From an uncultured Luminiphilus sp. (lineage in GTDB: Bacteria; Pseudomonadota; Gammaproteobacteria; Pseudomonadales; Halieaceae): 64,000 nucleotides of DNA. The stretch is from NCBI GenBank assembly GCA_905182485.1, contig CAJJBO010000015.1, positions 1-64,000 on the forward strand. Direction: 5' to 3'. Positions within the stretch are counted from its first letter, which is position 1. Every line of letters starts with the position of its first letter. This document shows positions 1 to 64,000 of the stretch, piece by piece. The translations under genes and the position numbers were made by a program. The notes under the pieces were generated by a model. The model was not told the DNA's origin, ran no database searches, and saw only the letters and a program-made list of their open reading frames with translations.

Positions 1-357
1 GATCTCGTGACTCACGCCACGCCCTGATTTCAGTGCGCGTCCTCGGTGCAGACAAGAATTGTGGAACCCCTTTAATTCGCCGGACTCGGTGAGCACCATT
101 AAAATCGAATAGCCAGCAACATCGTGAACATAAAAATCGCCCGCACTGCTGATCTCTGTCTCCCGGCACAGTGACTGCCACACTTTCGGCCACAGTTGAC
201 GCTTTTCCTGTTCGTGATACTCACGCGACAGATAGCGGTCTACTGATAACGGCTCGGAGCCTAGGTAGGTCTCTGTACTTTCTCGCAGTGATTGCGGTAC
301 CGGCCGAGACTCTTGATCAAGCAACTCTTGATAACTCAGAAAATCGGGTCTTTTCAT
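1..357 (-). CDS. Rieske [2Fe-2S] ring-hydroxylating oxygenase alpha subunit, partial (C-terminus outside window)
   Basis: Translated by hand from the reverse complement: MKRPDFLSYQELLDQESRPVPQSLRESTETYLG...GFHNSCLHRGRALKSGRG; Rieske CxHRG motif; not in the ORF track because it runs off the window edge; starts 2 nt after the P450 stop. Confidence 0.85.
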   Translation of the reverse strand, partial: MKRPDFLSYQELLDQESRPVPQSLRESTETYLGSEPLSVDRYLSREYHEQEKRQLWPKVWQSLCRETEISSAGDFYVHDVAGYSILMVLTESGELKGFHNSCLHRGRALKSGRGVSHEI

Positions 358-359
358 AA

Positions 360-1634
360 CTAAACCTTAAGCATTAATGATGGAGACGGCAGATCACGAA
401 ATCGTCTTGCTAAACGAGATGTGTAGGGTCCGTCAATCCGCGCAAACAGTACATTAGGGCTGTGCTTCAGCGGGTTCTTTCCCTCAACCAGCGCCCAGTC
501 GGTGGTGCGATTCAGCAACCCCGTCAGCGCAACCTGCATCTCCATTCTGGCCAACTGCGCGCCCAAACAAAAGTGCGTGCCCTGCCCCAAAGGCCAGGTG
601 ACTATCAGCATTCTCTCGCGCCACACTCATTGCTCCCGCCGTCAGTGAATATCGACTCGTCACGATTGCCCGCTGCAAAACGGACCATCAAAAAAAGCGC
701 CTTCTGGAATATCTACGCCCCCAATCTCTGTGTCTGCCGTCGCGCGACGCCACATACCACTGGTGGGCGTCTCAAGCCGCAAAATTTCCTCAACCGCTGC
801 CGGTATGAGATCGGGGTGCTGCCGCAACATCGCTTGCTGGTCGGGATTCTGGATCAGCAATAACCACGCCGCCTGCAATCGCGCTGGTCGATGTTTCATT
901 ACCCGCGACGAGAATTTGCTGAATCATCCCCAAGGCCTCTGGCTTGGTCAGCAAGCGACCCCTCATCAATCGTATTGTTAGCCAAATCGGAGATAATGTT
1001 GTCCTCGGGCGCCTCGCGCATGGACATCAACGCAGCAAAATAGTGCTGGAACTCAACAATATCTTTGGCATTTTGAATTTGCTCTTCCTCATCGGCGAGC
1101 CGGCCCAATCGACTCGCTGACGCATCGGAACTAACCTACAACGACAGTTCTGACCGAGGCACACCCAACTGATCTGAGATCACGTAGATCGGTAGCGGCA
1201 CACAGAAACGATTAAGAAGGTCCACCTCAGGCTCATCAATCCACTGATTAATCAGCTCGTTGCTCATCTTCTCAACTTCGCTGCGCATCCCCTCGATACG
1301 CTTATTCGAAAACACCTTATTAACCAGATTGCGATATACCCGGTGTCTCGGCGGGTCCTGAGTTAGCAGGGTCTCGACCATCTCATAACCCTGGCCATAA
1401 ATAGTGTTGACCTCCTCGTTGGAGGAGCCCGTGTTGAGTAGCGCGCTAAAGCTTTTCGCGAATGATTTCGCGAATGATTTCGCGAATATCGTCATACCGT
1501 GTCACTACAAAAACATTGGTGCCCGGCATCTGCCATACCGGCGCCTCTTCTTGCAGCTGCTGGTAGACACGAAATGGACATTCCTGCACTTCAGCGCTGA
1601 AAAAATCCAGTTCCGATAGCTTCACTTTGCTCAT
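360..1634 (-). CDS. Cytochrome P450, reading frame interrupted by several indels
   Basis: Collinear fragments: YDDIREI; QDPPRHRVYRNLVNKVFSNKRI; EEILRLETPTSGMWRRATADTEIGG; GQGTHFCLGAQLARMEM (heme-Cys motif); RBS aaaggagg upstream of ATG 1634. Confidence 0.88.
1454..1487. repeat. 12-bp tandem repeat (TTTCGCGAATGA, about 2.8 copies) inside the P450 gene
   Basis: Directly visible: tttcgcgaatga tttcgcgaatga tttcgcgaat; encodes IREIIREIIRE in one frame and FAKSFAKSF in another, at a frame break. Confidence 0.9.
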
Positions 1635-1703
1635 TTCAGGGCCTCCTTTAAAATCAAATCTGCGTCGGGAAAAGCACTCTCTGGAAGAGAGCGGGTTTTT
1701 GCC

Positions 1704-2930
1704 TCAACGAATGACGCAAAATCGCCGACCACTATTTGCCACACAAAATAACGTGCTGAACCGCTCTATTTCCATCTCAAACGGGGTAAACCCCATGGGA
1801 ATATACGAAAAGTCAGCCGCCCCATGGGCATACAAATGCTGGCTCTGAAAGGCTTCCAGCGCTTCTCTATCTTGACAATCCACCATATCGAAAAATGCGA
1901 CCGCAGGCTGATCCACGCCGAGTCGCTGCAAGTATTGGGCGGGAAAGAGCCCCCCTGTCCACCGGGCATTGATTTCGGTGATCATGATGTCATCGCCAGA
2001 GATGAAATAGTCGATGCCGCAGTTCACTCCCCTCTCAGAGACATAGCCATGGTGACGCGCATACTCGCCGACCCGATAGAGCATCTCGCGATGCGAGTCC
2101 ATAATCGCCAGCTCAGGAGAGAGGTAATTACCTACCCACTTTCCGCCAGCAAATAGCAGCTGTCGCACATTACTGATCTCGACTCGCTCGGGCGTGATGG
2201 TGAGGTCTACGGTCATTTCTTGCCAGTTGCCCGCATCCAACACCCGTTGCAGTAACACCAGCACCTCATCGTCATACTCCTCGATCCGCTCTAAACACTG
2301 TGCGGTAGAGCTCACCTTGAAGACGTTGCGAGAACCGGCAAGGCCTAACAACTTCATCATCAAACCAGCTGCGTTAGCCTCAAAAAAGTGATCGGCCTCG
2401 CCGGCTGCGATAGCGGATTTGGCGTAGACCTGAGTGTGGGGAACCGGTAACCCCGCCACAGGAGCATGCTGGGCAAAGTGCAACTTAGAATTCACATTAC
2501 GACTCATATCCAGCGCGGATTGATCCTGATGCAGCGGAAAATTGCTTCCACTCCACATATAGAGGTTGAGCAGCTCCACCGTTGGCAGAGTCTGGGAGAC
2601 ACTTTCATAGAAGCCATCGAGGGGATGGTATTGCCAGTGCGATGCCGGCACTGATTCCAACCCCATCTGCTGGAACATGTGGCTGTAATGGCGTAAATGA
2701 GCGTGCCAGGGCGCCTCTTGAAACGCCTCGGCGAGCGCGACATGGTCCACTTTTTTACCCAGACCCGTTAACGCGATCTGCAACGCACACGTCAGCACTT
2801 GATTTTCATAGTGATCGACTTGTTGCTTTGGCGTGAGCGACCCCAGATCGTGATGCAGCGAGCAATCATCGCCGGCCATCGCGTATAAGGCTGAGCCTGC
2901 TTGCTCCGGTACAAATGATCCAACTTGCAT
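1704..2930 (-). CDS. ATP-grasp-like protein
   Basis: 408-aa ORF; GIDYFISGDDIMITEINARWTGGLFPAQYL resembles the ATP-grasp E-x-N-x-R metal/ATP site. Confidence 0.55.
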   Translation of the reverse strand: MQVGSFVPEQAGSALYAMAGDDCSLHHDLGSLTPKQQVDHYENQVLTCALQIALTGLGKKVDHVALAEAFQEAPWHAHLRHYSHMFQQMGLESVPASHWQYHPLDGFYESVSQTLPTVELLNLYMWSGSNFPLHQDQSALDMSRNVNSKLHFAQHAPVAGLPVPHTQVYAKSAIAAGEADHFFEANAAGLMMKLLGLAGSRNVFKVSSTAQCLERIEEYDDEVLVLLQRVLDAGNWQEMTVDLTITPERVEISNVRQLLFAGGKWVGNYLSPELAIMDSHREMLYRVGEYARHHGYVSERGVNCGIDYFISGDDIMITEINARWTGGLFPAQYLQRLGVDQPAVAFFDMVDCQDREALEAFQSQHLYAHGAADFSYIPMGFTPFEMEIERFSTLFCVANSGRRFCVIR

Positions 2931-3042
2931 TCAAAATTCCTCTTTTGGCGTCGATCCAAGGCGACCCGCCGTCGTGTCACCGCGTCACAATTCCCTACCT
3001 AGCGGGTCGACAGCAGACTGAGCCGTCACTGCCAACCTGCCA

Positions 3043-4224
3043 TTATGCTGAGATCCCTGCCGCTTTGAGACCCATTGCTTCCAGCACGTTAGCGCGAGAT
3101 GAGGCGGCGCGTAGTTGCCCAGTGAGGCCGGCAAACCCATCACCAGCAATCGTATCCATCTGCAGCCCAGCGGCATGATTATCCGAAAGGATCGGCGCTA
3201 AATCACGCGCAAACTGCCGATCAAACTGCTGCAGTATCGGCAACACCTGCCGCTCAGAAAATCCGGGGCTTAGCTCAGCAATCATGTTCGCCAGTTGATC
3301 CGCAACGCGGAAGCACGTGTTCATCCCCATGCTGCGTGCGGGATGCATCGCATGCCGCGCATCTCCCATTAATACCGCAGCGCCCTCGCCCTCATAGGCC
3401 TCACTTTGCTGCGACACAGGCGGATAGAGTGCACCGAACGTCAACGTCTCAAAATCAAGGGTCGGACACCACTGCCGCAGCTGCTCGTGCAACTGCGACT
3501 CTGGCGCATCACGCCAAAGGGTTAACTCCTCTACCGCTATCGGAAACCCAATTTTAGTACCGCCCCCTGTTCGAGGAATCAGTGACAGCATTCTACTTTG
3601 CGTCAGGTGAACGTCGAGCGTTCGCTTTTCGGGAACCGTGCGCTGCCTGCCATAGAGCACTGCAATCGGATGGTGGTAGCGATGGCGCTGAATATCGATA
3701 TCGAGACGGGATCGCACACTCGAGCCGGTGCCATCCGCGCCGACCAGCAGAGTGCAGGATATCTCCTCGGCCCCTTGCGGCGACTCCCAAGACAAATGCC
3801 AACAGGCTTGCGCTCTCGTCAAAGACCAATGTTTTGCACCCAATGTGCACCGTGCGCCATTAACGATGGCCCGATCTAAGAGCACACGACCGATATCCTC
3901 GTGATTCAAGAACAAGAACCACGGCGCGCAGTCTTTATGCTCTGGCACCGGAATCGTGACGATGTGCTCATGGGATGCATCAAACCAGCGAGTACCAAAG
4001 CGCTTTTCCCCGCCTGCTAGCAGTAAGCTATCCCAAATACCCCAGCGCGACAGGACGGGTGCCATTGCCGGCTGAATATGATCGCCCCGCGCCGTATCGA
4101 GCGGCTGATCACTCCGGTCGATCAAACGGACACTGAAACCATTACTTGTCAGTGCCGTTGCCAGGGCAGATCCGGCAATACCCGCACCGATGATGGCAAC
4201 ATCAACCTGCTCCCTGCTGTTCAC
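3043..4224 (-). CDS. FAD-dependent monooxygenase (UbiH/PHBH-like)
   Basis: N-terminal DVAIIGAGIAGSALATAL; GDARHAMHPARSMGMNTCFRVADQLA FAD motif. Confidence 0.88.
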   Translation of the reverse strand: MNSREQVDVAIIGAGIAGSALATALTSNGFSVRLIDRSDQPLDTARGDHIQPAMAPVLSRWGIWDSLLLAGGEKRFGTRWFDASHEHIVTIPVPEHKDCAPWFLFLNHEDIGRVLLDRAIVNGARCTLGAKHWSLTRAQACWHLSWESPQGAEEISCTLLVGADGTGSSVRSRLDIDIQRHRYHHPIAVLYGRQRTVPEKRTLDVHLTQSRMLSLIPRTGGGTKIGFPIAVEELTLWRDAPESQLHEQLRQWCPTLDFETLTFGALYPPVSQQSEAYEGEGAAVLMGDARHAMHPARSMGMNTCFRVADQLANMIAELSPGFSERQVLPILQQFDRQFARDLAPILSDNHAAGLQMDTIAGDGFAGLTGQLRAASSRANVLEAMGLKAAGISA

Positions 4225-4433
4225 CAGACCCCCTTAACGTTCATGACACGCCTCCCACAATGCGCTGACGACAGCCTACCTCAAAACACTTTTCGCACTC
4301 AAAAATAAACCCTGCCCTGATGGCTTTCCTGATGACTCTGCGCAGGCCAGCACCGTAAAAACTGCGAGCCTCATCGTTACAATACCGACAAGGGTAGTGT
4401 AGTGTCGACACAGTGTTAAGGGGAGGCAAATCG

Positions 4434-5591
4434 ATGCCAAAAGCACCTCAGGATCGTCGCAAATGGCCTGTCCTAAGCGGCTTGTTTCTGGTTTACATGG
4501 CCTCTAATGGCATTACGCTGCACACCCTGCCACTGCTCTATCCCGAACTCATCGAAACCTTTGGCTGGCGTGCCAGTGAAGTCACGCTACCCGCGACGGT
4601 TTTCTTCATTGTCGGCGCACTCACCTCGCCACCCGCCGGGTGGTTATTAGATCGCTATTCGTCACGACTGATCATTGCATTGGGCGGACTCTTGCTTTGC
4701 ATTGGATTAGTGGCGTACGGCATGACACAGACCTTATGGCAACTGGTTGCCGTGTATGCCCTACTCGGGCTGGCACTATCCCTGTGCGGCCTCGTCTCCA
4801 ATATGGTCATGCTCACAAGCTGGTTCGCTAGCGGGCGCGGACGCGCTACTGGCATTTTGCTCATGGCCTCGAGCCTGGGGGGGGCGCTGTTCCCGTTTAT
4901 CGTCGGAACGGGGCTAGAGCAGAGCGGCTGGCGCACTACCGTCATGCTTGCAGGAATTGGCGTCGGGATCGCGATACTCGGCAGTGCCTGGTTACTGCTG
5001 CGGGATGGCCGCTTGACGAGCCAGGCCGCTCCGGCGCCATCACCCAGCCCTCGCGGCGTCGGATCACTGAACGCGGCACTCAAAGAGCGACGCTTTTACG
5101 CCATTATCTTTATTACCGGCAGCCTCTGGTTCATCATCATTGCGCTCACGCAACACCAGTCTATCCATCTCGCTCGCGACATTGGCCTCGCTAAAACGCT
5201 GCTGCCGGCGGTATTCAGTCTTTTCTTTGGTAGTTCAGTCATTGGAAAACTGGGCTTTGGCTTGCTGTCAGATCGTTTTGATCTCCATAAAGTGATGGCT
5301 ATTTCGATACTGCTGCTAGCGCTCGCGTTACTCCTTCTGGCCCAGCTATCCGCGCTCGATAGAGTCCTACTGTATCTTTACGCAGTCATGGCAGGCATTG
5401 GCTTCAGCGGGACGTTTACCTGCATCCAGCTTTTGATCGCATCACATTACAGCGGCACTCATTATGGCCGTATTTTAGCCATCGTGGTGCTTATCGATAC
5501 ACTCTGTGGGGCTCTCGGCACAAGAGTCGTCGCGCTACTGCGTGAATCACAAGGCAATTATCAAATGGCGCTGACTATCATGGCTACCTAG
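4434..5591 (+). CDS. MFS transporter
   Basis: Hydrophobic 12-TM-like ORF with PPAGWLLDRYSSR loop; ggggagg RBS before ATG 4434. Confidence 0.85.
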   Translation: MPKAPQDRRKWPVLSGLFLVYMASNGITLHTLPLLYPELIETFGWRASEVTLPATVFFIVGALTSPPAGWLLDRYSSRLIIALGGLLLCIGLVAYGMTQTLWQLVAVYALLGLALSLCGLVSNMVMLTSWFASGRGRATGILLMASSLGGALFPFIVGTGLEQSGWRTTVMLAGIGVGIAILGSAWLLLRDGRLTSQAAPAPSPSPRGVGSLNAALKERRFYAIIFITGSLWFIIIALTQHQSIHLARDIGLAKTLLPAVFSLFFGSSVIGKLGFGLLSDRFDLHKVMAISILLLALALLLLAQLSALDRVLLYLYAVMAGIGFSGTFTCIQLLIASHYSGTHYGRILAIVVLIDTLCGALGTRVVALLRESQGNYQMALTIMAT

Positions 5592-6227
5592 GCCTGCGCG
5601 GGTGGAGTTGACGCTATCCAGCGCCTCGCTTAATCGGCCGAGTGAGGCCGCAGCTCCAGCGCTTGATGTAATATCAGTACCTTGTACTAGGGCATGCGAG
5701 CCGCGCGATAGCAAATTCAGCATCGCCTCATCATTGTTAAAAGAGGATTTGTAATGATTCATGAAAGCGACGCCTTCCTCCCGAATGCGACGCCGCTGGA
5801 GCGCACTACAAAACCGACGCACTTCTTCCTCACTTTCTAACACTAAGGGTGGAACCGTAGCAGTTTTTCCATCCGCGCCTTTGGCGACCATTGTGAAATA
5901 ACAGGTGTTCGTGTGCTTACTCATGCCTTCTTGTAAATTTTCGGCCGTCACCTTGATACCCACGACGAGCGACTTATTGCCAACATAGTTTACCGAGCCC
6001 ATCAGCGATACCACCTCGCCCACTTCTACTGGCTGCAGGAACTGCACATTGTCTACCGACACCGTGACGCAGTAATTACCCGCGTGCTTGCTGGCGCATA
6101 CATAGGCGAGCTTATCCATCAGAGACATCAGCGTGCCGCCGTGAACCTTGCCGCCAAAGTTCGCATAACTGGGGACCATGAGCTCAGTGATAACCCGGCG
6201 TGAATACGCGACTGGATGTCCGTCCAT
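5547..6227 (-). CDS. Acyl-CoA thioesterase, hotdog fold (YciA-like)
   Basis: VPSYANFGGKVHGGTLMSLMDKLAYVCASKHAG; start set at 6227 by gaggag RBS; C-terminal tail overlaps the MFS gene and may be frame-shifted. Confidence 0.75.
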   Translation of the reverse strand: MDGHPVAYSRRVITELMVPSYANFGGKVHGGTLMSLMDKLAYVCASKHAGNYCVTVSVDNVQFLQPVEVGEVVSLMGSVNYVGNKSLVVGIKVTAENLQEGMSKHTNTCYFTMVAKGADGKTATVPPLVLESEEEVRRFCSALQRRRIREEGVAFMNHYKSSFNNDEAMLNLLSRGSHALVQGTDITSSAGAAASLGRLSEALDSVNSTRAGLGSHDSQRHLIIAL

Positions 6228-6328
6228 AAAAACTCCTCGCCACTCCTGAGGGGGCAGCTCGATCACCATCTTAGGATAGTCGTTCTTTACCCCTACTACT
6301 GCAATACTTTGACGCCATTGCCAGTCGC

Positions 6329-6356
6329 TTGCCAATATACCCCATAAGGGTATACT
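6329..6356 (+). promoter_or_regulatory. Sigma70-like promoter for the csoR operon with an operator in its spacer
   Basis: TTGCCA (6329-6334), 16 bp, TATACT (6351-6356); TATACCC-cataa-GGGTATA inverted repeat at 6336-6354. Confidence 0.65.
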
Positions 6357-6371
6357 TAAGCCTTTCATCAA

Positions 6372-6386
6372 TACCCCCCGGGGGTA
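6372..6386. promoter_or_regulatory. Second CsoR-type operator (TACCCCC-C-GGGGGTA)
   Basis: Perfect 7-bp arms with 1-nt centre, immediately upstream of ATG 6394; GC-tract flanked by AT is typical of CsoR/RcnR operators. Confidence 0.65.
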
Positions 6387-6393
6387 GGCTCCT

Positions 6394-6668
6394 ATGCAAA
6401 ACGAGACCAAGCGACGAGCCGATGCACGGCTGGCAAAAATTGAAGGACAGATACGCGCCGTCCGCAAAATGGTGGCAGACGACCGTTATTGTGTTGATGT
6501 CGTCAGGCAAGTCCAAGCGGCCCGCGCCGCCGTCCACGGCGACATTCCGGGATCGTCGAGGACCACGTCGACACATGTGTGCAACATGCCCTCGACAGTG
6601 GCTCACCCGACGACCGCAGAGAAAAAGTCACCGAACTGGTGTCGATTCTGACCGGCAAGAAAAAGTGA
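6394..6668 (+). CDS. csoR: CsoR-type copper-sensing repressor (single indel near 6536)
   Basis: IEGQIRAVRKMVADDRYCVDVVRQVQAARAA then, in the shifted frame, GIVEDHVDTCVQHALDSGSPDDRREKVTELVSILTGKKK*; Cys / His-x3-Cys pattern of CsoR. Confidence 0.82.
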
Positions 6669-7312
6669 GTCGCCTTGTAGGCACGGTCGCGCTGCTACTG
6701 CTGTCGCTCAACAGCAACATCGGCACCGCTCGCCCGGTCTCCTACACTGGTGGAGTGACGCTGATTGAAGAATCTGATCGGCAGTCGACCTCTTTGCTCG
6801 TCCATTTCACCCCAGCACATCAATGGTCAATTGGTTTACGCGGCGAGCATAACCGCGATCAAGACTACGCCCTTTACACCATGCACCCCACTTGGCTCGC
6901 GAAGCGTTGGTTTGGAGAGAATCATCAAGGCAACCTTTACCTGCATGGTGGAGTCGGCGTCGCAACGGGTGTCAATGGCAATCCCCTCGGCAAAGACATC
7001 GCTGCTCATGGTGGCGTGATGGCTGATTGGGAGACCCGCTCACTCTTCGCAAGTTATCGCTCGCGATATCTCGATGCGGGTCACTTTGGCGCTCAGTTTG
7101 TGCACGCAGCGAGAGCGGGCTTTGCACCGTATATTGGAAAAACGGGTGATCTACACACGTGGCTCATGCTTGAGATAGATCACCGACCTAGCGAACGAAT
7201 CTCCATGACAGCAACGCCCTTGATACGTTTCTTTAAAGGCCCTGTCTTACTTGAACTGGGCTACACCCTCTCAATCAACCAGCCCCTTATCAACTTCACC
7301 TATCGGCTCTGA
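6665..7312 (+). CDS. Uncharacterised exported protein, possibly an outer-membrane beta-barrel
   Basis: GTG start overlaps csoR stop (GTGA); signal-like VGTVALLLLSLNSNIGTA; alternating aromatic/polar strands ending LELGYTLSINQPLINFTYRL. Confidence 0.55.
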   Translation: MSRLVGTVALLLLSLNSNIGTARPVSYTGGVTLIEESDRQSTSLLVHFTPAHQWSIGLRGEHNRDQDYALYTMHPTWLAKRWFGENHQGNLYLHGGVGVATGVNGNPLGKDIAAHGGVMADWETRSLFASYRSRYLDAGHFGAQFVHAARAGFAPYIGKTGDLHTWLMLEIDHRPSERISMTATPLIRFFKGPVLLELGYTLSINQPLINFTYRL

Positions 7313-7328
7313 TAGCAAGGATGAAACG

Positions 7329-7836
7329 ATGAAGCACCTTTTTGTGATCAGCTTTATGACCCTCAATCTACTCATCACGCCAACGGCCGTGAGTGAGAAT
7401 ATCGGGCACAGCGATGCGCACTCGCATCAAGACGTGAGCGCCAACGAGTCAGATAGCTCACACGACGTGCACCATCATCAAAGCCATAGCGTCCACCCTG
7501 TGGAAAGTGAGAGCGACGCAACAGAACCAGACGGTCAGGCAGACGCTGACACGAACCGATGAGATTGATCGGGCCCTAGCTGCGGGCGGCGCGCCGATCG
7601 TCGCCGATGTTCTGGGGGTGGTCTGCGACTTTTGTGCAATTGCCATGAATAAAATTTTTGGCGACCAGCCAGAGGTCGCTGCCGTCTATGTTGACCTTGA
7701 TACCAAAGCACTCAGCCTCGTCTTATCGCCCAGTAGCTCGCTGAGCGATGCGGCAATTGCTGATCTTGCTGTGCAGGCTGGCTACCGCATTGCTGCTATC
7801 CGCCGCGACGAGGCGGCCCTGGGCGTAGCGTTATGA
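7329..7836 (+). CDS. Exported His-rich protein with an HMA-like CxxC domain (probably one gene with a frame break near 7560)
   Basis: MKHLFVISFMTLNLLITPTAVS signal; HSDAHSHQ, HDVHHHQSHSVH; then GAPIVADVLGVVCDFCAIAMNKIFGDQPEVAAVYVDLDTKALSLVL in the next frame. Confidence 0.55.
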
Positions 7837-8213
7837 GAGGGGACTGGCGGGATACGGTACTGCCCAGCCTAGCCTTATTTGGGAGTACCTCTACTTTGTT
7901 ATGTTGTGCGCTCCCGGCCGTACTGATCTCGTTGGGCGCAGGCGCGGTCATGGCCGGTCTGACCTCGGCTATACCAGGGCTCATGTGGCTGTCAGCGCAA
8001 AAGAACGTATTGTTTATCGCGGCGGGTGCCCTCTTGGCTGTCAGCTCTATAGTCGGCTGGCATCAAAGATCCGCGCCCTGCCCGACCGACCCCGAGAAGG
8101 CGGCCAACTGTCTGCAGCTGCGCCGTTTCAATGCCTGGCTACTCACCACGTCATGGCTAGCTTACGGCTGCGGAGTGTTCTTCGCCTATGTTTGGGTGCT
8201 CGTGTTCTTTTGA
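7833..8213 (+). CDS. Small multi-TM protein with vicinal cysteines, MerT/MerC-like
   Basis: GSTSTLLCCALPAVLISLGAGAVMAGL...; ATGA overlap with upstream ORF. Confidence 0.55.
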   Translation: MRGDWRDTVLPSLALFGSTSTLLCCALPAVLISLGAGAVMAGLTSAIPGLMWLSAQKNVLFIAAGALLAVSSIVGWHQRSAPCPTDPEKAANCLQLRRFNAWLLTTSWLAYGCGVFFAYVWVLVFF

Positions 8214-8902
8214 CGATCGGGAAGACGACTCGTTGCTGCAAATAGCCACACCCCCATAACGGCTGTCCCGAGCGCCAACAAAGAGAAACATTTGAGCAGC
8301 CACGTTCCGATCGTATCTCGATCGGAGTAACTCATGATATGAAGGGACCAGAGAAAATCCCACCACCGCCAAGCCTCATGTCTTACCGCGACTAACTCGC
8401 CAGAAGAGGCATTGAGATAAGCAACCTCCGCAGGCGTATCAGCCGAAAATGCCCGCCATAACGGTAACGGCGCTCCCCGATATTCACTGCCCGGAGCGCC
8501 GCGGTCGACCCATTCCACGACATTAGGGTCCAATGTGGTTCGCTGCCGAGCAAGATCCAGCGCCTCAGCTGATGACAAGTAACCCAGTGCATTCCCTTGA
8601 GCGTCCCGCCAGCTCATGCCACCTTCTGAGCGCACTCCAATAATCAATTCGCCCGGCAAACGCTCGAGTATCGTCATCCTTTGCCCTGACAACCGAATTT
8701 TTTGCAACGCGGAGAGATCAAACAACCTGCTCGGGGCCTCCGCTTCGTAATGATGTCCACGAACATAATCAATATCGACAAACGAAAAATAAACACCACT
8801 TAACGTCCACAACAACAGTTGCACTGATGTCAGCATCGCGATGCCCCGGTGCCAACGTCGCACCCGACGTTGGCGTCTTATATGACTTGTCATAAGCGGC
8901 AC
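8186..8902 (-). CDS. PepSY domain / PepSY-associated TM protein
   Basis: RRWHRGIAMLTSVQLLLWTLSGVYFSFVDIDYVRGHHY and WWDFLWSLHIMSYSDRDTIG. Confidence 0.75.
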   Translation of the reverse strand: MPLMTSHIRRQRRVRRWHRGIAMLTSVQLLLWTLSGVYFSFVDIDYVRGHHYEAEAPSRLFDLSALQKIRLSGQRMTILERLPGELIIGVRSEGGMSWRDAQGNALGYLSSAEALDLARQRTTLDPNVVEWVDRGAPGSEYRGAPLPLWRAFSADTPAEVAYLNASSGELVAVRHEAWRWWDFLWSLHIMSYSDRDTIGTWLLKCFSLLALGTAVMGVWLFAATSRLPDRQKNTSTQT

Positions 8903-9002
8903 CTCAGTAACCCCTCTGACTTAGGATGAAACAGTTAGTGCAGCGCAAGTAATGGCCATCCTGAAACCCTCTTCATCTATTTCGACTTCGTCCATCGGAA
9001 GA

Positions 9003-9653
9003 CTAATGCTCGCAATGGCTTTCCATCCGGATATTGCGAAGCATCACCATATCGTCATAGCCTTCGACTTCTTCAAAGGTGCGCTCCAGCATCTGGTTTA
9101 TGAGTGAGTGAATCGGATACTCAAGGGATCGCTCCAAAACGGCTACTCGCTCTCTGAACCCGGCATCTGTTTTTTTATTATGCTGCATGGGCGTTCCATC
9201 ATTCAAAGTGGTAAAACACAGTTCCGGATGCGTCTCGAGCCACTCTTGAGCCCGACAAAGCCCTCCGCGTAATAGCGCTTCCGTCTCTCGAATTTTAGGG
9301 AGAAGATGAAAGGCCTGCTTACTCAGGCCCCGATCAAAACGTTGCTTACTCTCTTTGTTCAGCTCTGCGTAGGGGCGATCGGCGAGCGCCATTCTTGGCG
9401 GCGCCGGGAACACGCTACTGCGTCGAGGACCCAATAGCCGGCGAGCCGCCACATCACACTTGCGCACGCCAGTGACCGACAATCCAATGGGCATATCAAT
9501 ACAAACTGTGGCTGTTTGCTGCATGACCGAGACCACATCGGCTAGAGTCTCGACGCGCTCGAGCACCCAGGCAGCGCCATCCCAGCCAGCGATGATCCAT
9601 CCAGCGCGACAGCCATCGATACCGGCCGCAAGAAAACGATCGGGATCAAGCAC
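9003..9653 (-). CDS. DUF429 family protein
   Basis: [49 protein letters not shown]. Confidence 0.8.
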
Positions 9654-9760
9654 TGTAATAACTCACCGAAAAAATCAAAGCTGCGGACCCACCACACCAC
9701 ACTCTCGAGATCACGCTCGCCAGACTCGACAAACGCATGACGTTCCTGGCGGTCCCCTCT

Positions 9761-10075
9761 CTACATTTGGAACTCAGGTAATCGTACCGTGAGATCCGCC
9801 GTGTCGGCAGCCACCACAATCTGGCAGGCAAGGCGAGAATTGTCCGCCCGGTCTGGACGCAGCCCCAGCATTGCGCTTTCCTGTACGTCGGGAGCAGGCA
9901 AATCACCTGAAACCTCAACAAAACAATGACAGGTGCCACAGATCGCACCTCCACCACAGTCTGCATCAATGCCCGGCACATTATGCTTGAGCGCCGTTTC
10001 CATCAGCGACAGGCCAACGTCCCCATCAACCATGCTCTCGGCCCCATCATGCTGAATAAAAGTGATTACCGTCAT
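9761..10075 (-). CDS. [2Fe-2S] ferredoxin, adrenodoxin/putidaredoxin type
   Basis: CGGGAICGTCHCFVEV and later SRLACQI cysteine. Confidence 0.88.
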   Translation of the reverse strand: MTVITFIQHDGAESMVDGDVGLSLMETALKHNVPGIDADCGGGAICGTCHCFVEVSGDLPAPDVQESAMLGLRPDRADNSRLACQIVVAADTADLTVRLPEFQM

Positions 10076-10172
10076 ACTTCCCAAACCCTCTCACTACGAT
10101 TGTTGTCGGCATACTGCGCCTTCACGCATCAACATTCATCTCAATAAAGCAACGCCATTCCGCGTTGTGTCG

Positions 10173-11351
10173 CTAGGTCGCGGCCACTTGGTCTGAATGA
10201 AGCGCGTCATGAAACGCCGCTAGCATACTCTGTTCATGACTTTGTGCCTCCCCCGTATCGAGGGGCCGCTCGAGCTTCATCCAGTCGATGTCGCCATCGT
10301 CGGACATGGTCTCATACTCAAGAATCCCAAGCTCTTCAAATTTAGGGCGCACCTTGTCGGTCAACAACCCAATTCTGCGCAAATTAGGCACCACGCGCTG
10401 AAACAGTAGATTGCGAAAAGTCGACATCACGAATCCATCTAGAACCTTTCGTCGACTTTCCTCGACGTCCCAGCCAAAGTGCCGAAAAACGTCAGTCGCC
10501 ACCAGCCGTTCGCGACTGATTGCACACGCTTCAAAAGCAAACAGCGCGCGCTCCTCGCGCTCTTCATCGGATAACGTCGTGATGAATTCTTCGAGATAAT
10601 TCACGCCAAAAGTGACATGCCGCGCCTCATCACGCGTTACCAAGTAGACAATATCTTTCAATACCGGGTCAGGCGTTGTCTCCCTAGCAGTATTGAACGC
10701 TGACAACGCCAAGCCTTCGATCACAATCTGCATGCCAATGAATTTAAGATCCCAGCGGGGGTCGGTGAGAATTTTATCGATGATGCTGTTCAGGTGCGTA
10801 TTGATGGGATACATCAGGCCAATACGCTTCTGGATGTACTGATTAAAGACCTCAACATGCCTCGCCTCATCAAAGGTCTGCGATGCCGCATATAATTTGG
10901 CATTGAACGTTGGTGCGCAGGAACAGAGCTGACTGGCCACTAATAACGCACCCTGCTCGCCATGGAGGAACTGAGACAGACTCCATGCATTCATGTGCAG
11001 CCAAAATTCGTCGCGTTCCTTATCGCTCAGCGCTAAGTAGGGCGGATAGTCGTGCAGATTCATGAGCTCAGCTTGCCCCGCCTCTTCAGGCCAAGGACGA
11101 TCCCAATCGATATCGATCTGCGGATCCCAATTAAGTTGCTTACCCAGCTCATATAACTTTTTTATTCGATCGTCCTGAACCGAATAGTCCCAGTTATAAG
11201 AGCCGGTGAGCGGTGTCTTGAAGATTTGCGCAACATGATCGACATCTTGGCTGGTCAGCACATCCTCTAGATCCGGATTTTCGGTGGGGTAATCAGGATT
11301 CGCAAATTGTTGGATTTTACGTGGCGTTTCAGTGTTCCATTCAATCTTCAT
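10173..11351 (-). CDS. Ferritin-like diiron oxygenase/oxidase family protein
   Basis: Two helix motifs FDEARHVEVF and TRDEARHVTFG in a 392-aa ORF. Confidence 0.7.
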   Translation of the reverse strand: MKIEWNTETPRKIQQFANPDYPTENPDLEDVLTSQDVDHVAQIFKTPLTGSYNWDYSVQDDRIKKLYELGKQLNWDPQIDIDWDRPWPEEAGQAELMNLHDYPPYLALSDKERDEFWLHMNAWSLSQFLHGEQGALLVASQLCSCAPTFNAKLYAASQTFDEARHVEVFNQYIQKRIGLMYPINTHLNSIIDKILTDPRWDLKFIGMQIVIEGLALSAFNTARETTPDPVLKDIVYLVTRDEARHVTFGVNYLEEFITTLSDEEREERALFAFEACAISRERLVATDVFRHFGWDVEESRRKVLDGFVMSTFRNLLFQRVVPNLRRIGLLTDKVRPKFEELGILEYETMSDDGDIDWMKLERPLDTGEAQSHEQSMLAAFHDALHSDQVAAT

Positions 11352-11443
11352 GACATTTCTCCTCTAGAGCGTCACATGATCCAGCGGTGCCTCCGAGTCC
11401 TCAAGGTGATTACTTGCCAACGCGAGGTCATTTATGGCCAAAT

Positions 11444-12535
11444 ATGGCGATGCAAGGTAGCTCCATTCCCAGCCAATACGTCCTGCTGCTCGTCGATCTA
11501 GCGGTCGAACGCGGCTGTTCGATAGACGCGATCTGCTCCGGCACACAGTTAACACTGCCCTCACTGTCCCAGCTGGGCGCGAGAGTGGATACGGGTGAGG
11601 TTGATCGCCTCACCATGAACGTGTTGGCACACACCAGCGACCCCCTAATAGGATTGGCGCTGGGACAGCGACTCAATCTCAGCGCTCACGCGGTGATCGG
11701 GCAAGCGTTTCTTACCTGCTCAAACCTAGCTGAAGCGCTCGACCTCTTGGATCGCTACGGCGCATTGCTGATGGGGACTCGCATACAGTTAATTAGGACT
11801 CCGAACAGCGAAGCGGATCGAGATGGCATGATCGTCGTACTAGATCAGACAGAACCAATGAAACGCTTTAATTACGAAGTGATCTTTTCGGCAATACAAA
11901 AAACACTCTCAGATCTACTGGGATCAGCGGTGCCCAATATCAAAGTCTCCTTTCCCTTTTCTGCCCCCCCTGACCTGACCCCCTTTACCCGCATATTTGG
12001 CGAACAAATATTTTTTGACGCCGCGCAGGCCGAGTTCAGCTTGCCACGGGACATTACCAGGCTCACTTTGCCATCCTCAAACCGAACGCTGCGCGAATTA
12101 TATGAGTCAGAGTGCGCACGCTTACTGGCGAGCCTGTCGGACAGCGCGAGCCTCACAGAACAAACACTCGCATTAATAGATAAGCTCGAAGGGCAATACC
12201 CGCAACTCGAGCAGGTGGCGTCAATGCTCAATATGAGCACGCGTAGTTTTAGACGACGCCTCAAATCCGAAGCAGCTTCTTTTCAGGGACTCCTCAATGA
12301 CGTTCGAGTCAAGCACGCGCGACGCTATCTACGAGACACCAACCTATCAGTCGAAGCGATAGCGGTCTCACTGGGATTTAACGACGCCTCCAATTTTCGA
12401 CGTGCCTTTATCCAGTGGACCGGAGAATCGCCGGCAGAGTGGCGACGCACATCGCTGGGTGATAACCCAACGAACCTAGAGAGCCCTGACCTCGAACCCG
12501 CTAATGGGGAAGTGCAGAAACACAGCGTCACCTGA
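11444..12535 (+). CDS. AraC family transcriptional regulator (arabinose-binding-domain type)
   Basis: C-terminal LEQVASMLNMSTRSFRRRLKSEAASFQGLLNDVRVKHARRYLRDTNLSVEAIAVSLGFNDASNFRRAFIQWTGESPAEWRR. Confidence 0.88.
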   Translation: MAMQGSSIPSQYVLLLVDLAVERGCSIDAICSGTQLTLPSLSQLGARVDTGEVDRLTMNVLAHTSDPLIGLALGQRLNLSAHAVIGQAFLTCSNLAEALDLLDRYGALLMGTRIQLIRTPNSEADRDGMIVVLDQTEPMKRFNYEVIFSAIQKTLSDLLGSAVPNIKVSFPFSAPPDLTPFTRIFGEQIFFDAAQAEFSLPRDITRLTLPSSNRTLRELYESECARLLASLSDSASLTEQTLALIDKLEGQYPQLEQVASMLNMSTRSFRRRLKSEAASFQGLLNDVRVKHARRYLRDTNLSVEAIAVSLGFNDASNFRRAFIQWTGESPAEWRRTSLGDNPTNLESPDLEPANGEVQKHSVT

Positions 12536-13402
12536 GGGCAGGTTGCGCTTAATGACACATTGATGTTCATCCATAAAGACTAAATGGCCCTCGGTGCTGT
12601 CGCGCGCGTAATCGGTTGGTCTAACAGAGACAAGCGAGTCACGCGCAAAAGCCCCCGACAACTCGCCAACAAAATCCTGAAATCGGTCGCCAGTCACCCT
12701 GTCATAGATTTGGCGCTCGGAGACCAACACTGACCTGCCGTGACCTAGCGCTGCTATTCGCCGCATCCATGCCTGCACCAAAGGCGGCAACGCCAATAGG
12801 GTCTCCCGATTAATGGCTGACGCCATCCACAGCGGATGGTAGCAACATAAATCGAGGTAGCCCGCGTGTGCGTCCCCTAAAAACCGATCTTGCTTGAGCA
12901 GGCCATTTAATTGCTCCACAAAATCTTCAACTAGCCGTGCTGCGGCGCGCTGTGACAGTTTCTCAATTGTCGAGCCTTTCATCATGTCCGAGCGATCCTT
13001 CAGAAATCGAAACAGTCCGAAGAGACCCAAGTCTTGAGCCAGCAATCGCAGCACACTGATCGGTGACGCTGCGGCGATCACAGCAAAAAAGATCCGATCC
13101 TCCGCATGCCGGCGCAATAATTCCTCGGTCTTAGATAAACGGCCAGCCGGCTTCAACCGATCACTGACTCCAGCCAGCGCGTCAAACGCTAATGCTGAAT
13201 CACAGTAAAAATGTGCGCCAATCTGTAGCACCGGAATACGGCGATAACCACTGAGGAAAACATCTAAGAAAGGCCGAGGTGGCTGCGCGGGCACTATAAC
13301 CGAACCCCATTGGATCCCAGCCATGCCCAGCGCCAAGCGCAATTTCTCTGAATAAGGCGAAGCCAAATAATGATACAAAATAGGTGTGTGTGATTCAGAC
13401 AT
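12476..13402 (-). CDS. Glutathione S-transferase family protein
   Basis: SPYSEKLRLALGMAGIQWGSVIVPAQPPRPFL...RRIPVLQIGAHFYCDSALAFDAL. Confidence 0.75.
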   Translation of the reverse strand: MSESHTPILYHYLASPYSEKLRLALGMAGIQWGSVIVPAQPPRPFLDVFLSGYRRIPVLQIGAHFYCDSALAFDALAGVSDRLKPAGRLSKTEELLRRHAEDRIFFAVIAAASPISVLRLLAQDLGLFGLFRFLKDRSDMMKGSTIEKLSQRAAARLVEDFVEQLNGLLKQDRFLGDAHAGYLDLCCYHPLWMASAINRETLLALPPLVQAWMRRIAALGHGRSVLVSERQIYDRVTGDRFQDFVGELSGAFARDSLVSVRPTDYARDSTEGHLVFMDEHQCVIKRNLPSGDAVFLHFPISGFEVRAL

Positions 13403-13492
13403 GTCCAACGCTAAGCAACCCTCTTCCCAGTAGCCTGGCAAATCGACCACCCGTTAGACCGTCGATTTGGCCGTCGATTTAGCAATAAAAAA

Positions 13493-13515
13493 AAAGCCGG
13501 CGAATCGCCGGCTTT
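13493..13515 (-). terminator. Rho-independent terminator downstream of the histone H1-like gene
   Basis: AAAGCCGGCGAATCGCCGGCTTT hairpin; T-tract on the minus strand. Confidence 0.85.
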
Positions 13516-13554
13516 ACATAGCGGTAAACCACTGAAGACAGCGGCAAACCGGCT

Positions 13555-14010
13555 TTAACGCTTTTTCTTGCTAGCAGCTTTTTTCTTTGCGGGTGCTTTC
13601 TTCTTAGCAGCTGCCTTCTTCTTGGCAGGTGCTTTCTTAGCAGGTGCTTTCTTAGCAGGTGCTTTCTTCTTGGCAGCTGCCTTTTTCTTAGCAGGTGCTT
13701 TCTTCTTAGTCAGCTGCCTTTTTCTTAGCAGGTGCCTTCTTCTTGACAGCCGCCTTCTTCTTAGCACTGCCTTCTTCTTAGCAGGTGCCTTCTTCTTAGC
13801 AGGTGCCTTCTTCTTAGCAGCTGCCTTCTTCTTGGCAGGTGCCTTCTTGGCAGCTGCCTTCTTCTTGGCAGGTGCCTTCTTGGCAGCTGCCTTTTTCTTA
13901 GCAGGTGCTTTCTTCGCAGCTGCCTTTTTCTTGGCAGGTGCTTTCTTCTTTGCTACTACTTTTTTCTTTGCAGCGGGTTTCTTTTTTGTTGCTTTCTTTG
14001 CAGCGGCCAT
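13555..14010 (-). CDS. Histone H1-like Lys/Ala/Pro-rich repeat protein
   Basis: MAAAKKATKKKPAAKKKVVAKKKAPAKKKAAAKKAPAKK...; tandem AKKKAPAKK units; interior AVLRRRRLSRRRHLLRKRQLT is the repeat read in the wrong frame between compensating indels. Confidence 0.85.
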   Translation of the reverse strand: MAAAKKATKKKPAAKKKVVAKKKAPAKKKAAAKKAPAKKKAAAKKAPAKKKAAAKKAPAKKKAAAKKKAPAKKKAPAKKKAVLRRRRLSRRRHLLRKRQLTKKKAPAKKKAAAKKKAPAKKAPAKKAPAKKKAAAKKKAPAKKKAASKKKR

Positions 14011-14094
14011 AGGTCCCTCCTAAAGGTGTCCGTCCCGTTACCAACGCTATCAAGGTTTATATTTATTGACAAGCAAACTGAATGGCATTTAACC

Positions 14095-14730
14095 CTAGCG
14101 CAATACGCCCATTATGTGACGAGTAATGTCATCGACAGCACCGATACCATCAAGTTGGTGATATTGAACGGCATCGAGTGCGCGGTAAAAATTGACCAGT
14201 GGACGCGTTTGCTCATGATAAACACTTAAACGCTTCTTCACTGTGTCCTCATGATCATCCTCACGCTGCACCAGTGGTTCACCTGACTCGTCGTCTACAT
14301 CAGGTCGCGAGGGCGGGCTGTAGTCAACATGATAAATGCGGCCGGACCCCGGATGGACTCTTCGTCCACTCAAGCGCTTAACGATCTCCTCATCCGAAAC
14401 CGTAATTTCCAACACGTGATCAATCGCGATGCCCTCATCCACCATTGCCTGAGCCTGCGGAATAGTTCGAGGGAAACCATCAAATAAACAACCATTTACA
14501 CAGTCTTCTTGCTGTAGTCGCTCTTTTACTAAAGCAATAATGATGTCGTCGGATACTAGGCCACCAGACTCCATAATCGCTTTCGCCTGCTGCCCAAGTT
14601 CAGTGCCCGCAGCGACGGCGGCGCGCAACATATCTCCGGTAGAGATTTGCGGAATGCCGAATTGCTCACAAATAAACTGAGCCTGTGTTCCCTTGCCGGC
14701 GCCAGGCGGGCCAATAAATATGATGCGCAT
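14095..14730 (-). CDS. adk: Adenylate kinase
   Basis: [49 protein letters not shown]. Confidence 0.97.
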
Positions 14731-14811
14731 AAATGAAAAATTCCTGAAATACAATGTGGTCGACGCAGTCCTCAGCCGCTAACGCTACACAGGCCGTCGT
14801 CATGCCGCAAG

Positions 14812-15642
14812 TCATTCAATTTGCGAGCGATCGCGTTTTGCTGCCTGCCAGAGTGCCTCCAACGTACTGACACTTTCATCCTCGAGACGACTTCCGTTGG
14901 CAATGGCCTGCTCTTCCATCAATCGAAAACGACCCTCGAATTTTTTAGTCGCACCTCTCATAGCCGTTTCCGCATCGAAATCTAAGTGGCGGGCGAGGTT
15001 AACCACACAAAACAATACATCGCCCAGCTCGGACTTTATCGCCGCCCCTTCACCTTCGACCAGTGCCTCTTTTAATTCGCAAATCTCTTCCTCGAGTTTT
15101 TCAAAAACGCCCGCCACGTCCGCCCAGTCAAAACCAACGCGCGCCGCCCGCTTCTGTATTTTTTGCGCTCTTGTTAAGGCGGGCAGGTTCAGTGGGATAT
15201 CGTCCAAAATACCTGACTGGTGCTTGCGCTGGCGCTCAATGCGCTTGATTTTCTCCCAGCTGTCAGACACATCAGAAACAACTATTGGCGCCTCGTACTG
15301 CGCGTTGCTGTTGCGCGAAAACACATGCGGATGCCGACGAATTAATTTTTTTGATAAACCATCCACCACGTCAGCAAAGTTGAAGTACTGCTTTTCGTCC
15401 GCCATCTGCGCGTAAAACAAGACCTGAAATAACACGTCACCCGCTTCTTCTCTTATCTGATCGAAATCGTTCGACTCAATCGCGTCAGCCAGCTCATAAG
15501 CTTCCTCGAGTGTATGGGAAACAATGGATTGAAAAGTCTGACCGACATCCCACGGACAACCCTGATCAGGATCTCGTAACCGACGGACAATGCCCAACAA
15601 GTGCTCTATTTGAACCGGCTCAGGGCCACTTTCATCGACCAT
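14812..15642 (-). CDS. mazG: Nucleoside triphosphate pyrophosphohydrolase
   Basis: GIVRRLRDPDQGCPWDVGQTFQSIVSHTLEEAYELADAIE; second MazG repeat EEEICELKEAL...ELGDVLFCVVNLARH. Confidence 0.95.
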   Translation of the reverse strand: MVDESGPEPVQIEHLLGIVRRLRDPDQGCPWDVGQTFQSIVSHTLEEAYELADAIESNDFDQIREEAGDVLFQVLFYAQMADEKQYFNFADVVDGLSKKLIRRHPHVFSRNSNAQYEAPIVVSDVSDSWEKIKRIERQRKHQSGILDDIPLNLPALTRAQKIQKRAARVGFDWADVAGVFEKLEEEICELKEALVEGEGAAIKSELGDVLFCVVNLARHLDFDAETAMRGATKKFEGRFRLMEEQAIANGSRLEDESVSTLEALWQAAKRDRSQIE

Positions 15643-15706
15643 TTTGGTCCTCTCTTACTCGTTCAAGCCCAAGCCTCGAAAGAGGCCCTAGGAAAAGAAA
15701 TACCAC

Positions 15707-16630
15707 TCAAGCTGAATCAGTGTTCGAAAATACGCCAGTTGAAAGATAGCGATCACCACGGTCACAAATAATGGCGACAATGACAGCATCCTCAACCTCG
15801 GCGCTCAAGCGCATGGCGGCGGCCACTGCGCCGCCAGAAGAGACGCCGGCAAAAATGCCCTCTTCCCGCGCGAGACGACGCATCATTACCTCAGACTCTG
15901 ACTGCCCAATATCCATGACGCGGTCAACACGATCAGCAGAATAAATTTCGGGCAAATATGCCAGCGGCCACCGTCGTATACCGGGAATTTGCGAGCCATC
16001 TGTGGGCTGCAATCCAATGATTTGTATTACCGGGTTCTGGCTTTTTAAAAAACGCGAAACGCCCATGATCGTTCCAGTCGTTCCCATTGAAGCAATAAAA
16101 TGCGTAATCCGACCTTCCGACTGCTCCCATATCTCCGGGCCAGTCGATCCAAAGTGCCCCACAGGATTATCGGGGTTTGAAAACTGATTCAATACCAAAC
16201 CCTGGCCCTGAGATTGCATGGCCAGCGCGAGATCACGTGCCGCCTCCATACCCTCTTCGGCAGAGACATCGATCAGCTCAGCGCCAAACGCCCGCATCGC
16301 GCCCTTCCGCTCTTCACTTTGATTAGCCGGCATTATCAACTTAATCCGATAACCCTTGATCGCTGCGGCCATCGCTAACGCGATACCCGTATTGCCGCTC
16401 GTGGCTTCGATCAACGTATCACCCGGCGCAATCTCACCTCGGCCCTCCGCCTCTCTGATCATGCTGATCGCAGGGCGATCTTTAACGGATCCCGCCGGAT
16501 TGTTGCCTTCAAGCTTACCTAGAATCAGATTAGAGGTGTCCCCTGGAATGCGCTGCAAACGCACCAGCGGCGTATTACCGATAGTATCCTCAATAGTTGG
16601 AAAATTACTCACTAGGGTTACTTGCCTCAA
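15707..16630 (-). CDS. cysM: Cysteine synthase B (start codon uncertain)
   Basis: TIEDTIGNTPLVRLQRIPG; LEGNNPAGSVKDRPA; ATSGNTGIALA. Confidence 0.93.
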   Translation of the reverse strand: MRQVTLVSNFPTIEDTIGNTPLVRLQRIPGDTSNLILGKLEGNNPAGSVKDRPAISMIREAEGRGEIAPGDTLIEATSGNTGIALAMAAAIKGYRIKLIMPANQSEERKGAMRAFGAELIDVSAEEGMEAARDLALAMQSQGQGLVLNQFSNPDNPVGHFGSTGPEIWEQSEGRITHFIASMGTTGTIMGVSRFLKSQNPVIQIIGLQPTDGSQIPGIRRWPLAYLPEIYSADRVDRVMDIGQSESEVMMRRLAREEGIFAGVSSGGAVAAAMRLSAEVEDAVIVAIICDRGDRYLSTGVFSNTDSA

Positions 16631-16712
16631 GTAAAAAGGGGCTCAGTATACCGACACTCTGACAATTTACTGCGCAGCACCTAATAGCCGCGGCGCACAA
16701 ATACTCGGAGCA

Positions 16713-17441
16713 TTATGTCTTTTTTAGTTGTCGATAAATCTCTCGGCTATGCAACGTGCGGCCAGCAGTCAGCTGATTCAGCGCGGCACGGGTTATCTGC
16801 TTGATCGGTGTCCAATCCAGCGTAGGCGCGACCAGACCAACCGCAAGCCAATCTGCCACCGCAGTCACTTGCGCCCCGGTGATCACAGGCCCCATGGCAC
16901 CGGCCTTCTCGGCTGCCAACACCGGGCAAAAACCGCAACCCACTTCGAAGCGGTATGCGCACTCAGGCTGAATTTCGTCACCCTCGCAATCGCAAAACCA
17001 ATCTATGCGATACCCCAACTCACTCAACAGTGTCAGCTCAAAACGTCTGAGGATCGTCTCAGAGGGACCGTTGCTGAGCGCTTCAACACTTTCTCCATAG
17101 CTTATGAAAACATCAGGATACGGATCGAAGCGTGGCACCACCCGATTAACAAGCTCGTTGACATATAGCCCGCTCATGAGCGCGTCACCGCGCAGAACGT
17201 AAGAAGGCCTCGGCGACTCTGCCGCACGTAACGTCCTTAACTCACCTCGCCCCACCAGAGTGATAAGCAGGGGGGAAAATGGCTGTAGTAAAGCAGCGAG
17301 TGACCCCCCCTGCTTGCGCCGATGAGCACCTCGAACAACCGCACTGCATCGACCTGATTCGGCCGTGAGAAGCTCTATCAAGAGGCCGCTGTCCCCATAC
17401 GCCTTTCGGTTCAGCACCCATGCGGGCTGTAGCATCGTCAT
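16713..17441 (-). CDS. recO: DNA repair protein RecO
   Basis: [45 protein letters not shown] overlap with era stop. Confidence 0.92.
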
Positions 17442-18349
17442 GATCCACTCAACGGATCCAGCCCCAGCGTTTTCAAAGCCCTGATGTCGTCGGACCAACC
17501 CGACTTCACCTTCACCCACAGCTTCAGCATCACCTTAGCGTCGAATGCGCGCTCCATATCCTTTCTGGCAGCTGTACCGATCGATTTGAGACGCCCGCCC
17601 GACTCGCCGACAAGAATCTTTTTCTGTCCATCCCGCTCTACCAAAATGAGCGCACTAATATGCAATACGCCCTTCTCATCAGCGCTAAAGTCCTCTATTT
17701 CAACGGCGGTTGCGTATGGCAGTTCATCTCCCAACTGCCTGATGATTTTTTCGCGAACCAGCTCTGCAGCAAGAAACCGCTGACTTCGATCCGTGATCTG
17801 GTCTTCAGGAAATAAGTGGGGGCCCAAGGGAGCGTATTGCTGAACATACTGCGTCAACTCTTCTAGACCACGCCGGCGCAACGCCGACACAGGTAAAACC
17901 GCATCGAATTGGCAACGAGCTGAGAGGCTTTTCGCAAACGGCAACAATACCGACTGATCCTCAAGTAAATCGACTTTATTGATCACGAGTGCGACCGGGC
18001 CGCTTTGCTGCGCTGCCAGTGACAGCACCAATTCGTCCTCATCTGTCCAACGTGTTCGATCACACAATACCAGCGTCACGTCGACGTCATTCATTGCCGC
18101 GGCAGCCGTCCGGTTCATGACCTGATTAATTGCCTTTGACTGCCCCATGTGAATACCTGGCGTGTCCACAAAAACAAGTTGCAGCGAGCCTTCTGTTTTC
18201 ACTCCCAATAGTTGATGCCGCGTTGTCTGGGGCTTTCGAGACGTAATACTCAGCTTTTGTCCCAGTAAATGATTAAGCAGTGTTGACTTGCCAACATTGG
18301 GTCGACCCACGATGGCGACCACGCCACAGTGCTGATCAGACTGGGTCAT
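17438..18349 (-). CDS. era: GTPase Era
   Basis: [46 protein letters not shown]-terminal KH region. Confidence 0.97.
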
Positions 18350-19034
18350 GATGCACCAACTTGGCGACCATCAGAGCGGCTGCGCTTTGCTCTGCACGTC
18401 GCCGGCTAGAACCCACCGCCTCAGCGGTCAATTTCCTGCTGGGTAGCCAACACTGCACCTCGAAAGATTGCGCATGATCGCTACCCGAGACGGCGGTAAT
18501 GTTGTACTCGGGAAGTGCTTCTTTTCTTGCTTGAAGCCATTCCTGCAACTGCGTCTTCGCATCAACGACATCATGCGGCGACACTGCCTCAATACTCGAG
18601 ACCAGCCAATGGCCTACGACGATGAGGGCTCGCTCTGTGCAATCATCCAGCACCACAGCGCCTGCTAGCGCCTCAAGTGTATCGGCAAGGATCGATTCCC
18701 GATGCCGCCCACCGCTCTTGCGCTCACTCTCGCCTAAAATGAGGTGCTCAGACAATCCCAGCTCGCGCGCCACCCTCGACAGGGCCCCACCACTGACAAC
18801 ACTTGCCCGCATGCGACTGAGGGTACCCTCGTCAACCTCAGGAAACCGATGGAAATATAACTGTTTAGCAACAATAAAATCCAGAATTGCATCTCCCAAA
18901 AACTCTAATCGCTCATTGTGAACCTTGCCCGCACTGCGATGCGTCAGGGCGCGGACCAATAAGTCGGCATTAGAAAACTCATAGCCCAACTTTGCCTGCA
19001 AAGATTCGACCTCAATCGGTCTAAGCCCCGTCAA
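18336..19034 (-). CDS. rnc: Ribonuclease III
   Basis: [40 protein letters not shown]-terminal dsRBD. Confidence 0.96.
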
Positions 19035-19447
19035 GAACGCCCCACGGCAATCGTTTCGATAACCAGATCGTCAAATTGCATTACTCCGTCAAGAATCCAA
19101 AACAACGGAAATCGGGCTTCATAACGCGCATCGACAACGATGACACCTCTCTCTGGGTAGATGGTAATGTCGTTAACCTCGACGCCACGCACTTGGTTCG
19201 TCTCTAACAACGTTGCCAGCCGACTCCTGAGTTGCGGCACGGTCTCGCCAGACACGGGTTGCTCAACCACAGCACGCAGCACGATGTTCTTCACGGTGAC
19301 GTACTCAAAGTAACCTGGCGCCACGCGAAGCGCAGCGATCAAGAGCAACCCGAAAAGAGCCAAGTTCGTTGTGATGGCCCATAAACTCACTGCCGCGTTG
19401 CGGCGTCTTGCGCTTACCTGTGAGCGCTGCAGCTCACGTCTACTCAC
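19031..19447 (-). CDS. DUF4845 family protein
   Basis: Position between lepB and rnc, single N-terminal TM, conserved length. Confidence 0.75.
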   Translation of the reverse strand: MSRRELQRSQVSARRRNAAVSLWAITTNLALFGLLLIAALRVAPGYFEYVTVKNIVLRAVVEQPVSGETVPQLRSRLATLLETNQVRGVEVNDITIYPERGVIVVDARYEARFPLFWILDGVMQFDDLVIETIAVGRS

Positions 19448-19464
19448 ACCCGCCCCCTAAATCG

Positions 19465-20310
19465 TCAGTCAATGGCACCTGCCCGTTTAAACGAGGGCAC
19501 GCTGAGAAAAGCCTCCCAGTGCATCCAGATCGCTACCGCTTTACCCACAATATCTCGCTCCGGTACCTGACCCCAAACACGACTGTCACTGCTGTTGTCA
19601 CGATTATCACCCATCATAAAATAATGTCCGGGCTTAACGACGACCGAAAAATTACGAGGTGGTCGGCGATTATCGATTTGCATCAAGTGACCATCGGTGT
19701 CGGGCAATGATTCCCGCCCCATTTTTACGGCATAACGCCCCGCCGGTATCTCGGCCAACCACATCTGAGGGACTGGCTCGCCATTCACTGTGAGTTGTTT
19801 GTCGCGATATGCTACGCGATCACCGGGCTTACCAATGACCCGTTTAATGTAATAGGTTTGATTTTGGTGTGGCGGGAAAAAGACCATGACATCACCCCGC
19901 TCTGGCTCGCCTAGCTCGAACACTTTGGTTCGCGTCACGGGCAGTCTTAGGCCGTAGGCATACTTGTTCACCAAAATATAATCGCCGACTTCGAGGGTAG
20001 GCACCATAGAGGACGAGGGGATCTGGAAAGGCTCATATAAAAATGAGCGCAATACCAATACGACCGCCAATACAGGAAAGAATGAACGAGCATATTCAAC
20101 AACCGCTGGCTCAGCCGCCTCAGCAAGACACGCCTCGCTGAAAGCATGCGCCGCCTTTGAGCCCTCTTCCTCGTGCCCAGGAAACCGGGCTGCCAATTCC
20201 TGCCGGCGGGACTGACGTCCCCTAGCCAACAGCAATGTGTCGAGGAGCCAAATCGCCCCGCTGCCCAGCACAACGATCACAAGAATCAGCGGGAAATCAA
20301 TGTTCATCAT
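19465..20310 (-). CDS. lepB: Signal peptidase I
   Basis: PFQIPSSSMVPTLEVGDYILVNKYAYGLRLP; KRVIGKPGDRV; MMGDNRDNSSDSR. Confidence 0.97.
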   Translation of the reverse strand: MMNIDFPLILVIVVLGSGAIWLLDTLLLARGRQSRRQELAARFPGHEEEGSKAAHAFSEACLAEAAEPAVVEYARSFFPVLAVVLVLRSFLYEPFQIPSSSMVPTLEVGDYILVNKYAYGLRLPVTRTKVFELGEPERGDVMVFFPPHQNQTYYIKRVIGKPGDRVAYRDKQLTVNGEPVPQMWLAEIPAGRYAVKMGRESLPDTDGHLMQIDNRRPPRNFSVVVKPGHYFMMGDNRDNSSDSRVWGQVPERDIVGKAVAIWMHWEAFLSVPSFKRAGAID

Positions 20311-20382
20311 GCTAAACGCCTCAGGCCAGAGCCCTAATTATCACTGAAACGAGCCGTTCACGCAGAGTAAAACGTGCTGGCT

Positions 20383-22175
20383 TCAATGATCGACCTGCAA
20401 TACAGCCAAGAACGCCGACTGGGGTATCTCAACATTGCCGACCTGCTTCATACGCTTCTTACCGGCCTTCTGCTTCTCTAGCAGCTTCTGGATCACATGG
20501 AAGCGTAACATTTGGCAGTGACATTTTTACGCAACGCCTTGACGGTTTGCCTAGCGACAATCTTGCCTCCCACCGCCGCCTGAATGGCGACATCGAACAT
20601 CTGTCGCGGGATCAATTCTTTCATTTTTTCAGTCAATACGCGTCCGCGAGATTGGACATAATCCCGGTGCACAATAATCGCCAAGGCGTCCACTCGGTCG
20701 CCATTAATCAGCACATCTAGTCTGACCAGGTCTGCAGCCTCAAACCGTTCAAAACTGTAATCGAGAGAGGCGTAACCCCGGCTGACTGATTTCAAACGAT
20801 CAAAAAAGTCTAATACGACCTCCGCCATCGGCACGTCGTAAATTAGCTGCACTTGCTGGCCCAAGAATTGCAAATCAACTTGGGAACCTCGCTTCTCCAC
20901 ACACAGCGTTATGGCAGCACCTAGGTACTCCTGAGGTGTCAGAATAGTGCAGCGCGCAATCGGTTCGCGCATGATTTCAATGTCGCCAGGATCGGGAAGT
21001 TTGGAGGGGTTATCGACATAGATCACCTCATCACCCTTTTTTACGACTTCATAAATCACCGTCGGTGCGGTCGTGATCAGATCTAGATCGTATTCACGTT
21101 CCAGCCGCTCTTGAATGATTTCCATGTGCAGCATGCCCAAGAAGCCGCACCGAAACCCAAAGCCCAGCGCAGCGGAGGTTTCCATCTCGTAGAACAGCGA
21201 CGCATCATTGAGCGTCAATTTACCCAGCGCCTCGCGAAAATCCTCATAGTCGTCAGAGTTGACCGTAAAAATACCCGCATAAACCTGCGGTTTGACCTGT
21301 TTAAAACCGGGCAAAGCCGGCGTCTCTTGGTGTGAGGCTGAAATCAGGGTGTCGCCCACTGGCGCGCCCTTGATGTCTTTAATGCCCGCGACGACAAAAC
21401 CCACCTCACCTGCCATCAGAGAGCCTGTCGTGGTCCGCCGCGGCGTGAACACGCCAATCATGTCCGCTTGGTGCTGCTTGCCGGTAGACGACACCAGAAA
21501 CTTGTCTCGCTTACTGAGCTGCCCATGCATCACGCGGACCAACGACACGACGCCCAAGTAATTATCGAACCATGAATCGATGATAAGTGCCTGTAATGGC
21601 GCGTCGCGATCACCGGTTGGTGCCGGTACTTTTCGAACGAGGTATTCGAGCACATCCTCGATACCCAACCCTGTCTTTGCACTCGTCGGAACCGCCTCCG
21701 TGGCGTCGATCCCAATAATCTCTTCAATCTCCTGCTGCACGCGCTCAGGATCAGCCTGAGGCAAATCCATCTTGTTGAGCACGGGCAGCACATCGACACC
21801 TTGCTCAATTGCGGTGTAACAGTTCGCAACTGACTGCGCCTCGACACCCTGGCCCGCGTCCACCACCAACAGGGCACCCTCGCAAGCAGCCAGTGAGCGA
21901 GAAACCTCATATGAAAAGTCGACGTGCCCAGGTGTATCAATAAAATTCAACTGATACACCTGACCGCTTGCAGACTCATAATCCAGCGTGACGTGTGCGG
22001 TATTGATGGTGATACCGCGTTCGCGCTCCAAGTCCATGGAGTCGAGTACCTGCTCGGCCATTTCTCGCTCTGACAATCCGCCGCAGTGCTGGATAAACCG
22101 ATCAGCCAGCGTCGACTTACCGTGGTCGATATGCGCGATGATAGAAAAATTACGAATATGACTGAGTTCAGCCAC
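20383..22175 (-). CDS. lepA: Elongation factor 4 (LepA), C-terminus disrupted near 20495
   Basis: [27 protein letters not shown]...RKNVTAKCY; downstream [33 protein letters not shown] is in another frame. Confidence 0.95.
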
Positions 22176-22266
22176 TGCTTGGTCGCCTCAAAAGGAATGG
22201 GGACTGTTAGAAACAACAATCCGTAACATCGAAGCGCACCATTTTAGCACGCTAAACACCCGAGCA

Positions 22267-23667
22267 TCAGTCGCTTTCAGGTATACGAATGCCAATGAAT
22301 AGGGGGCTACGCCCGCGAATCAACCTCGCCGGGACAGAAGCGCCAGGCACCAACTCGTCCGCAACGCCATCAAGATCCGTTATCTGGCTGATCGGACGAC
22401 TGCCCAATCGAGTCAATATATCGCCCTCTTCCACACCCGATTCAGCTGCTGGAGAGCCCGGCTTAACGCCGACCACCCAGACACCACCGGATAATCCCAG
22501 CTCCGACAGTAATTCCGCTTCAACCGGTGCAATACGCATACCCAAGAGCCTCACCGTCCCATCTGATGCGGCCTCTGTCTCAACCCTCGCCACTGCATCA
22601 GCAGCCAGCACACCCACCTCTACTTCAATGGTCTGCTCTTTGCCATCGCGCATAATCACGGCATCCACTGACGTTCCCGGCGCAATGAGGCCGACGATAT
22701 GAGGAAGGTCTGCTGACGTTTCAACGGCATGACCATCGAAGCTCACAATGATATCGCCTGATGCTAGGCCAGCATTTTCGGCAGGTGAATCCTTACCCAC
22801 CTGAGCGATTAAGGCTCCCCGAGGACGATCCAGACCGAAAGAGTCGGCAAGATTGCGGTCGACATCTTGAATACTGACACCCAACCATCCGCGCTCTACC
22901 TCGCCCGTTTCTTGTATTTGAGCGACGACATTGCGGACCACTGAGCTCGGAATCGCAAACGACAGTCCGATTGACCCTCCCGAGCGCGTAAATATCTGAG
23001 AATTGACACCGATGACCTCTCCCTCAAGATTAAATAACGGCCCACCAGAATTGCCGGGGTTAATCGCAACATCGGTTTGGATGAAAGGCACATAGTTGTC
23101 ACCAGCAGTAGTCGGCAAACTTCGCCCTACTGCGCTGACAATGCCAGCGGTAACCGAAAAATCTAGACCAAAGGGTGAGCCGATTGCCAGCACCCATTGC
23201 CCCACCTTAACCGCCTCCTCATCCGCCAAGCGCAGGATGGGCAGGCTATCACCGGCAATCTTTAGCACCGCCAGATCAGAACGCGGATCAGTACCAATGA
23301 TTTCGGCGTCAAATTCCTGCCGGTTGGGCAAACGCACCACGACGTATTTCGCACCGTCGACAACATGATGATTGGTAATCACGAAACCATCGCTGGAGAA
23401 GATAAATCCAGAGCCCATGCCCGCTCGCTCACGCGGCACTGGGGAGCGGCCGCGAAAGTCAAAGAATCTCCGTAAAGATTCGGGTAGCTCCTCTAACTCC
23501 TCTTGATAGCGAGGGTTTTCAGCCTCGTACTCTACAAGTATCTTCACGACTGCGGGTGAGGAAGCTTCGACTATCTCAGTGAAGTCAGGCAGCGCCGCAC
23601 TCGACAGGCTGGCGAAACCATACAGGCCCCAAAAAACAGAAATAAACAAGACAGCGCGTACCATCAT
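22267..23667 (-). CDS. Periplasmic serine protease, Do/DegQ/MucD type
   Basis: GSGFIFSSDGFVITNHHVVDGA; SDLAVLKI; INPGNSGGPLFNLEGEVIGVNSQI; two PDZ domains. Confidence 0.94.
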   Translation of the reverse strand: MMVRAVLFISVFWGLYGFASLSSAALPDFTEIVEASSPAVVKILVEYEAENPRYQEELEELPESLRRFFDFRGRSPVPRERAGMGSGFIFSSDGFVITNHHVVDGAKYVVVRLPNRQEFDAEIIGTDPRSDLAVLKIAGDSLPILRLADEEAVKVGQWVLAIGSPFGLDFSVTAGIVSAVGRSLPTTAGDNYVPFIQTDVAINPGNSGGPLFNLEGEVIGVNSQIFTRSGGSIGLSFAIPSSVVRNVVAQIQETGEVERGWLGVSIQDVDRNLADSFGLDRPRGALIAQVGKDSPAENAGLASGDIIVSFDGHAVETSADLPHIVGLIAPGTSVDAVIMRDGKEQTIEVEVGVLAADAVARVETEAASDGTVRLLGMRIAPVEAELLSELGLSGGVWVVGVKPGSPAAESGVEEGDILTRLGSRPISQITDLDGVADELVPGASVPARLIRGRSPLFIGIRIPESD

Positions 23668-23697
23668 GGCCGTACTCCAAATCTAACAAGATTGACG

Positions 23698-24180
23698 TTA
23701 CTGTTTTGCGAGCAGCTCGAAATGCGGCTCCGCAGTTTTAGACGCTAACCGAGGTTCCGCCATGCCGGGCAACCGACCTTGGAAGCGGTAGCTCAGCTGC
23801 CGAAGGATAGCAAACCCGCTCAACAACCCAAGGCAGAACGCACTGGCGGCCCACAAATCACCCCAGGAAGCCGCCCACAATGAAAAGCCTGTCCCCAGCA
23901 TTAGAGGCGAACCGTAGAGCCATAGCGTACCTCCTAGCAAAGTGGAATCGGGAATCTCGATCATGACCTCATCGCCAACTTGACAACTTGATGCCTGCAG
24001 CGTGTCGCTCGACAGTGCCTTCACCCGACCCTTGCCCTGTTGCAACAGGGCTGACAAGGCACCTTGCCCGCAACCCGCGCGCGCTGCACAGCGACCACAT
24101 GCAGCGCTTCGATCGGCTTCCACCCAAACAGCATTGGTCTCTACAGCCACCACAATACCCGGTTCCGTTACCCCGCCCAT
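23698..24180 (-). CDS. rseC: SoxR-reducing system / sigma-E regulatory protein RseC
   Basis: CGRCAARAGCGQGALSALL; two TM segments; position after rseB. Confidence 0.88.
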   Translation of the reverse strand: MGGVTEPGIVVAVETNAVWVEADRSAACGRCAARAGCGQGALSALLQQGKGRVKALSSDTLQASSCQVGDEVMIEIPDSTLLGGTLWLYGSPLMLGTGFSLWAASWGDLWAASAFCLGLLSGFAILRQLSYRFQGRLPGMAEPRLASKTAEPHFELLAKQ

Positions 24181-25160
24181 TATGGCCCTGACCCGGCAGA
24201 ACGCACCGCATCAGCTAACAGTCTTGCCGTGACCACAGGCACCTCTCCCAGCACGCTAATCAACACGCCATTATTGCCAACCCGCGTACCTCGAGTGTAG
24301 GTAAGTGTGGCACCGTCAATGACGGCACCCTCGCCAGAGGGCGCCGTCGGCGGCAACGGCTCAATAAATACAGAAGCAGTAGCCCAGCCATCGCTGACCA
24401 CGAAGACACCTTGCTCATGATTTTCAGCCACCACAAAGTAACCGGGTATCACGCCTCGACCCGGCGCAATCGAGCCGTCCTCCGCCTCTTCAGACTGACC
24501 AACCCCAGACGGAGGCAAATCTCGATAGCGAATGGCGGCAAACTCAAATCGCTCCAGCACTTTTCCGCCCGGTTCAGCAGTTACCATCGCAAGCGCCATA
24601 CCCGTTTGAACATCCACATCAACAAAGTGCGCCAAGCGCAACGTGTCGCGCGGCCGCAGCACCAATTTTTTTGTCAACCGGCCCGCAATGACACGACTCG
24701 AATCGAGGCTCACTGAATAAAATTTGCCGAGATCGCACACGCGGCTCTCCGGGACAAACGCGCTTGGCCAAAATTCCGCCTGGGGATTCACCTTCGCATT
24801 AAGGCGACGCAGCGTTCCCTGACGATTTTCATTAGGGGCATCCCGGCTTGGCCACTTAACCTCTAAAAACTGTCGATTGTCTGCTCGCTCGAACAGCACC
24901 GTTCCCTCATAGGAAATGGCCCTGTGGGCATCCAACAGTTTTGCAAGCGCCTGCTCAGGCTCAGTCGTTAATTCGCAGTCGAGCGCAGAGGCCTGTGCCG
25001 GTAGCGACAGACAGACAACACACAGCGATAGTGCGCCTAAAAACCGCACCCCCCAGTCGCTCACCGGCTCACTGCAACGGGGGGTTTTCACCACTAGCCG
25101 CCGGCGCACGAACATAAGAAATATAAGGAGCAGGATGAGTCTGCGCAGCAGCCGATGCAT
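24180..25160 (-). CDS. rseB: Sigma-E regulatory protein RseB/MucB (true start probably a GTG near 25091)
   Basis: EQALAKLLDAHRAISYEGTVLFERADNRQFLEVKW; context rpoE-rseA-rseB-rseC. Confidence 0.88.
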   Translation of the reverse strand: MHRLLRRLILLLIFLMFVRRRLVVKTPRCSEPVSDWGVRFLGALSLCVVCLSLPAQASALDCELTTEPEQALAKLLDAHRAISYEGTVLFERADNRQFLEVKWPSRDAPNENRQGTLRRLNAKVNPQAEFWPSAFVPESRVCDLGKFYSVSLDSSRVIAGRLTKKLVLRPRDTLRLAHFVDVDVQTGMALAMVTAEPGGKVLERFEFAAIRYRDLPPSGVGQSEEAEDGSIAPGRGVIPGYFVVAENHEQGVFVVSDGWATASVFIEPLPPTAPSGEGAVIDGATLTYTRGTRVGNNGVLISVLGEVPVVTARLLADAVRSAGSGP

Positions 25161-25686
25161 GACGGCGACCCAGATTTAGATATCGATCTTGCGCCAGCCG
25201 CTCATACATAGCCGCCGCTTCTCGTCGCTCATTATCGGCCGAATCGACTTGCCGGCCCGCGACCGGTAATGACCTCGCTCCGAGGCTGGCCTGAACGGGC
25301 TGTGCGCCCAAAACTGGTACGACACCGCCCACCACATCACTGACTACGGCGCCTTGCATGACGCTATTTTGGGGTACCAACAGTTGCTGACCGCCCAGCA
25401 CAACTGCCATGGTCACAGAAGCAGCCACAGCCATACTCCAAAGCGGATTTCTGAGCGCACCGTTTCCGCCAGTTAACGTCCCTTTTACGACAGCGGAAAC
25501 CTCAATGTCGGGCTGACTAATGCGGCGGGTTTGAAGCAATTCCCGCACCATTTGCTGCCGACGCCACTTTGCCCTTAACTCAACGTCGCTGCTGGTAGCA
25601 TCGAGCATACGCCGTAACTCGAGCTCGTCAGCTTCCCCATCCATCACCGCGGACAGCGTTTCGAATTCTCTCTCATTGGTTGTCAT
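25069..25686 (-). CDS. rseA: Anti-sigma-E factor RseA/MucA family
   Basis: ETLSAVMDGEADELELRRML N-terminus; single TM; ATGA overlap with rpoE. Confidence 0.85.
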   Translation of the reverse strand: MTTNEREFETLSAVMDGEADELELRRMLDATSSDVELRAKWRRQQMVRELLQTRRISQPDIEVSAVVKGTLTGGNGALRNPLWSMAVAASVTMAVVLGGQQLLVPQNSVMQGAVVSDVVGGVVPVLGAQPVQASLGARSLPVAGRQVDSADNERREAAAMYERLAQDRYLNLGRRHASAAAQTHPAPYISYVRAPAASGENPPLQ

Positions 25687-26267
25687 CTGAATCCCGACTC
25701 CCCACTCATTTGCCGCTTAACACGCTCATCAATCGCCTCGCGTGCCCGAAAAATCCTAGATCTAACTGTTCCAACGGGACAGTCCAAAACTGCCGCAATA
25801 TCGTCGTAACTTAATCCCTCAAACTCCCGCAATGTCAGTGCTGCCTGCAGTTCTTCGGGTAGGGCCGCCAAAGCGTCTTCCACCACTTCGGCCAACTCTT
25901 CTCCCATTGCGACCGCCTCTGGGGTTCCCACGTCTGCCAACAACTCGGCCTGCTCGCCCACCTCCGCATCCTCTATTGTGGCGTCAGCTGCCGGCCGGCG
26001 ACTTCTCGACACCAAATAATTTTTGGCGGCGTTGGCAGCGATGCGGAGCGGCTAGAAGGCGCTGTCCCCTCGGAACTTATCGAGGGCCCGGTATGCCTTG
26101 ATAAAGGCCTCTTGCGTAACATCCTCCACCTCAGACCGATCCGACACGTACCGGCTGACCAGCGCGGCGATTCGACCCTGATACTTCAGTACCAAGAGGT
26201 CGAACGCCCGCAAATCGCCGCGTTGTGCCCTCTGAACCAGTTGCTGATCTGTCTCAGAGGCTGTCAA
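25683..26267 (-). CDS. rpoE: RNA polymerase sigma-E factor, with an in-frame stop and short local deletion near 26053
   Basis: MTASETDQQLVQRAQRGDLRAFDLLVLKYQGRIAALVSRYVSD...RGDSAF*PLRIAANAAKNYLVSRSRRP...LTLREFEGLSYDDIAAVLDCPVGTVRSRIFRAREAID. Confidence 0.92.
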
Positions 26268-26421
26268 AATACACCTTCAATTCACCCAATTTGCCAGGCG
26301 ATAACTCTTCCCGGCGATTTACTGACCTATCAGATCGCGTCGCAAGCAAAAAGTTCCCGATCATTTACACTCACAGGCCATTACTATACAGCACTCACGT
26401 CACACTTACGGTCAACCGAAC

Positions 26422-28069
26422 ATGTCCACCTTTCCTAGCTTTGACGTGCTCATCATCGGCAGCGGCGCCGCTGGGCTGAGTCTCGCGCTGCAACTCCCCA
26501 ACACCCTGCAAATAGCGGTCTTGTCAAAAAGTCAGCTTGGCTCGGGAGTCAACTTCCTGGGCACAAGGCGGTATGGCTGCCGTATTACACGACCGTGACT
26601 CAGTAGAGGCTCATGTAACTGACACGCTCAATGCCGGCGCGGGTCTATGTCATGAGCCCGCGGTGCGCTTTACTATCGGGCGTAGCCGACAAAGTGTCGA
26701 TTGGCTGGTGTCACAAGGCATGGCATTTGATCTAAGAGACGATCAGCCTGACACTGAGTTTCGTGAATTTCACCTCACGATGGAAGGCGGTCACAGCCAC
26801 CGACGTGTCATCCACGCCGCTGACCAAACAGGCCTCGCCATCGCCGAGGTGCTCGCCAATCGCGCCGAGCAGGCGTCTAACATCACACTGCTCACTGACC
26901 TTTGCTTGGTTGATGTGATCAAGTCGGAGGGCCGAGTCTGTGGCGCCCACTTACTCAACACCGAAACCCGACGCGTTGAAACTCTTAGCGCCAATGCGGT
27001 GGTGCTAGCCACGGGCGGAGCCAGCAAAGCGTATCGATACACCACCAATCCCGACGGAGCCAGCGGGGACGGCATCGCGGTGGCATGGCGCGCTGGCTGT
27101 CGAGTGGCTAATCTCGAATTTAATCAGTTTCACCCCACCTGCCTCTACCATCCGAGGACACGCTCCTTTTTAGTCACCGAGGCTTTACGGGGCGAAGGCG
27201 CCACGCTGCACCTCGAGGATGGCGAACGGTTCATGCCACACTTCGACCCTCGGGCCGAACTCGCCCCAAGGGATATTGTCGCGCGGGCTATTGATCATGA
27301 AATGAAGCGACTGGGCGCAGATTGTGTTTATCTTGACATCAGCCACCGCCCCGCCAGTTTTATCACGCGTCACTTTCCTCAAGCCCATGAACGCTGCCTG
27401 GCATTGGGAATCGATATTACGACTGAGCGCATACCGGTAGTGCCCGCCGCGCACTACACCTGCGGCGGAGTCGTCGTGAATCAGCATGGGGCTACCGATA
27501 TTCCGGGGCTCTACGTGGTCGGCGAATCGGCGTGCACTGGACTGCATGGCGCCAATCGAATGGCCAGTAATTCGCTGCTTGAGTGCTTTGTTTACGCACA
27601 ATCCGCCGCGGAGCACATCGCCACCTCACTCTCTAACCCTATCTCTGGCTCTGCCGCCACACCCAGAGCCTGGGACGACAGTCGTGTTCGCGACTCTGAC
27701 GAAAAGGTCGTGATACAGCATAATTGGCAAGAGCTCAGACGCTTGATGTGGGATTACGTGGGCATCGTCCGGACCACACGGCGACTGGAATACGCCGCCG
27801 CGCGCGTCGCCCTGCTTCAGCAGGAGGTCTCTCGTTACTACGGTCGCTTCCAAATTACGCGGCCCTTGCTCGAGATGCGCAATCTCACCCAGGTTTCACA
27901 GCTCATGGTGTCGTGTGCGTCGGGACGGAACGAGAGTCGTGGGCTGCATTTTAACTCAGACTATCCCGACACCCTGCCCGACGCGCGGGACTCAGTATTA
28001 ATACCCCTCAATTTTGATCCAACACTGGCGCTAGACGGTCCGGTGGATCAACTGCCTGAGTATCGATGA
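26422..28069 (+). CDS. nadB: L-aspartate oxidase (single indel near 26538)
   Basis: [38 protein letters not shown] then [15 protein letters not shown]...[30 protein letters not shown]. Confidence 0.95.
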
Positions 28070-28079
28070 TTAACCGCGG

Positions 28080-28337
28080 CTAAACGTCCAGTTGGTGGAA
28101 GCGCCGTATTTCGGCAATCACGGGTTGCCAGCGTGGTTCTGGGGTATCGCTGCGCGCCATGACCCATTCGAGTAAATCTTGATCATCCTGGAATAGCAGC
28201 TCTCGATACATCGCCCGCAACTCCGCACTCATCTGCGCGAACCCGTCATCAACAAACGGCGACAACAGCAAATCTAACTCCAACAGCCCTCGGCGACTGG
28301 CCCATCGTGCTCTGTTCCATTCTTCGCGCTGGTCCAT
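28080..28337 (-). CDS. sdhE: FAD assembly factor SdhE
   Basis: RARWASRRGLLELDLLLSPFVDDGF; 85 aa. Confidence 0.92.
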   Translation of the reverse strand: MDQREEWNRARWASRRGLLELDLLLSPFVDDGFAQMSAELRAMYRELLFQDDQDLLEWVMARSDTPEPRWQPVIAEIRRFHQLDV

Positions 28338-28414
28338 GATAGCGATCCAATCTGCCTACCCAAAGGTGTAGTATAGGCGTCTTCCATTAGCCTTGCCGAG
28401 GACATCATAATCGC

Positions 28415-29353
28415 GTGACTGACATTAGCACCCCACCGCAAACAGTTGCCCCGGCCGACACTGACCTTGTTATGACGTTAGCCGGCGCAGATGCGGTCCA
28501 CTTCCTCCAAGGACAGACGACCGCGGACTTTGAGAATACCGAGCCAGGTGCCGTTCGTTTCGCCGCCTTTTGCAACCCAAAAGGCAGAGTGATCGCAGAC
28601 GTGCTCGCCGTCATCGTTAATGCCGAACACGTCATGATACGGGGTCGGCAAGCCGTCATGGCCGCGCTAGCAGTCCACCTCAAGCCCTATCTTTCTTTTT
28701 CTAAAAGCACGCTGACTCACTCAGACTGGTGCGTTTCATGCCGTACCGTTCAAGCTGCTAAGCCGTCACCAGAACACACCGCACTGATGCACTACGACGC
28801 CGACACGATCGTGGGTATTGAGATACCGCGCGGCGATGGCATCATCGAGCGTTGGCAGGCTAGCGAGTTTTCAGCACCAACCCACGACACGGCGCTCCTG
28901 CCGTTGGCTGAGGTTGACATTATAACCGCTCGGGCCAGAGTGGAACTCGATACGATTGGCGCCTATTTGCCGCAAGATCTGAATTACGACCTCAACGGCA
29001 CCGTCAGCTTCACGAAAGGCTGCTATACAGGGCAAGAGATCGTCGCTCGACTGCATTATCGTGGCACGCCAAAACGGCGCTTGTACCGTGCCTCGCTTGA
29101 CCACACGCTCGACGAGATTCATGACGCGATCGCTCCCGGTGCTCGCCTGAGTAACCAAGCGAATCGGGCTGTCGGTAGCGTCGTCAATCTAGCCAGCCAA
29201 GATGACGCCCAGCAGGTACTGATTGAGCTGACTCCTGAGGCGGCAAGCGACTCGGTATTTCTCGGCGAGCCTGAGCGCGCGCTTTCTACTATTCAAGCGT
29301 GCTTCGAAGAAAGCGACCAATCTACCTCGCCTCGATTTTTAGATTGCAGATAA
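28415..29353 (+). CDS. ygfZ: Folate-binding tRNA-modifying protein YgfZ
   Basis: KGCYTGQEIVARLHYRGTPKRRLYR signature; start may be upstream GTG. Confidence 0.92.
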   Translation: MTDISTPPQTVAPADTDLVMTLAGADAVHFLQGQTTADFENTEPGAVRFAAFCNPKGRVIADVLAVIVNAEHVMIRGRQAVMAALAVHLKPYLSFSKSTLTHSDWCVSCRTVQAAKPSPEHTALMHYDADTIVGIEIPRGDGIIERWQASEFSAPTHDTALLPLAEVDIITARARVELDTIGAYLPQDLNYDLNGTVSFTKGCYTGQEIVARLHYRGTPKRRLYRASLDHTLDEIHDAIAPGARLSNQANRAVGSVVNLASQDDAQQVLIELTPEAASDSVFLGEPERALSTIQACFEESDQSTSPRFLDCR

Positions 29354-29984
29354 CTATTAGCCACAGAGAAATGGCGACAACCAAAAAAACCACGGTATGC
29401 AGACAGCGGTGAAGGATGTGGCGCACACAATACCTGATGATGTGATGCATCGACCAGCGCAGCCTTTTTCTGTGCATGACTTCCCCAAAGCATAAACACG
29501 ACCGACTCACACTGCTGACTAATCAACGCAATTACCGTATCTGTAAAGCTCTCCCAACCCTGCCCTGCATGGGCACCTGGGTCAGATTCTTCAACGCTCA
29601 GTACCGTATTTAATAGAAATACGCCCTGCTCTGCCCACGCTTTTAAACAGCCGTGATTGGCCGCTGAGATGTGTAAATCAGATTCTATCTCTGAAAAATA
29701 TTGCGCAAAGACGGGGGAGTTCGACCCCCGCCCTTGATCGAAAAACTCAGTCCATGGGCTTGGCCAGGACCATGATACGGATCCTGCCCTAACACCACCG
29801 CTCTAACCGCACTAGGTGGTGTGGCATTTAGGGCGGCAAAGTACTCACCCTCGGCAGGAAAGATCTCTTTCCCAGCCGCCCTCTCAGCTCGTAAAAAGAC
29901 ACTCAGCTCAGACAGGTAAGGTTGTAGAAACTCGTCACCAAGCAGCCCGCGCCACTCCCGCCCCAATGCGTCTAGCTGGACCAT
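29293..29984 (-). CDS. ung: Uracil-DNA glycosylase, frame-shifted
   Basis: AVVLGQDPYHGPGQAHGLSFS; SLRNIF; VFMLWGSHAQKK; HPSPLSAYRGFFGCRHFSVAN spread over frames. Confidence 0.93.
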
Positions 29985-30074
29985 CGAAACCTGTGATCAC
30001 GAATTATCGCGATGTCTGTTACCTCGCTATATTGACCGCTCACTAACTCAACACCTTTTAATAAACCCTATTTT

Positions 30075-30986
30075 TCAAACCTGTTGCCGACGCTGTCGTC
30101 GAACCCGCAAAAGACCCTGACCAGAGACCAGCACAACACCCATCCAAACGAGCCCAAACGACACAGCCGTTGCTAAATCAATCGATTCTCCCAATGCCGT
30201 TTGCGCGACTAACAACTGTAGCGTGGGTCCCAGATAAGAGGTAAAGCCCACAATACTCAGCGGCAACAATCTGGCCGCCGCAATATAAGTCAGCAGCGGC
30301 GCCGTCGTGTAGACACCCGCCAACAACAGGAACACATCTACACGAAGACCATGCGCCCCCATCCCTGCCCCACCAGTAAACCAAAGCCAACCCAGAGCAA
30401 ACGGTGACATACAGAGGGTCTCTATAAATAAACCCTGCATCGAATCGGCCACAATATTTTTGCGAATGGCGCCGTAAAGCGCAAATGAAGTCGATACGAC
30501 CAGGCTGATCCATGGCAGGCTCCCATAGGCAAGGATCTGCAAAACAACCGCCGCGACGGCTAGCGCAATAGCCAGTCGATGGGCCGTGCTAAGGGTTTCC
30601 TGAAACACAAATCTGCCCACAATGATGGTCAATAGCGGCAACATGAAATAGCCGAGGCTCGCTTCCGTCGCTCGACCCGCGTTCACCGCATAGACAAAAA
30701 CACCCCAGTTAGTGCTCAGTAGTAGCGTGCCCAACGCGCTCCAAAGGAGTGTTTTACGGTGTTTGATCAGGGCCCATGTAGCGGGCAAGCGGCGCATCCA
30801 TAGGAGGATTCCCGTCGCAATCGGCAAACTCCAGATTGCTCTATGGGCGACGACATCAACCGCTCTGACTGGCTGTGTTTCAATCCAATATAACGCCGCA
30901 ACTCCCCAAATAATGTTGGCAATGACCGCCAACGAAAGGCCCATTTTTAACTGCTGCCCAGAGTAATCCAACGTGTTAGACCCCAA
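30075..30986 (-). CDS. rarD: RarD/EamA family transporter
   Basis: NIIWGVAALYWIETQPVRAVDVVAHRAIWSLPI; 10-TM pattern. Confidence 0.88.
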   Translation of the reverse strand: MGSNTLDYSGQQLKMGLSLAVIANIIWGVAALYWIETQPVRAVDVVAHRAIWSLPIATGILLWMRRLPATWALIKHRKTLLWSALGTLLLSTNWGVFVYAVNAGRATEASLGYFMLPLLTIIVGRFVFQETLSTAHRLAIALAVAAVVLQILAYGSLPWISLVVSTSFALYGAIRKNIVADSMQGLFIETLCMSPFALGWLWFTGGAGMGAHGLRVDVFLLLAGVYTTAPLLTYIAAARLLPLSIVGFTSYLGPTLQLLVAQTALGESIDLATAVSFGLVWMGVVLVSGQGLLRVRRQRRQQV

Positions 30987-31174
30987 TTCTCTCTCTCGGA
31001 CCGCGATGCTCGAATAGCGCCTCTGCGGCCTACATTTCTAGCCGATGAATGTCGTGCACGGCGAGCATACACCAGCTCTGCCCTCATCATGAGCCGTGAG
31101 GCTTAGACAGTGATCCGAGGCCACTTCAATCAGTGCTATGGTCAATCCACCTGCACCAATTCAGCGGAATCGTC

Positions 31175-31924
31175 ATGCGGCCATTTCATGCCACTACAGT
31201 TCTCACCCTCCTGCTAAGTTCTCTGACTTTGCTCATGCTACCGCAGCCACTCACTGCAGACCCAAGGCTTGCCCCAGATCTGCAAGCGCTTTACTGGCAG
31301 TCCGCCATGGTACGCATTGAGGTGCCTGTCATCCGCTCAGTAGAGGGCCGCATGCGCCACTTTACTGAACACTGCAGTGCCACCGCCATCACACCGGGGC
31401 CAGACACGTTACTGCTCAGTGCCTGGCACTGCTTCGAAGATTACGCCGCCACACAAGGGCCCATTCAATTATTCGCGCAACACTCACCTGACACTCCGTT
31501 GCCAGTCCGTCTCATTATCAGCGGCGGCTCGATGTCTGCGGACTGGGCGATTCTCACTCCGGTAGCCAGCACCGTCATCGGCGCTTGGATTCCCCTTTCA
31601 CCCCAACCCGCTCAACGCGGCACTCGCGTCATCGCAGCAGGTTTTGCCCCTACAACTGATTCAGGCAGGTCCGAGGAACCCGGAGAGACGCCACCCTCGC
31701 GAGGGCTGATGTATGATCCGGACTGTGTGGTAATCGCCGCGACTAGCCAGCCTGCACGATCCGACTGTGTGGCCAAAAAAGGCGCATCAGGCGGCCCGAT
31801 TCTGCGACGCACAGCCAGCGGCAGTGTCCGAGTGGTCGGGGTGATATCGGCGGGTGATGGCGCGTCCGTGAGCTACTTTCATCCCACTAACGGGCTAATC
31901 AGTCGCGTTCGCTCACTGCGATGA
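31175..31924 (+). CDS. Secreted trypsin-like serine peptidase
   Basis: Signal peptide; LLSAWHCF (His), SADWAIL (Asp), [10 protein letters not shown] (Ser). Confidence 0.8.
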
Positions 31925-32878
31925 AGCGTCCTTGGTCTGACGAATCGGCGGCTCGCTGCCGATATGCAGCTCACCTCGCAATGCCGCAAGCTCTACCTGC
32001 TTTTGCCGTTCTTGAAAACGCGCCCGCTGGCGGTCGCTGCGCTGGTCGTAACATCGCGGGCAAGAAATACCCTTTTCATACTTTGAGGATTCCTTTGCCG
32101 CCTCTGTGATGGGGTGACGACAGGCATAACACTGGTCAAAACTGCCCTGCTCCAAATCATGATTTACCGCGACACGAGCGTCAAAAACAAAGCACTCCCC
32201 CTGCCAACGCGATTCAGACACCGGCACCTCCTCGAGATACTTCAAAATGCCACCCTGCAAGTGCCAGACTTGCTCAAACCCCTGAGACACTAAATAAGAC
32301 GTCGATTTTTCACAACGTATGCCGCCAGTACAAAACATCGCGACTTTTTTATGGCGAGATGGCTGTAACTGCGTATCGATCCAGCTAGGCAAATCGCGGA
32401 AATGCTCCGTTTCTGGGTTAATGGCACCCCGAAAAGTGCCAATGGCCACCTCATAATCATTGCGAGTGTCGATGACCAGGCAATCGGGATCGTCAATTAA
32501 TGCGTTCCATTGCGCGGGCGTCGCGTACTGGCCTACGCAAACGGTCGGGTCAATATCCTCAACCCCCATCGTTACAATTTCTTTCTTCAACTTTACTTTC
32601 ATGCGATGAAATGGCTCAGCGCCATGAAAAGACTCTTTCCAGTCAAGGCTCGCGAAACGAAGGTCCTGCTCTAACCACGCGATGACGGTATCAACACCCT
32701 TTCGACTCCCAGAAATCGTGCCATTAATGCCCTCTTTCGCAAGCAGTAACGTCCCTTTGACTTGCGCCTCCTGACACACCTCCAGCAAAGGCGCGCGGAG
32801 TAACGCAAAATCATCGAGCCGAACAAAACGATACAAGGCGACAACCACGCGATCCAAGGCGTCGACGTGACTAATCAC
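31913..32878 (-). CDS. trhO: tRNA uridine(34) hydroxylase / rhodanese-like protein TrhO (YceA)
   Basis: [59 protein letters not shown]. Confidence 0.94.
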
Positions 32879-33183
32879 TTCCCCGTTCCTCCTCGACAGT
32901 CAGGTGACGCCGGTACTGCCGCCACTTGATCCCACTCGTCGGGCGTATAGGTGTGAAGTGCCAGCGCATGGACAGGCCCCGCCAGCCATTCCTTGAGCAC
33001 GGCATAGACCGACTGATGTCGCTTGACACTGCGCTGCCCAGAAAACGCCTCGCTCACTAACGTCACTTTGAAGTGAGTCTCCGAGCCCTCGGGCACGTTA
33101 TGGCGGAAGCTCTCGTTTTCCACTAGCAACGTCTGCGGCGCAAAGGCAACTTGCAACGCCGTGTTGATTTCGTCTTTTATCAT
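32875..33183 (-). CDS. BolA family protein
   Basis: [29 protein letters not shown]...[14 protein letters not shown]. Confidence 0.88.
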
Positions 33184-33259
33184 GATGGGCATCGATCTTA
33201 TCCAGTTCATGCTAGTTTACGCTGAAATCACGATTTCATCTTTAACGGCCAACGTTACT

Positions 33260-33718
33260 ATGACCCCAGAGTCTGCATCACTGAACCGCCTCCCTACCCC
33301 ACCCATTTGGCGCCATATGCTAGCAATGCTTTACGACTTGCTGCTTATACTACCGTTGTTTATGGCCGCGACCGCCATCTGGGTCGCGATACTGGGGCCC
33401 ACAGACAGTATTGCTCAACCCACTGTGCCGCGAGTACTGCAGTGGGCGGGCTGGCTGCTGATCGTCATCCTGTTCTTCGGCATTTTTTGGCGCAGAGGCG
33501 GCCAGACCCTCGGCATGCAGGCATGGCGCATTAAGCTGATCACTCAGAGTGGCGAACGGCCAACCTGGCGACAAGCACTGATACGTGTAGTGGGCGCTCT
33601 TTTATCAGCGACGCTCCTGGGTCTCGGCTATGCCTGGCGCTTCGTCTCGGCGGACAACGCATACTGGCATGATCAGTGGTCGGGAACGCGGCTGGTACTG
33701 ATTCCCAAAAAGGGGTGA
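33260..33718 (+). CDS. RDD family membrane protein
   Basis: MLAMLYDLLLILPLFM; RRGGQTLGMQAWRIKLI. Confidence 0.88.
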   Translation: MTPESASLNRLPTPPIWRHMLAMLYDLLLILPLFMAATAIWVAILGPTDSIAQPTVPRVLQWAGWLLIVILFFGIFWRRGGQTLGMQAWRIKLITQSGERPTWRQALIRVVGALLSATLLGLGYAWRFVSADNAYWHDQWSGTRLVLIPKKG

Positions 33719-33728
33719 GCCTGTGCCG

Positions 33729-34793
33729 CTAAGTTCGGCGGAGTAATAACCACAGTCCTCCCAACCAACAGACAACTATCGGTGACAGCGCAGCCAGTAG
33801 CGGGTCATAGCCAAAAATCAGGCTGGCGGGCCCGAAAAAATCTTGGCTGATTCGGAAGGCAACTCCGACAATCACGCCGACAAAGATCTTAGCTCCCATC
33901 GTGCCTTCTCGTAGCGGCCCGAAAATAAATGACATGGCGACGAGTACTAAGCCCAGGGTCGCAAAGGGCTGCAACACCTTCCGCCAGAATGCGAGCTTAA
34001 TATCCGTAAAGACCATGCCCTGATGCTGCAAATATTGCGCGTAAGGCCAAAGCTGCAGCACAGATAACGTCTCTGGATCCACCACATCCAGAGTGAGCAA
34101 CTGGGGTGTAATGGCCGTATCCCACCGCCTTAACGTCTCCTCCAGCACCACTGTGCCATTGGGCTCTAAGCGAGTCAGCTTGACCCGCTCCAACATCCAG
34201 TGATCCCCCGCATGGGTCGCTCGTTCTGCCATCAGCGTGGTGTCTAGGCGCCGGTCCTCAGTAAAATTAAGTAAGGTAATTCCGTAAGCGATGCCGCCTC
34301 TCTGGACTGCGTCGACATGGATAAAAGTATTACCATCACGATTCCACGCGCCAAACCGGCCAGCGACCGCAGACTCGGACCGCTGCGCTAGTGCACGATA
34401 GCTCATCGCCAGTTGCTCCGAGTGCGGCGCAACAAATTCTCCGACTGAAAAACCGAGGGCCGCCACGAGCAGCGCGGGTTTTAACACAGTGACTGCCATG
34501 CGACTGATCGATACGCCTGCGGCACGCATCACCACCAACTCGCTCGAGGCAGCGAGACGACCGAGCGCAATAAGCGCCCCGATTAAAGCCGCAAATGGCA
34601 CGAACTCGTGAATGCGGCGAGGCAAGGTGTAACCGACGTAGACTAAAATATTGAGAAAACCATACCCATCACCGATGTCATCTGTTTCGTCGATGACGGA
34701 GGTCAAAGCGTCCAGCCCCACCAGCAGGAGCAACACACCGAGCGTCGCCATCAACACACCACCGCCGATATAACGATCAAGCTTAGACATTGA
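33729..34793 (-). CDS. lptG: LPS export permease LptG
   Basis: MSKLDRYIGGGVLMATLGVLLLLVGLDALTSVIDETDDIG. Confidence 0.92.
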   Translation of the reverse strand, partial: SMSKLDRYIGGGVLMATLGVLLLLVGLDALTSVIDETDDIGDGYGFLNILVYVGYTLPRRIHEFVPFAALIGALIALGRLAASSELVVMRAAGVSISRMAVTVLKPALLVAALGFSVGEFVAPHSEQLAMSYRALAQRSESAVAGRFGAWNRDGNTFIHVDAVQRGGIAYGITLLNFTEDRRLDTTLMAERATHAGDHWMLERVKLTRLEPNGTVVLEETLRRWDTAITPQLLTLDVVDPETLSVLQLWPYAQYLQHQGMVFTDIKLAFWRKVLQPFATLGLVLVAMSFIFGPLREGTMGAKIFVGVIVGVAFRISQDFFGPASLIFGYDPLLAALSPIVVCWLGGLWLLLRRT

Positions 34794-35871
34794 CGATGCT
34801 CCAGCGTTTACTGATGCGCTCCCAATGCAGTAAAACAACAGACAAAACGGCAAAAGCCACGTGCACCGCTAACATGACCCCCGGGCCCTGCCCCGATTCA
34901 ATCAGCCCCCTGCCCTGAGTCAGACCCAGAAAATAGAGCAGCAAAACCACCATCGCAGGCCCAATCTTTGCATAGCGACCTCGCCGGGCATCGGTGCGGC
35001 TCAGCGCCAGGGCGATCATTGCGATGGCCGGCACCATGAGCGGCAAGGACACACGCCACCACAAAGCGCCACGTAATTTTGGATCGCTGCTGTCCCACAA
35101 TGCCTGCGTCGCCATCGCCTGAACTTTAGTGGTGCGCCGAAGACTCCCTTGCGACTCCGGGATCAACTCGCCATACAAATCAAATTGTATTTCTTCGAGC
35201 GCGAGCTTTCCTGGCTCCCCCTGATATCGAGTCCCTCCCCGCAGCTCTAGATACCGACGCCCCGTCGACTCCTGAAAAACAATTTCGCCTTCTTGCGCGA
35301 AAGTGGCGTTGTAGACATCTGATTGCGATCCCGGCTCTCGCTCGAAGACAAAAATATTGTGCATCACACCCGCTTCGTCGATTTGCTCGGCATATGTGAC
35401 GTAATGCCCATCACGCTGCTTCCGGAACCGACCTTCGTTAAGAATATGAAGCCCCTCTGCTGACCGCGGGTTATCCAGCAGCACTTGGGCACGGGCAGAG
35501 CCCTCGGGCGCCGCATAGAGGGATAAGAACGCCACTGCGCCAACCACCACCATGGTGGGCACTAAGACATACCCGGCGAGTCTACCTGGGCCAACACCAC
35601 AAGCTCTGAGCACCACCATTTCGCTCTCAGCATAAAGTCGACCGAGGCTCAGCAAAATACCGATGAAAAGACCAAGCGGCAGAATCATTTCGAAGAACCC
35701 AGGCAACTTGAATAGCATAATCGGCAGCAATACGTCGCCCGTCAGCGAGCCCACTGCCGCCTCAGCCAGATACCGGATGAATCGACCAGCAAACACGACC
35801 AGGAACAGGACAAAACTGACCGCCACCGTATGCAGTAAAATATCGCGTGTTAAGTACCGAAGTATCCGCAT
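34783..35871 (-). CDS. lptF: LPS export permease LptF
   Basis: RILRYLTRDILLHTVAVSFVLFLVVFAGRFIRYLAEAA; YAESEMVVLRACGVG. Confidence 0.93.
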   Translation of the reverse strand: MRILRYLTRDILLHTVAVSFVLFLVVFAGRFIRYLAEAAVGSLTGDVLLPIMLFKLPGFFEMILPLGLFIGILLSLGRLYAESEMVVLRACGVGPGRLAGYVLVPTMVVVGAVAFLSLYAAPEGSARAQVLLDNPRSAEGLHILNEGRFRKQRDGHYVTYAEQIDEAGVMHNIFVFEREPGSQSDVYNATFAQEGEIVFQESTGRRYLELRGGTRYQGEPGKLALEEIQFDLYGELIPESQGSLRRTTKVQAMATQALWDSSDPKLRGALWWRVSLPLMVPAIAMIALALSRTDARRGRYAKIGPAMVVLLLYFLGLTQGRGLIESGQGPGVMLAVHVAFAVLSVVLLHWERISKRWSIVNV

Positions 35872-35978
35872 GAGCTCAATATTGGGTTGAAAGTCCGATA
35901 GATGGTTATTTCGTTAAAGGCTCCGGCATCATACACTAGCGCCCTCCCGCTTCCCGCGTAACAGAATTAGGATATCGC

Positions 35979-37916
<1,938 letters not shown>

Positions 37917-37931
37917 AGGCCCATCACTGCC

Positions 37932-40707
37932 GTGACTATGGACAAGAATTTTTCACCCGCTGACATCGAGGGACGATGGTATGACTATTGGGAGGCCAAT
38001 GGTTACTTTGCACCATCGGGCGAAGGGCCCGCGTTTTGCATCCCCATCCCTCCCCCTAATGTCACCGGCACGCTCCACATGGGGCATGGTTTTCAACAGG
38101 CCATCATGGACGCATTGGTGCGTTATCAACGAATGCGAGGCCACAACACGCTGTGGCAGGTGGGCACGGATCACGCTGGCATCGCCACGCAAATGGTGGT
38201 CGAGCGACAGCTAGAATCAGAGGGCTCCTCCCGTGAAGCACTGGGCAGGGAAGCCTTTATTGAACGGGTATGGGACTGGAAGGCAGAATCGGGCGGAGCC
38301 ATCACGCAACAGTTAAGGCGTTTGGGCACGTCACCGGACTGGAGCCGCGAACGCTTCACGATGGACCCAGGGCTATCACAAGCGGTTCAGCGCGTTTTTA
38401 TCACGCTATTTGAAGAGGGGCTCATTTACCGGGGGCATCGGCTCGTCAACTGGGACCCCACTTTTCACACTGCCATTTCTGATCTTGAGGTTGTGCAAGA
38501 GGAAGAGGCGGGCTCTTTGTGGCACCTGCGATATCCGCTGCAGGGCCGAGACGGGCACCTGGTGGTGGCAACCACTCGCCCGGAGACCATGCTGGGCGAC
38601 GACGGCGGTGCATGAAGCCCGAACAGGCAAACATGTCTTTGGACACGCTATGGAAGCTGCGCTAAAGCCACAGGTTTTAGATCGCTTTGGACATCATTGC
38701 TGACGACTATGTTGATAGCTGAGTTCGGCTCAGGCTGCGTCAAGATCACACCGGCACACGACTTCAATGATTATGCGATGGGAGAGCGTCATCAGCTCCC
38801 AAAAATTAATATCCTCACCGCCAACGCGGCGATCAACGATGCGGCACCAGAGCGGTTCAGGGGCATGGATCGCTTTGATGCGAGAAAGGCGGTCGTTGCT
38901 GAGTTCGAGGCACTGGGGCTACTCGAAAAAATTGAGCCCCACACCCTCAAAGTGCCACGAGGCGATCGCTCGGGCGCCGTCATAGAGCCTTGGCTGACGC
39001 CACAGTGGTATGTCGATGCCAAAAAACTTGCTGTTCCCGCTATCGAAGCTGTCGAACAGGGCGCGATTCAATTCGTACCCAAGCAATGGGAAAACACCTA
39101 CTTCTCATGGATGCGCGATATCCAAGACTGGTGTATCAGCCGCCAGCTGTGGTGGGGACATCGCATACCGGCATGGTATGACGAGGCAGACAACATCTAT
39201 GTGGGTGACTCTGAAGCGGCGGTGCGCGTTAAACATCAACTGCCAGACACCATGATCCTACGACAAGATGACGACGTGCTCGATACTTGGTTTTCCTCTG
39301 CACTATGGACGTTTTCTACCCTTGGCTGGCCAGACAACACCGATGACCTCAAGACGTATTTACCTTCTTCAGTGCTTGTTACCGGCTTTGACATTATTTT
39401 CTTTTGGGTCGCGCGGATGATCATGATGTCGCTACATTTTATGAAGGAAGTACCCTTCGACACGGTATATATTCACGGCTTAGTGCGTGACTTTGAAGGG
39501 CAGAAAATGTCTAAATCGAAGGGAATGTATTAGACCCAATCGATCTGATCGACGGCATATCCCTTGACGCGTTGCTGGCGAAGCGCACTGCCAACCTCAT
39601 GCAGCCGCAGTTAGCCGCTAAAATTGATAAAACCACACGTAAGCAATTTCCAGATGGCATCTTGGGCTACGGCACCGACGCACTGCGCTATGCGTTTTAT
39701 TCATTGGCCTCAACGGGAAGAGATATCAAATTTGATATCGGGCGAATAGAGGGCTATCGCAATTTCTGTAACAAGATCTGGAATGCGTCCCGTTACGTCT
39801 TAAGCCATGCTGAAGGTCATGATCTGCTATCTGAAAGAGGCGAAGACTCACTAGCGGACCGCTGGATCAAAAGCCGCATGGAGTCCACCCTCCAAGAGGT
39901 CGATCGCGCCTATGCTCAGTATCGATTTGACCTAGCATCACAAGCGCTATACGACTTTGTGTGGAATGAATTTTGCGACTGGTACCTCGAACTCTCCAAA
40001 CCCGTACTTTGGGATGAGGATACCAACGCGATGGCGGCACTGGGACACGACAGACACTCATCACGGTACTGGAGCAATCGCTTCGTATGCTGCACCCCTT
40101 TATGCCCTACTTAACCGAAGAGGTTTGGCAGAGCGTCAGCCCGTTCGCCGGCACGCAGGGTGACAGCATTATGCTGGCCCCCTGGCCAACTTACAGCGCG
40201 GAGCAGATCGACGAGGAGTCAGAGAGTGAAATTGAGTGGCTGAAGAAAATAATTATTGCGATCCGCACGATTCGTGCGGAAGCCAACATCCCACCATCAA
40301 CTGAACTGACCGTATTAGTAAGCCACGCATCCGAACAAGACAAAGCGCGCCTGACACGAAATGCAGCTTACCTCGCTAAATTGGCCAAGGTCAGCCAGCT
40401 GACCGCCCTATCACCCGACGCAGAACCCCCTCCCAGCCTAATGGCGCTGTGTGGAGAGCTTGAAATTCGTGTGCCCATGGCAGGGGTCATTGATATCGAG
40501 CAGGAGCTGGTGCGGCTAGACAAAGAGATCACCAAGCACGAGTCTGAACTCGCTCGACTCGAGGGAAAGCTCAACAATAAGGCCTTTGTCGAACGAGCTC
40601 CCGCCGAAGTCGTGGTCGCAGAGCGTCAAAAGCAAGAGCAAGCCGCGGCGTCGATTGCCACACTGAGACGACAAAGATCGCAAATAGAGGTATTGCGTTC
40701 CGCCTAA
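37932..40707 (+). CDS. valS: Valyl-tRNA synthetase with several indels
   Basis: [55 protein letters not shown](N)[16 protein letters not shown]; four collinear ORF fragments. Confidence 0.96.
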
Positions 40708-40757
40708 AGCCCTGATAAGACTACACACAATAATAATAGTTATGCGGTGGAGTTTTT

Positions 40758-40970
40758 ATGTCAGACCGCCAGGTAGGAACCGTTAAGTGGTTCAACAACG
40801 CCAAAGGTTTTGGTTTCATCACCATGGCCGATCGGCCAGACGACATCTTTGTGCACTTCAGGGCGATTCAAGGCGATGGGTATCGCAGCCTTAATGAAGG
40901 GCAAGAAGTAGAGTTCGCTTTGGTAGAAGGCCCTAAGGGTCTGCAGGCCGAGGAAGTTACCAAACGCTGA
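40758..40970 (+). CDS. Cold-shock domain protein
   Basis: [29 protein letters not shown]. Confidence 0.95.
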
Positions 40971-41027
40971 TACCCTCGTGTCGGCAGGTTTGTTAAGCTC
41001 GCGCTCCCCGTGAACGCGAGAAGCGCT

Positions 41028-41719
41028 ATGTCAACTTCGAAACCCGCTGCTGCCAGCCAGACCAAGGCGGCGACTGCCCGCCAAAAAAAGTCTCGACCTT
41101 CTGCCGTCAGCGCTAAGAATGTACGCCGTTTTCGGGGTGTCGCAATGCCGTATGCAAGCCATGCCTGCATCCGCGCCGTAAACGAGCAGGTCATGAACCC
41201 AGTATCCACGGGACCAAGCTGTGGAAATCAAGCTGCCTTATCATTGACTACCTCAAAAAGAATACACCACTGCGACGGCAACACATACTTGATGCTGGCT
41301 GCGGATGGGGCATCACTGGAATCTGGTGTGCTCAACGATGGGGCTCAGAGGTCGTTTCAATGGACGCAGATCCCGCTGTATTCCCTTATCTCGATGCCGT
41401 CGCTAAGCTCAATGGGGTCTCCACCACGCCTTGGGTACAGCGCTTTGAAAAGGTGCATAAGAAAGACCTCAAGCAAACCGATATTTTATTCGGCGGCGAT
41501 ATTTGCTTCTGGGACGAACTCGTTAAGCCAGTCGGCACAATGATCGACCGTGCCATCGACGCAGGTGTCGGCACAATTGTGATCGGAGATCCCGAGCGGC
41601 CCACCTTTCACCAAATGGCCGAAAAAGCCATCCAAAGGCACGGCGGCGAGTTGCTGAACTGGCGGCTCACGGGATCAGTGAAAGCAACGGGCGCTCTGCT
41701 CGTCATTCACAACGACTGA
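41028..41719 (+). CDS. Class I SAM-dependent methyltransferase, frame-shifted
   Basis: SIHGTKLWKSSCLIIDYLKKNTPLRRQHILDAGCGWGITGIWCAQRWGSEVVSMDADPAVFPYLDAVAKLNG across frames. Confidence 0.78.
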
Positions 41720-42916
41720 TCACTGCGTCAACACAACCTCCATAACCAACGGGCTTAGCGCAGCAGGCTCCACACAGTCACGCAGGGCTGGACGGAAAGC
41801 GGTGTTGCGCAGCAGTCTTTTGACCTTGGCCCCGGCGCGGTCATCACTGGGCGAATTGGAGGCGGTCACCACAACCTCCTTGGCGACACCACGATCCGTC
41901 ACTGAGAGCGTCACCTGAGTCACGGGTAGGCCTGAATCAGGGAGCATAAGCCGCCCTAGAGCGGGGTACTCTGGCAGCGCTCCGGGCTTTTCGAAACGAC
42001 TTGGGTGTATCTGGCAAGCCTGCTCGTACAGTGCCAGAGCACGAGTTTTCTGCCGATAAAACCACCGCCAATCGGCAAGCGCTGAGAGTGCATCATGCTG
42101 AGCAGGCGCGACCCTCAACAACTGCTCAAACAAGTCTTCCCCTTTGCTCATGAGGCGCCTCTGTAACGCCTCGAGCCGCGGTTCTCGCTCTAACGAACTC
42201 CATTCGGGGTCCGAAAAAGTGCGCTCGAACCGCTGATCGTCCACTAATACATCTAACTTGAACTCGAGAACATAATAAAAACCCGCTAGACGAAAGGTAA
42301 AAGGTTGACACCATTGACAGCTACGCGGATCTCTGCCGCAGTCATGTCGTCAAAATCTTTCTGGAACCGAAGTAACTCGCGACCTCGCGGACCCCATTCG
42401 ACATCCATCAAGACGTCCAAAGTGACATCAAAAAACTCGAGTGCCGCCTTAAGCTCTCCCTCTTCGAATGGCGGCAACCCAGATCCGAGTAATCGGAACT
42501 GGTACGCCGCCCTCTCCTCTAGCGCTTCACGGTCACCAGATTCTAGATACAGGGCGATCAAGCCCCGCAAGATGGGTAATTGCTGATCGCCGTAAAGGCC
42601 GTTGTTAACCCGCGCATTATGCAATGCCCGATCATAAAACTCCGCGCGCGAGACAGATCGCCAGATGCAGACGCGATGGCGGCAACCTCTACCATTAGTG
42701 CCGCTAGTGAAGGGTGATAAGGCCCAAGGAACTGCTCTTGCTCAAGCAGAACCGCCTCAGCCGCAGCAAGCTCCGCCCTCGTGCTCAAATCTGGCGGCGC
42801 CCTGCACTGGGATTTTTTGTGGCCTCAGATAACTGCACAAACAGCCCAAAAGGCACCGGCGTCTCGGCTACGGTAAGGTTGCCTGCGAACAGCAACAGGA
42901 GCGTCAGGTATTTCAC
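41720..42916 (-). CDS. Exported TPR-like protein, frame-shifted several times
   Basis: VKYLTLLLLFAGNLTVAETPVPFG signal peptide; AAEAVLLEQEQFLGPYHPSLAALMVEVAAI; C-terminal domain resembling a TonB-C-like fold (VTQVTLSVTDRGVAKEVVVTASNS). Confidence 0.5.
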
Positions 42917-42962
42917 AGTGCATGAGCCTAGCGGGGTCGGTAGAGAATATAACGCAAAAAAA

Positions 42963-42985
42963 ACCCGCCGAAAAGATCGGCGGGT
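42963..42985 (-). terminator. Hairpin with minus-strand T-tract upstream of the TPR gene
   Basis: ACCCGCCGAAAAGATCGGCGGGT followed (minus strand) by poly-T. Confidence 0.7.
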
Positions 42986-43133
42986 AAAAGCTTTTACGGA
43001 CTCTGGCCGCGGCGCGCGCTAAGAGAGAACTGAGCGCCCCGCTTAGCCTGTGATTTACTATGAATGAGCTGTATCATTACCGCTAATGTATTTTTTTGAT
43101 TCGACGTAGTCCCCACCGTTATAAGAGAACTCA

Positions 43134-44075
43134 ATGAACCTCAGTCGACTGGCAAAAATTGATCTTAACCTATTGGTTGCACTACATATTTTAATTGAAG
43201 AGGGCAGCGTTTCTAAAGCTGCCAGCAAGTTGTCGATCACCCAACCCGCCATGTCAAAGACGCTGGGGCGGCTGCGGGAGACGTTTGATGACCCGCTATT
43301 CGTTCGTAGCAAAAGAGGGGTACAACCCACGCCTCGAGCCCTTGGGCTCGCCGCGGAATTAAAAGTCACGCTCGAACAAATCGACGGCCTGCTGGACGCA
43401 GGAGAATTTCTACCCGCTTCGTACAGAGGTCAGATCACACTGGCGATCTCTGAGTATGTCGGCTTTACGCTGTTACCACCGCTCTCAGCCAGACTGCAGT
43501 CAAGTGCGCCGAAGCTGCGATTGCGCACCATCACCAGAGCAGAGCGGCAGCTGGATCAGCTAGCGAGTGGAGAGCTCGATTTTGCCATCCAAATTCAGAG
43601 AGAAGACTACGCACCAGAATTCTCAGTTTTACCCTTAGCAGATTCACCACTAGCCATATTCGTGCGGCAAGATCACCCCCTAGTCCAGCTGACGCTCAGC
43701 AAAGAGTTGATCCGCCAGTATCCGCACATCGCGCTCTATGTCGCCGATCGAGAGGAGCTGATCGGCGGACAAGTGCTCGCGAAAGAGTTATTTGAGAGTG
43801 ACAAGGGCATATTGGAAACCTCTCATCTCTTGACCGCCTTTGAGATTCTCAGAGAAACTGACTATCTCCTAATATGCCCCGCCTACCTTGCTCGTAGCGA
43901 GGGGGCCACGCGCGACATTGTGGCACTGACCTTACCGGTTGACCTCACCTTCAGCGTTCAGTACTCACTCATTGCGCATCGACGTACCGATCATTCGCCG
44001 ATGCATCGATGGCTGTGGCAAGAAATTATCGATACGGTTCAGGCGATGCGCTCTCGCACAGTCCATCGCGGATAG
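43134..44075 (+). CDS. LysR family transcriptional regulator
   Basis: LNLLVALHILIEEGSVSKAASKLSITQPAMSKTLGRLRETFDDPLFVRSKRGVQPTPRA. Confidence 0.94.
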   Translation: MNLSRLAKIDLNLLVALHILIEEGSVSKAASKLSITQPAMSKTLGRLRETFDDPLFVRSKRGVQPTPRALGLAAELKVTLEQIDGLLDAGEFLPASYRGQITLAISEYVGFTLLPPLSARLQSSAPKLRLRTITRAERQLDQLASGELDFAIQIQREDYAPEFSVLPLADSPLAIFVRQDHPLVQLTLSKELIRQYPHIALYVADREELIGGQVLAKELFESDKGILETSHLLTAFEILRETDYLLICPAYLARSEGATRDIVALTLPVDLTFSVQYSLIAHRRTDHSPMHRWLWQEIIDTVQAMRSRTVHRG

Positions 44076-44146
44076 GATAGCGACTGACTGACAATCCTTG
44101 TCGCAAATTGTGCGATAATTAATATTGATTACTTGTGTTGCCCCAA

Positions 44147-44950
44147 ATGAGCTCATCTACACGCCGTGCCATACCGCGCTTTGACACGCCTATCGTTGAA
44201 ACGCATTGCCATCTCGACTATCTCGGTGATGAGGCGCTAGAAAGCGCCTTACATGCCGCGGAGGATGTCGGTATCGAGCGCATTGTCACGATTGCGGTAT
44301 CAGCAGACAACCTTGATACAGTGCAACGCATCGCCACCGATCACGACCAAGTCTGGTGCACACAGGGAATCCACCCTCACGAAGCCGATAGCTGGGGTCG
44401 TGAGCTCAGCGAACGCATTACCAAAAACTGCAGCAGCACAAAGGTCGTCGCCATTGGCGAGATTGGTCTCGACTATCACTATGACCACGCCGATCGCCGA
44501 ATCCAAGCAGAAGCGTTTGACGCACAGTTGAATATTGCCTCAGAGGCGGGCTTACCCGTCGTCATTCACACCCGCGAAGCCGATGAAGACACTCGCGCTA
44601 TCTTAGCGAACCACAGCCAAACACTGAGAAATAAGGGGGTGATACACAGTTTTACAAGCTCACTATCCCTCGCCGAATTCTGCCTGAGCGAGGGATTTAT
44701 GCTGGGGTTCAATGGCATTATCACCTTCCGTAATGCCGATAATGTCCGCGAGGTCGCTGACGCTACGCCCACTGATCGCATTGTCCTAGAAACTGATGCC
44801 CCCTATTTAACCCCCGTACCCTATCGCGGGCAGCCCAATGAACCACGCTACCTGCCTTTTATTGCTGAAACCTTAGCCGGCATCAAAAAGCTCGATACCG
44901 AAGTGTTTCTTGAGCACGCACGACGCAACAGCTACCAACTGTTTTTCTAG
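44147..44950 (+). CDS. TatD family metal-dependent hydrolase
   Basis: VETHCHLDYLG; GIHPHEAD; IGEIGLDYHYD; VIHTREADEDT; LETDAPYLTPVPYRGQPNEP. Confidence 0.94.
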   Translation: MSSSTRRAIPRFDTPIVETHCHLDYLGDEALESALHAAEDVGIERIVTIAVSADNLDTVQRIATDHDQVWCTQGIHPHEADSWGRELSERITKNCSSTKVVAIGEIGLDYHYDHADRRIQAEAFDAQLNIASEAGLPVVIHTREADEDTRAILANHSQTLRNKGVIHSFTSSLSLAEFCLSEGFMLGFNGIITFRNADNVREVADATPTDRIVLETDAPYLTPVPYRGQPNEPRYLPFIAETLAGIKKLDTEVFLEHARRNSYQLFF

Positions 44951-44953
44951 ACG

Positions 44954-47703
44954 ATGACCGATATGTTTATTCCCGGACAACGATGGGTCAGTCACGCCGA
45001 TAGCACGCTTGGACTAGGGATTGTCACCACCGCCGATACCCGGCGCGTCACACTGCATTTTCCAGCTGTTGAAGAGGAGCGCGTCTACGCGACTGACCGC
45101 GCACCTTTGACCCGGCTGCTATTGAAAACCGGCGATCAATTGATCCGCATGGACGGCGCCTCACTCGTCGTGGTGACGCGCAGAACAGCACGCAGGAATC
45201 ATGGTTTATGCCGCAGAGAATGAGCAGGGTGAGCTCTGCCAGGTCAACGAGGCTGAGCTTGATGCCCATATCGAACTCAACACACCAGTTGAGCGACTAC
45301 TGAACAGTCAGCTGGGCAAGCCTGCCGACTTTGGACTGCGACAAACAACACTAGATCATAATGCCTCAGCTGATGGGTTCGGGCTACGCGGTTTACTGGG
45401 TGCTCGTACCACCCTCCTCTCCCACCAGCTGTACGTCGCTGCCACCGTTGGCGCCCGATTTGCACCAAGAGTCCTACTGGCTGATGAAGTCGGGTTAGGT
45501 AAAACGATTGAAGCTGGCCTCATCGTCAGTCAGCAACTGTTGCGTCAACGCGCGCAGCGCGTGCTCATTCTCACGCCCGAAACGCTGACACATCAATGGC
45601 TCATCGAGATGCAAAGGCGCTTCCACTTGTCCTTCTCGCTATTAAATGCGGCACGACTCGAAGACACCGATCCCAGTGAGGAATTCTCTGAATCCCCTCT
45701 GGTGCTATCGCCCATCAATCTTTTTGAGTCTGACCCAGCGCTTCAGGAGTGTGTTCGGCAAGTGGAATGGGACATGGTTGTGATTGATGAAGCCCACCAC
45801 ATCACCGGCCTGAATCACCCTCGCTCGAGTCTGGGCGAGTTTGTCCATACGCTCTCTCAGCACACCCGAGGGCTTCTGCTATTAACCGCCACGCCCGAGC
45901 AGGCAGGCCTTTTTTTCCATTTTGAACGGCTACAACTCTTCTTGATGTAAAAGATCTATAAGCCTAATTACAGAAAAGAGCAAACTCAGTTTACTGCTTG
46001 GAACCACGCGATCGAGCAGCTCGAACACGGGCTGCCCTGTGATCTTCCCGCCGACATCGACACCAATGCCAATTCCGCAGACCAGATCCAACAGATGTTA
46101 GATCGATACGGCACAGGCAGAGTGCTCTATCGTAATACGCGCCAAGGCATTTCTGGCTTTCCCAATCGGCACCATCAATGCTACCCGCTGGCGGCGCCTG
46201 AACTTTATGTCAGCGACGCAAACCAGCTTCATCCGGAGACGCTGCACCCCGAAGCACATTGGATTGAAGCAGACCCCCGAGTCACTTGGCTTCAAGAGCA
46301 ATTGAAGCAACTGCGGCCCCATAAGGCGCTCGTGATTTGTGCTGACAAGCACACGGCCATGGGTCTTGAGCATCATCTTCACCTCAAAGCGGGCGTCCGA
46401 TGCGCCGCCTTTCATGAAGACCTCAGCCTAATAGAGCGTGATCGAGCGGCAGCCTACTTCGCCGAGGAATCAGGTGGTGCCCAAGCGCTTATCTGCTCTG
46501 AAATTGGCAGCGAGGGGAGAAACTTTCAGTTCGCCAAACACCTTATCTGCTTTGATCTACCGAGGCACCCCGACTTACTAGAACAACGTATCGGACGGCT
46601 CGACCGGATTGGTCAAGGCAGCGATATTTATTTACACCTGCCGATTCTGGAACATACCGCGCAAGCAGTGGTTTACCGCTGGCTGGATGAAGGCCTGAAC
46701 GCCTTCAATGCCACTTGCTCAGTGGGTCATCAGTTGTATTCCGAGTTTGCTGCCGCATTAGCTGCTGCAATGGAGGACGGTAGCGGGCTAGACGATCTGA
46801 TCGAGGCAACGCGTCAGCGGCGACAAGGCTTGCTCCAAGAGTCTGAAAAAGGCCGTGACCGGCTGCTGGAACGCAACTCCCACAACGCTGAGCGAGGTGC
46901 AGCCATAATCACTGCACTCGAACAACGAGAATCCGCGGAAACGTTGCACGCTTTTTGCGAGATGCTGTTTGATCGTATTGGCATTGATCAAGATTATCTC
47001 GACGAGCAATTGACGGTCGTCAAACCCACTGAAAATTTGGTCACCGGACAACTGCCTGGATTGGATGAAAATGGTGCCACAGCGACTTATGACCGGACTA
47101 CCGCATTAAGCCGCGATGACGTTATCTTTTTGACTTGGGAACACCCCATCGTCATGGAGTCGATGGCCACCTTGCTCAGCAGTGATATTGGGAAAGCCAG
47201 TATCGGTACTTTTAAGCACCGAGGCGTACCGGCGGGCACCGTACTCCTCGAAGCCCTTTACCGGGTCGAGTGCCTCGCACCGAGATATTTAGAGACGGGA
47301 CAATTTATCGATCAAACACCCTTGCGAATGCTGCTAACAGCAGAGGGCAAAGAAGTGGGCGACCGACTCTCATCGTCCTACCTCGCGGAGCATTTACAAA
47401 ACGTTCCCACAGCAACCAGCGCTGCAGCGCTCAGCAAACTCCGCCAAACACTTGAATCACTATTTCCTGTGCTTGATGCGGCAGCGGTCAAAACGGTCAT
47501 CGCTCGCCGCGAGCAGGCCGTTGCGCACGCTCAGCAAACACTCAATGCGGAATGGGACCGGTTGCAGTATCTGCAATCCGTCAACCCTACGATTCGAGAA
47601 GAAGAAGTGCTGGCCATGGCACAGCATACAAGACGCCTGTTGCGAGGCGCTCTCCCAAGCCCAGCCAGTGCTGGAGGGTTTGCGGGTCTGCATCGCGGTC
47701 TAA
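44954..47703 (+). CDS. rapA: RNA polymerase-associated SNF2-type helicase RapA, with several indels
   Basis: FIPGQRWVSHADSTLGLGIV; LLADEVGLGKTIEAGLIVSQQLL; IDEAHH; SEIGSEGRNFQFAKHLICFDLPRHPDLLEQRIGRLDRIGQ; C-terminus QAQPVLEGLRVCIAV*. Confidence 0.94.
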
Positions 47704-47724
47704 GCTGCGATGCCAATTATCAGC

Positions 47725-49600
47725 TTACTCAGGGGACGGCTGGTACCAGATTGGCGAGGTGTACGCACGTTCCTGTATCGTATCAGGCCTGCGGGTATCG
47801 ACATCACCGCCCAAAGCGAGGGCATCGAGCAGTGAGTGCCTTGCAGTCGGTATCTGTAACACACGGACATAGTAGAAAGCCGATTGCAGCGGATCAAAAA
47901 TCGGATCACGCCAGACCACTCGCAAGCTAGGCGCCCCAATGCTATTGGCCGTCAGCCCGGTCTGTAGATCAACCGTTGTGCCAACCGGCAGCAACTCGCC
48001 CTCGTCATCCAGTCGGGCATCACCGCCTGACCAGGCCACATCAACGACCTGCTCTTGTGTCTCGCCTGCGTCATCAAGCCAACCCTTGACCACCTGCACG
48101 CGGTCAAGATAAGCGCCCCGCGGATCCGCTGAGGCCTCAATCATCAGGGTGAATTGATCACCTGACTGGGCCCCCTGTATTTCGCCCCCCATCGGCACAG
48201 CGTCAGCGGCGAGATTATCGGGGAAAGACGCTTGATCAAAACCAGACGCCGCCAAATTCAAACCTGCAAACGTGCGCACCGCAATTCTTGGGCCACTCGT
48301 TGCATACACCTCACGCCGTCGCATCGCGGCCACAATGGCTTCACGAGTATTATCGGTCGCCCAGACCGCCGCAAGACCCGAGGCACTCATTCCCCAGCCA
48401 AACGTCCCACGGGCATCCTCAGACCATCCTCCGGCTTTTCGCGAGGGAATCGAATCGGTTGCCATTTTGCCGTGAAAATTATCTTCCTCTGCCGAGGGCA
48501 GTGCCGTGTGGGCATCGGTAGAGCCAATGACGCCGAACTGATAGGGGTTAAAACCGATTTTTGCGTCCAACTCTAGGCCCACTTTTAAGGCACTGCGAAC
48601 ATAGTCGCCCCGCTGTGGAACATAGTCTGTCCACTCACGCTGAATGTAATAAGGGTAACGCTCGAAGTCTGCGAACGCGTCATCAGGCGCTAGCACTGGG
48701 TGCGTTTCTGAATCGCCCTTGATCTGGGTTATCTCAACAATCGGCTCCCAGTAGCGACGCACCTCAGCGTAATCGCGATCAATGGCCTCTCCGCGAAGGT
48801 CTCGCACATCGAACATTGACCCTTTCGAAATATTAGAGTTGTGCGGTACCGCAATAAAATCGCCGCCGGTAGCGCGGCTGGTCTCTTCTAACCAATCCCA
48901 AAGGTCGCTGGGGAAAGAACTATCATCAAAACCGAAAGGCGCAAAGGTTTGCGCCTGCTCTGCTGTAATATCCGAAATCACCACGCGGTGAAGATTAGCG
49001 CCTCCCGGAATCAAAGAATATTCCCAGCCGATCAGCGCAGTAAAAACGCCCGGGTCATTGTGCCGCTCCGCAGCATCAGTGATCAATTTCCACGTGTCGA
49101 CCTCAACCGTCGGCTGCCGAGGCACCAACCCGCTGACCCGGTCTTCCTCCCAGCCCAACATCGCTTCCACCGCATTTTCTGCCGGTTTTGGCAACACGGT
49201 GGTAAACAACTCTCGACCGGTATCGTTATCTACTGCGTCACGTAATAAATACTGAACGATTCGCGTCCAAATGCGCTCCTTCCAACTCAACCCCTCTGTG
49301 ATCATCGGGTTCAAGTACAAGCTTCTGATGACCCCTAAATACTCGGCGTGGTCTGAGACCACTAGAAAGTCGAGCGGCGTGCCAATTTGGCGTAGCTTCC
49401 GGAACTTGCGATGTTTCCGTAGGCGATATTCATCATTTGGTTGAAGGCCGTGAGGTTGCCATTGGTAGCGACGGAAGAATTTACCGTGTCGTAGTCGTCC
49501 CATTTCCGCTCCTGCGCCTGCGCAAAGTCGGCATGCCCGCATCGTAAGCATAGCCACCCCAGCCGATTCTGAGTAAGAAGAGGCTCACCACTGAGGCCAT
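47725..49600 (-). CDS. DUF3604 family protein; N-terminal PHP-like region scrambled by indels
   Basis: PLDFLVVSDHAEYLGVIRSLYLNP...GVIGSTDAHTALPSAEEDNFHGK...REVYATSGPRIAVRTFAG. Confidence 0.85.
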
Positions 49601-49660
49601 TCATTTTTATTGTTAGCATGACGGGGACTCCTACCAGCCGCGATAAAACGTCAAATCGAT

Positions 49661-50455
49661 TTACTGCCCCTTCCAAGCCGGTGTTCGTTTTTCAAAAAAA
49701 GCCGTAATGGCCTCTTTTGAATCAGCACTACCGATACAAATACTTTGCAGCGCCGCTTCCTTTGAGATCGTGTCACCTAGGTTGTGTGCGGCAGAAAAAT
49801 TAAGGGCCTCTTTAGTATATCGTAGCGCCAACGGAGATCGCTCAGAAAGATCCCGTGCGAAAGCCATTGATGCTTGAGCGAAATCATCGTCGGCCAGCAC
49901 ACGATTAGCGAGCCCCCACTCCACCGCCTTCTCCGCACTGACTTTTTCGCCAAGCGCCATCAGTTCGTAAGCCCGCTTTGAACCGATGAGGTGCGGTAAT
50001 AACCAGGTGGCGCCACCGTCGGGGACCAATCCGATCCCCACGAACGGCTGATAGAGATAACTCGATTCGGCCATCAAAACGAGGTCGCAAGCCATCGCGT
50101 ATGAGTATGAAATCCCCGCACACGGGCCATTAACTGCCGCCACCCAGGGTTTACGCGCATGGTGGATCGCCAGCACGCCCGGCTTGTATTCTGCGTTCAG
50201 TTGATCCTCTACGCCCTCCGCACCTGAAAATCCAGACTCCTCGGTATCAGACAGGTCTGCGCCCGCGCCAAAGGCTCTGCCTGCGCCGGTCAGCACCACC
50301 ACCCAGATGTCTCGGTCGGCATTGACCTCTTGCGCGGCACGGACGAACTCGCGCCGTTGCGTCACATTGAAACTATTCAATTTTTCTGGTCTGTTAAACG
50401 AGACCCGGGCAACTCGCCCCGCTCTCTCTACTAAAATGGTGTCGTATTCACTCAT
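49661..50455 (-). CDS. Enoyl-CoA hydratase/isomerase
   Basis: VARVSFNRPEKLNSFN; GAGRAFGAGADLSD; C-terminal EAITAFFEKRTPAWKGQ. Confidence 0.92.
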   Translation of the reverse strand: MSEYDTILVERAGRVARVSFNRPEKLNSFNVTQRREFVRAAQEVNADRDIWVVVLTGAGRAFGAGADLSDTEESGFSGAEGVEDQLNAEYKPGVLAIHHARKPWVAAVNGPCAGISYSYAMACDLVLMAESSYLYQPFVGIGLVPDGGATWLLPHLIGSKRAYELMALGEKVSAEKAVEWGLANRVLADDDFAQASMAFARDLSERSPLALRYTKEALNFSAAHNLGDTISKEAALQSICIGSADSKEAITAFFEKRTPAWKGQ

Positions 50456-50488
50456 TGCTCTCTCCTAGAACTTGCTATTCACCAGGTA

Positions 50489-51632
50489 TCAATTGTTTTG
50501 GACCGCAGCGCCAGAGGCCAACAACGCCTCCACCTCAGCACCCGATAATCCCGACGCCTGAATCACCGAGACCGTATCGGCGCCAAGGGCTCTCGTGCTA
50601 TGGCGAATGTCAGAGGGGGTTCGCTCAAAACGCGGCGCCGGTGACGGGTGCACTAGCTCATCCACTTGGGTATACACCGCACGTTCGATATTAGCGCCAT
50701 ATTCGGTGGCTTCTTGCATCGTCAACACCGGCGCAAAGCATGCATCGCTACCCGACATAATCTGATCCCACTCATCTCGCGTTTTGGTCATCAGCACTGC
50801 CGCCAACTTTTGCTTGAGATCCGGCCACTGAGTCACGTCATGCTGCGCTGCAAATTGCGGGTCACTAATCTCCGCCCTAGTCATTAGCTCTGCGTAGAAC
50901 TGCGGCTCAATAGCGCCGACAGCGACATATTTCCCGTCAGCACACTCGTAGGTATCGTAAAAATGAGCCGCACCATCGAGCAGGTTAGACTCTCGCTCTT
51001 CTGCATTCCAGGCCCCCATCTGTTGAAAGCCCTGCATCATCCACATGAGCTGCGCTGTCCCATCGACCATCGCCACATCGATCACCTGCCCTTGACCCGA
51101 ACGAGTGGCCTCCAGTAACGCGGCCAGTATGCCCGTTACCAACAGCATACCGCCGCCGCCAAAATCACCCACCAAGTTCAGTGGCGGTGTTGGGCCTCTC
51201 ACCTCGACGGCCAATGGCGTGCAATGCGCCGGTGATCGCGATGTAATTAAGATCGTGCCCTGCGGCTTGCGAGAGCGGGCCCTCCTGCCCCCATCCGGTC
51301 ATCCGAGCGAAGACTAATTTGGGGTTCCTTGCCCGACACACCTCGGGGCCAATGCCCAGCTTTTCGCAAACGCCCGGACGATAGGGATCGATTAAAGCAT
51401 CCGCTCGCTCAATCAATTTCATGAGCGCCTCAAGACCCGCCGGTTGCTTAAGATCTAACACCACCGACTTTTTGTTGCGACCACTGATCGGCTCAGCCAG
51501 CTTCGGATCCAGCGCGCCAGGTCGCTCAATACGAATGACCTCGGCACCCATATCGGCCAACATCATGCCCCCCATCGGCCCAGGACCAATCCCTGCAAGC
51601 TCGATTACCGTGATGCCACTCAAGGTTCCCAT
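50489..51632 (-). CDS. CaiB/BaiF CoA-transferase family (alpha-methylacyl-CoA racemase-like), one indel near 51190
   Basis: [69 protein letters not shown]. Confidence 0.92.
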
Positions 51633-51643
51633 AAACCGACCCC

Positions 51644-52819
51644 TCAGAAATTACGCTGATTAAAGGGCTCGTATTGGTCACCCAAACAATACCGACCAAT
51701 AATCAATTTCATGATTTCAGAGCTGCCTGCATAGATCGTTGCGATTTTCGCATCGGCAGACTGTCGACTGATAGGGTATTCGTCCATAAAGCCTGCTCCA
51801 CCGTGCAGTTGCAAGCCCTCATCCGCCACCCGCTGCTGCAGCTCAGACGTCTTCAGTTTCGCCATTGCGGCATCCTCAGCGCTCAACGTGCCCTCGTTAA
51901 ACGCCAGCGCCGCCTGATCGACGTAACACTGCGTAATATCCAATTCGGCGCGCAGCTCCGCCATCTTGAACTGCGTGTTCTGCATGGCGGCTAGCGGCTT
52001 GCCAAACACTTCACGCTCCTGCACGAAGGTGGCCGTCAGATCCCAAGATAATTGTGCGGCGGCTAAGTAACCCATAGCCCCTAACAACCGCTCTTCAGCC
52101 AGCCCGCTCATTAGATAATAAAAACCTTGATGCGCCTCACCTAACACATTGGCCTTAGGCACCTTGACGTCGTGAAAAAACAGCTCTGCCGTATCCTGCG
52201 CCTTCAGCCCCAATTTCTTCAGATTACGCCCTCGCTCAAATCCCTCCCAGTTTCCCTCAACCAAAAACAATGTCATTGCGTGGGGATTATTGTGTGGATC
52301 AGTCTTCGCTGCTACGACCACGAGATCGCAATTAATGCCGTTAGAAATATAGGTTTTCTGGCCATTGAGCACCCAATGATCGTCCTCCTCGGTCGCGTGC
52401 GTTCGCATGCCCGCTAAATTACTACCCGCATCGGGCTCCGTCATCGCAACGGCCAACACAATGTCACCCGAGACGGCTCCAGGTATATAGCGCTGCATCT
52501 GCTCTTCTGTGCCAAAGCGCGTAATGTAGGGCGCGACGATTCTGCTGTGCAGCGACCCAAACCAATCGCCGCACCGCGCATAAGCCAGCTCTTCAATAAT
52601 GACCTGCTCCCAGCGAATATCGTAGTCATCGAGGCCACCAAATCGCTCTTCTGGCCAGACCATCAAGAATCCTTTCTCACCAGCGGCCTTGAAGATCTCT
52701 CGGTCGACAATGCCTTGCTCTCTAAAGCGCTCCATCTCAGGGACGACGGCTTCAGCGAGGAAACGTCGGTACGCCTCTCGGAACATTTTTTGCTCTTCAG
52801 TAAACTGTCTCGTGAGCAT
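51644..52819 (-). CDS. Acyl-CoA dehydrogenase
   Basis: [59 protein letters not shown]. Confidence 0.95.
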
Positions 52820-52937
52820 CTGGGCTCCTTATCGCTGTGAAATAGTGTGCCACCCAGCCACGATGGTGGCTGGGTGGCAGTCAATCGCTCAATTTGCATT
52901 GCGCGATCTACCCAGCTGGCTGGGGAGATCGATTTCG

Positions 52938-52999
52938 TTATTTGCCCTTCCAGATCGGGTCGCGTTTCTCGGCAAAGGCTTTGGCGCCCTCTAGCTGTA
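52938..52999 (-). pseudogene. C-terminal remnant of a second enoyl-CoA hydratase fused to the 3' end of the acyl-CoA ligase gene
   Basis: Reverse-complement frame VQLEGAKAFAEKRDPIWKGK* begins where the ligase frame ends FKVPKYS*. Confidence 0.8.
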
Positions 53000-54658
53000 C
53001 TTGGGCACCTTAAATGCCGCCAACCGGGATCCCATATGCTCACGCAATCCGGGTGCGTCTAACATCGCAGCAGGCTTCAGATGTACCGCTACACCGACTT
53101 CCTCGCCCAATCGATCATCCGGGACCGCAAAGGCGACACCCTCGAGAACCGCTGGATGGGTGTACAAAGCGCTCTCTACCTCAGCACCGTAGATATTTTC
53201 ACCACCGCGCAAGATCATATCTTTCGCACGATCGACGAGATAGAGGAACCCGTCCTCATCAAAATAACCAATATCACCCGTATGCAACCATCCATCAACA
53301 ATCGCCTCAGCGGTTGCCTCAGGGCGATTTAAATAGCCCTTAATCACGGGAGCACCCTTAACGCAGAGCTCTCCCCGCTCACCAACGGGCAACGACTCGC
53401 CGGCCTCGTTAACGATCTTGCCTTCCAGCGTCGGTACCAAGGGTCCGCAACTCGCTGGACGCGCTACAAACAAGTCGCCTGTCGTATAACTGGCAATGCC
53501 ACACACCTCGGTCATGCCATAACCTTGCGCGGGCTTTGCGCGCTTAGTCGTCTCGACGACTTTACTCGGCAAGTCGGGGTGCATCGCGGCACCGCCACCG
53601 CCCAGTGAATTCAAGCTCGAGGTGTCATAGTCATGAAAATCAGGGTGCGCGAGCAGCTCCCGAGTCATCATGGGCACCGCACTGAGCGTATTGACTTGCT
53701 CACGCTCGATCAACTTTAACGCGTCTTCAACATCCCACTTGTACATGAGCACCAGCTTTCCTCCGCCCACCGTGCCACCCTGCATCACACAGTTGTTAGC
53801 AGTGACATGAAACAACGGTGTGGCCACTAACGACGTGGGCGGTGGCGCGGAAACCGGTGCCTCGACCGAGCTATCTCTATTCAGTGCTTGAGTGGTTGCA
53901 AAGATCTGCCCCATTGCAGCGACGTTCAACACATTGTGCACACAGCCTCGATGCGTTAATTGAGCGCCCTTCGGGCGACCAGTGGTACCCGATGTATAGA
54001 AAATACAGGCATCATCATTCTCATCGATGGGCTCCATCACCAGCGCGCCCTCGATGCTCACCACGTCACGCCACTGCGTTGCCTGCACCGATGGCGCATC
54101 GTCTCTCACCGCCACCACCTCAATTTCACTGAAACGGTCTGCAATTTGCGCAAACACTTCTAGCCTGCGGTCATCGGCAATTAATAATCTAGGCTCCGAA
54201 TCTTCGAGCGCGTAGGCCATTTCATCCGCAACCCACCACGCATTCATTCCGACTACCACCGCGCCCACGGCAATGACGCCCCAGTACGCCAATATCCACT
54301 CTGGATAATTGCGCATGGCAATCGCGACTCGGTCACCCGGGCCAATACCCTGGGACGCAAGCCAAGCAGAAAAATTGGCGACAATCTGGCCCGCTTCGGC
54401 ATAGGTCACGCGCTCATCACCGTAGACAATGTATTCTTTGTCGCCGTGGCCCTGGCCCATCAGCCAAAGGTCACGAAGAGAGCCTGGTGCATGTCGATAG
54501 GCCTTGAGCGTACAGCCGCCTTGCTCGATCGTGGTGAGCTCGAGAAACGCCTCGGGAGCGGTAACCATTGCCACCGCCTGCCGATAGTTGTCCATAACCT
54601 GACTCATACCTGTTGCGCTCCCCATAACCGTGAGTGTGATCTGGTGGTCCAAATTCAA
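52991..54658 (-). CDS. AMP-binding acyl-CoA synthetase, truncated at its C-terminus
   Basis: ACIFYTSGTTGRPKGAQLTHRG; GWLHTGDIGYFDEDGFLYLVDRAKDMILRGGENIY; ends SRLAAFKVPKYS* without the PRNASGK-type motif. Confidence 0.9.
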   Translation of the reverse strand: MNLDHQITLTVMGSATGMSQVMDNYRQAVAMVTAPEAFLELTTIEQGGCTLKAYRHAPGSLRDLWLMGQGHGDKEYIVYGDERVTYAEAGQIVANFSAWLASQGIGPGDRVAIAMRNYPEWILAYWGVIAVGAVVVGMNAWWVADEMAYALEDSEPRLLIADDRRLEVFAQIADRFSEIEVVAVRDDAPSVQATQWRDVVSIEGALVMEPIDENDDACIFYTSGTTGRPKGAQLTHRGCVHNVLNVAAMGQIFATTQALNRDSSVEAPVSAPPPTSLVATPLFHVTANNCVMQGGTVGGGKLVLMYKWDVEDALKLIEREQVNTLSAVPMMTRELLAHPDFHDYDTSSLNSLGGGGAAMHPDLPSKVVETTKRAKPAQGYGMTEVCGIASYTTGDLFVARPASCGPLVPTLEGKIVNEAGESLPVGERGELCVKGAPVIKGYLNRPEATAEAIVDGWLHTGDIGYFDEDGFLYLVDRAKDMILRGGENIYGAEVESALYTHPAVLEGVAFAVPDDRLGEEVGVAVHLKPAAMLDAPGLREHMGSRLAAFKVPKYS

Positions 54659-54815
54659 TTTATAAGCCCCCGCAAGATACCCTAATGACCTCGCGGCAAC
54701 CAGTTCACAACAACACCATTTTGGCCTGTATCATACCAAGCGAATAAGCTTGGCCATCAAAACGCCACGGCCCGCGATCCACTCACCGACTATCGCCCCG
54801 TCAAAAAGGAACCCC

Positions 54816-55805
54816 ATGAGCGCACAAGAACTAGATCTAGCAAAACTTGAACCGTGGTTGCGAGAAAAAGTGCCCCCATTCGAGGGCGCGTTATCCGCCG
54901 ATAAATTTGCAGGCGGGCAATCCAACCCCACGTTCAAGTTGACTGCCGGCGCACAACATTACGTACTGCGACGCAAGCCACCGGGCGAGCTGCTCGCATC
55001 AGCCCATGCCGTCGATAGAGAGTTTCGCGTGCTCGACGCCTTAGCTCAGACGGACGTACCCGTACCGAAGGTGGTCGCACTCTGCGAGGACGACAGGCTG
55101 ATTGGCTCAATGTTCTACGTTATGGAACATTTAGAAGGCCGTATTTTCTGGGATCCCACCGTTCCAGAGGTCGGAGACGCCGATCGCGCGGCGATCTACG
55201 ACGAAATGAACCGCGTCCTTGCCGCACTCAGGAGGGTCGATGTCGATGCGGTTGGCAATTTTTCCACCGAGGAAAATTCCGGAAATGATGGCGGTCGGAA
55301 GCCCGACCAAGATACCGTAGAGAGTCTGGTGACCGACTTAGGCGAAAAGTTTCATCTCTATAATGGCAACACGCCTGACAAATTTACGCTGGTGCATATT
55401 GATTACCGGCTCGACAATATGATGTTTGGCGGGCCCTACCCCATTACGGTTGTTGACTGGTCGCCATCCATAGGCACCGGCGGCGCTGATGCGGCCTACT
55501 TTATGGCGTGGCAGTTTCCGAGGCAAGGCGGCATCGTCGGGCTGGAAGGCGTAAAGCGCAGCCCGCTCATGATACCGTCAGACGAGGCGTATATTGAGGC
55601 CTATTGTCAAAGAACCGGTCGAGCAAGTATTGACCACTGGCCGTTCTATATGGCCTTTTGCTTTTTTAGAATCGCCGCCATTCTGCAAGGCATTAAGAAG
55701 CGCGCCTTAATCGGTACGGCATCGAGTGCTGAGGCAGATAGTCGTGCCGTGATGGTCGGGCCTCTCGCCGCCCTCGGTGCCGGCTACATCAAGCAAAGCG
55801 CGTAG
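54816..55805 (+). CDS. APH-type phosphotransferase (ACAD10/11-kinase-like)
   Basis: KFAGGQSNPTFKLTAGAQHYVLRRKPPGELLASAHAVDREFRVLDALA; LVHIDYRLDNMMFG; VVDWSPSIGTGGADAAYFM. Confidence 0.88.
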   Translation: MSAQELDLAKLEPWLREKVPPFEGALSADKFAGGQSNPTFKLTAGAQHYVLRRKPPGELLASAHAVDREFRVLDALAQTDVPVPKVVALCEDDRLIGSMFYVMEHLEGRIFWDPTVPEVGDADRAAIYDEMNRVLAALRRVDVDAVGNFSTEENSGNDGGRKPDQDTVESLVTDLGEKFHLYNGNTPDKFTLVHIDYRLDNMMFGGPYPITVVDWSPSIGTGGADAAYFMAWQFPRQGGIVGLEGVKRSPLMIPSDEAYIEAYCQRTGRASIDHWPFYMAFCFFRIAAILQGIKKRALIGTASSAEADSRAVMVGPLAALGAGYIKQSA

Positions 55806-55843
55806 CCCCGAGCTCTTCGGCGCGGCCGCCTCGTAGCGCCTGG

Positions 55844-57529
55844 CTACGCCAAGGCGCCGCGTCGGCTCATGCCGGATCTCTTGGACGAGACGCTGCTGCT
55901 CTTTTGCACTCGCTTGTCGCGCTGTGCTTGACTGCTCACGCGGGCTGCACTCACCTCCGCTTTTAAGGCTTTCATCTGCACTGCGGTGGGCGGCGGGCGG
56001 CGGCGGGAGCTTTTAGGCCGTCGGTAGGTGCCGGGAGCCGGTCTTAAATCACCGTACTCGAACCGGTGCAGGATCACCTCTAGCGTGCTCGAAATCCGCG
56101 TGCATTGCCGAATCGACTCAATCCGACTGTAAGCAGCTCGCTCACCCTCTCGCACCAGGGTTCGCAGCTCCTGCTCACTCGGTTGCGTAATCAGCTGCAC
56201 TGGGTTTTGTAAGCGAAACCTGGGAACTATGTTGATATCGCCCGAATATTCTTGATCAAGCAATCCATGAACTCCGTGCAGCATCATATTGAATTTAGGC
56301 CAATTATCGCCATACCTTTTCGCGACACCACGATAAAAATTGAGCATTTCGCGGCCAATACCCATCCCCAGAGAAGTCGCCGCTTGCCGGAGCGGTCTTG
56401 CTTTATCGTCGCTGGGCAAAAATGCGCGGGCGATGGGATTCACCATACTGACAATGTAGTGGTTGGTTGAAAATAGCCTAGACAGCCGCTTCGCGGGTAA
56501 ATCGTCTGAGACTGAACCATCTACCCAGCGCCGCGCCGGAAGATATGGCTGCGCCTCTCCATGCTCGTTCTTCGCCTCCAACATCACCGCCGGAAACACC
56601 CCAGGTATTGCACAAGAGGCCATAGCCGCCGACCGAAGGTAGACATTGGGAGAAGACACCGCATTGAGTAATCGAGAGCGCTGATGCGGCTCCGCGGGCG
56701 CTACCGTAATGCTGACCTGCCTGCCGGTCTTCGCATAGGCCTCTGCGAAAGTGAGATCGGGAATGGTTGCTTCGATGAGCTGAGCGGTATCCTCGGCGGT
56801 AAAGCGACCTCCCTTACCCGAAAACCATCGCCGAATGAAGTTCTTGGTGTCAGTGCCGCCAGTTTCCATCAACCCGATAAGGTCGGCATCTTTCATCTCC
56901 TCATCGGTATACGCGGCGAGTGCAGCAGCGACAATCGACCCCGCACTGGAACCAGATACCACACGGGGCAGCAGCCCTTGTCGCAATAATTCACCCACCA
57001 CGCCCAAATGCAAAAACCCGAGCACGCCGCCCCCACTCAGCATTAGGGCCGAGCGGCCGTAGCAAACATTACTGCGGTAAAAAAAGTCCAATTTTTGCTG
57101 CGTTGGAATCACATCGCCGGGCAACTCTGCGATCAACAGCAAGGCCTCGTCAATCTCCGTGATGTACTGCTCAATCAGGGTTTTTGTGCCCGCTTTTGCC
57201 TGTCGGTACAAAACACTTTTGCCCATGCCGCCCATGTTGCCGTGTATTCCCTCGTTGAGGGAATACAAAAGACCCGTCCAGTCTTTCTTTTTGCGAAATT
57301 TGCGAAGACGATCCAACCGATAGCGGATCTGCGCGTGATCATACAAACTGGAGGCTTCCTCCTCACGCCACTCTGACATACCGGTCAACTCATCGTGGGC
57401 GTGAGCCGCTTCCAGCCAGCCCTGATAAGACTCAGCAGAGTCCATCCCTTGCTCTAGTTCGCGTAGCTCAGTCTTGACAGTCACGTACCACTCCCCTCGA
57501 TCTCTGCCGCTGTGCGGATGTCCTAGCAT
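55844..57529 (-). CDS. Patatin-like phospholipase with N-terminal DUF3336-like region
   Basis: LMLSGGGVLGFLHLGVVGELLRQGLLPRVVSGSSAGSIVAAALA; RRWVDGSVSDDLPAKRLSRLF. Confidence 0.92.
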   Translation of the reverse strand: MLGHPHSGRDRGEWYVTVKTELRELEQGMDSAESYQGWLEAAHAHDELTGMSEWREEEASSLYDHAQIRYRLDRLRKFRKKKDWTGLLYSLNEGIHGNMGGMGKSVLYRQAKAGTKTLIEQYITEIDEALLLIAELPGDVIPTQQKLDFFYRSNVCYGRSALMLSGGGVLGFLHLGVVGELLRQGLLPRVVSGSSAGSIVAAALAAYTDEEMKDADLIGLMETGGTDTKNFIRRWFSGKGGRFTAEDTAQLIEATIPDLTFAEAYAKTGRQVSITVAPAEPHQRSRLLNAVSSPNVYLRSAAMASCAIPGVFPAVMLEAKNEHGEAQPYLPARRWVDGSVSDDLPAKRLSRLFSTNHYIVSMVNPIARAFLPSDDKARPLRQAATSLGMGIGREMLNFYRGVAKRYGDNWPKFNMMLHGVHGLLDQEYSGDINIVPRFRLQNPVQLITQPSEQELRTLVREGERAAYSRIESIRQCTRISSTLEVILHRFEYGDLRPAPGTYRRPKSSRRRPPPTAVQMKALKAEVSAARVSSQAQRDKRVQKSSSVSSKRSGMSRRGALA

Positions 57530-57587
57530 AGGGCCTAGCTTCAGCGCATGCCAGCTTGACAGTCACAAAAAGACTCAGATGGATTGG

Positions 57588-59114
57588 TTACGCTGCTGTA
57601 TACGAATCGAGTAAATGTCGCTTGTACAGTTTCCCATTATCCATTCTGGGCAGCTGCTCCAAAAAATCGATGGTCTTGGGTACCTTGATACTAGAGAGTC
57701 GATCCCGCATCCACTCCGTTAACTCAGCAGCAGTTTGCTCCGTCGCATCGGCCCAGTTAACCGGCTGGATAACGGCAGTCACCGCCTCACCATACTCAGG
57801 ATGTGGCACTCCAAATACTGCCGCATCCGCCACCTTATCGTGAGACACTAAAAGCCCCTCTATTTCCGCCGGGTAGACATTGACCCCTCCGGTGATGATG
57901 GTGAAGTTTTTACGGTCTGTCAGATAGAGGAACCCCTCCTCATCCAGATAACCCATATCACCGGTGGTTGCCCAACCCTTATCGTTAAAGGCCTCGCGTG
58001 TCTTTTCCGGCTCATCGAAATATTCAAAAGGTCGGCTATCGGCAAAGTAAATCTCACCGACTTCTCCAGCCGCCAATACCTCACCCTCCTCACCAACAAT
58101 TCTAGGATCACCGAAAAGAGGCCGGCCCACCGAGCCTTTGTGAGTGAGCCAAGCTGCAGAATCGATAATGGTGAAGCCGATCGACTCGCTCGCAGCGTAG
58201 TATTCGACGATGACCGGACCCCACCAGTCAATCATTTGCTCCTTGATGTCGATCGGGCATGGCGCTGCCGCATGAATCGCTACTTTCATGGAGCTCAAGT
58301 CATAACCAGAACGGTTCGCCTCCGGCAACTTGAGCATGCGCACGAACATGATGGGCACCCACTGACTGTGGGTCATCTGATACTGCTCGATAAGGGCCAA
58401 CGACCGCTCCGGGTCAAATTGCTCCATGATCACGGAGGTCCCGCCCAATCCCAGTACCATCAAGTTGTAGTGCAAGGGGGCCGCGTGGTAGAGCGGCGCA
58501 GGCGACAGATAGACGGTCTCCTCTCCAAAGCCAAACAGCACACCAATACTACCGGTTAGCGGATGCGGAGCCTGAATGCTATCCGAATGGGGCTGCCAGA
58601 ATACCCCCTTCGGTTTGCCGGTTGTTCCTGACGAGTACAGCATGGGAGCACCCAAACACTCATCTTCAATCGGTGTCTCTGGGCAATCATCTAACAGCCC
58701 AGTTAATGTATCAAAGCCCTCGATATCGCCCCCAACAGAAAGGCAGCGCACTAATCCAGCCGCGCTCCGTGATGCCTCTGACGCCACAGCAGAGAGACTG
58801 GATGACGCGATGAAAACTTTGGCCTGACAGTTATTGATGATGTAGGCCGTCTCGTCTTTCTTGAGATGAGTACTGATTGGCGTAAAAATGATTCCGGCGC
58901 GATTGGCCGCCTGCGCTACCTGCAGGAACTCAGGACAGTTTTTGAGCATCATGGCGATATGGTCGCCCGGTTTCAGCCCCAGTGAGCGCAATAGGTGCGC
59001 AATTTGGTTCGACCGACGATCCAGCTGCCCATAGGTCACCGTCTCGCCAGAGTTGGCCATTATGTAGGCCGGTCGATCTGGCGTCTCGATGGCATAAGTC
59101 GAAAAATGCGTCAT
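57588..59114 (-). CDS. AMP-binding acyl-CoA synthetase
   Basis: MLYSSGTTGKPKGVFW; GWATTGDMGYLDEEGFLYLTDRKNFTIITGGVNVYPAEIE; LPRMDNGKLYKRHL. Confidence 0.93.
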   Translation of the reverse strand: MTHFSTYAIETPDRPAYIMANSGETVTYGQLDRRSNQIAHLLRSLGLKPGDHIAMMLKNCPEFLQVAQAANRAGIIFTPISTHLKKDETAYIINNCQAKVFIASSSLSAVASEASRSAAGLVRCLSVGGDIEGFDTLTGLLDDCPETPIEDECLGAPMLYSSGTTGKPKGVFWQPHSDSIQAPHPLTGSIGVLFGFGEETVYLSPAPLYHAAPLHYNLMVLGLGGTSVIMEQFDPERSLALIEQYQMTHSQWVPIMFVRMLKLPEANRSGYDLSSMKVAIHAAAPCPIDIKEQMIDWWGPVIVEYYAASESIGFTIIDSAAWLTHKGSVGRPLFGDPRIVGEEGEVLAAGEVGEIYFADSRPFEYFDEPEKTREAFNDKGWATTGDMGYLDEEGFLYLTDRKNFTIITGGVNVYPAEIEGLLVSHDKVADAAVFGVPHPEYGEAVTAVIQPVNWADATEQTAAELTEWMRDRLSSIKVPKTIDFLEQLPRMDNGKLYKRHLLDSYTAA

Positions 59115-59169
59115 GGCTGCCTCTATTTCAGATTATCATTCCCCTTAACTATACAAGTTCGGACTGGAG

Positions 59170-59969
59170 ATGGTAGTGACCAGCGACAGCGAATCTGGCC
59201 TCGATATCAGGCGCCTCTGCCGCACAGGGGACTTCGTCGAGCCCACGTCAGGGCGTGCGCCTGGGTACGTCCAGTGCAACGTCGTGATGATGCCCGCCGA
59301 TTCAGCACACCACTTTCTGGGCTTCTGCGAGCACAATCCTCGTCCCTGCCCGCTGCTCGCAATGAGCGAGGCGCCCGGCTCTGTCGCGCTAACGGCTTTG
59401 GCAGCGGACATCGATATACGCACTGACCTCCCTCAGTATCGAATCTGGCAAGACGGCATGCTCACTGAACGCTGTGACAACGTGACGCACGTCTGGGAAG
59501 ATGACTGGATCGCTTTTGCGCTTGGCTGTTCCTTTTCGTTTGAAGAGGCACTCATCGGTGCAGGCATAGCCGTTCGCAATATCATTGAGGGAGTCAACGT
59601 CCCGATGTATCGCACTAATATCCCCTGTACACCAGCTGGCCCCTTTGCGGGCAATATGGTGGTCAGCATGCGTCCCATGCCAGCGGCCGACGCCATTGAA
59701 GCGATTCAAATTTGTGCTCGCTTTCCATCTGTTCATGGCGCGCCCATCCATATCGGGGACCCTGGCCACCTCGGCATTGATGATCTCGGCCGCCCTGATT
59801 TTGGCGACCCCGTCACCCTGCACTCCACCGATATGCCGGTATTTTGGGCCTGCGGTGTCACGCCTCAGGTGGCTGTTGAAAATGCTAAACCCGCCTTGCG
59901 ATCACCCACGAACCCGGCCACATGCTTGTGACCGATCTTAAAAACACCGACTTGGCGATATCACGATGA
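59170..59969 (+). CDS. DUF1445 family protein (putative hydro-lyase / D-glutamate cyclase N-domain homologue), indel near 59897
   Basis: SGRAPGYVQCNVVMMPADSAHHFLGFCEHNPRPCPLLAMSE; IEGVNVPMYRTNIPCTPAGPFAGNMVVSMRP; C-terminus AITHEPGHMLVTDLKN restored by one T. Confidence 0.88.
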
Positions 59970-60707
59970 AGGAACACTATAGATTTAAATTGTGATATGG
60001 GCGAAGGCTTTGGCCCCTGGAAGATGGGTAATGACGAAGGCATCATGCCCCTGATCGATGCGGCAAATATCGCCTGCGGCGGTCATGCGGGTGACCCCAG
60101 CACGATGCGTCAGTGCGTTGCGCTGGCGCGCAAGCACAACACCGAAATTGGCGCACATGTATCATACCCGGATAAAGAAGGTTTCGGGCGCAGAGCAATG
60201 GACATCCGCGGGCAAGCGCTCGTGGATTTGATTCACTATCAAGTGGGCGCACTGGACGGTATTGCACGCGCGCACAGTCGCCGCGTTACCTACATCAAAC
60301 CCCATGGTGCGCTGTATCACGCCATACTCGCTGACCCCAGCCTCATGAATGACATCATGCGCGCGGCCGCGAGTTGGCATGCCAACTTAGAGCTCGTAGT
60401 CCTCGCCACCCCGAGAGATCGTAAAACAGTCCAGCTCGCCGTAGAACACGGCCTCAACTTGCGCTACGAAGCGTTTGCTGACCGTGGCTATACGACCCGA
60501 GGGCTCCTTCTGAGCCGAGACAAGCCCGGTGCGGTGCTGACACCTGAGGAGGCGGCACAGCAAGCGATATCCATCACTCACAACAAACTAAAAACATCTA
60601 GGGGAAAACGCATACCCGTCAGTGCCGACACGTTGTGCGTTCACAGTGATTCACCGGGCGCAGTGAAGATGATCCGCGCCATTCGACAGGCCCTGGATCA
60701 ATCGTAA
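59966..60707 (+). CDS. pxpA: 5-oxoprolinase subunit A (LamB/YcsF family), indel near 59978
   Basis: IDLNCDMGEGFGPWKMGNDEGIMPLIDAANIACGGHAGDP; YIKPHGALYH; ATG 59966 overlaps upstream TGA. Confidence 0.92.
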
Positions 60708-61403
60708 ATGGCATTTACCATCGGACCAGCCGGCGACACGGCGATGCGCCTGAGTTTTCAGGAACCGCCCAGCCCTCGTCTGACTCGATTATTGCTGCAG
60801 CTGCAGCGCACTGCGCAGGACTATTTTTTTAACGCACTCAGTGACAGCGTCGTGGGCTATGCCACCCTCACACTATTTTTTACCCCACTCAGCTTGCAAC
60901 GTGACCAGGTAGCTGCCTGGCTGGAAAAGACAGTCCGCTCGCTGAGCGACTCGCAAGAGACCCAGGCTGCGCACAGCAAAGAGACCGTGGTGCTCCCGGT
61001 TTTTTATGATCCAGCTGTAGCACCCGACCTAGTGACTTTGGCCGACGACCTAGGCATGACCATTGACACACTGACCACCTTGCACAGCGCAACGCCTTAC
61101 TTCGCTTACGCGACTGGATTTGCTCCCGGATTTTGCTACCTCGGCACACTGGATCCACGCCTAAAAACACCGCGACTGAGCACGCCTCGGCAGCGTGTAC
61201 CCGCCGGCGCGGTCGCCATCGCAGATCAACAAACGGCCGTTTACCCCTGTGAGTCGCCCGGTGGGTGGCGAATCATTGGCGCGTGCCCGGTCACGCTGTT
61301 TGATCTTGCCGCCACGCCCTTTAGCACGCTGGCTGTGGGGGATTCAGTGCGCTTTGAGGCCATCGATGAGCAAACCTACCGCTCGCTAGGGGGGCAACTG
61401 TGA
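60708..61403 (+). CDS. pxpB: 5-oxoprolinase subunit B (KipI/allophanate hydrolase subunit 1)
   Basis: YATGFAPGFCYLGTLDPRLKTPRLSTPRQRVPAGAVAIADQQTAVYPCESPGGWRIIGACPVTLFD. Confidence 0.93.
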   Translation: MAFTIGPAGDTAMRLSFQEPPSPRLTRLLLQLQRTAQDYFFNALSDSVVGYATLTLFFTPLSLQRDQVAAWLEKTVRSLSDSQETQAAHSKETVVLPVFYDPAVAPDLVTLADDLGMTIDTLTTLHSATPYFAYATGFAPGFCYLGTLDPRLKTPRLSTPRQRVPAGAVAIADQQTAVYPCESPGGWRIIGACPVTLFDLAATPFSTLAVGDSVRFEAIDEQTYRSLGGQL

Positions 61404-62332
61404 GAACGCTGACCCTCGACAAAGCGGGCCTCGCCTCCACCATACAAGACGGTGGTCGACTCGGCATCCTGCACGCCGGCATTGCCGCCGCAGGCGCTAT
61501 GGATCCTCTCGCATTGAAGGCTGGACAGCATTGCCTCGGACATCATGCTGGAGAGGCGGCTATCGAGATCGCTTATGGCAATGTCAGGGCAACGCCGTCC
61601 CACGACTGCGCCCTGGTGGTCACGGGCGCACCCGCGATGCTACTGATTGATAACGAGTCTGTGCCTATGAGGTCCATACAGACACTCAGCGCCGGTCAGA
61701 CACTGACTATCGGCCCGCCGTCAGAGGGCATCTACAGTTACCTCCACGTCTCAGGAGGCTTTAATACTCACCCCATTTTTAACAGTCGGAGTACCTCTCC
61801 AAGAGAGGGCATCGGCGGATTACATGGCGGTTACCTTCGAGATCAAGACACAGTCCCTCTGGGCGACGGCGCACCACCCATCGACACTTGCGGCGCGGAC
61901 CCGGGTCTGTGCAGCATCGAACAACGAGACGTTTTGACGCTTCGCTACGTACCGGGCTACCAATACGATGAGCTTGCCCCTGCGCTCATTCAAAGGCTTA
62001 ACGGGGACCACTTTGAGGTGACCTCGAAAGCCAATCGAATGGGGGTTACCCTCAATGGCCCTCCGTTGAAGACCGGTGTAGAGTCATTACTGTCAGAGGC
62101 AACCTGCCAGGGCGCCATTCAAATTCCACCCGACGGAAACCCTATCGTCCTCATGAAAGATCGACAAACAATGGGTGGCTATCCCATTCCCGGCGCCGTC
62201 ATTGAGAGCGACTGTGTGCGCCTTGCTCAAGCACGGCCAGGACAGAAAATTCGTTTCGCCGCTTGCACTCCGCAGGAAGCCGACAATATCAGGTGGCTAG
62301 AACACCATTATGTTGAGACGCGACTGCGATGA
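61400..62332 (+). CDS. pxpC: 5-oxoprolinase subunit C (KipA / biotin-dependent carboxyltransferase-like)
   Basis: GLASTIQDGGRLGILHAGIAAAGAMDPLALKAG; YLHVSGGF; NRMGVTLNGP; PIVLMKDRQTMGGYP. Confidence 0.93.
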   Translation: MRTLTLDKAGLASTIQDGGRLGILHAGIAAAGAMDPLALKAGQHCLGHHAGEAAIEIAYGNVRATPSHDCALVVTGAPAMLLIDNESVPMRSIQTLSAGQTLTIGPPSEGIYSYLHVSGGFNTHPIFNSRSTSPREGIGGLHGGYLRDQDTVPLGDGAPPIDTCGADPGLCSIEQRDVLTLRYVPGYQYDELAPALIQRLNGDHFEVTSKANRMGVTLNGPPLKTGVESLLSEATCQGAIQIPPDGNPIVLMKDRQTMGGYPIPGAVIESDCVRLAQARPGQKIRFAACTPQEADNIRWLEHHYVETRLR

Positions 62333-63183
62333 GAAATCAAGCCACCCTCACTGTTTCAGAAACGCTTGAAACGCTTTTGGTAGCCCATAATCACCGGGGC
62401 ATGCGGGATGTGCGAGCAACGCTAGAGCCTGGCTACTTGCTGCGCGCTGCGGACATGATTCGCGGCTGCACGGGGCGAGCTTATATCCTAACGGGCTTCC
62501 CTGTAGCCGGCACATTTGAGACAGACGGACCGGCTGGCGCAATGGCGTTATACCAACTTTTACTGCAACGCGGCGCTCAGCCGACGATCCTATCCGACCG
62601 ACCCATTACCCATGCTTTATCGAAAGACTTCCTGTGTACTGAACTCGCTACCGGCACCCGTGGCGAAATTGCTGACGCGGTCTCTTTGCTGTATCAGCAG
62701 GCCCCACCTGACCTAGTGATAAGCATCGAACGCCCAGGGACCGCGGCGGACGGTCACTGTTACAATATGGCAGGCGACGCTATATCAGCGGCTTGCAGCT
62801 CGGCCGAGCCCTACCTTGAGCTCGCCACCTGCCCTACGATTGCGATAGGAGATGGCGGCAACGAGTTAGGCATGGGCAAAGCCCAAGCAGCCCTCACCTC
62901 ACTCAATATCAGGGCGGCGATTAGCGATTGTGATGAATTAATTGTGGCAGACGTGTCGAATTGGGCTGCCTATACTCTCTATGCCCTTGTTCAGTGGTTA
63001 GATAACAACCCGCACGATCTAACGCTCGATATTCAACAGGCGTTGGCCTACCTCGTTGCTGTTGGCGCGGTAGATGGTGTCACGGGGCTGCCCACCCCAA
63101 CCGAAGACGGATTTCCTGCCAACGCCGGCCCCGACCTGCTAGCAGAAGCCAACACCATTCTGACTAGGACGGCAGCGGCATGA
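62329..63183 (+). CDS. DUF4392 family protein (D-glutamate cyclase C-domain homologue)
   Basis: AYILTGFPVAGTFETDGPAGAMALYQLLLQRGAQPTILSDRP; IERPGTAADGHCYNMAGDAIS; IAIGDGGNELGMGK. Confidence 0.85.
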   Translation: MRNQATLTVSETLETLLVAHNHRGMRDVRATLEPGYLLRAADMIRGCTGRAYILTGFPVAGTFETDGPAGAMALYQLLLQRGAQPTILSDRPITHALSKDFLCTELATGTRGEIADAVSLLYQQAPPDLVISIERPGTAADGHCYNMAGDAISAACSSAEPYLELATCPTIAIGDGGNELGMGKAQAALTSLNIRAAISDCDELIVADVSNWAAYTLYALVQWLDNNPHDLTLDIQQALAYLVAVGAVDGVTGLPTPTEDGFPANAGPDLLAEANTILTRTAAA

Positions 63184-64000
63184 CCATTGCTTATCTCAAC
63201 GGCGACTTTGTCCCACTGACCGAGGCCCGCATCTCGCCCATGGACAGAGGCTTCTTATTCGGCGATGGCGTCTATGAAGTCATTCCCAGTTATGAAGGCC
63301 AGTTTGTGGCGCTGGATTATCATCTGGAGCGATTAAGAAACTCCCTTGAGGGCATTGATCTGGCCATCAACCAGTCCAACGAGCAACTGGTCGCCTTGCT
63401 TGACGAACTGTGCCGACAAAATGGTGGCGGTGATCAAGGGGTGTACCTTCAAATCACACGAGGAGTCGTAGAAAAACGACAGCATGCCTTTTCCGCAGAG
63501 AGTACCCCAACAATATTCGCCTACCCTTTTCCGATCGCGTCACCATCAGACGGCTCACCTGCTAATGCAACATGCTTTACTGCGGTAACCCGAACCGATA
63601 AACGATGGGCGCGCTGTGATATTAAGTCGACTGCGCTCCTTGGTAACGTGCTGCATATGATGGAGGCCGTTGATGACGGGGCTCAGGAAGTCCTGTTGTT
63701 CAACGAACGCGACGAGCTCACTGAAGCTGCAGCCTGTAACGTGTTTATTGTCGACGCGGGTAAAATACTCACGCCAGCACTCGATCATCACATTTTACCC
63801 GGTGTGACGCGTCGCCTCTGTCTCGACCTCTTGGCGGCACACACCAACTGGAGCGTCGAAATTCGACCTGTCACGCGTGCGGAAGTCCACAGCGCCGAAG
63901 AAATCTGGCTCAGCTCGTCGACCAAGGAGCTGGCTCCAGTGATTCAGATCGATGGTCAGCCAGTGGGGTTTGGCCAGCCCGGTCCACTGTGGTCTCAGGC
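63180..64000 (+). CDS. dat: D-amino-acid aminotransferase (class IV PLP), partial at window end
   Basis: Translated by hand: MTIAYLNGDFVPLTEARISPMDRGFLFGDGVYEVIPSYEG...RCDIKSTALLGNVLHMMEAVDDGAQEVLLFNERDELTEAAACNVFIV; ATGA overlap with the DUF4392 gene; absent from ORF track (runs off edge). Confidence 0.88.
   Translation, partial: MTIAYLNGDFVPLTEARISPMDRGFLFGDGVYEVIPSYEGQFVALDYHLERLRNSLEGIDLAINQSNEQLVALLDELCRQNGGGDQGVYLQITRGVVEKRQHAFSAESTPTIFAYPFPIASPSDGSPANATCFTAVTRTDKRWARCDIKSTALLGNVLHMMEAVDDGAQEVLLFNERDELTEAAACNVFIVDAGKILTPALDHHILPGVTRRLCLDLLAAHTNWSVEIRPVTRAEVHSAEEIWLSSSTKELAPVIQIDGQPVGFGQPGPLWSQ

Follow-up and report, generated by a model that had tools for sequence, protein, structure and literature searches.

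An operon of the Halieaceae that probably supplies cell-wall D-amino acids and may carry its own drain for D-glutamate

The glutamate racemase MurI has been described as the D-glutamate source of most Gram-negative bacteria (PMC5885031), and the usual sources of this amino acid are the aminotransferase Dat and glutamate racemase (PMC8788868). The mouse protein DGLUCY, in which the domains DUF1445 and DUF4392 are combined, converts D-glutamate to 5-oxo-D-proline and has no racemase activity (PMC5339696). What, then, is the role of a bacterial operon in which both of these domains are encoded together with the three subunits of a 5-oxoprolinase and a D-amino-acid aminotransferase? Such an operon lies at the end of the window (the whole 64,000-nucleotide stretch of DNA that was analysed) from an uncultured Luminiphilus.

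An earlier note on this DNA had recognized six genes, consecutive on the + strand from 59170 past the end of the window, and Pfam confirms all of their families (PF07286, PF03746, PF02682, PF02626, PF14336 and PF01063), each far over its cut-off. The contig extends to 80,614 bp, and inspection of the genes just past position 64,000, a check that the note had proposed, revealed an alanine racemase gene that starts 2 nt 3' of the end of dat, followed by a ppx-like gene. The six genes stand as part of a longer operon, in which alr had been missed because it lies past position 64,000. The features are as follows.

59170 to 59970, + strand: DUF1445 (PF07286, D-Glu_cyclase; Pfam 194.5 bits, NF003969 351.9 bits; PDB relatives 2pif and 3db9)
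59967 to 60707, + strand: pxpA, 5-oxoprolinase subunit A, LamB/YcsF (PF03746; Pfam 281.3 bits)
60708 to 61403, + strand: pxpB, 5-oxoprolinase subunit B (PF02682; 206 bits)
61400 to 62332, + strand: pxpC, 5-oxoprolinase subunit C, with a GTG start (PF02626; 248.3 bits)
62329 to 63183, + strand: DUF4392 (PF14336, D-glutamate cyclase-like C-terminal domain; Pfam 198.3 bits)
63180 to 64000, continuing to contig position 64037, + strand: dat, D-amino-acid aminotransferase (PF01063; best PDB relatives are D-amino-acid aminotransferases)
Contig positions 64040 to 65107, outside the window: alr, alanine racemase (TIGR00492, 312 bits against a cut-off of 168)
Downstream of alr, outside the window: ppx-like gene

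The coupling of these genes, which had been deduced from an overlap or abutment at every junction, is borne out at four places: the TAA of pxpA directly abuts the ATG of pxpB at 60708, the pxpB stop and the pxpC start share a GTGA overlap at 61400, and ATGA overlaps join pxpC to DUF4392 at 62329 and DUF4392 to dat at 63180. The exception is the ATGA overlap reported near 59966, which fails in this copy. The body of DUF1445 (59170-59931) occupies one frame, which stops at 59931; the canonical C-terminal tail (AITHEPGHMLVTDLKNTDLAIS) lies in a different frame that runs to the TGA at 59968-59970, and the ATG at 59967 is shifted by one base from the reading frame of the pxpA body (TIDLNCDMGEGFGPW). 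The close relatives G012 and G023 (about 97% protein identity) have uninterrupted copies of both genes, joined by an ATGA overlap, so the overlap is right for the lineage. The present copy carries two opposite indels at the 3' end of DUF1445 and the 5' end of pxpA, and its differences from the close relatives at this junction fall in two short divergent patches. The source genome is 69.6% complete, and in the same assembly valS, which should be essential, is fragmented into four ORFs between 37932 and 40707, and rapA is fragmented into two between 45201 and 47930. Because these genes are also broken and the differences are clustered in patches, the frameshifts most likely stem from an error in sequencing or assembly; they may otherwise be a genuine recent lesion.

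The neighborhood is well conserved in relatives. A single-protein scan of named genomes yielded only four very close relatives, and the closest named loci belong to uncultured Luminiphilus and Halieaceae metagenome assemblies. DUF4392 is present in 42 of 98 related genomes, with the source genome counted. Among 29 loci taken from relatives, 28 have dat adjoining it, and the remaining locus stops at a contig edge. In longer stretches, the order DUF1445-pxpA-pxpB-pxpC-DUF4392-dat-alr recurs in Luminiphilus, in three other genera of the Halieaceae (family f1 of our searches, to which all counts for the Halieaceae refer) and in families f2, f10, and f32; ppx is next or near in most Halieaceae loci. 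A class-wide survey of 229 genomes gave no DUF4392 match apart from the source genome, and the order, presumably the Pseudomonadales of GTDB, was used as the sample instead. There, DUF4392 exceeds its cut-off in 29 of 215 genomes, all 29 of which also have Dat, and dat lies downstream of DUF4392 within the stretch in 22 of the 23 newly fetched loci. The operon order, with variants, is kept in some ten families of the order beyond the Halieaceae, and the counts of dat beside DUF4392 put the arrangement far beyond chance. Among the variants, f4 has no pxpBC at the locus; G424 has DUF1445, DUF4392, and dat adjacent, without pxp; G061 and G463 have a gene for a LysR-type regulator between DUF4392 and dat (recognized by eye in G061); alr is missing from the locus in G436 and G463; and G070 retains pxpABC and dat-alr with both DUFs absent.

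The distribution of MurI gives a first indication of the operon's role. MurI exceeded its cut-off in none of the 61 genomes of the Halieaceae, among them G006, G031, and G053, each a single contig; the few weak matches, which span the model only partially, probably represent other Asp/Glu/hydantoin racemases. A close Dat occurs in most of the 61, those without one being mostly incomplete, and wherever Alr was found there is one above the cut-off, which the inspected loci place behind dat (in G008 and G060 the match is cut by a contig end). With a threshold of E <= 1e-36 for Dat, and with twelve weak matches not accepted as MurI, the 215 genomes of the order divided into 131 with MurI only, 51 with Dat only, 25 with both, and 8 with neither (Fisher odds ratio 0.03, p=5e-22). 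This p-value is inflated by relatedness, and contrasts within families consequently weigh more. Four operon genomes without MurI in f31 can be set against three with MurI and no operon, and one against five in f205, the non-operon genomes of both families having MurI without Dat; f207 and f212 mostly show the same direction. MurI coexists with some or all of the operon genes in G061, G355, G364, G424, and G436, and one genome each of f6 and f27 has MurI with the whole or a partial operon. Five of the seven genomes of f206 have neither MurI nor Dat and must therefore use another route to D-glutamate. Other MurI-independent routes are MurD2/MurL in Xanthomonas and the moonlighting of DapF in Chlamydia, which solve the same problem of a missing MurI with different enzymes.

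The aminotransferase itself, when aligned with 3daa, keeps the motifs GDGVYEV, KRQH (KR-x-H), and RCDIKS, which cover the hallmark residues of the Bacillus enzyme (Y31, R98, H100, and K145), and it scores below the cut-offs of its two best-scoring NCBIfam families (TIGR01121, 225 against 277.45 bits; NF005209, 238.8 against 320). A close functional parallel is the Dat of Staphylococcus aureus, encoded alongside murI, which makes D-glutamate from D-alanine and 2-oxoglutarate and can replace MurI; D-glutamate auxotrophy there requires the removal of both dat and murI (PMC5458566). Unlike S. aureus, the Halieaceae are Gram-negative, and in them Dat is the apparent sole route, its gene lying in one operon with both alr and the cyclase/oxoprolinase genes.

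These two parts of the operon are separated in one group of genomes. In G006 and G031, each a single contig, and in six more Luminiphilus genomes, dat-alr-ppx comes immediately after acs; DUF1445, pxpABC, and DUF4392 are all missing between acs and dat, and neither DUF1445 nor DUF4392 was found anywhere in these genomes. The eight form a single clade on the Dat tree (support 100/99, one change), which is unaffected by the labeling of G070 as block-bearing although it is without the two DUFs. Loss of the cassette in this subclade is the simpler reading, since the cassette occurs in other Halieaceae genera and in other families. To judge from gene content, the five cassette genes come and go together, and D-glutamate production appears independent of them; a cassette that makes D-glutamate is ruled out by this MurI-less subclade that has none. 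Because MurI is absent, the sole Alr lies in the operon, and dat-alr is kept where the other five genes are missing, we hold it very likely that dat-alr is a biosynthetic supply of D-alanine and D-glutamate for the cell wall.

The same observations bear on a salvage role, preferred in outline by the earlier note, in which environmental or recycled D-amino acids would be passed through Dat to D-glutamate and thence by way of 5-oxoproline to L-glutamate, as a source of carbon and nitrogen. Such a salvage operon would explain why a complete set of enzymes is encoded together, and it shares the direction of Dat, from D-alanine to D-glutamate, a part of the note that is sustained here. However, Dat and Alr are the only sources of D-glutamate and D-alanine found in the MurI-less genomes, dat-alr persists where the cassette is missing, and the route meets a mismatch between L and D forms at PxpABC, a caveat that the note itself had raised. 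In addition, the conserved block, judged by the gene content of the locus and its relatives, contains no transporter or D-amino-acid dehydrogenase. Salvage thus fits poorly as the main role, and we consider it quite unlikely.

If D-glutamate is supplied by dat-alr, the cassette needs another explanation, and its 5-oxoprolinase seems conventional. All three Pxp subunits are present, adjacent, and in order; PxpA passes two NCBIfam subfamily models, PxpB falls just under its cut-off (TIGR00370, 135.3 against 145.55 bits), and PxpC reaches 203.8 of the 500 bits that NF045499 requires. The subunit families and their order are those of PxpABC in Bacillus subtilis (ycsF/kipI/kipA) and Corynebacterium glutamicum (pxpTABC), from which the present genes differ in that PxpB and PxpC lie under the NCBIfam cut-offs and that their partners are DUF4392-dat-alr, not a transporter. 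Each Halieaceae genome has one PxpA, of the operon or the other type, and that of the operon is the sole PxpA found in the source genome. Those cassette-less genomes in which the PxpA locus was read have pxpABC elsewhere, with 24-40% identity to the operon copies, and in G006 this separate set sits behind an Nramp-type transporter gene. The single PxpA per genome, and the different pxpABC where the cassette is missing, suggest that the operon PxpABC does ordinary housekeeping 5-oxoprolinase work. A second, D-specific PxpABC is made unlikely by the single PxpA per genome, and a search of mainly open literature found nothing on PxpABC with the D isomer.

These facts lend some weight to the view that the operon is a shared transcript of independent functions, in which Alr and Dat would serve the cell wall, PxpABC would repair L-5-oxoproline, and DUF1445 and DUF4392 would act on glutamate-related damage products; co-transcription would then reflect a common glutamate theme and no linear pathway. 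The single PxpA of either type and the diverged pxpABC elsewhere agree with it, as does the B. subtilis control genome, in which DUF1445 (ycsI, near the pxp genes there too) is present and DUF4392 gave no match. Yet every genome of the order sample that has DUF4392 also has Dat, and G424 has DUF1445-DUF4392-dat without pxp, both of which point to a connection of these domains with D-glutamate. We regard independent functions as possible but rather improbable.

The two DUFs are homologous to the N- and C-terminal halves of mammalian DGLUCY (9030617O03Rik / C14orf159), and the connection drawn by the note holds, both domains being present with the DUF4392 metal ligands conserved. The mammalian enzyme is one polypeptide, whereas here there are two genes with pxpABC between them, and the cyclase homologues, whose activity is predicted, are combined with Dat and Alr. 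The search of mainly open literature turned up no publication that describes a D-glutamate cyclase together with Dat in bacteria. The di-metal site predicted for DUF4392 consists of E64, D66, E134, D175, E179, and D260; its PDB relatives are 4dwz, 5gl2-5gl4, and 5gkx (at about 1e-22). TON_0340 of Thermococcus onnurineus, of solved structure, is of the same family at about 1e-22, and its six acidic metal residues are identical here and, in an alignment to TON_0340, invariant in 53 of 53 DUF4392 relatives. Unlike the operon protein, TON_0340 is a stand-alone archaeal protein, and it has been reported as a probable Mn-dependent phosphatase of very low activity (with AMP, kcat/KM was 1.9e2 per M per s, and the E59Q and D157L variants lost the activity; PMC5132392). 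With all six ligands conserved, DUF4392 could be a small-molecule phosphatase instead of a cyclase, acting perhaps on an intermediate that PxpABC phosphorylates in its reaction; but the TON_0340 activity is spread thinly over many compounds and mouse DGLUCY, which shares this domain, is a D-glutamate cyclase (PMC5339696), and a phosphatase appears to us very unlikely.

The reading that we favor, and think reasonably probable, is that the operon supplies D-amino acids to the cell wall and has a built-in drain for D-glutamate. Alr would convert L-alanine to D-alanine, and Dat would move the amino group of the latter to 2-oxoglutarate, giving D-glutamate; in these MurI-less bacteria this would be how peptidoglycan obtains it. 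DUF4392, a predicted di-metal enzyme, would bind surplus D-glutamate through its metals and cyclise it to 5-oxo-D-proline, with DUF1445 assisting it or acting on its product. Cyclisation would prevent the build-up of D-glutamate that an unregulated Dat would otherwise permit. MurI of Escherichia coli is under precursor control, and a drain makes sense if Dat lacks control of that kind; many Dat-only genomes of the order sample are without DUF4392, so that Dat needs no drain in general. DUF1445, DUF4392, and PxpABC are an accessory cassette that probably drains excess D-glutamate; the core of the operon is most likely biosynthetic, with the cyclase/oxoprolinase genes as an accessory drain or recovery arm beside it. 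We infer each of these enzymatic steps, as well as the role as a drain and what becomes of 5-oxo-D-proline.

As to that fate, PxpABC would use ATP to convert 5-oxoproline to glutamate, acting on the L form that arises spontaneously and possibly on the D form too. The 5-oxo-D-proline may be excreted, opened by a permissive PxpABC, which would regenerate D-glutamate in a futile cycle, or epimerised to the L form. The last possibility leads to a bolder scheme, which we judge unlikely, in which the cassette is an ATP-driven, one-way converter of D- to L-glutamate: DUF4392 would cyclise, DUF1445 would epimerise 5-oxo-D-proline to 5-oxo-L-proline, and PxpABC would open the ring. If true, this would provide MurI-less bacteria with an irreversible exit for D-glutamate, reveal a new activity for DUF1445, and close the gap that remains in the pathway of the mammalian enzyme.

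The cellular role of mammalian D-glutamate cyclase is poorly understood, and the operon offers a bacterial genetic setting in which what DUF1445 and DUF4392 do, and what becomes of 5-oxo-D-proline, can be tested directly, with a natural control in the Luminiphilus subclade that has no cassette and keeps dat-alr. The Halieaceae, marine Gammaproteobacteria that are abundant in nature, appear as an entire family to live without MurI, and the genes of the pathway that takes its place are accompanied by homologues of the two halves of the mammalian cyclase.

In seven Luminiphilus genomes that lack the DUF1445-pxpABC-DUF4392 cassette, a diverged pxpABC is located at a separate locus (L099-L105); the gene ahead of it in G006 belongs to the Nramp family, and a gene of similar size occupies this position in G031, G017, G054, G045, G008 and G028, the family having been typed in G006 alone. 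G070 has pxpABC and dat without DUF1445 and DUF4392, and between pxpC and dat it carries a gene of 193 aa that is phosphoribosyltransferase-like in appearance (L057:7144-7725). A second, distant DUF4392 protein of 335 aa is encoded on contig 8 of G058 (L048:6373-7380), where its gene adjoins what appears to be an MFS-type transporter gene and has no linkage to dat. The D-amino-acid aminotransferase gene itself has a second genomic context: in other families (L062 of G094 and L066 of G074) it follows a putative dacA (D-Ala-D-Ala carboxypeptidase)-like gene, with lipB/lipA-like genes downstream in L062.

The valyl-tRNA synthetase gene valS (window 37932-40707) is expected to be essential, yet frame changes break it into four ORFs, which suggests that the assembly contains indel errors. 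The same cause likely accounts for the two ORFs of a rapA-like gene (window 45201-47930). Beyond the window (L002:9905-11321, contig about 67904-69320), an alkaline-phosphatase-like gene was judged by eye to be in two ORFs, probably through a frame error again.

Neither glutamate racemase (MurI) nor Dat was found in five of the seven genomes of family f206 in the order-level sample (G326, G362, G391, G443 and G486). These genomes are 97-100% complete, and another route to D-glutamate must exist there, for which MurL, DapF or another racemase are candidates.
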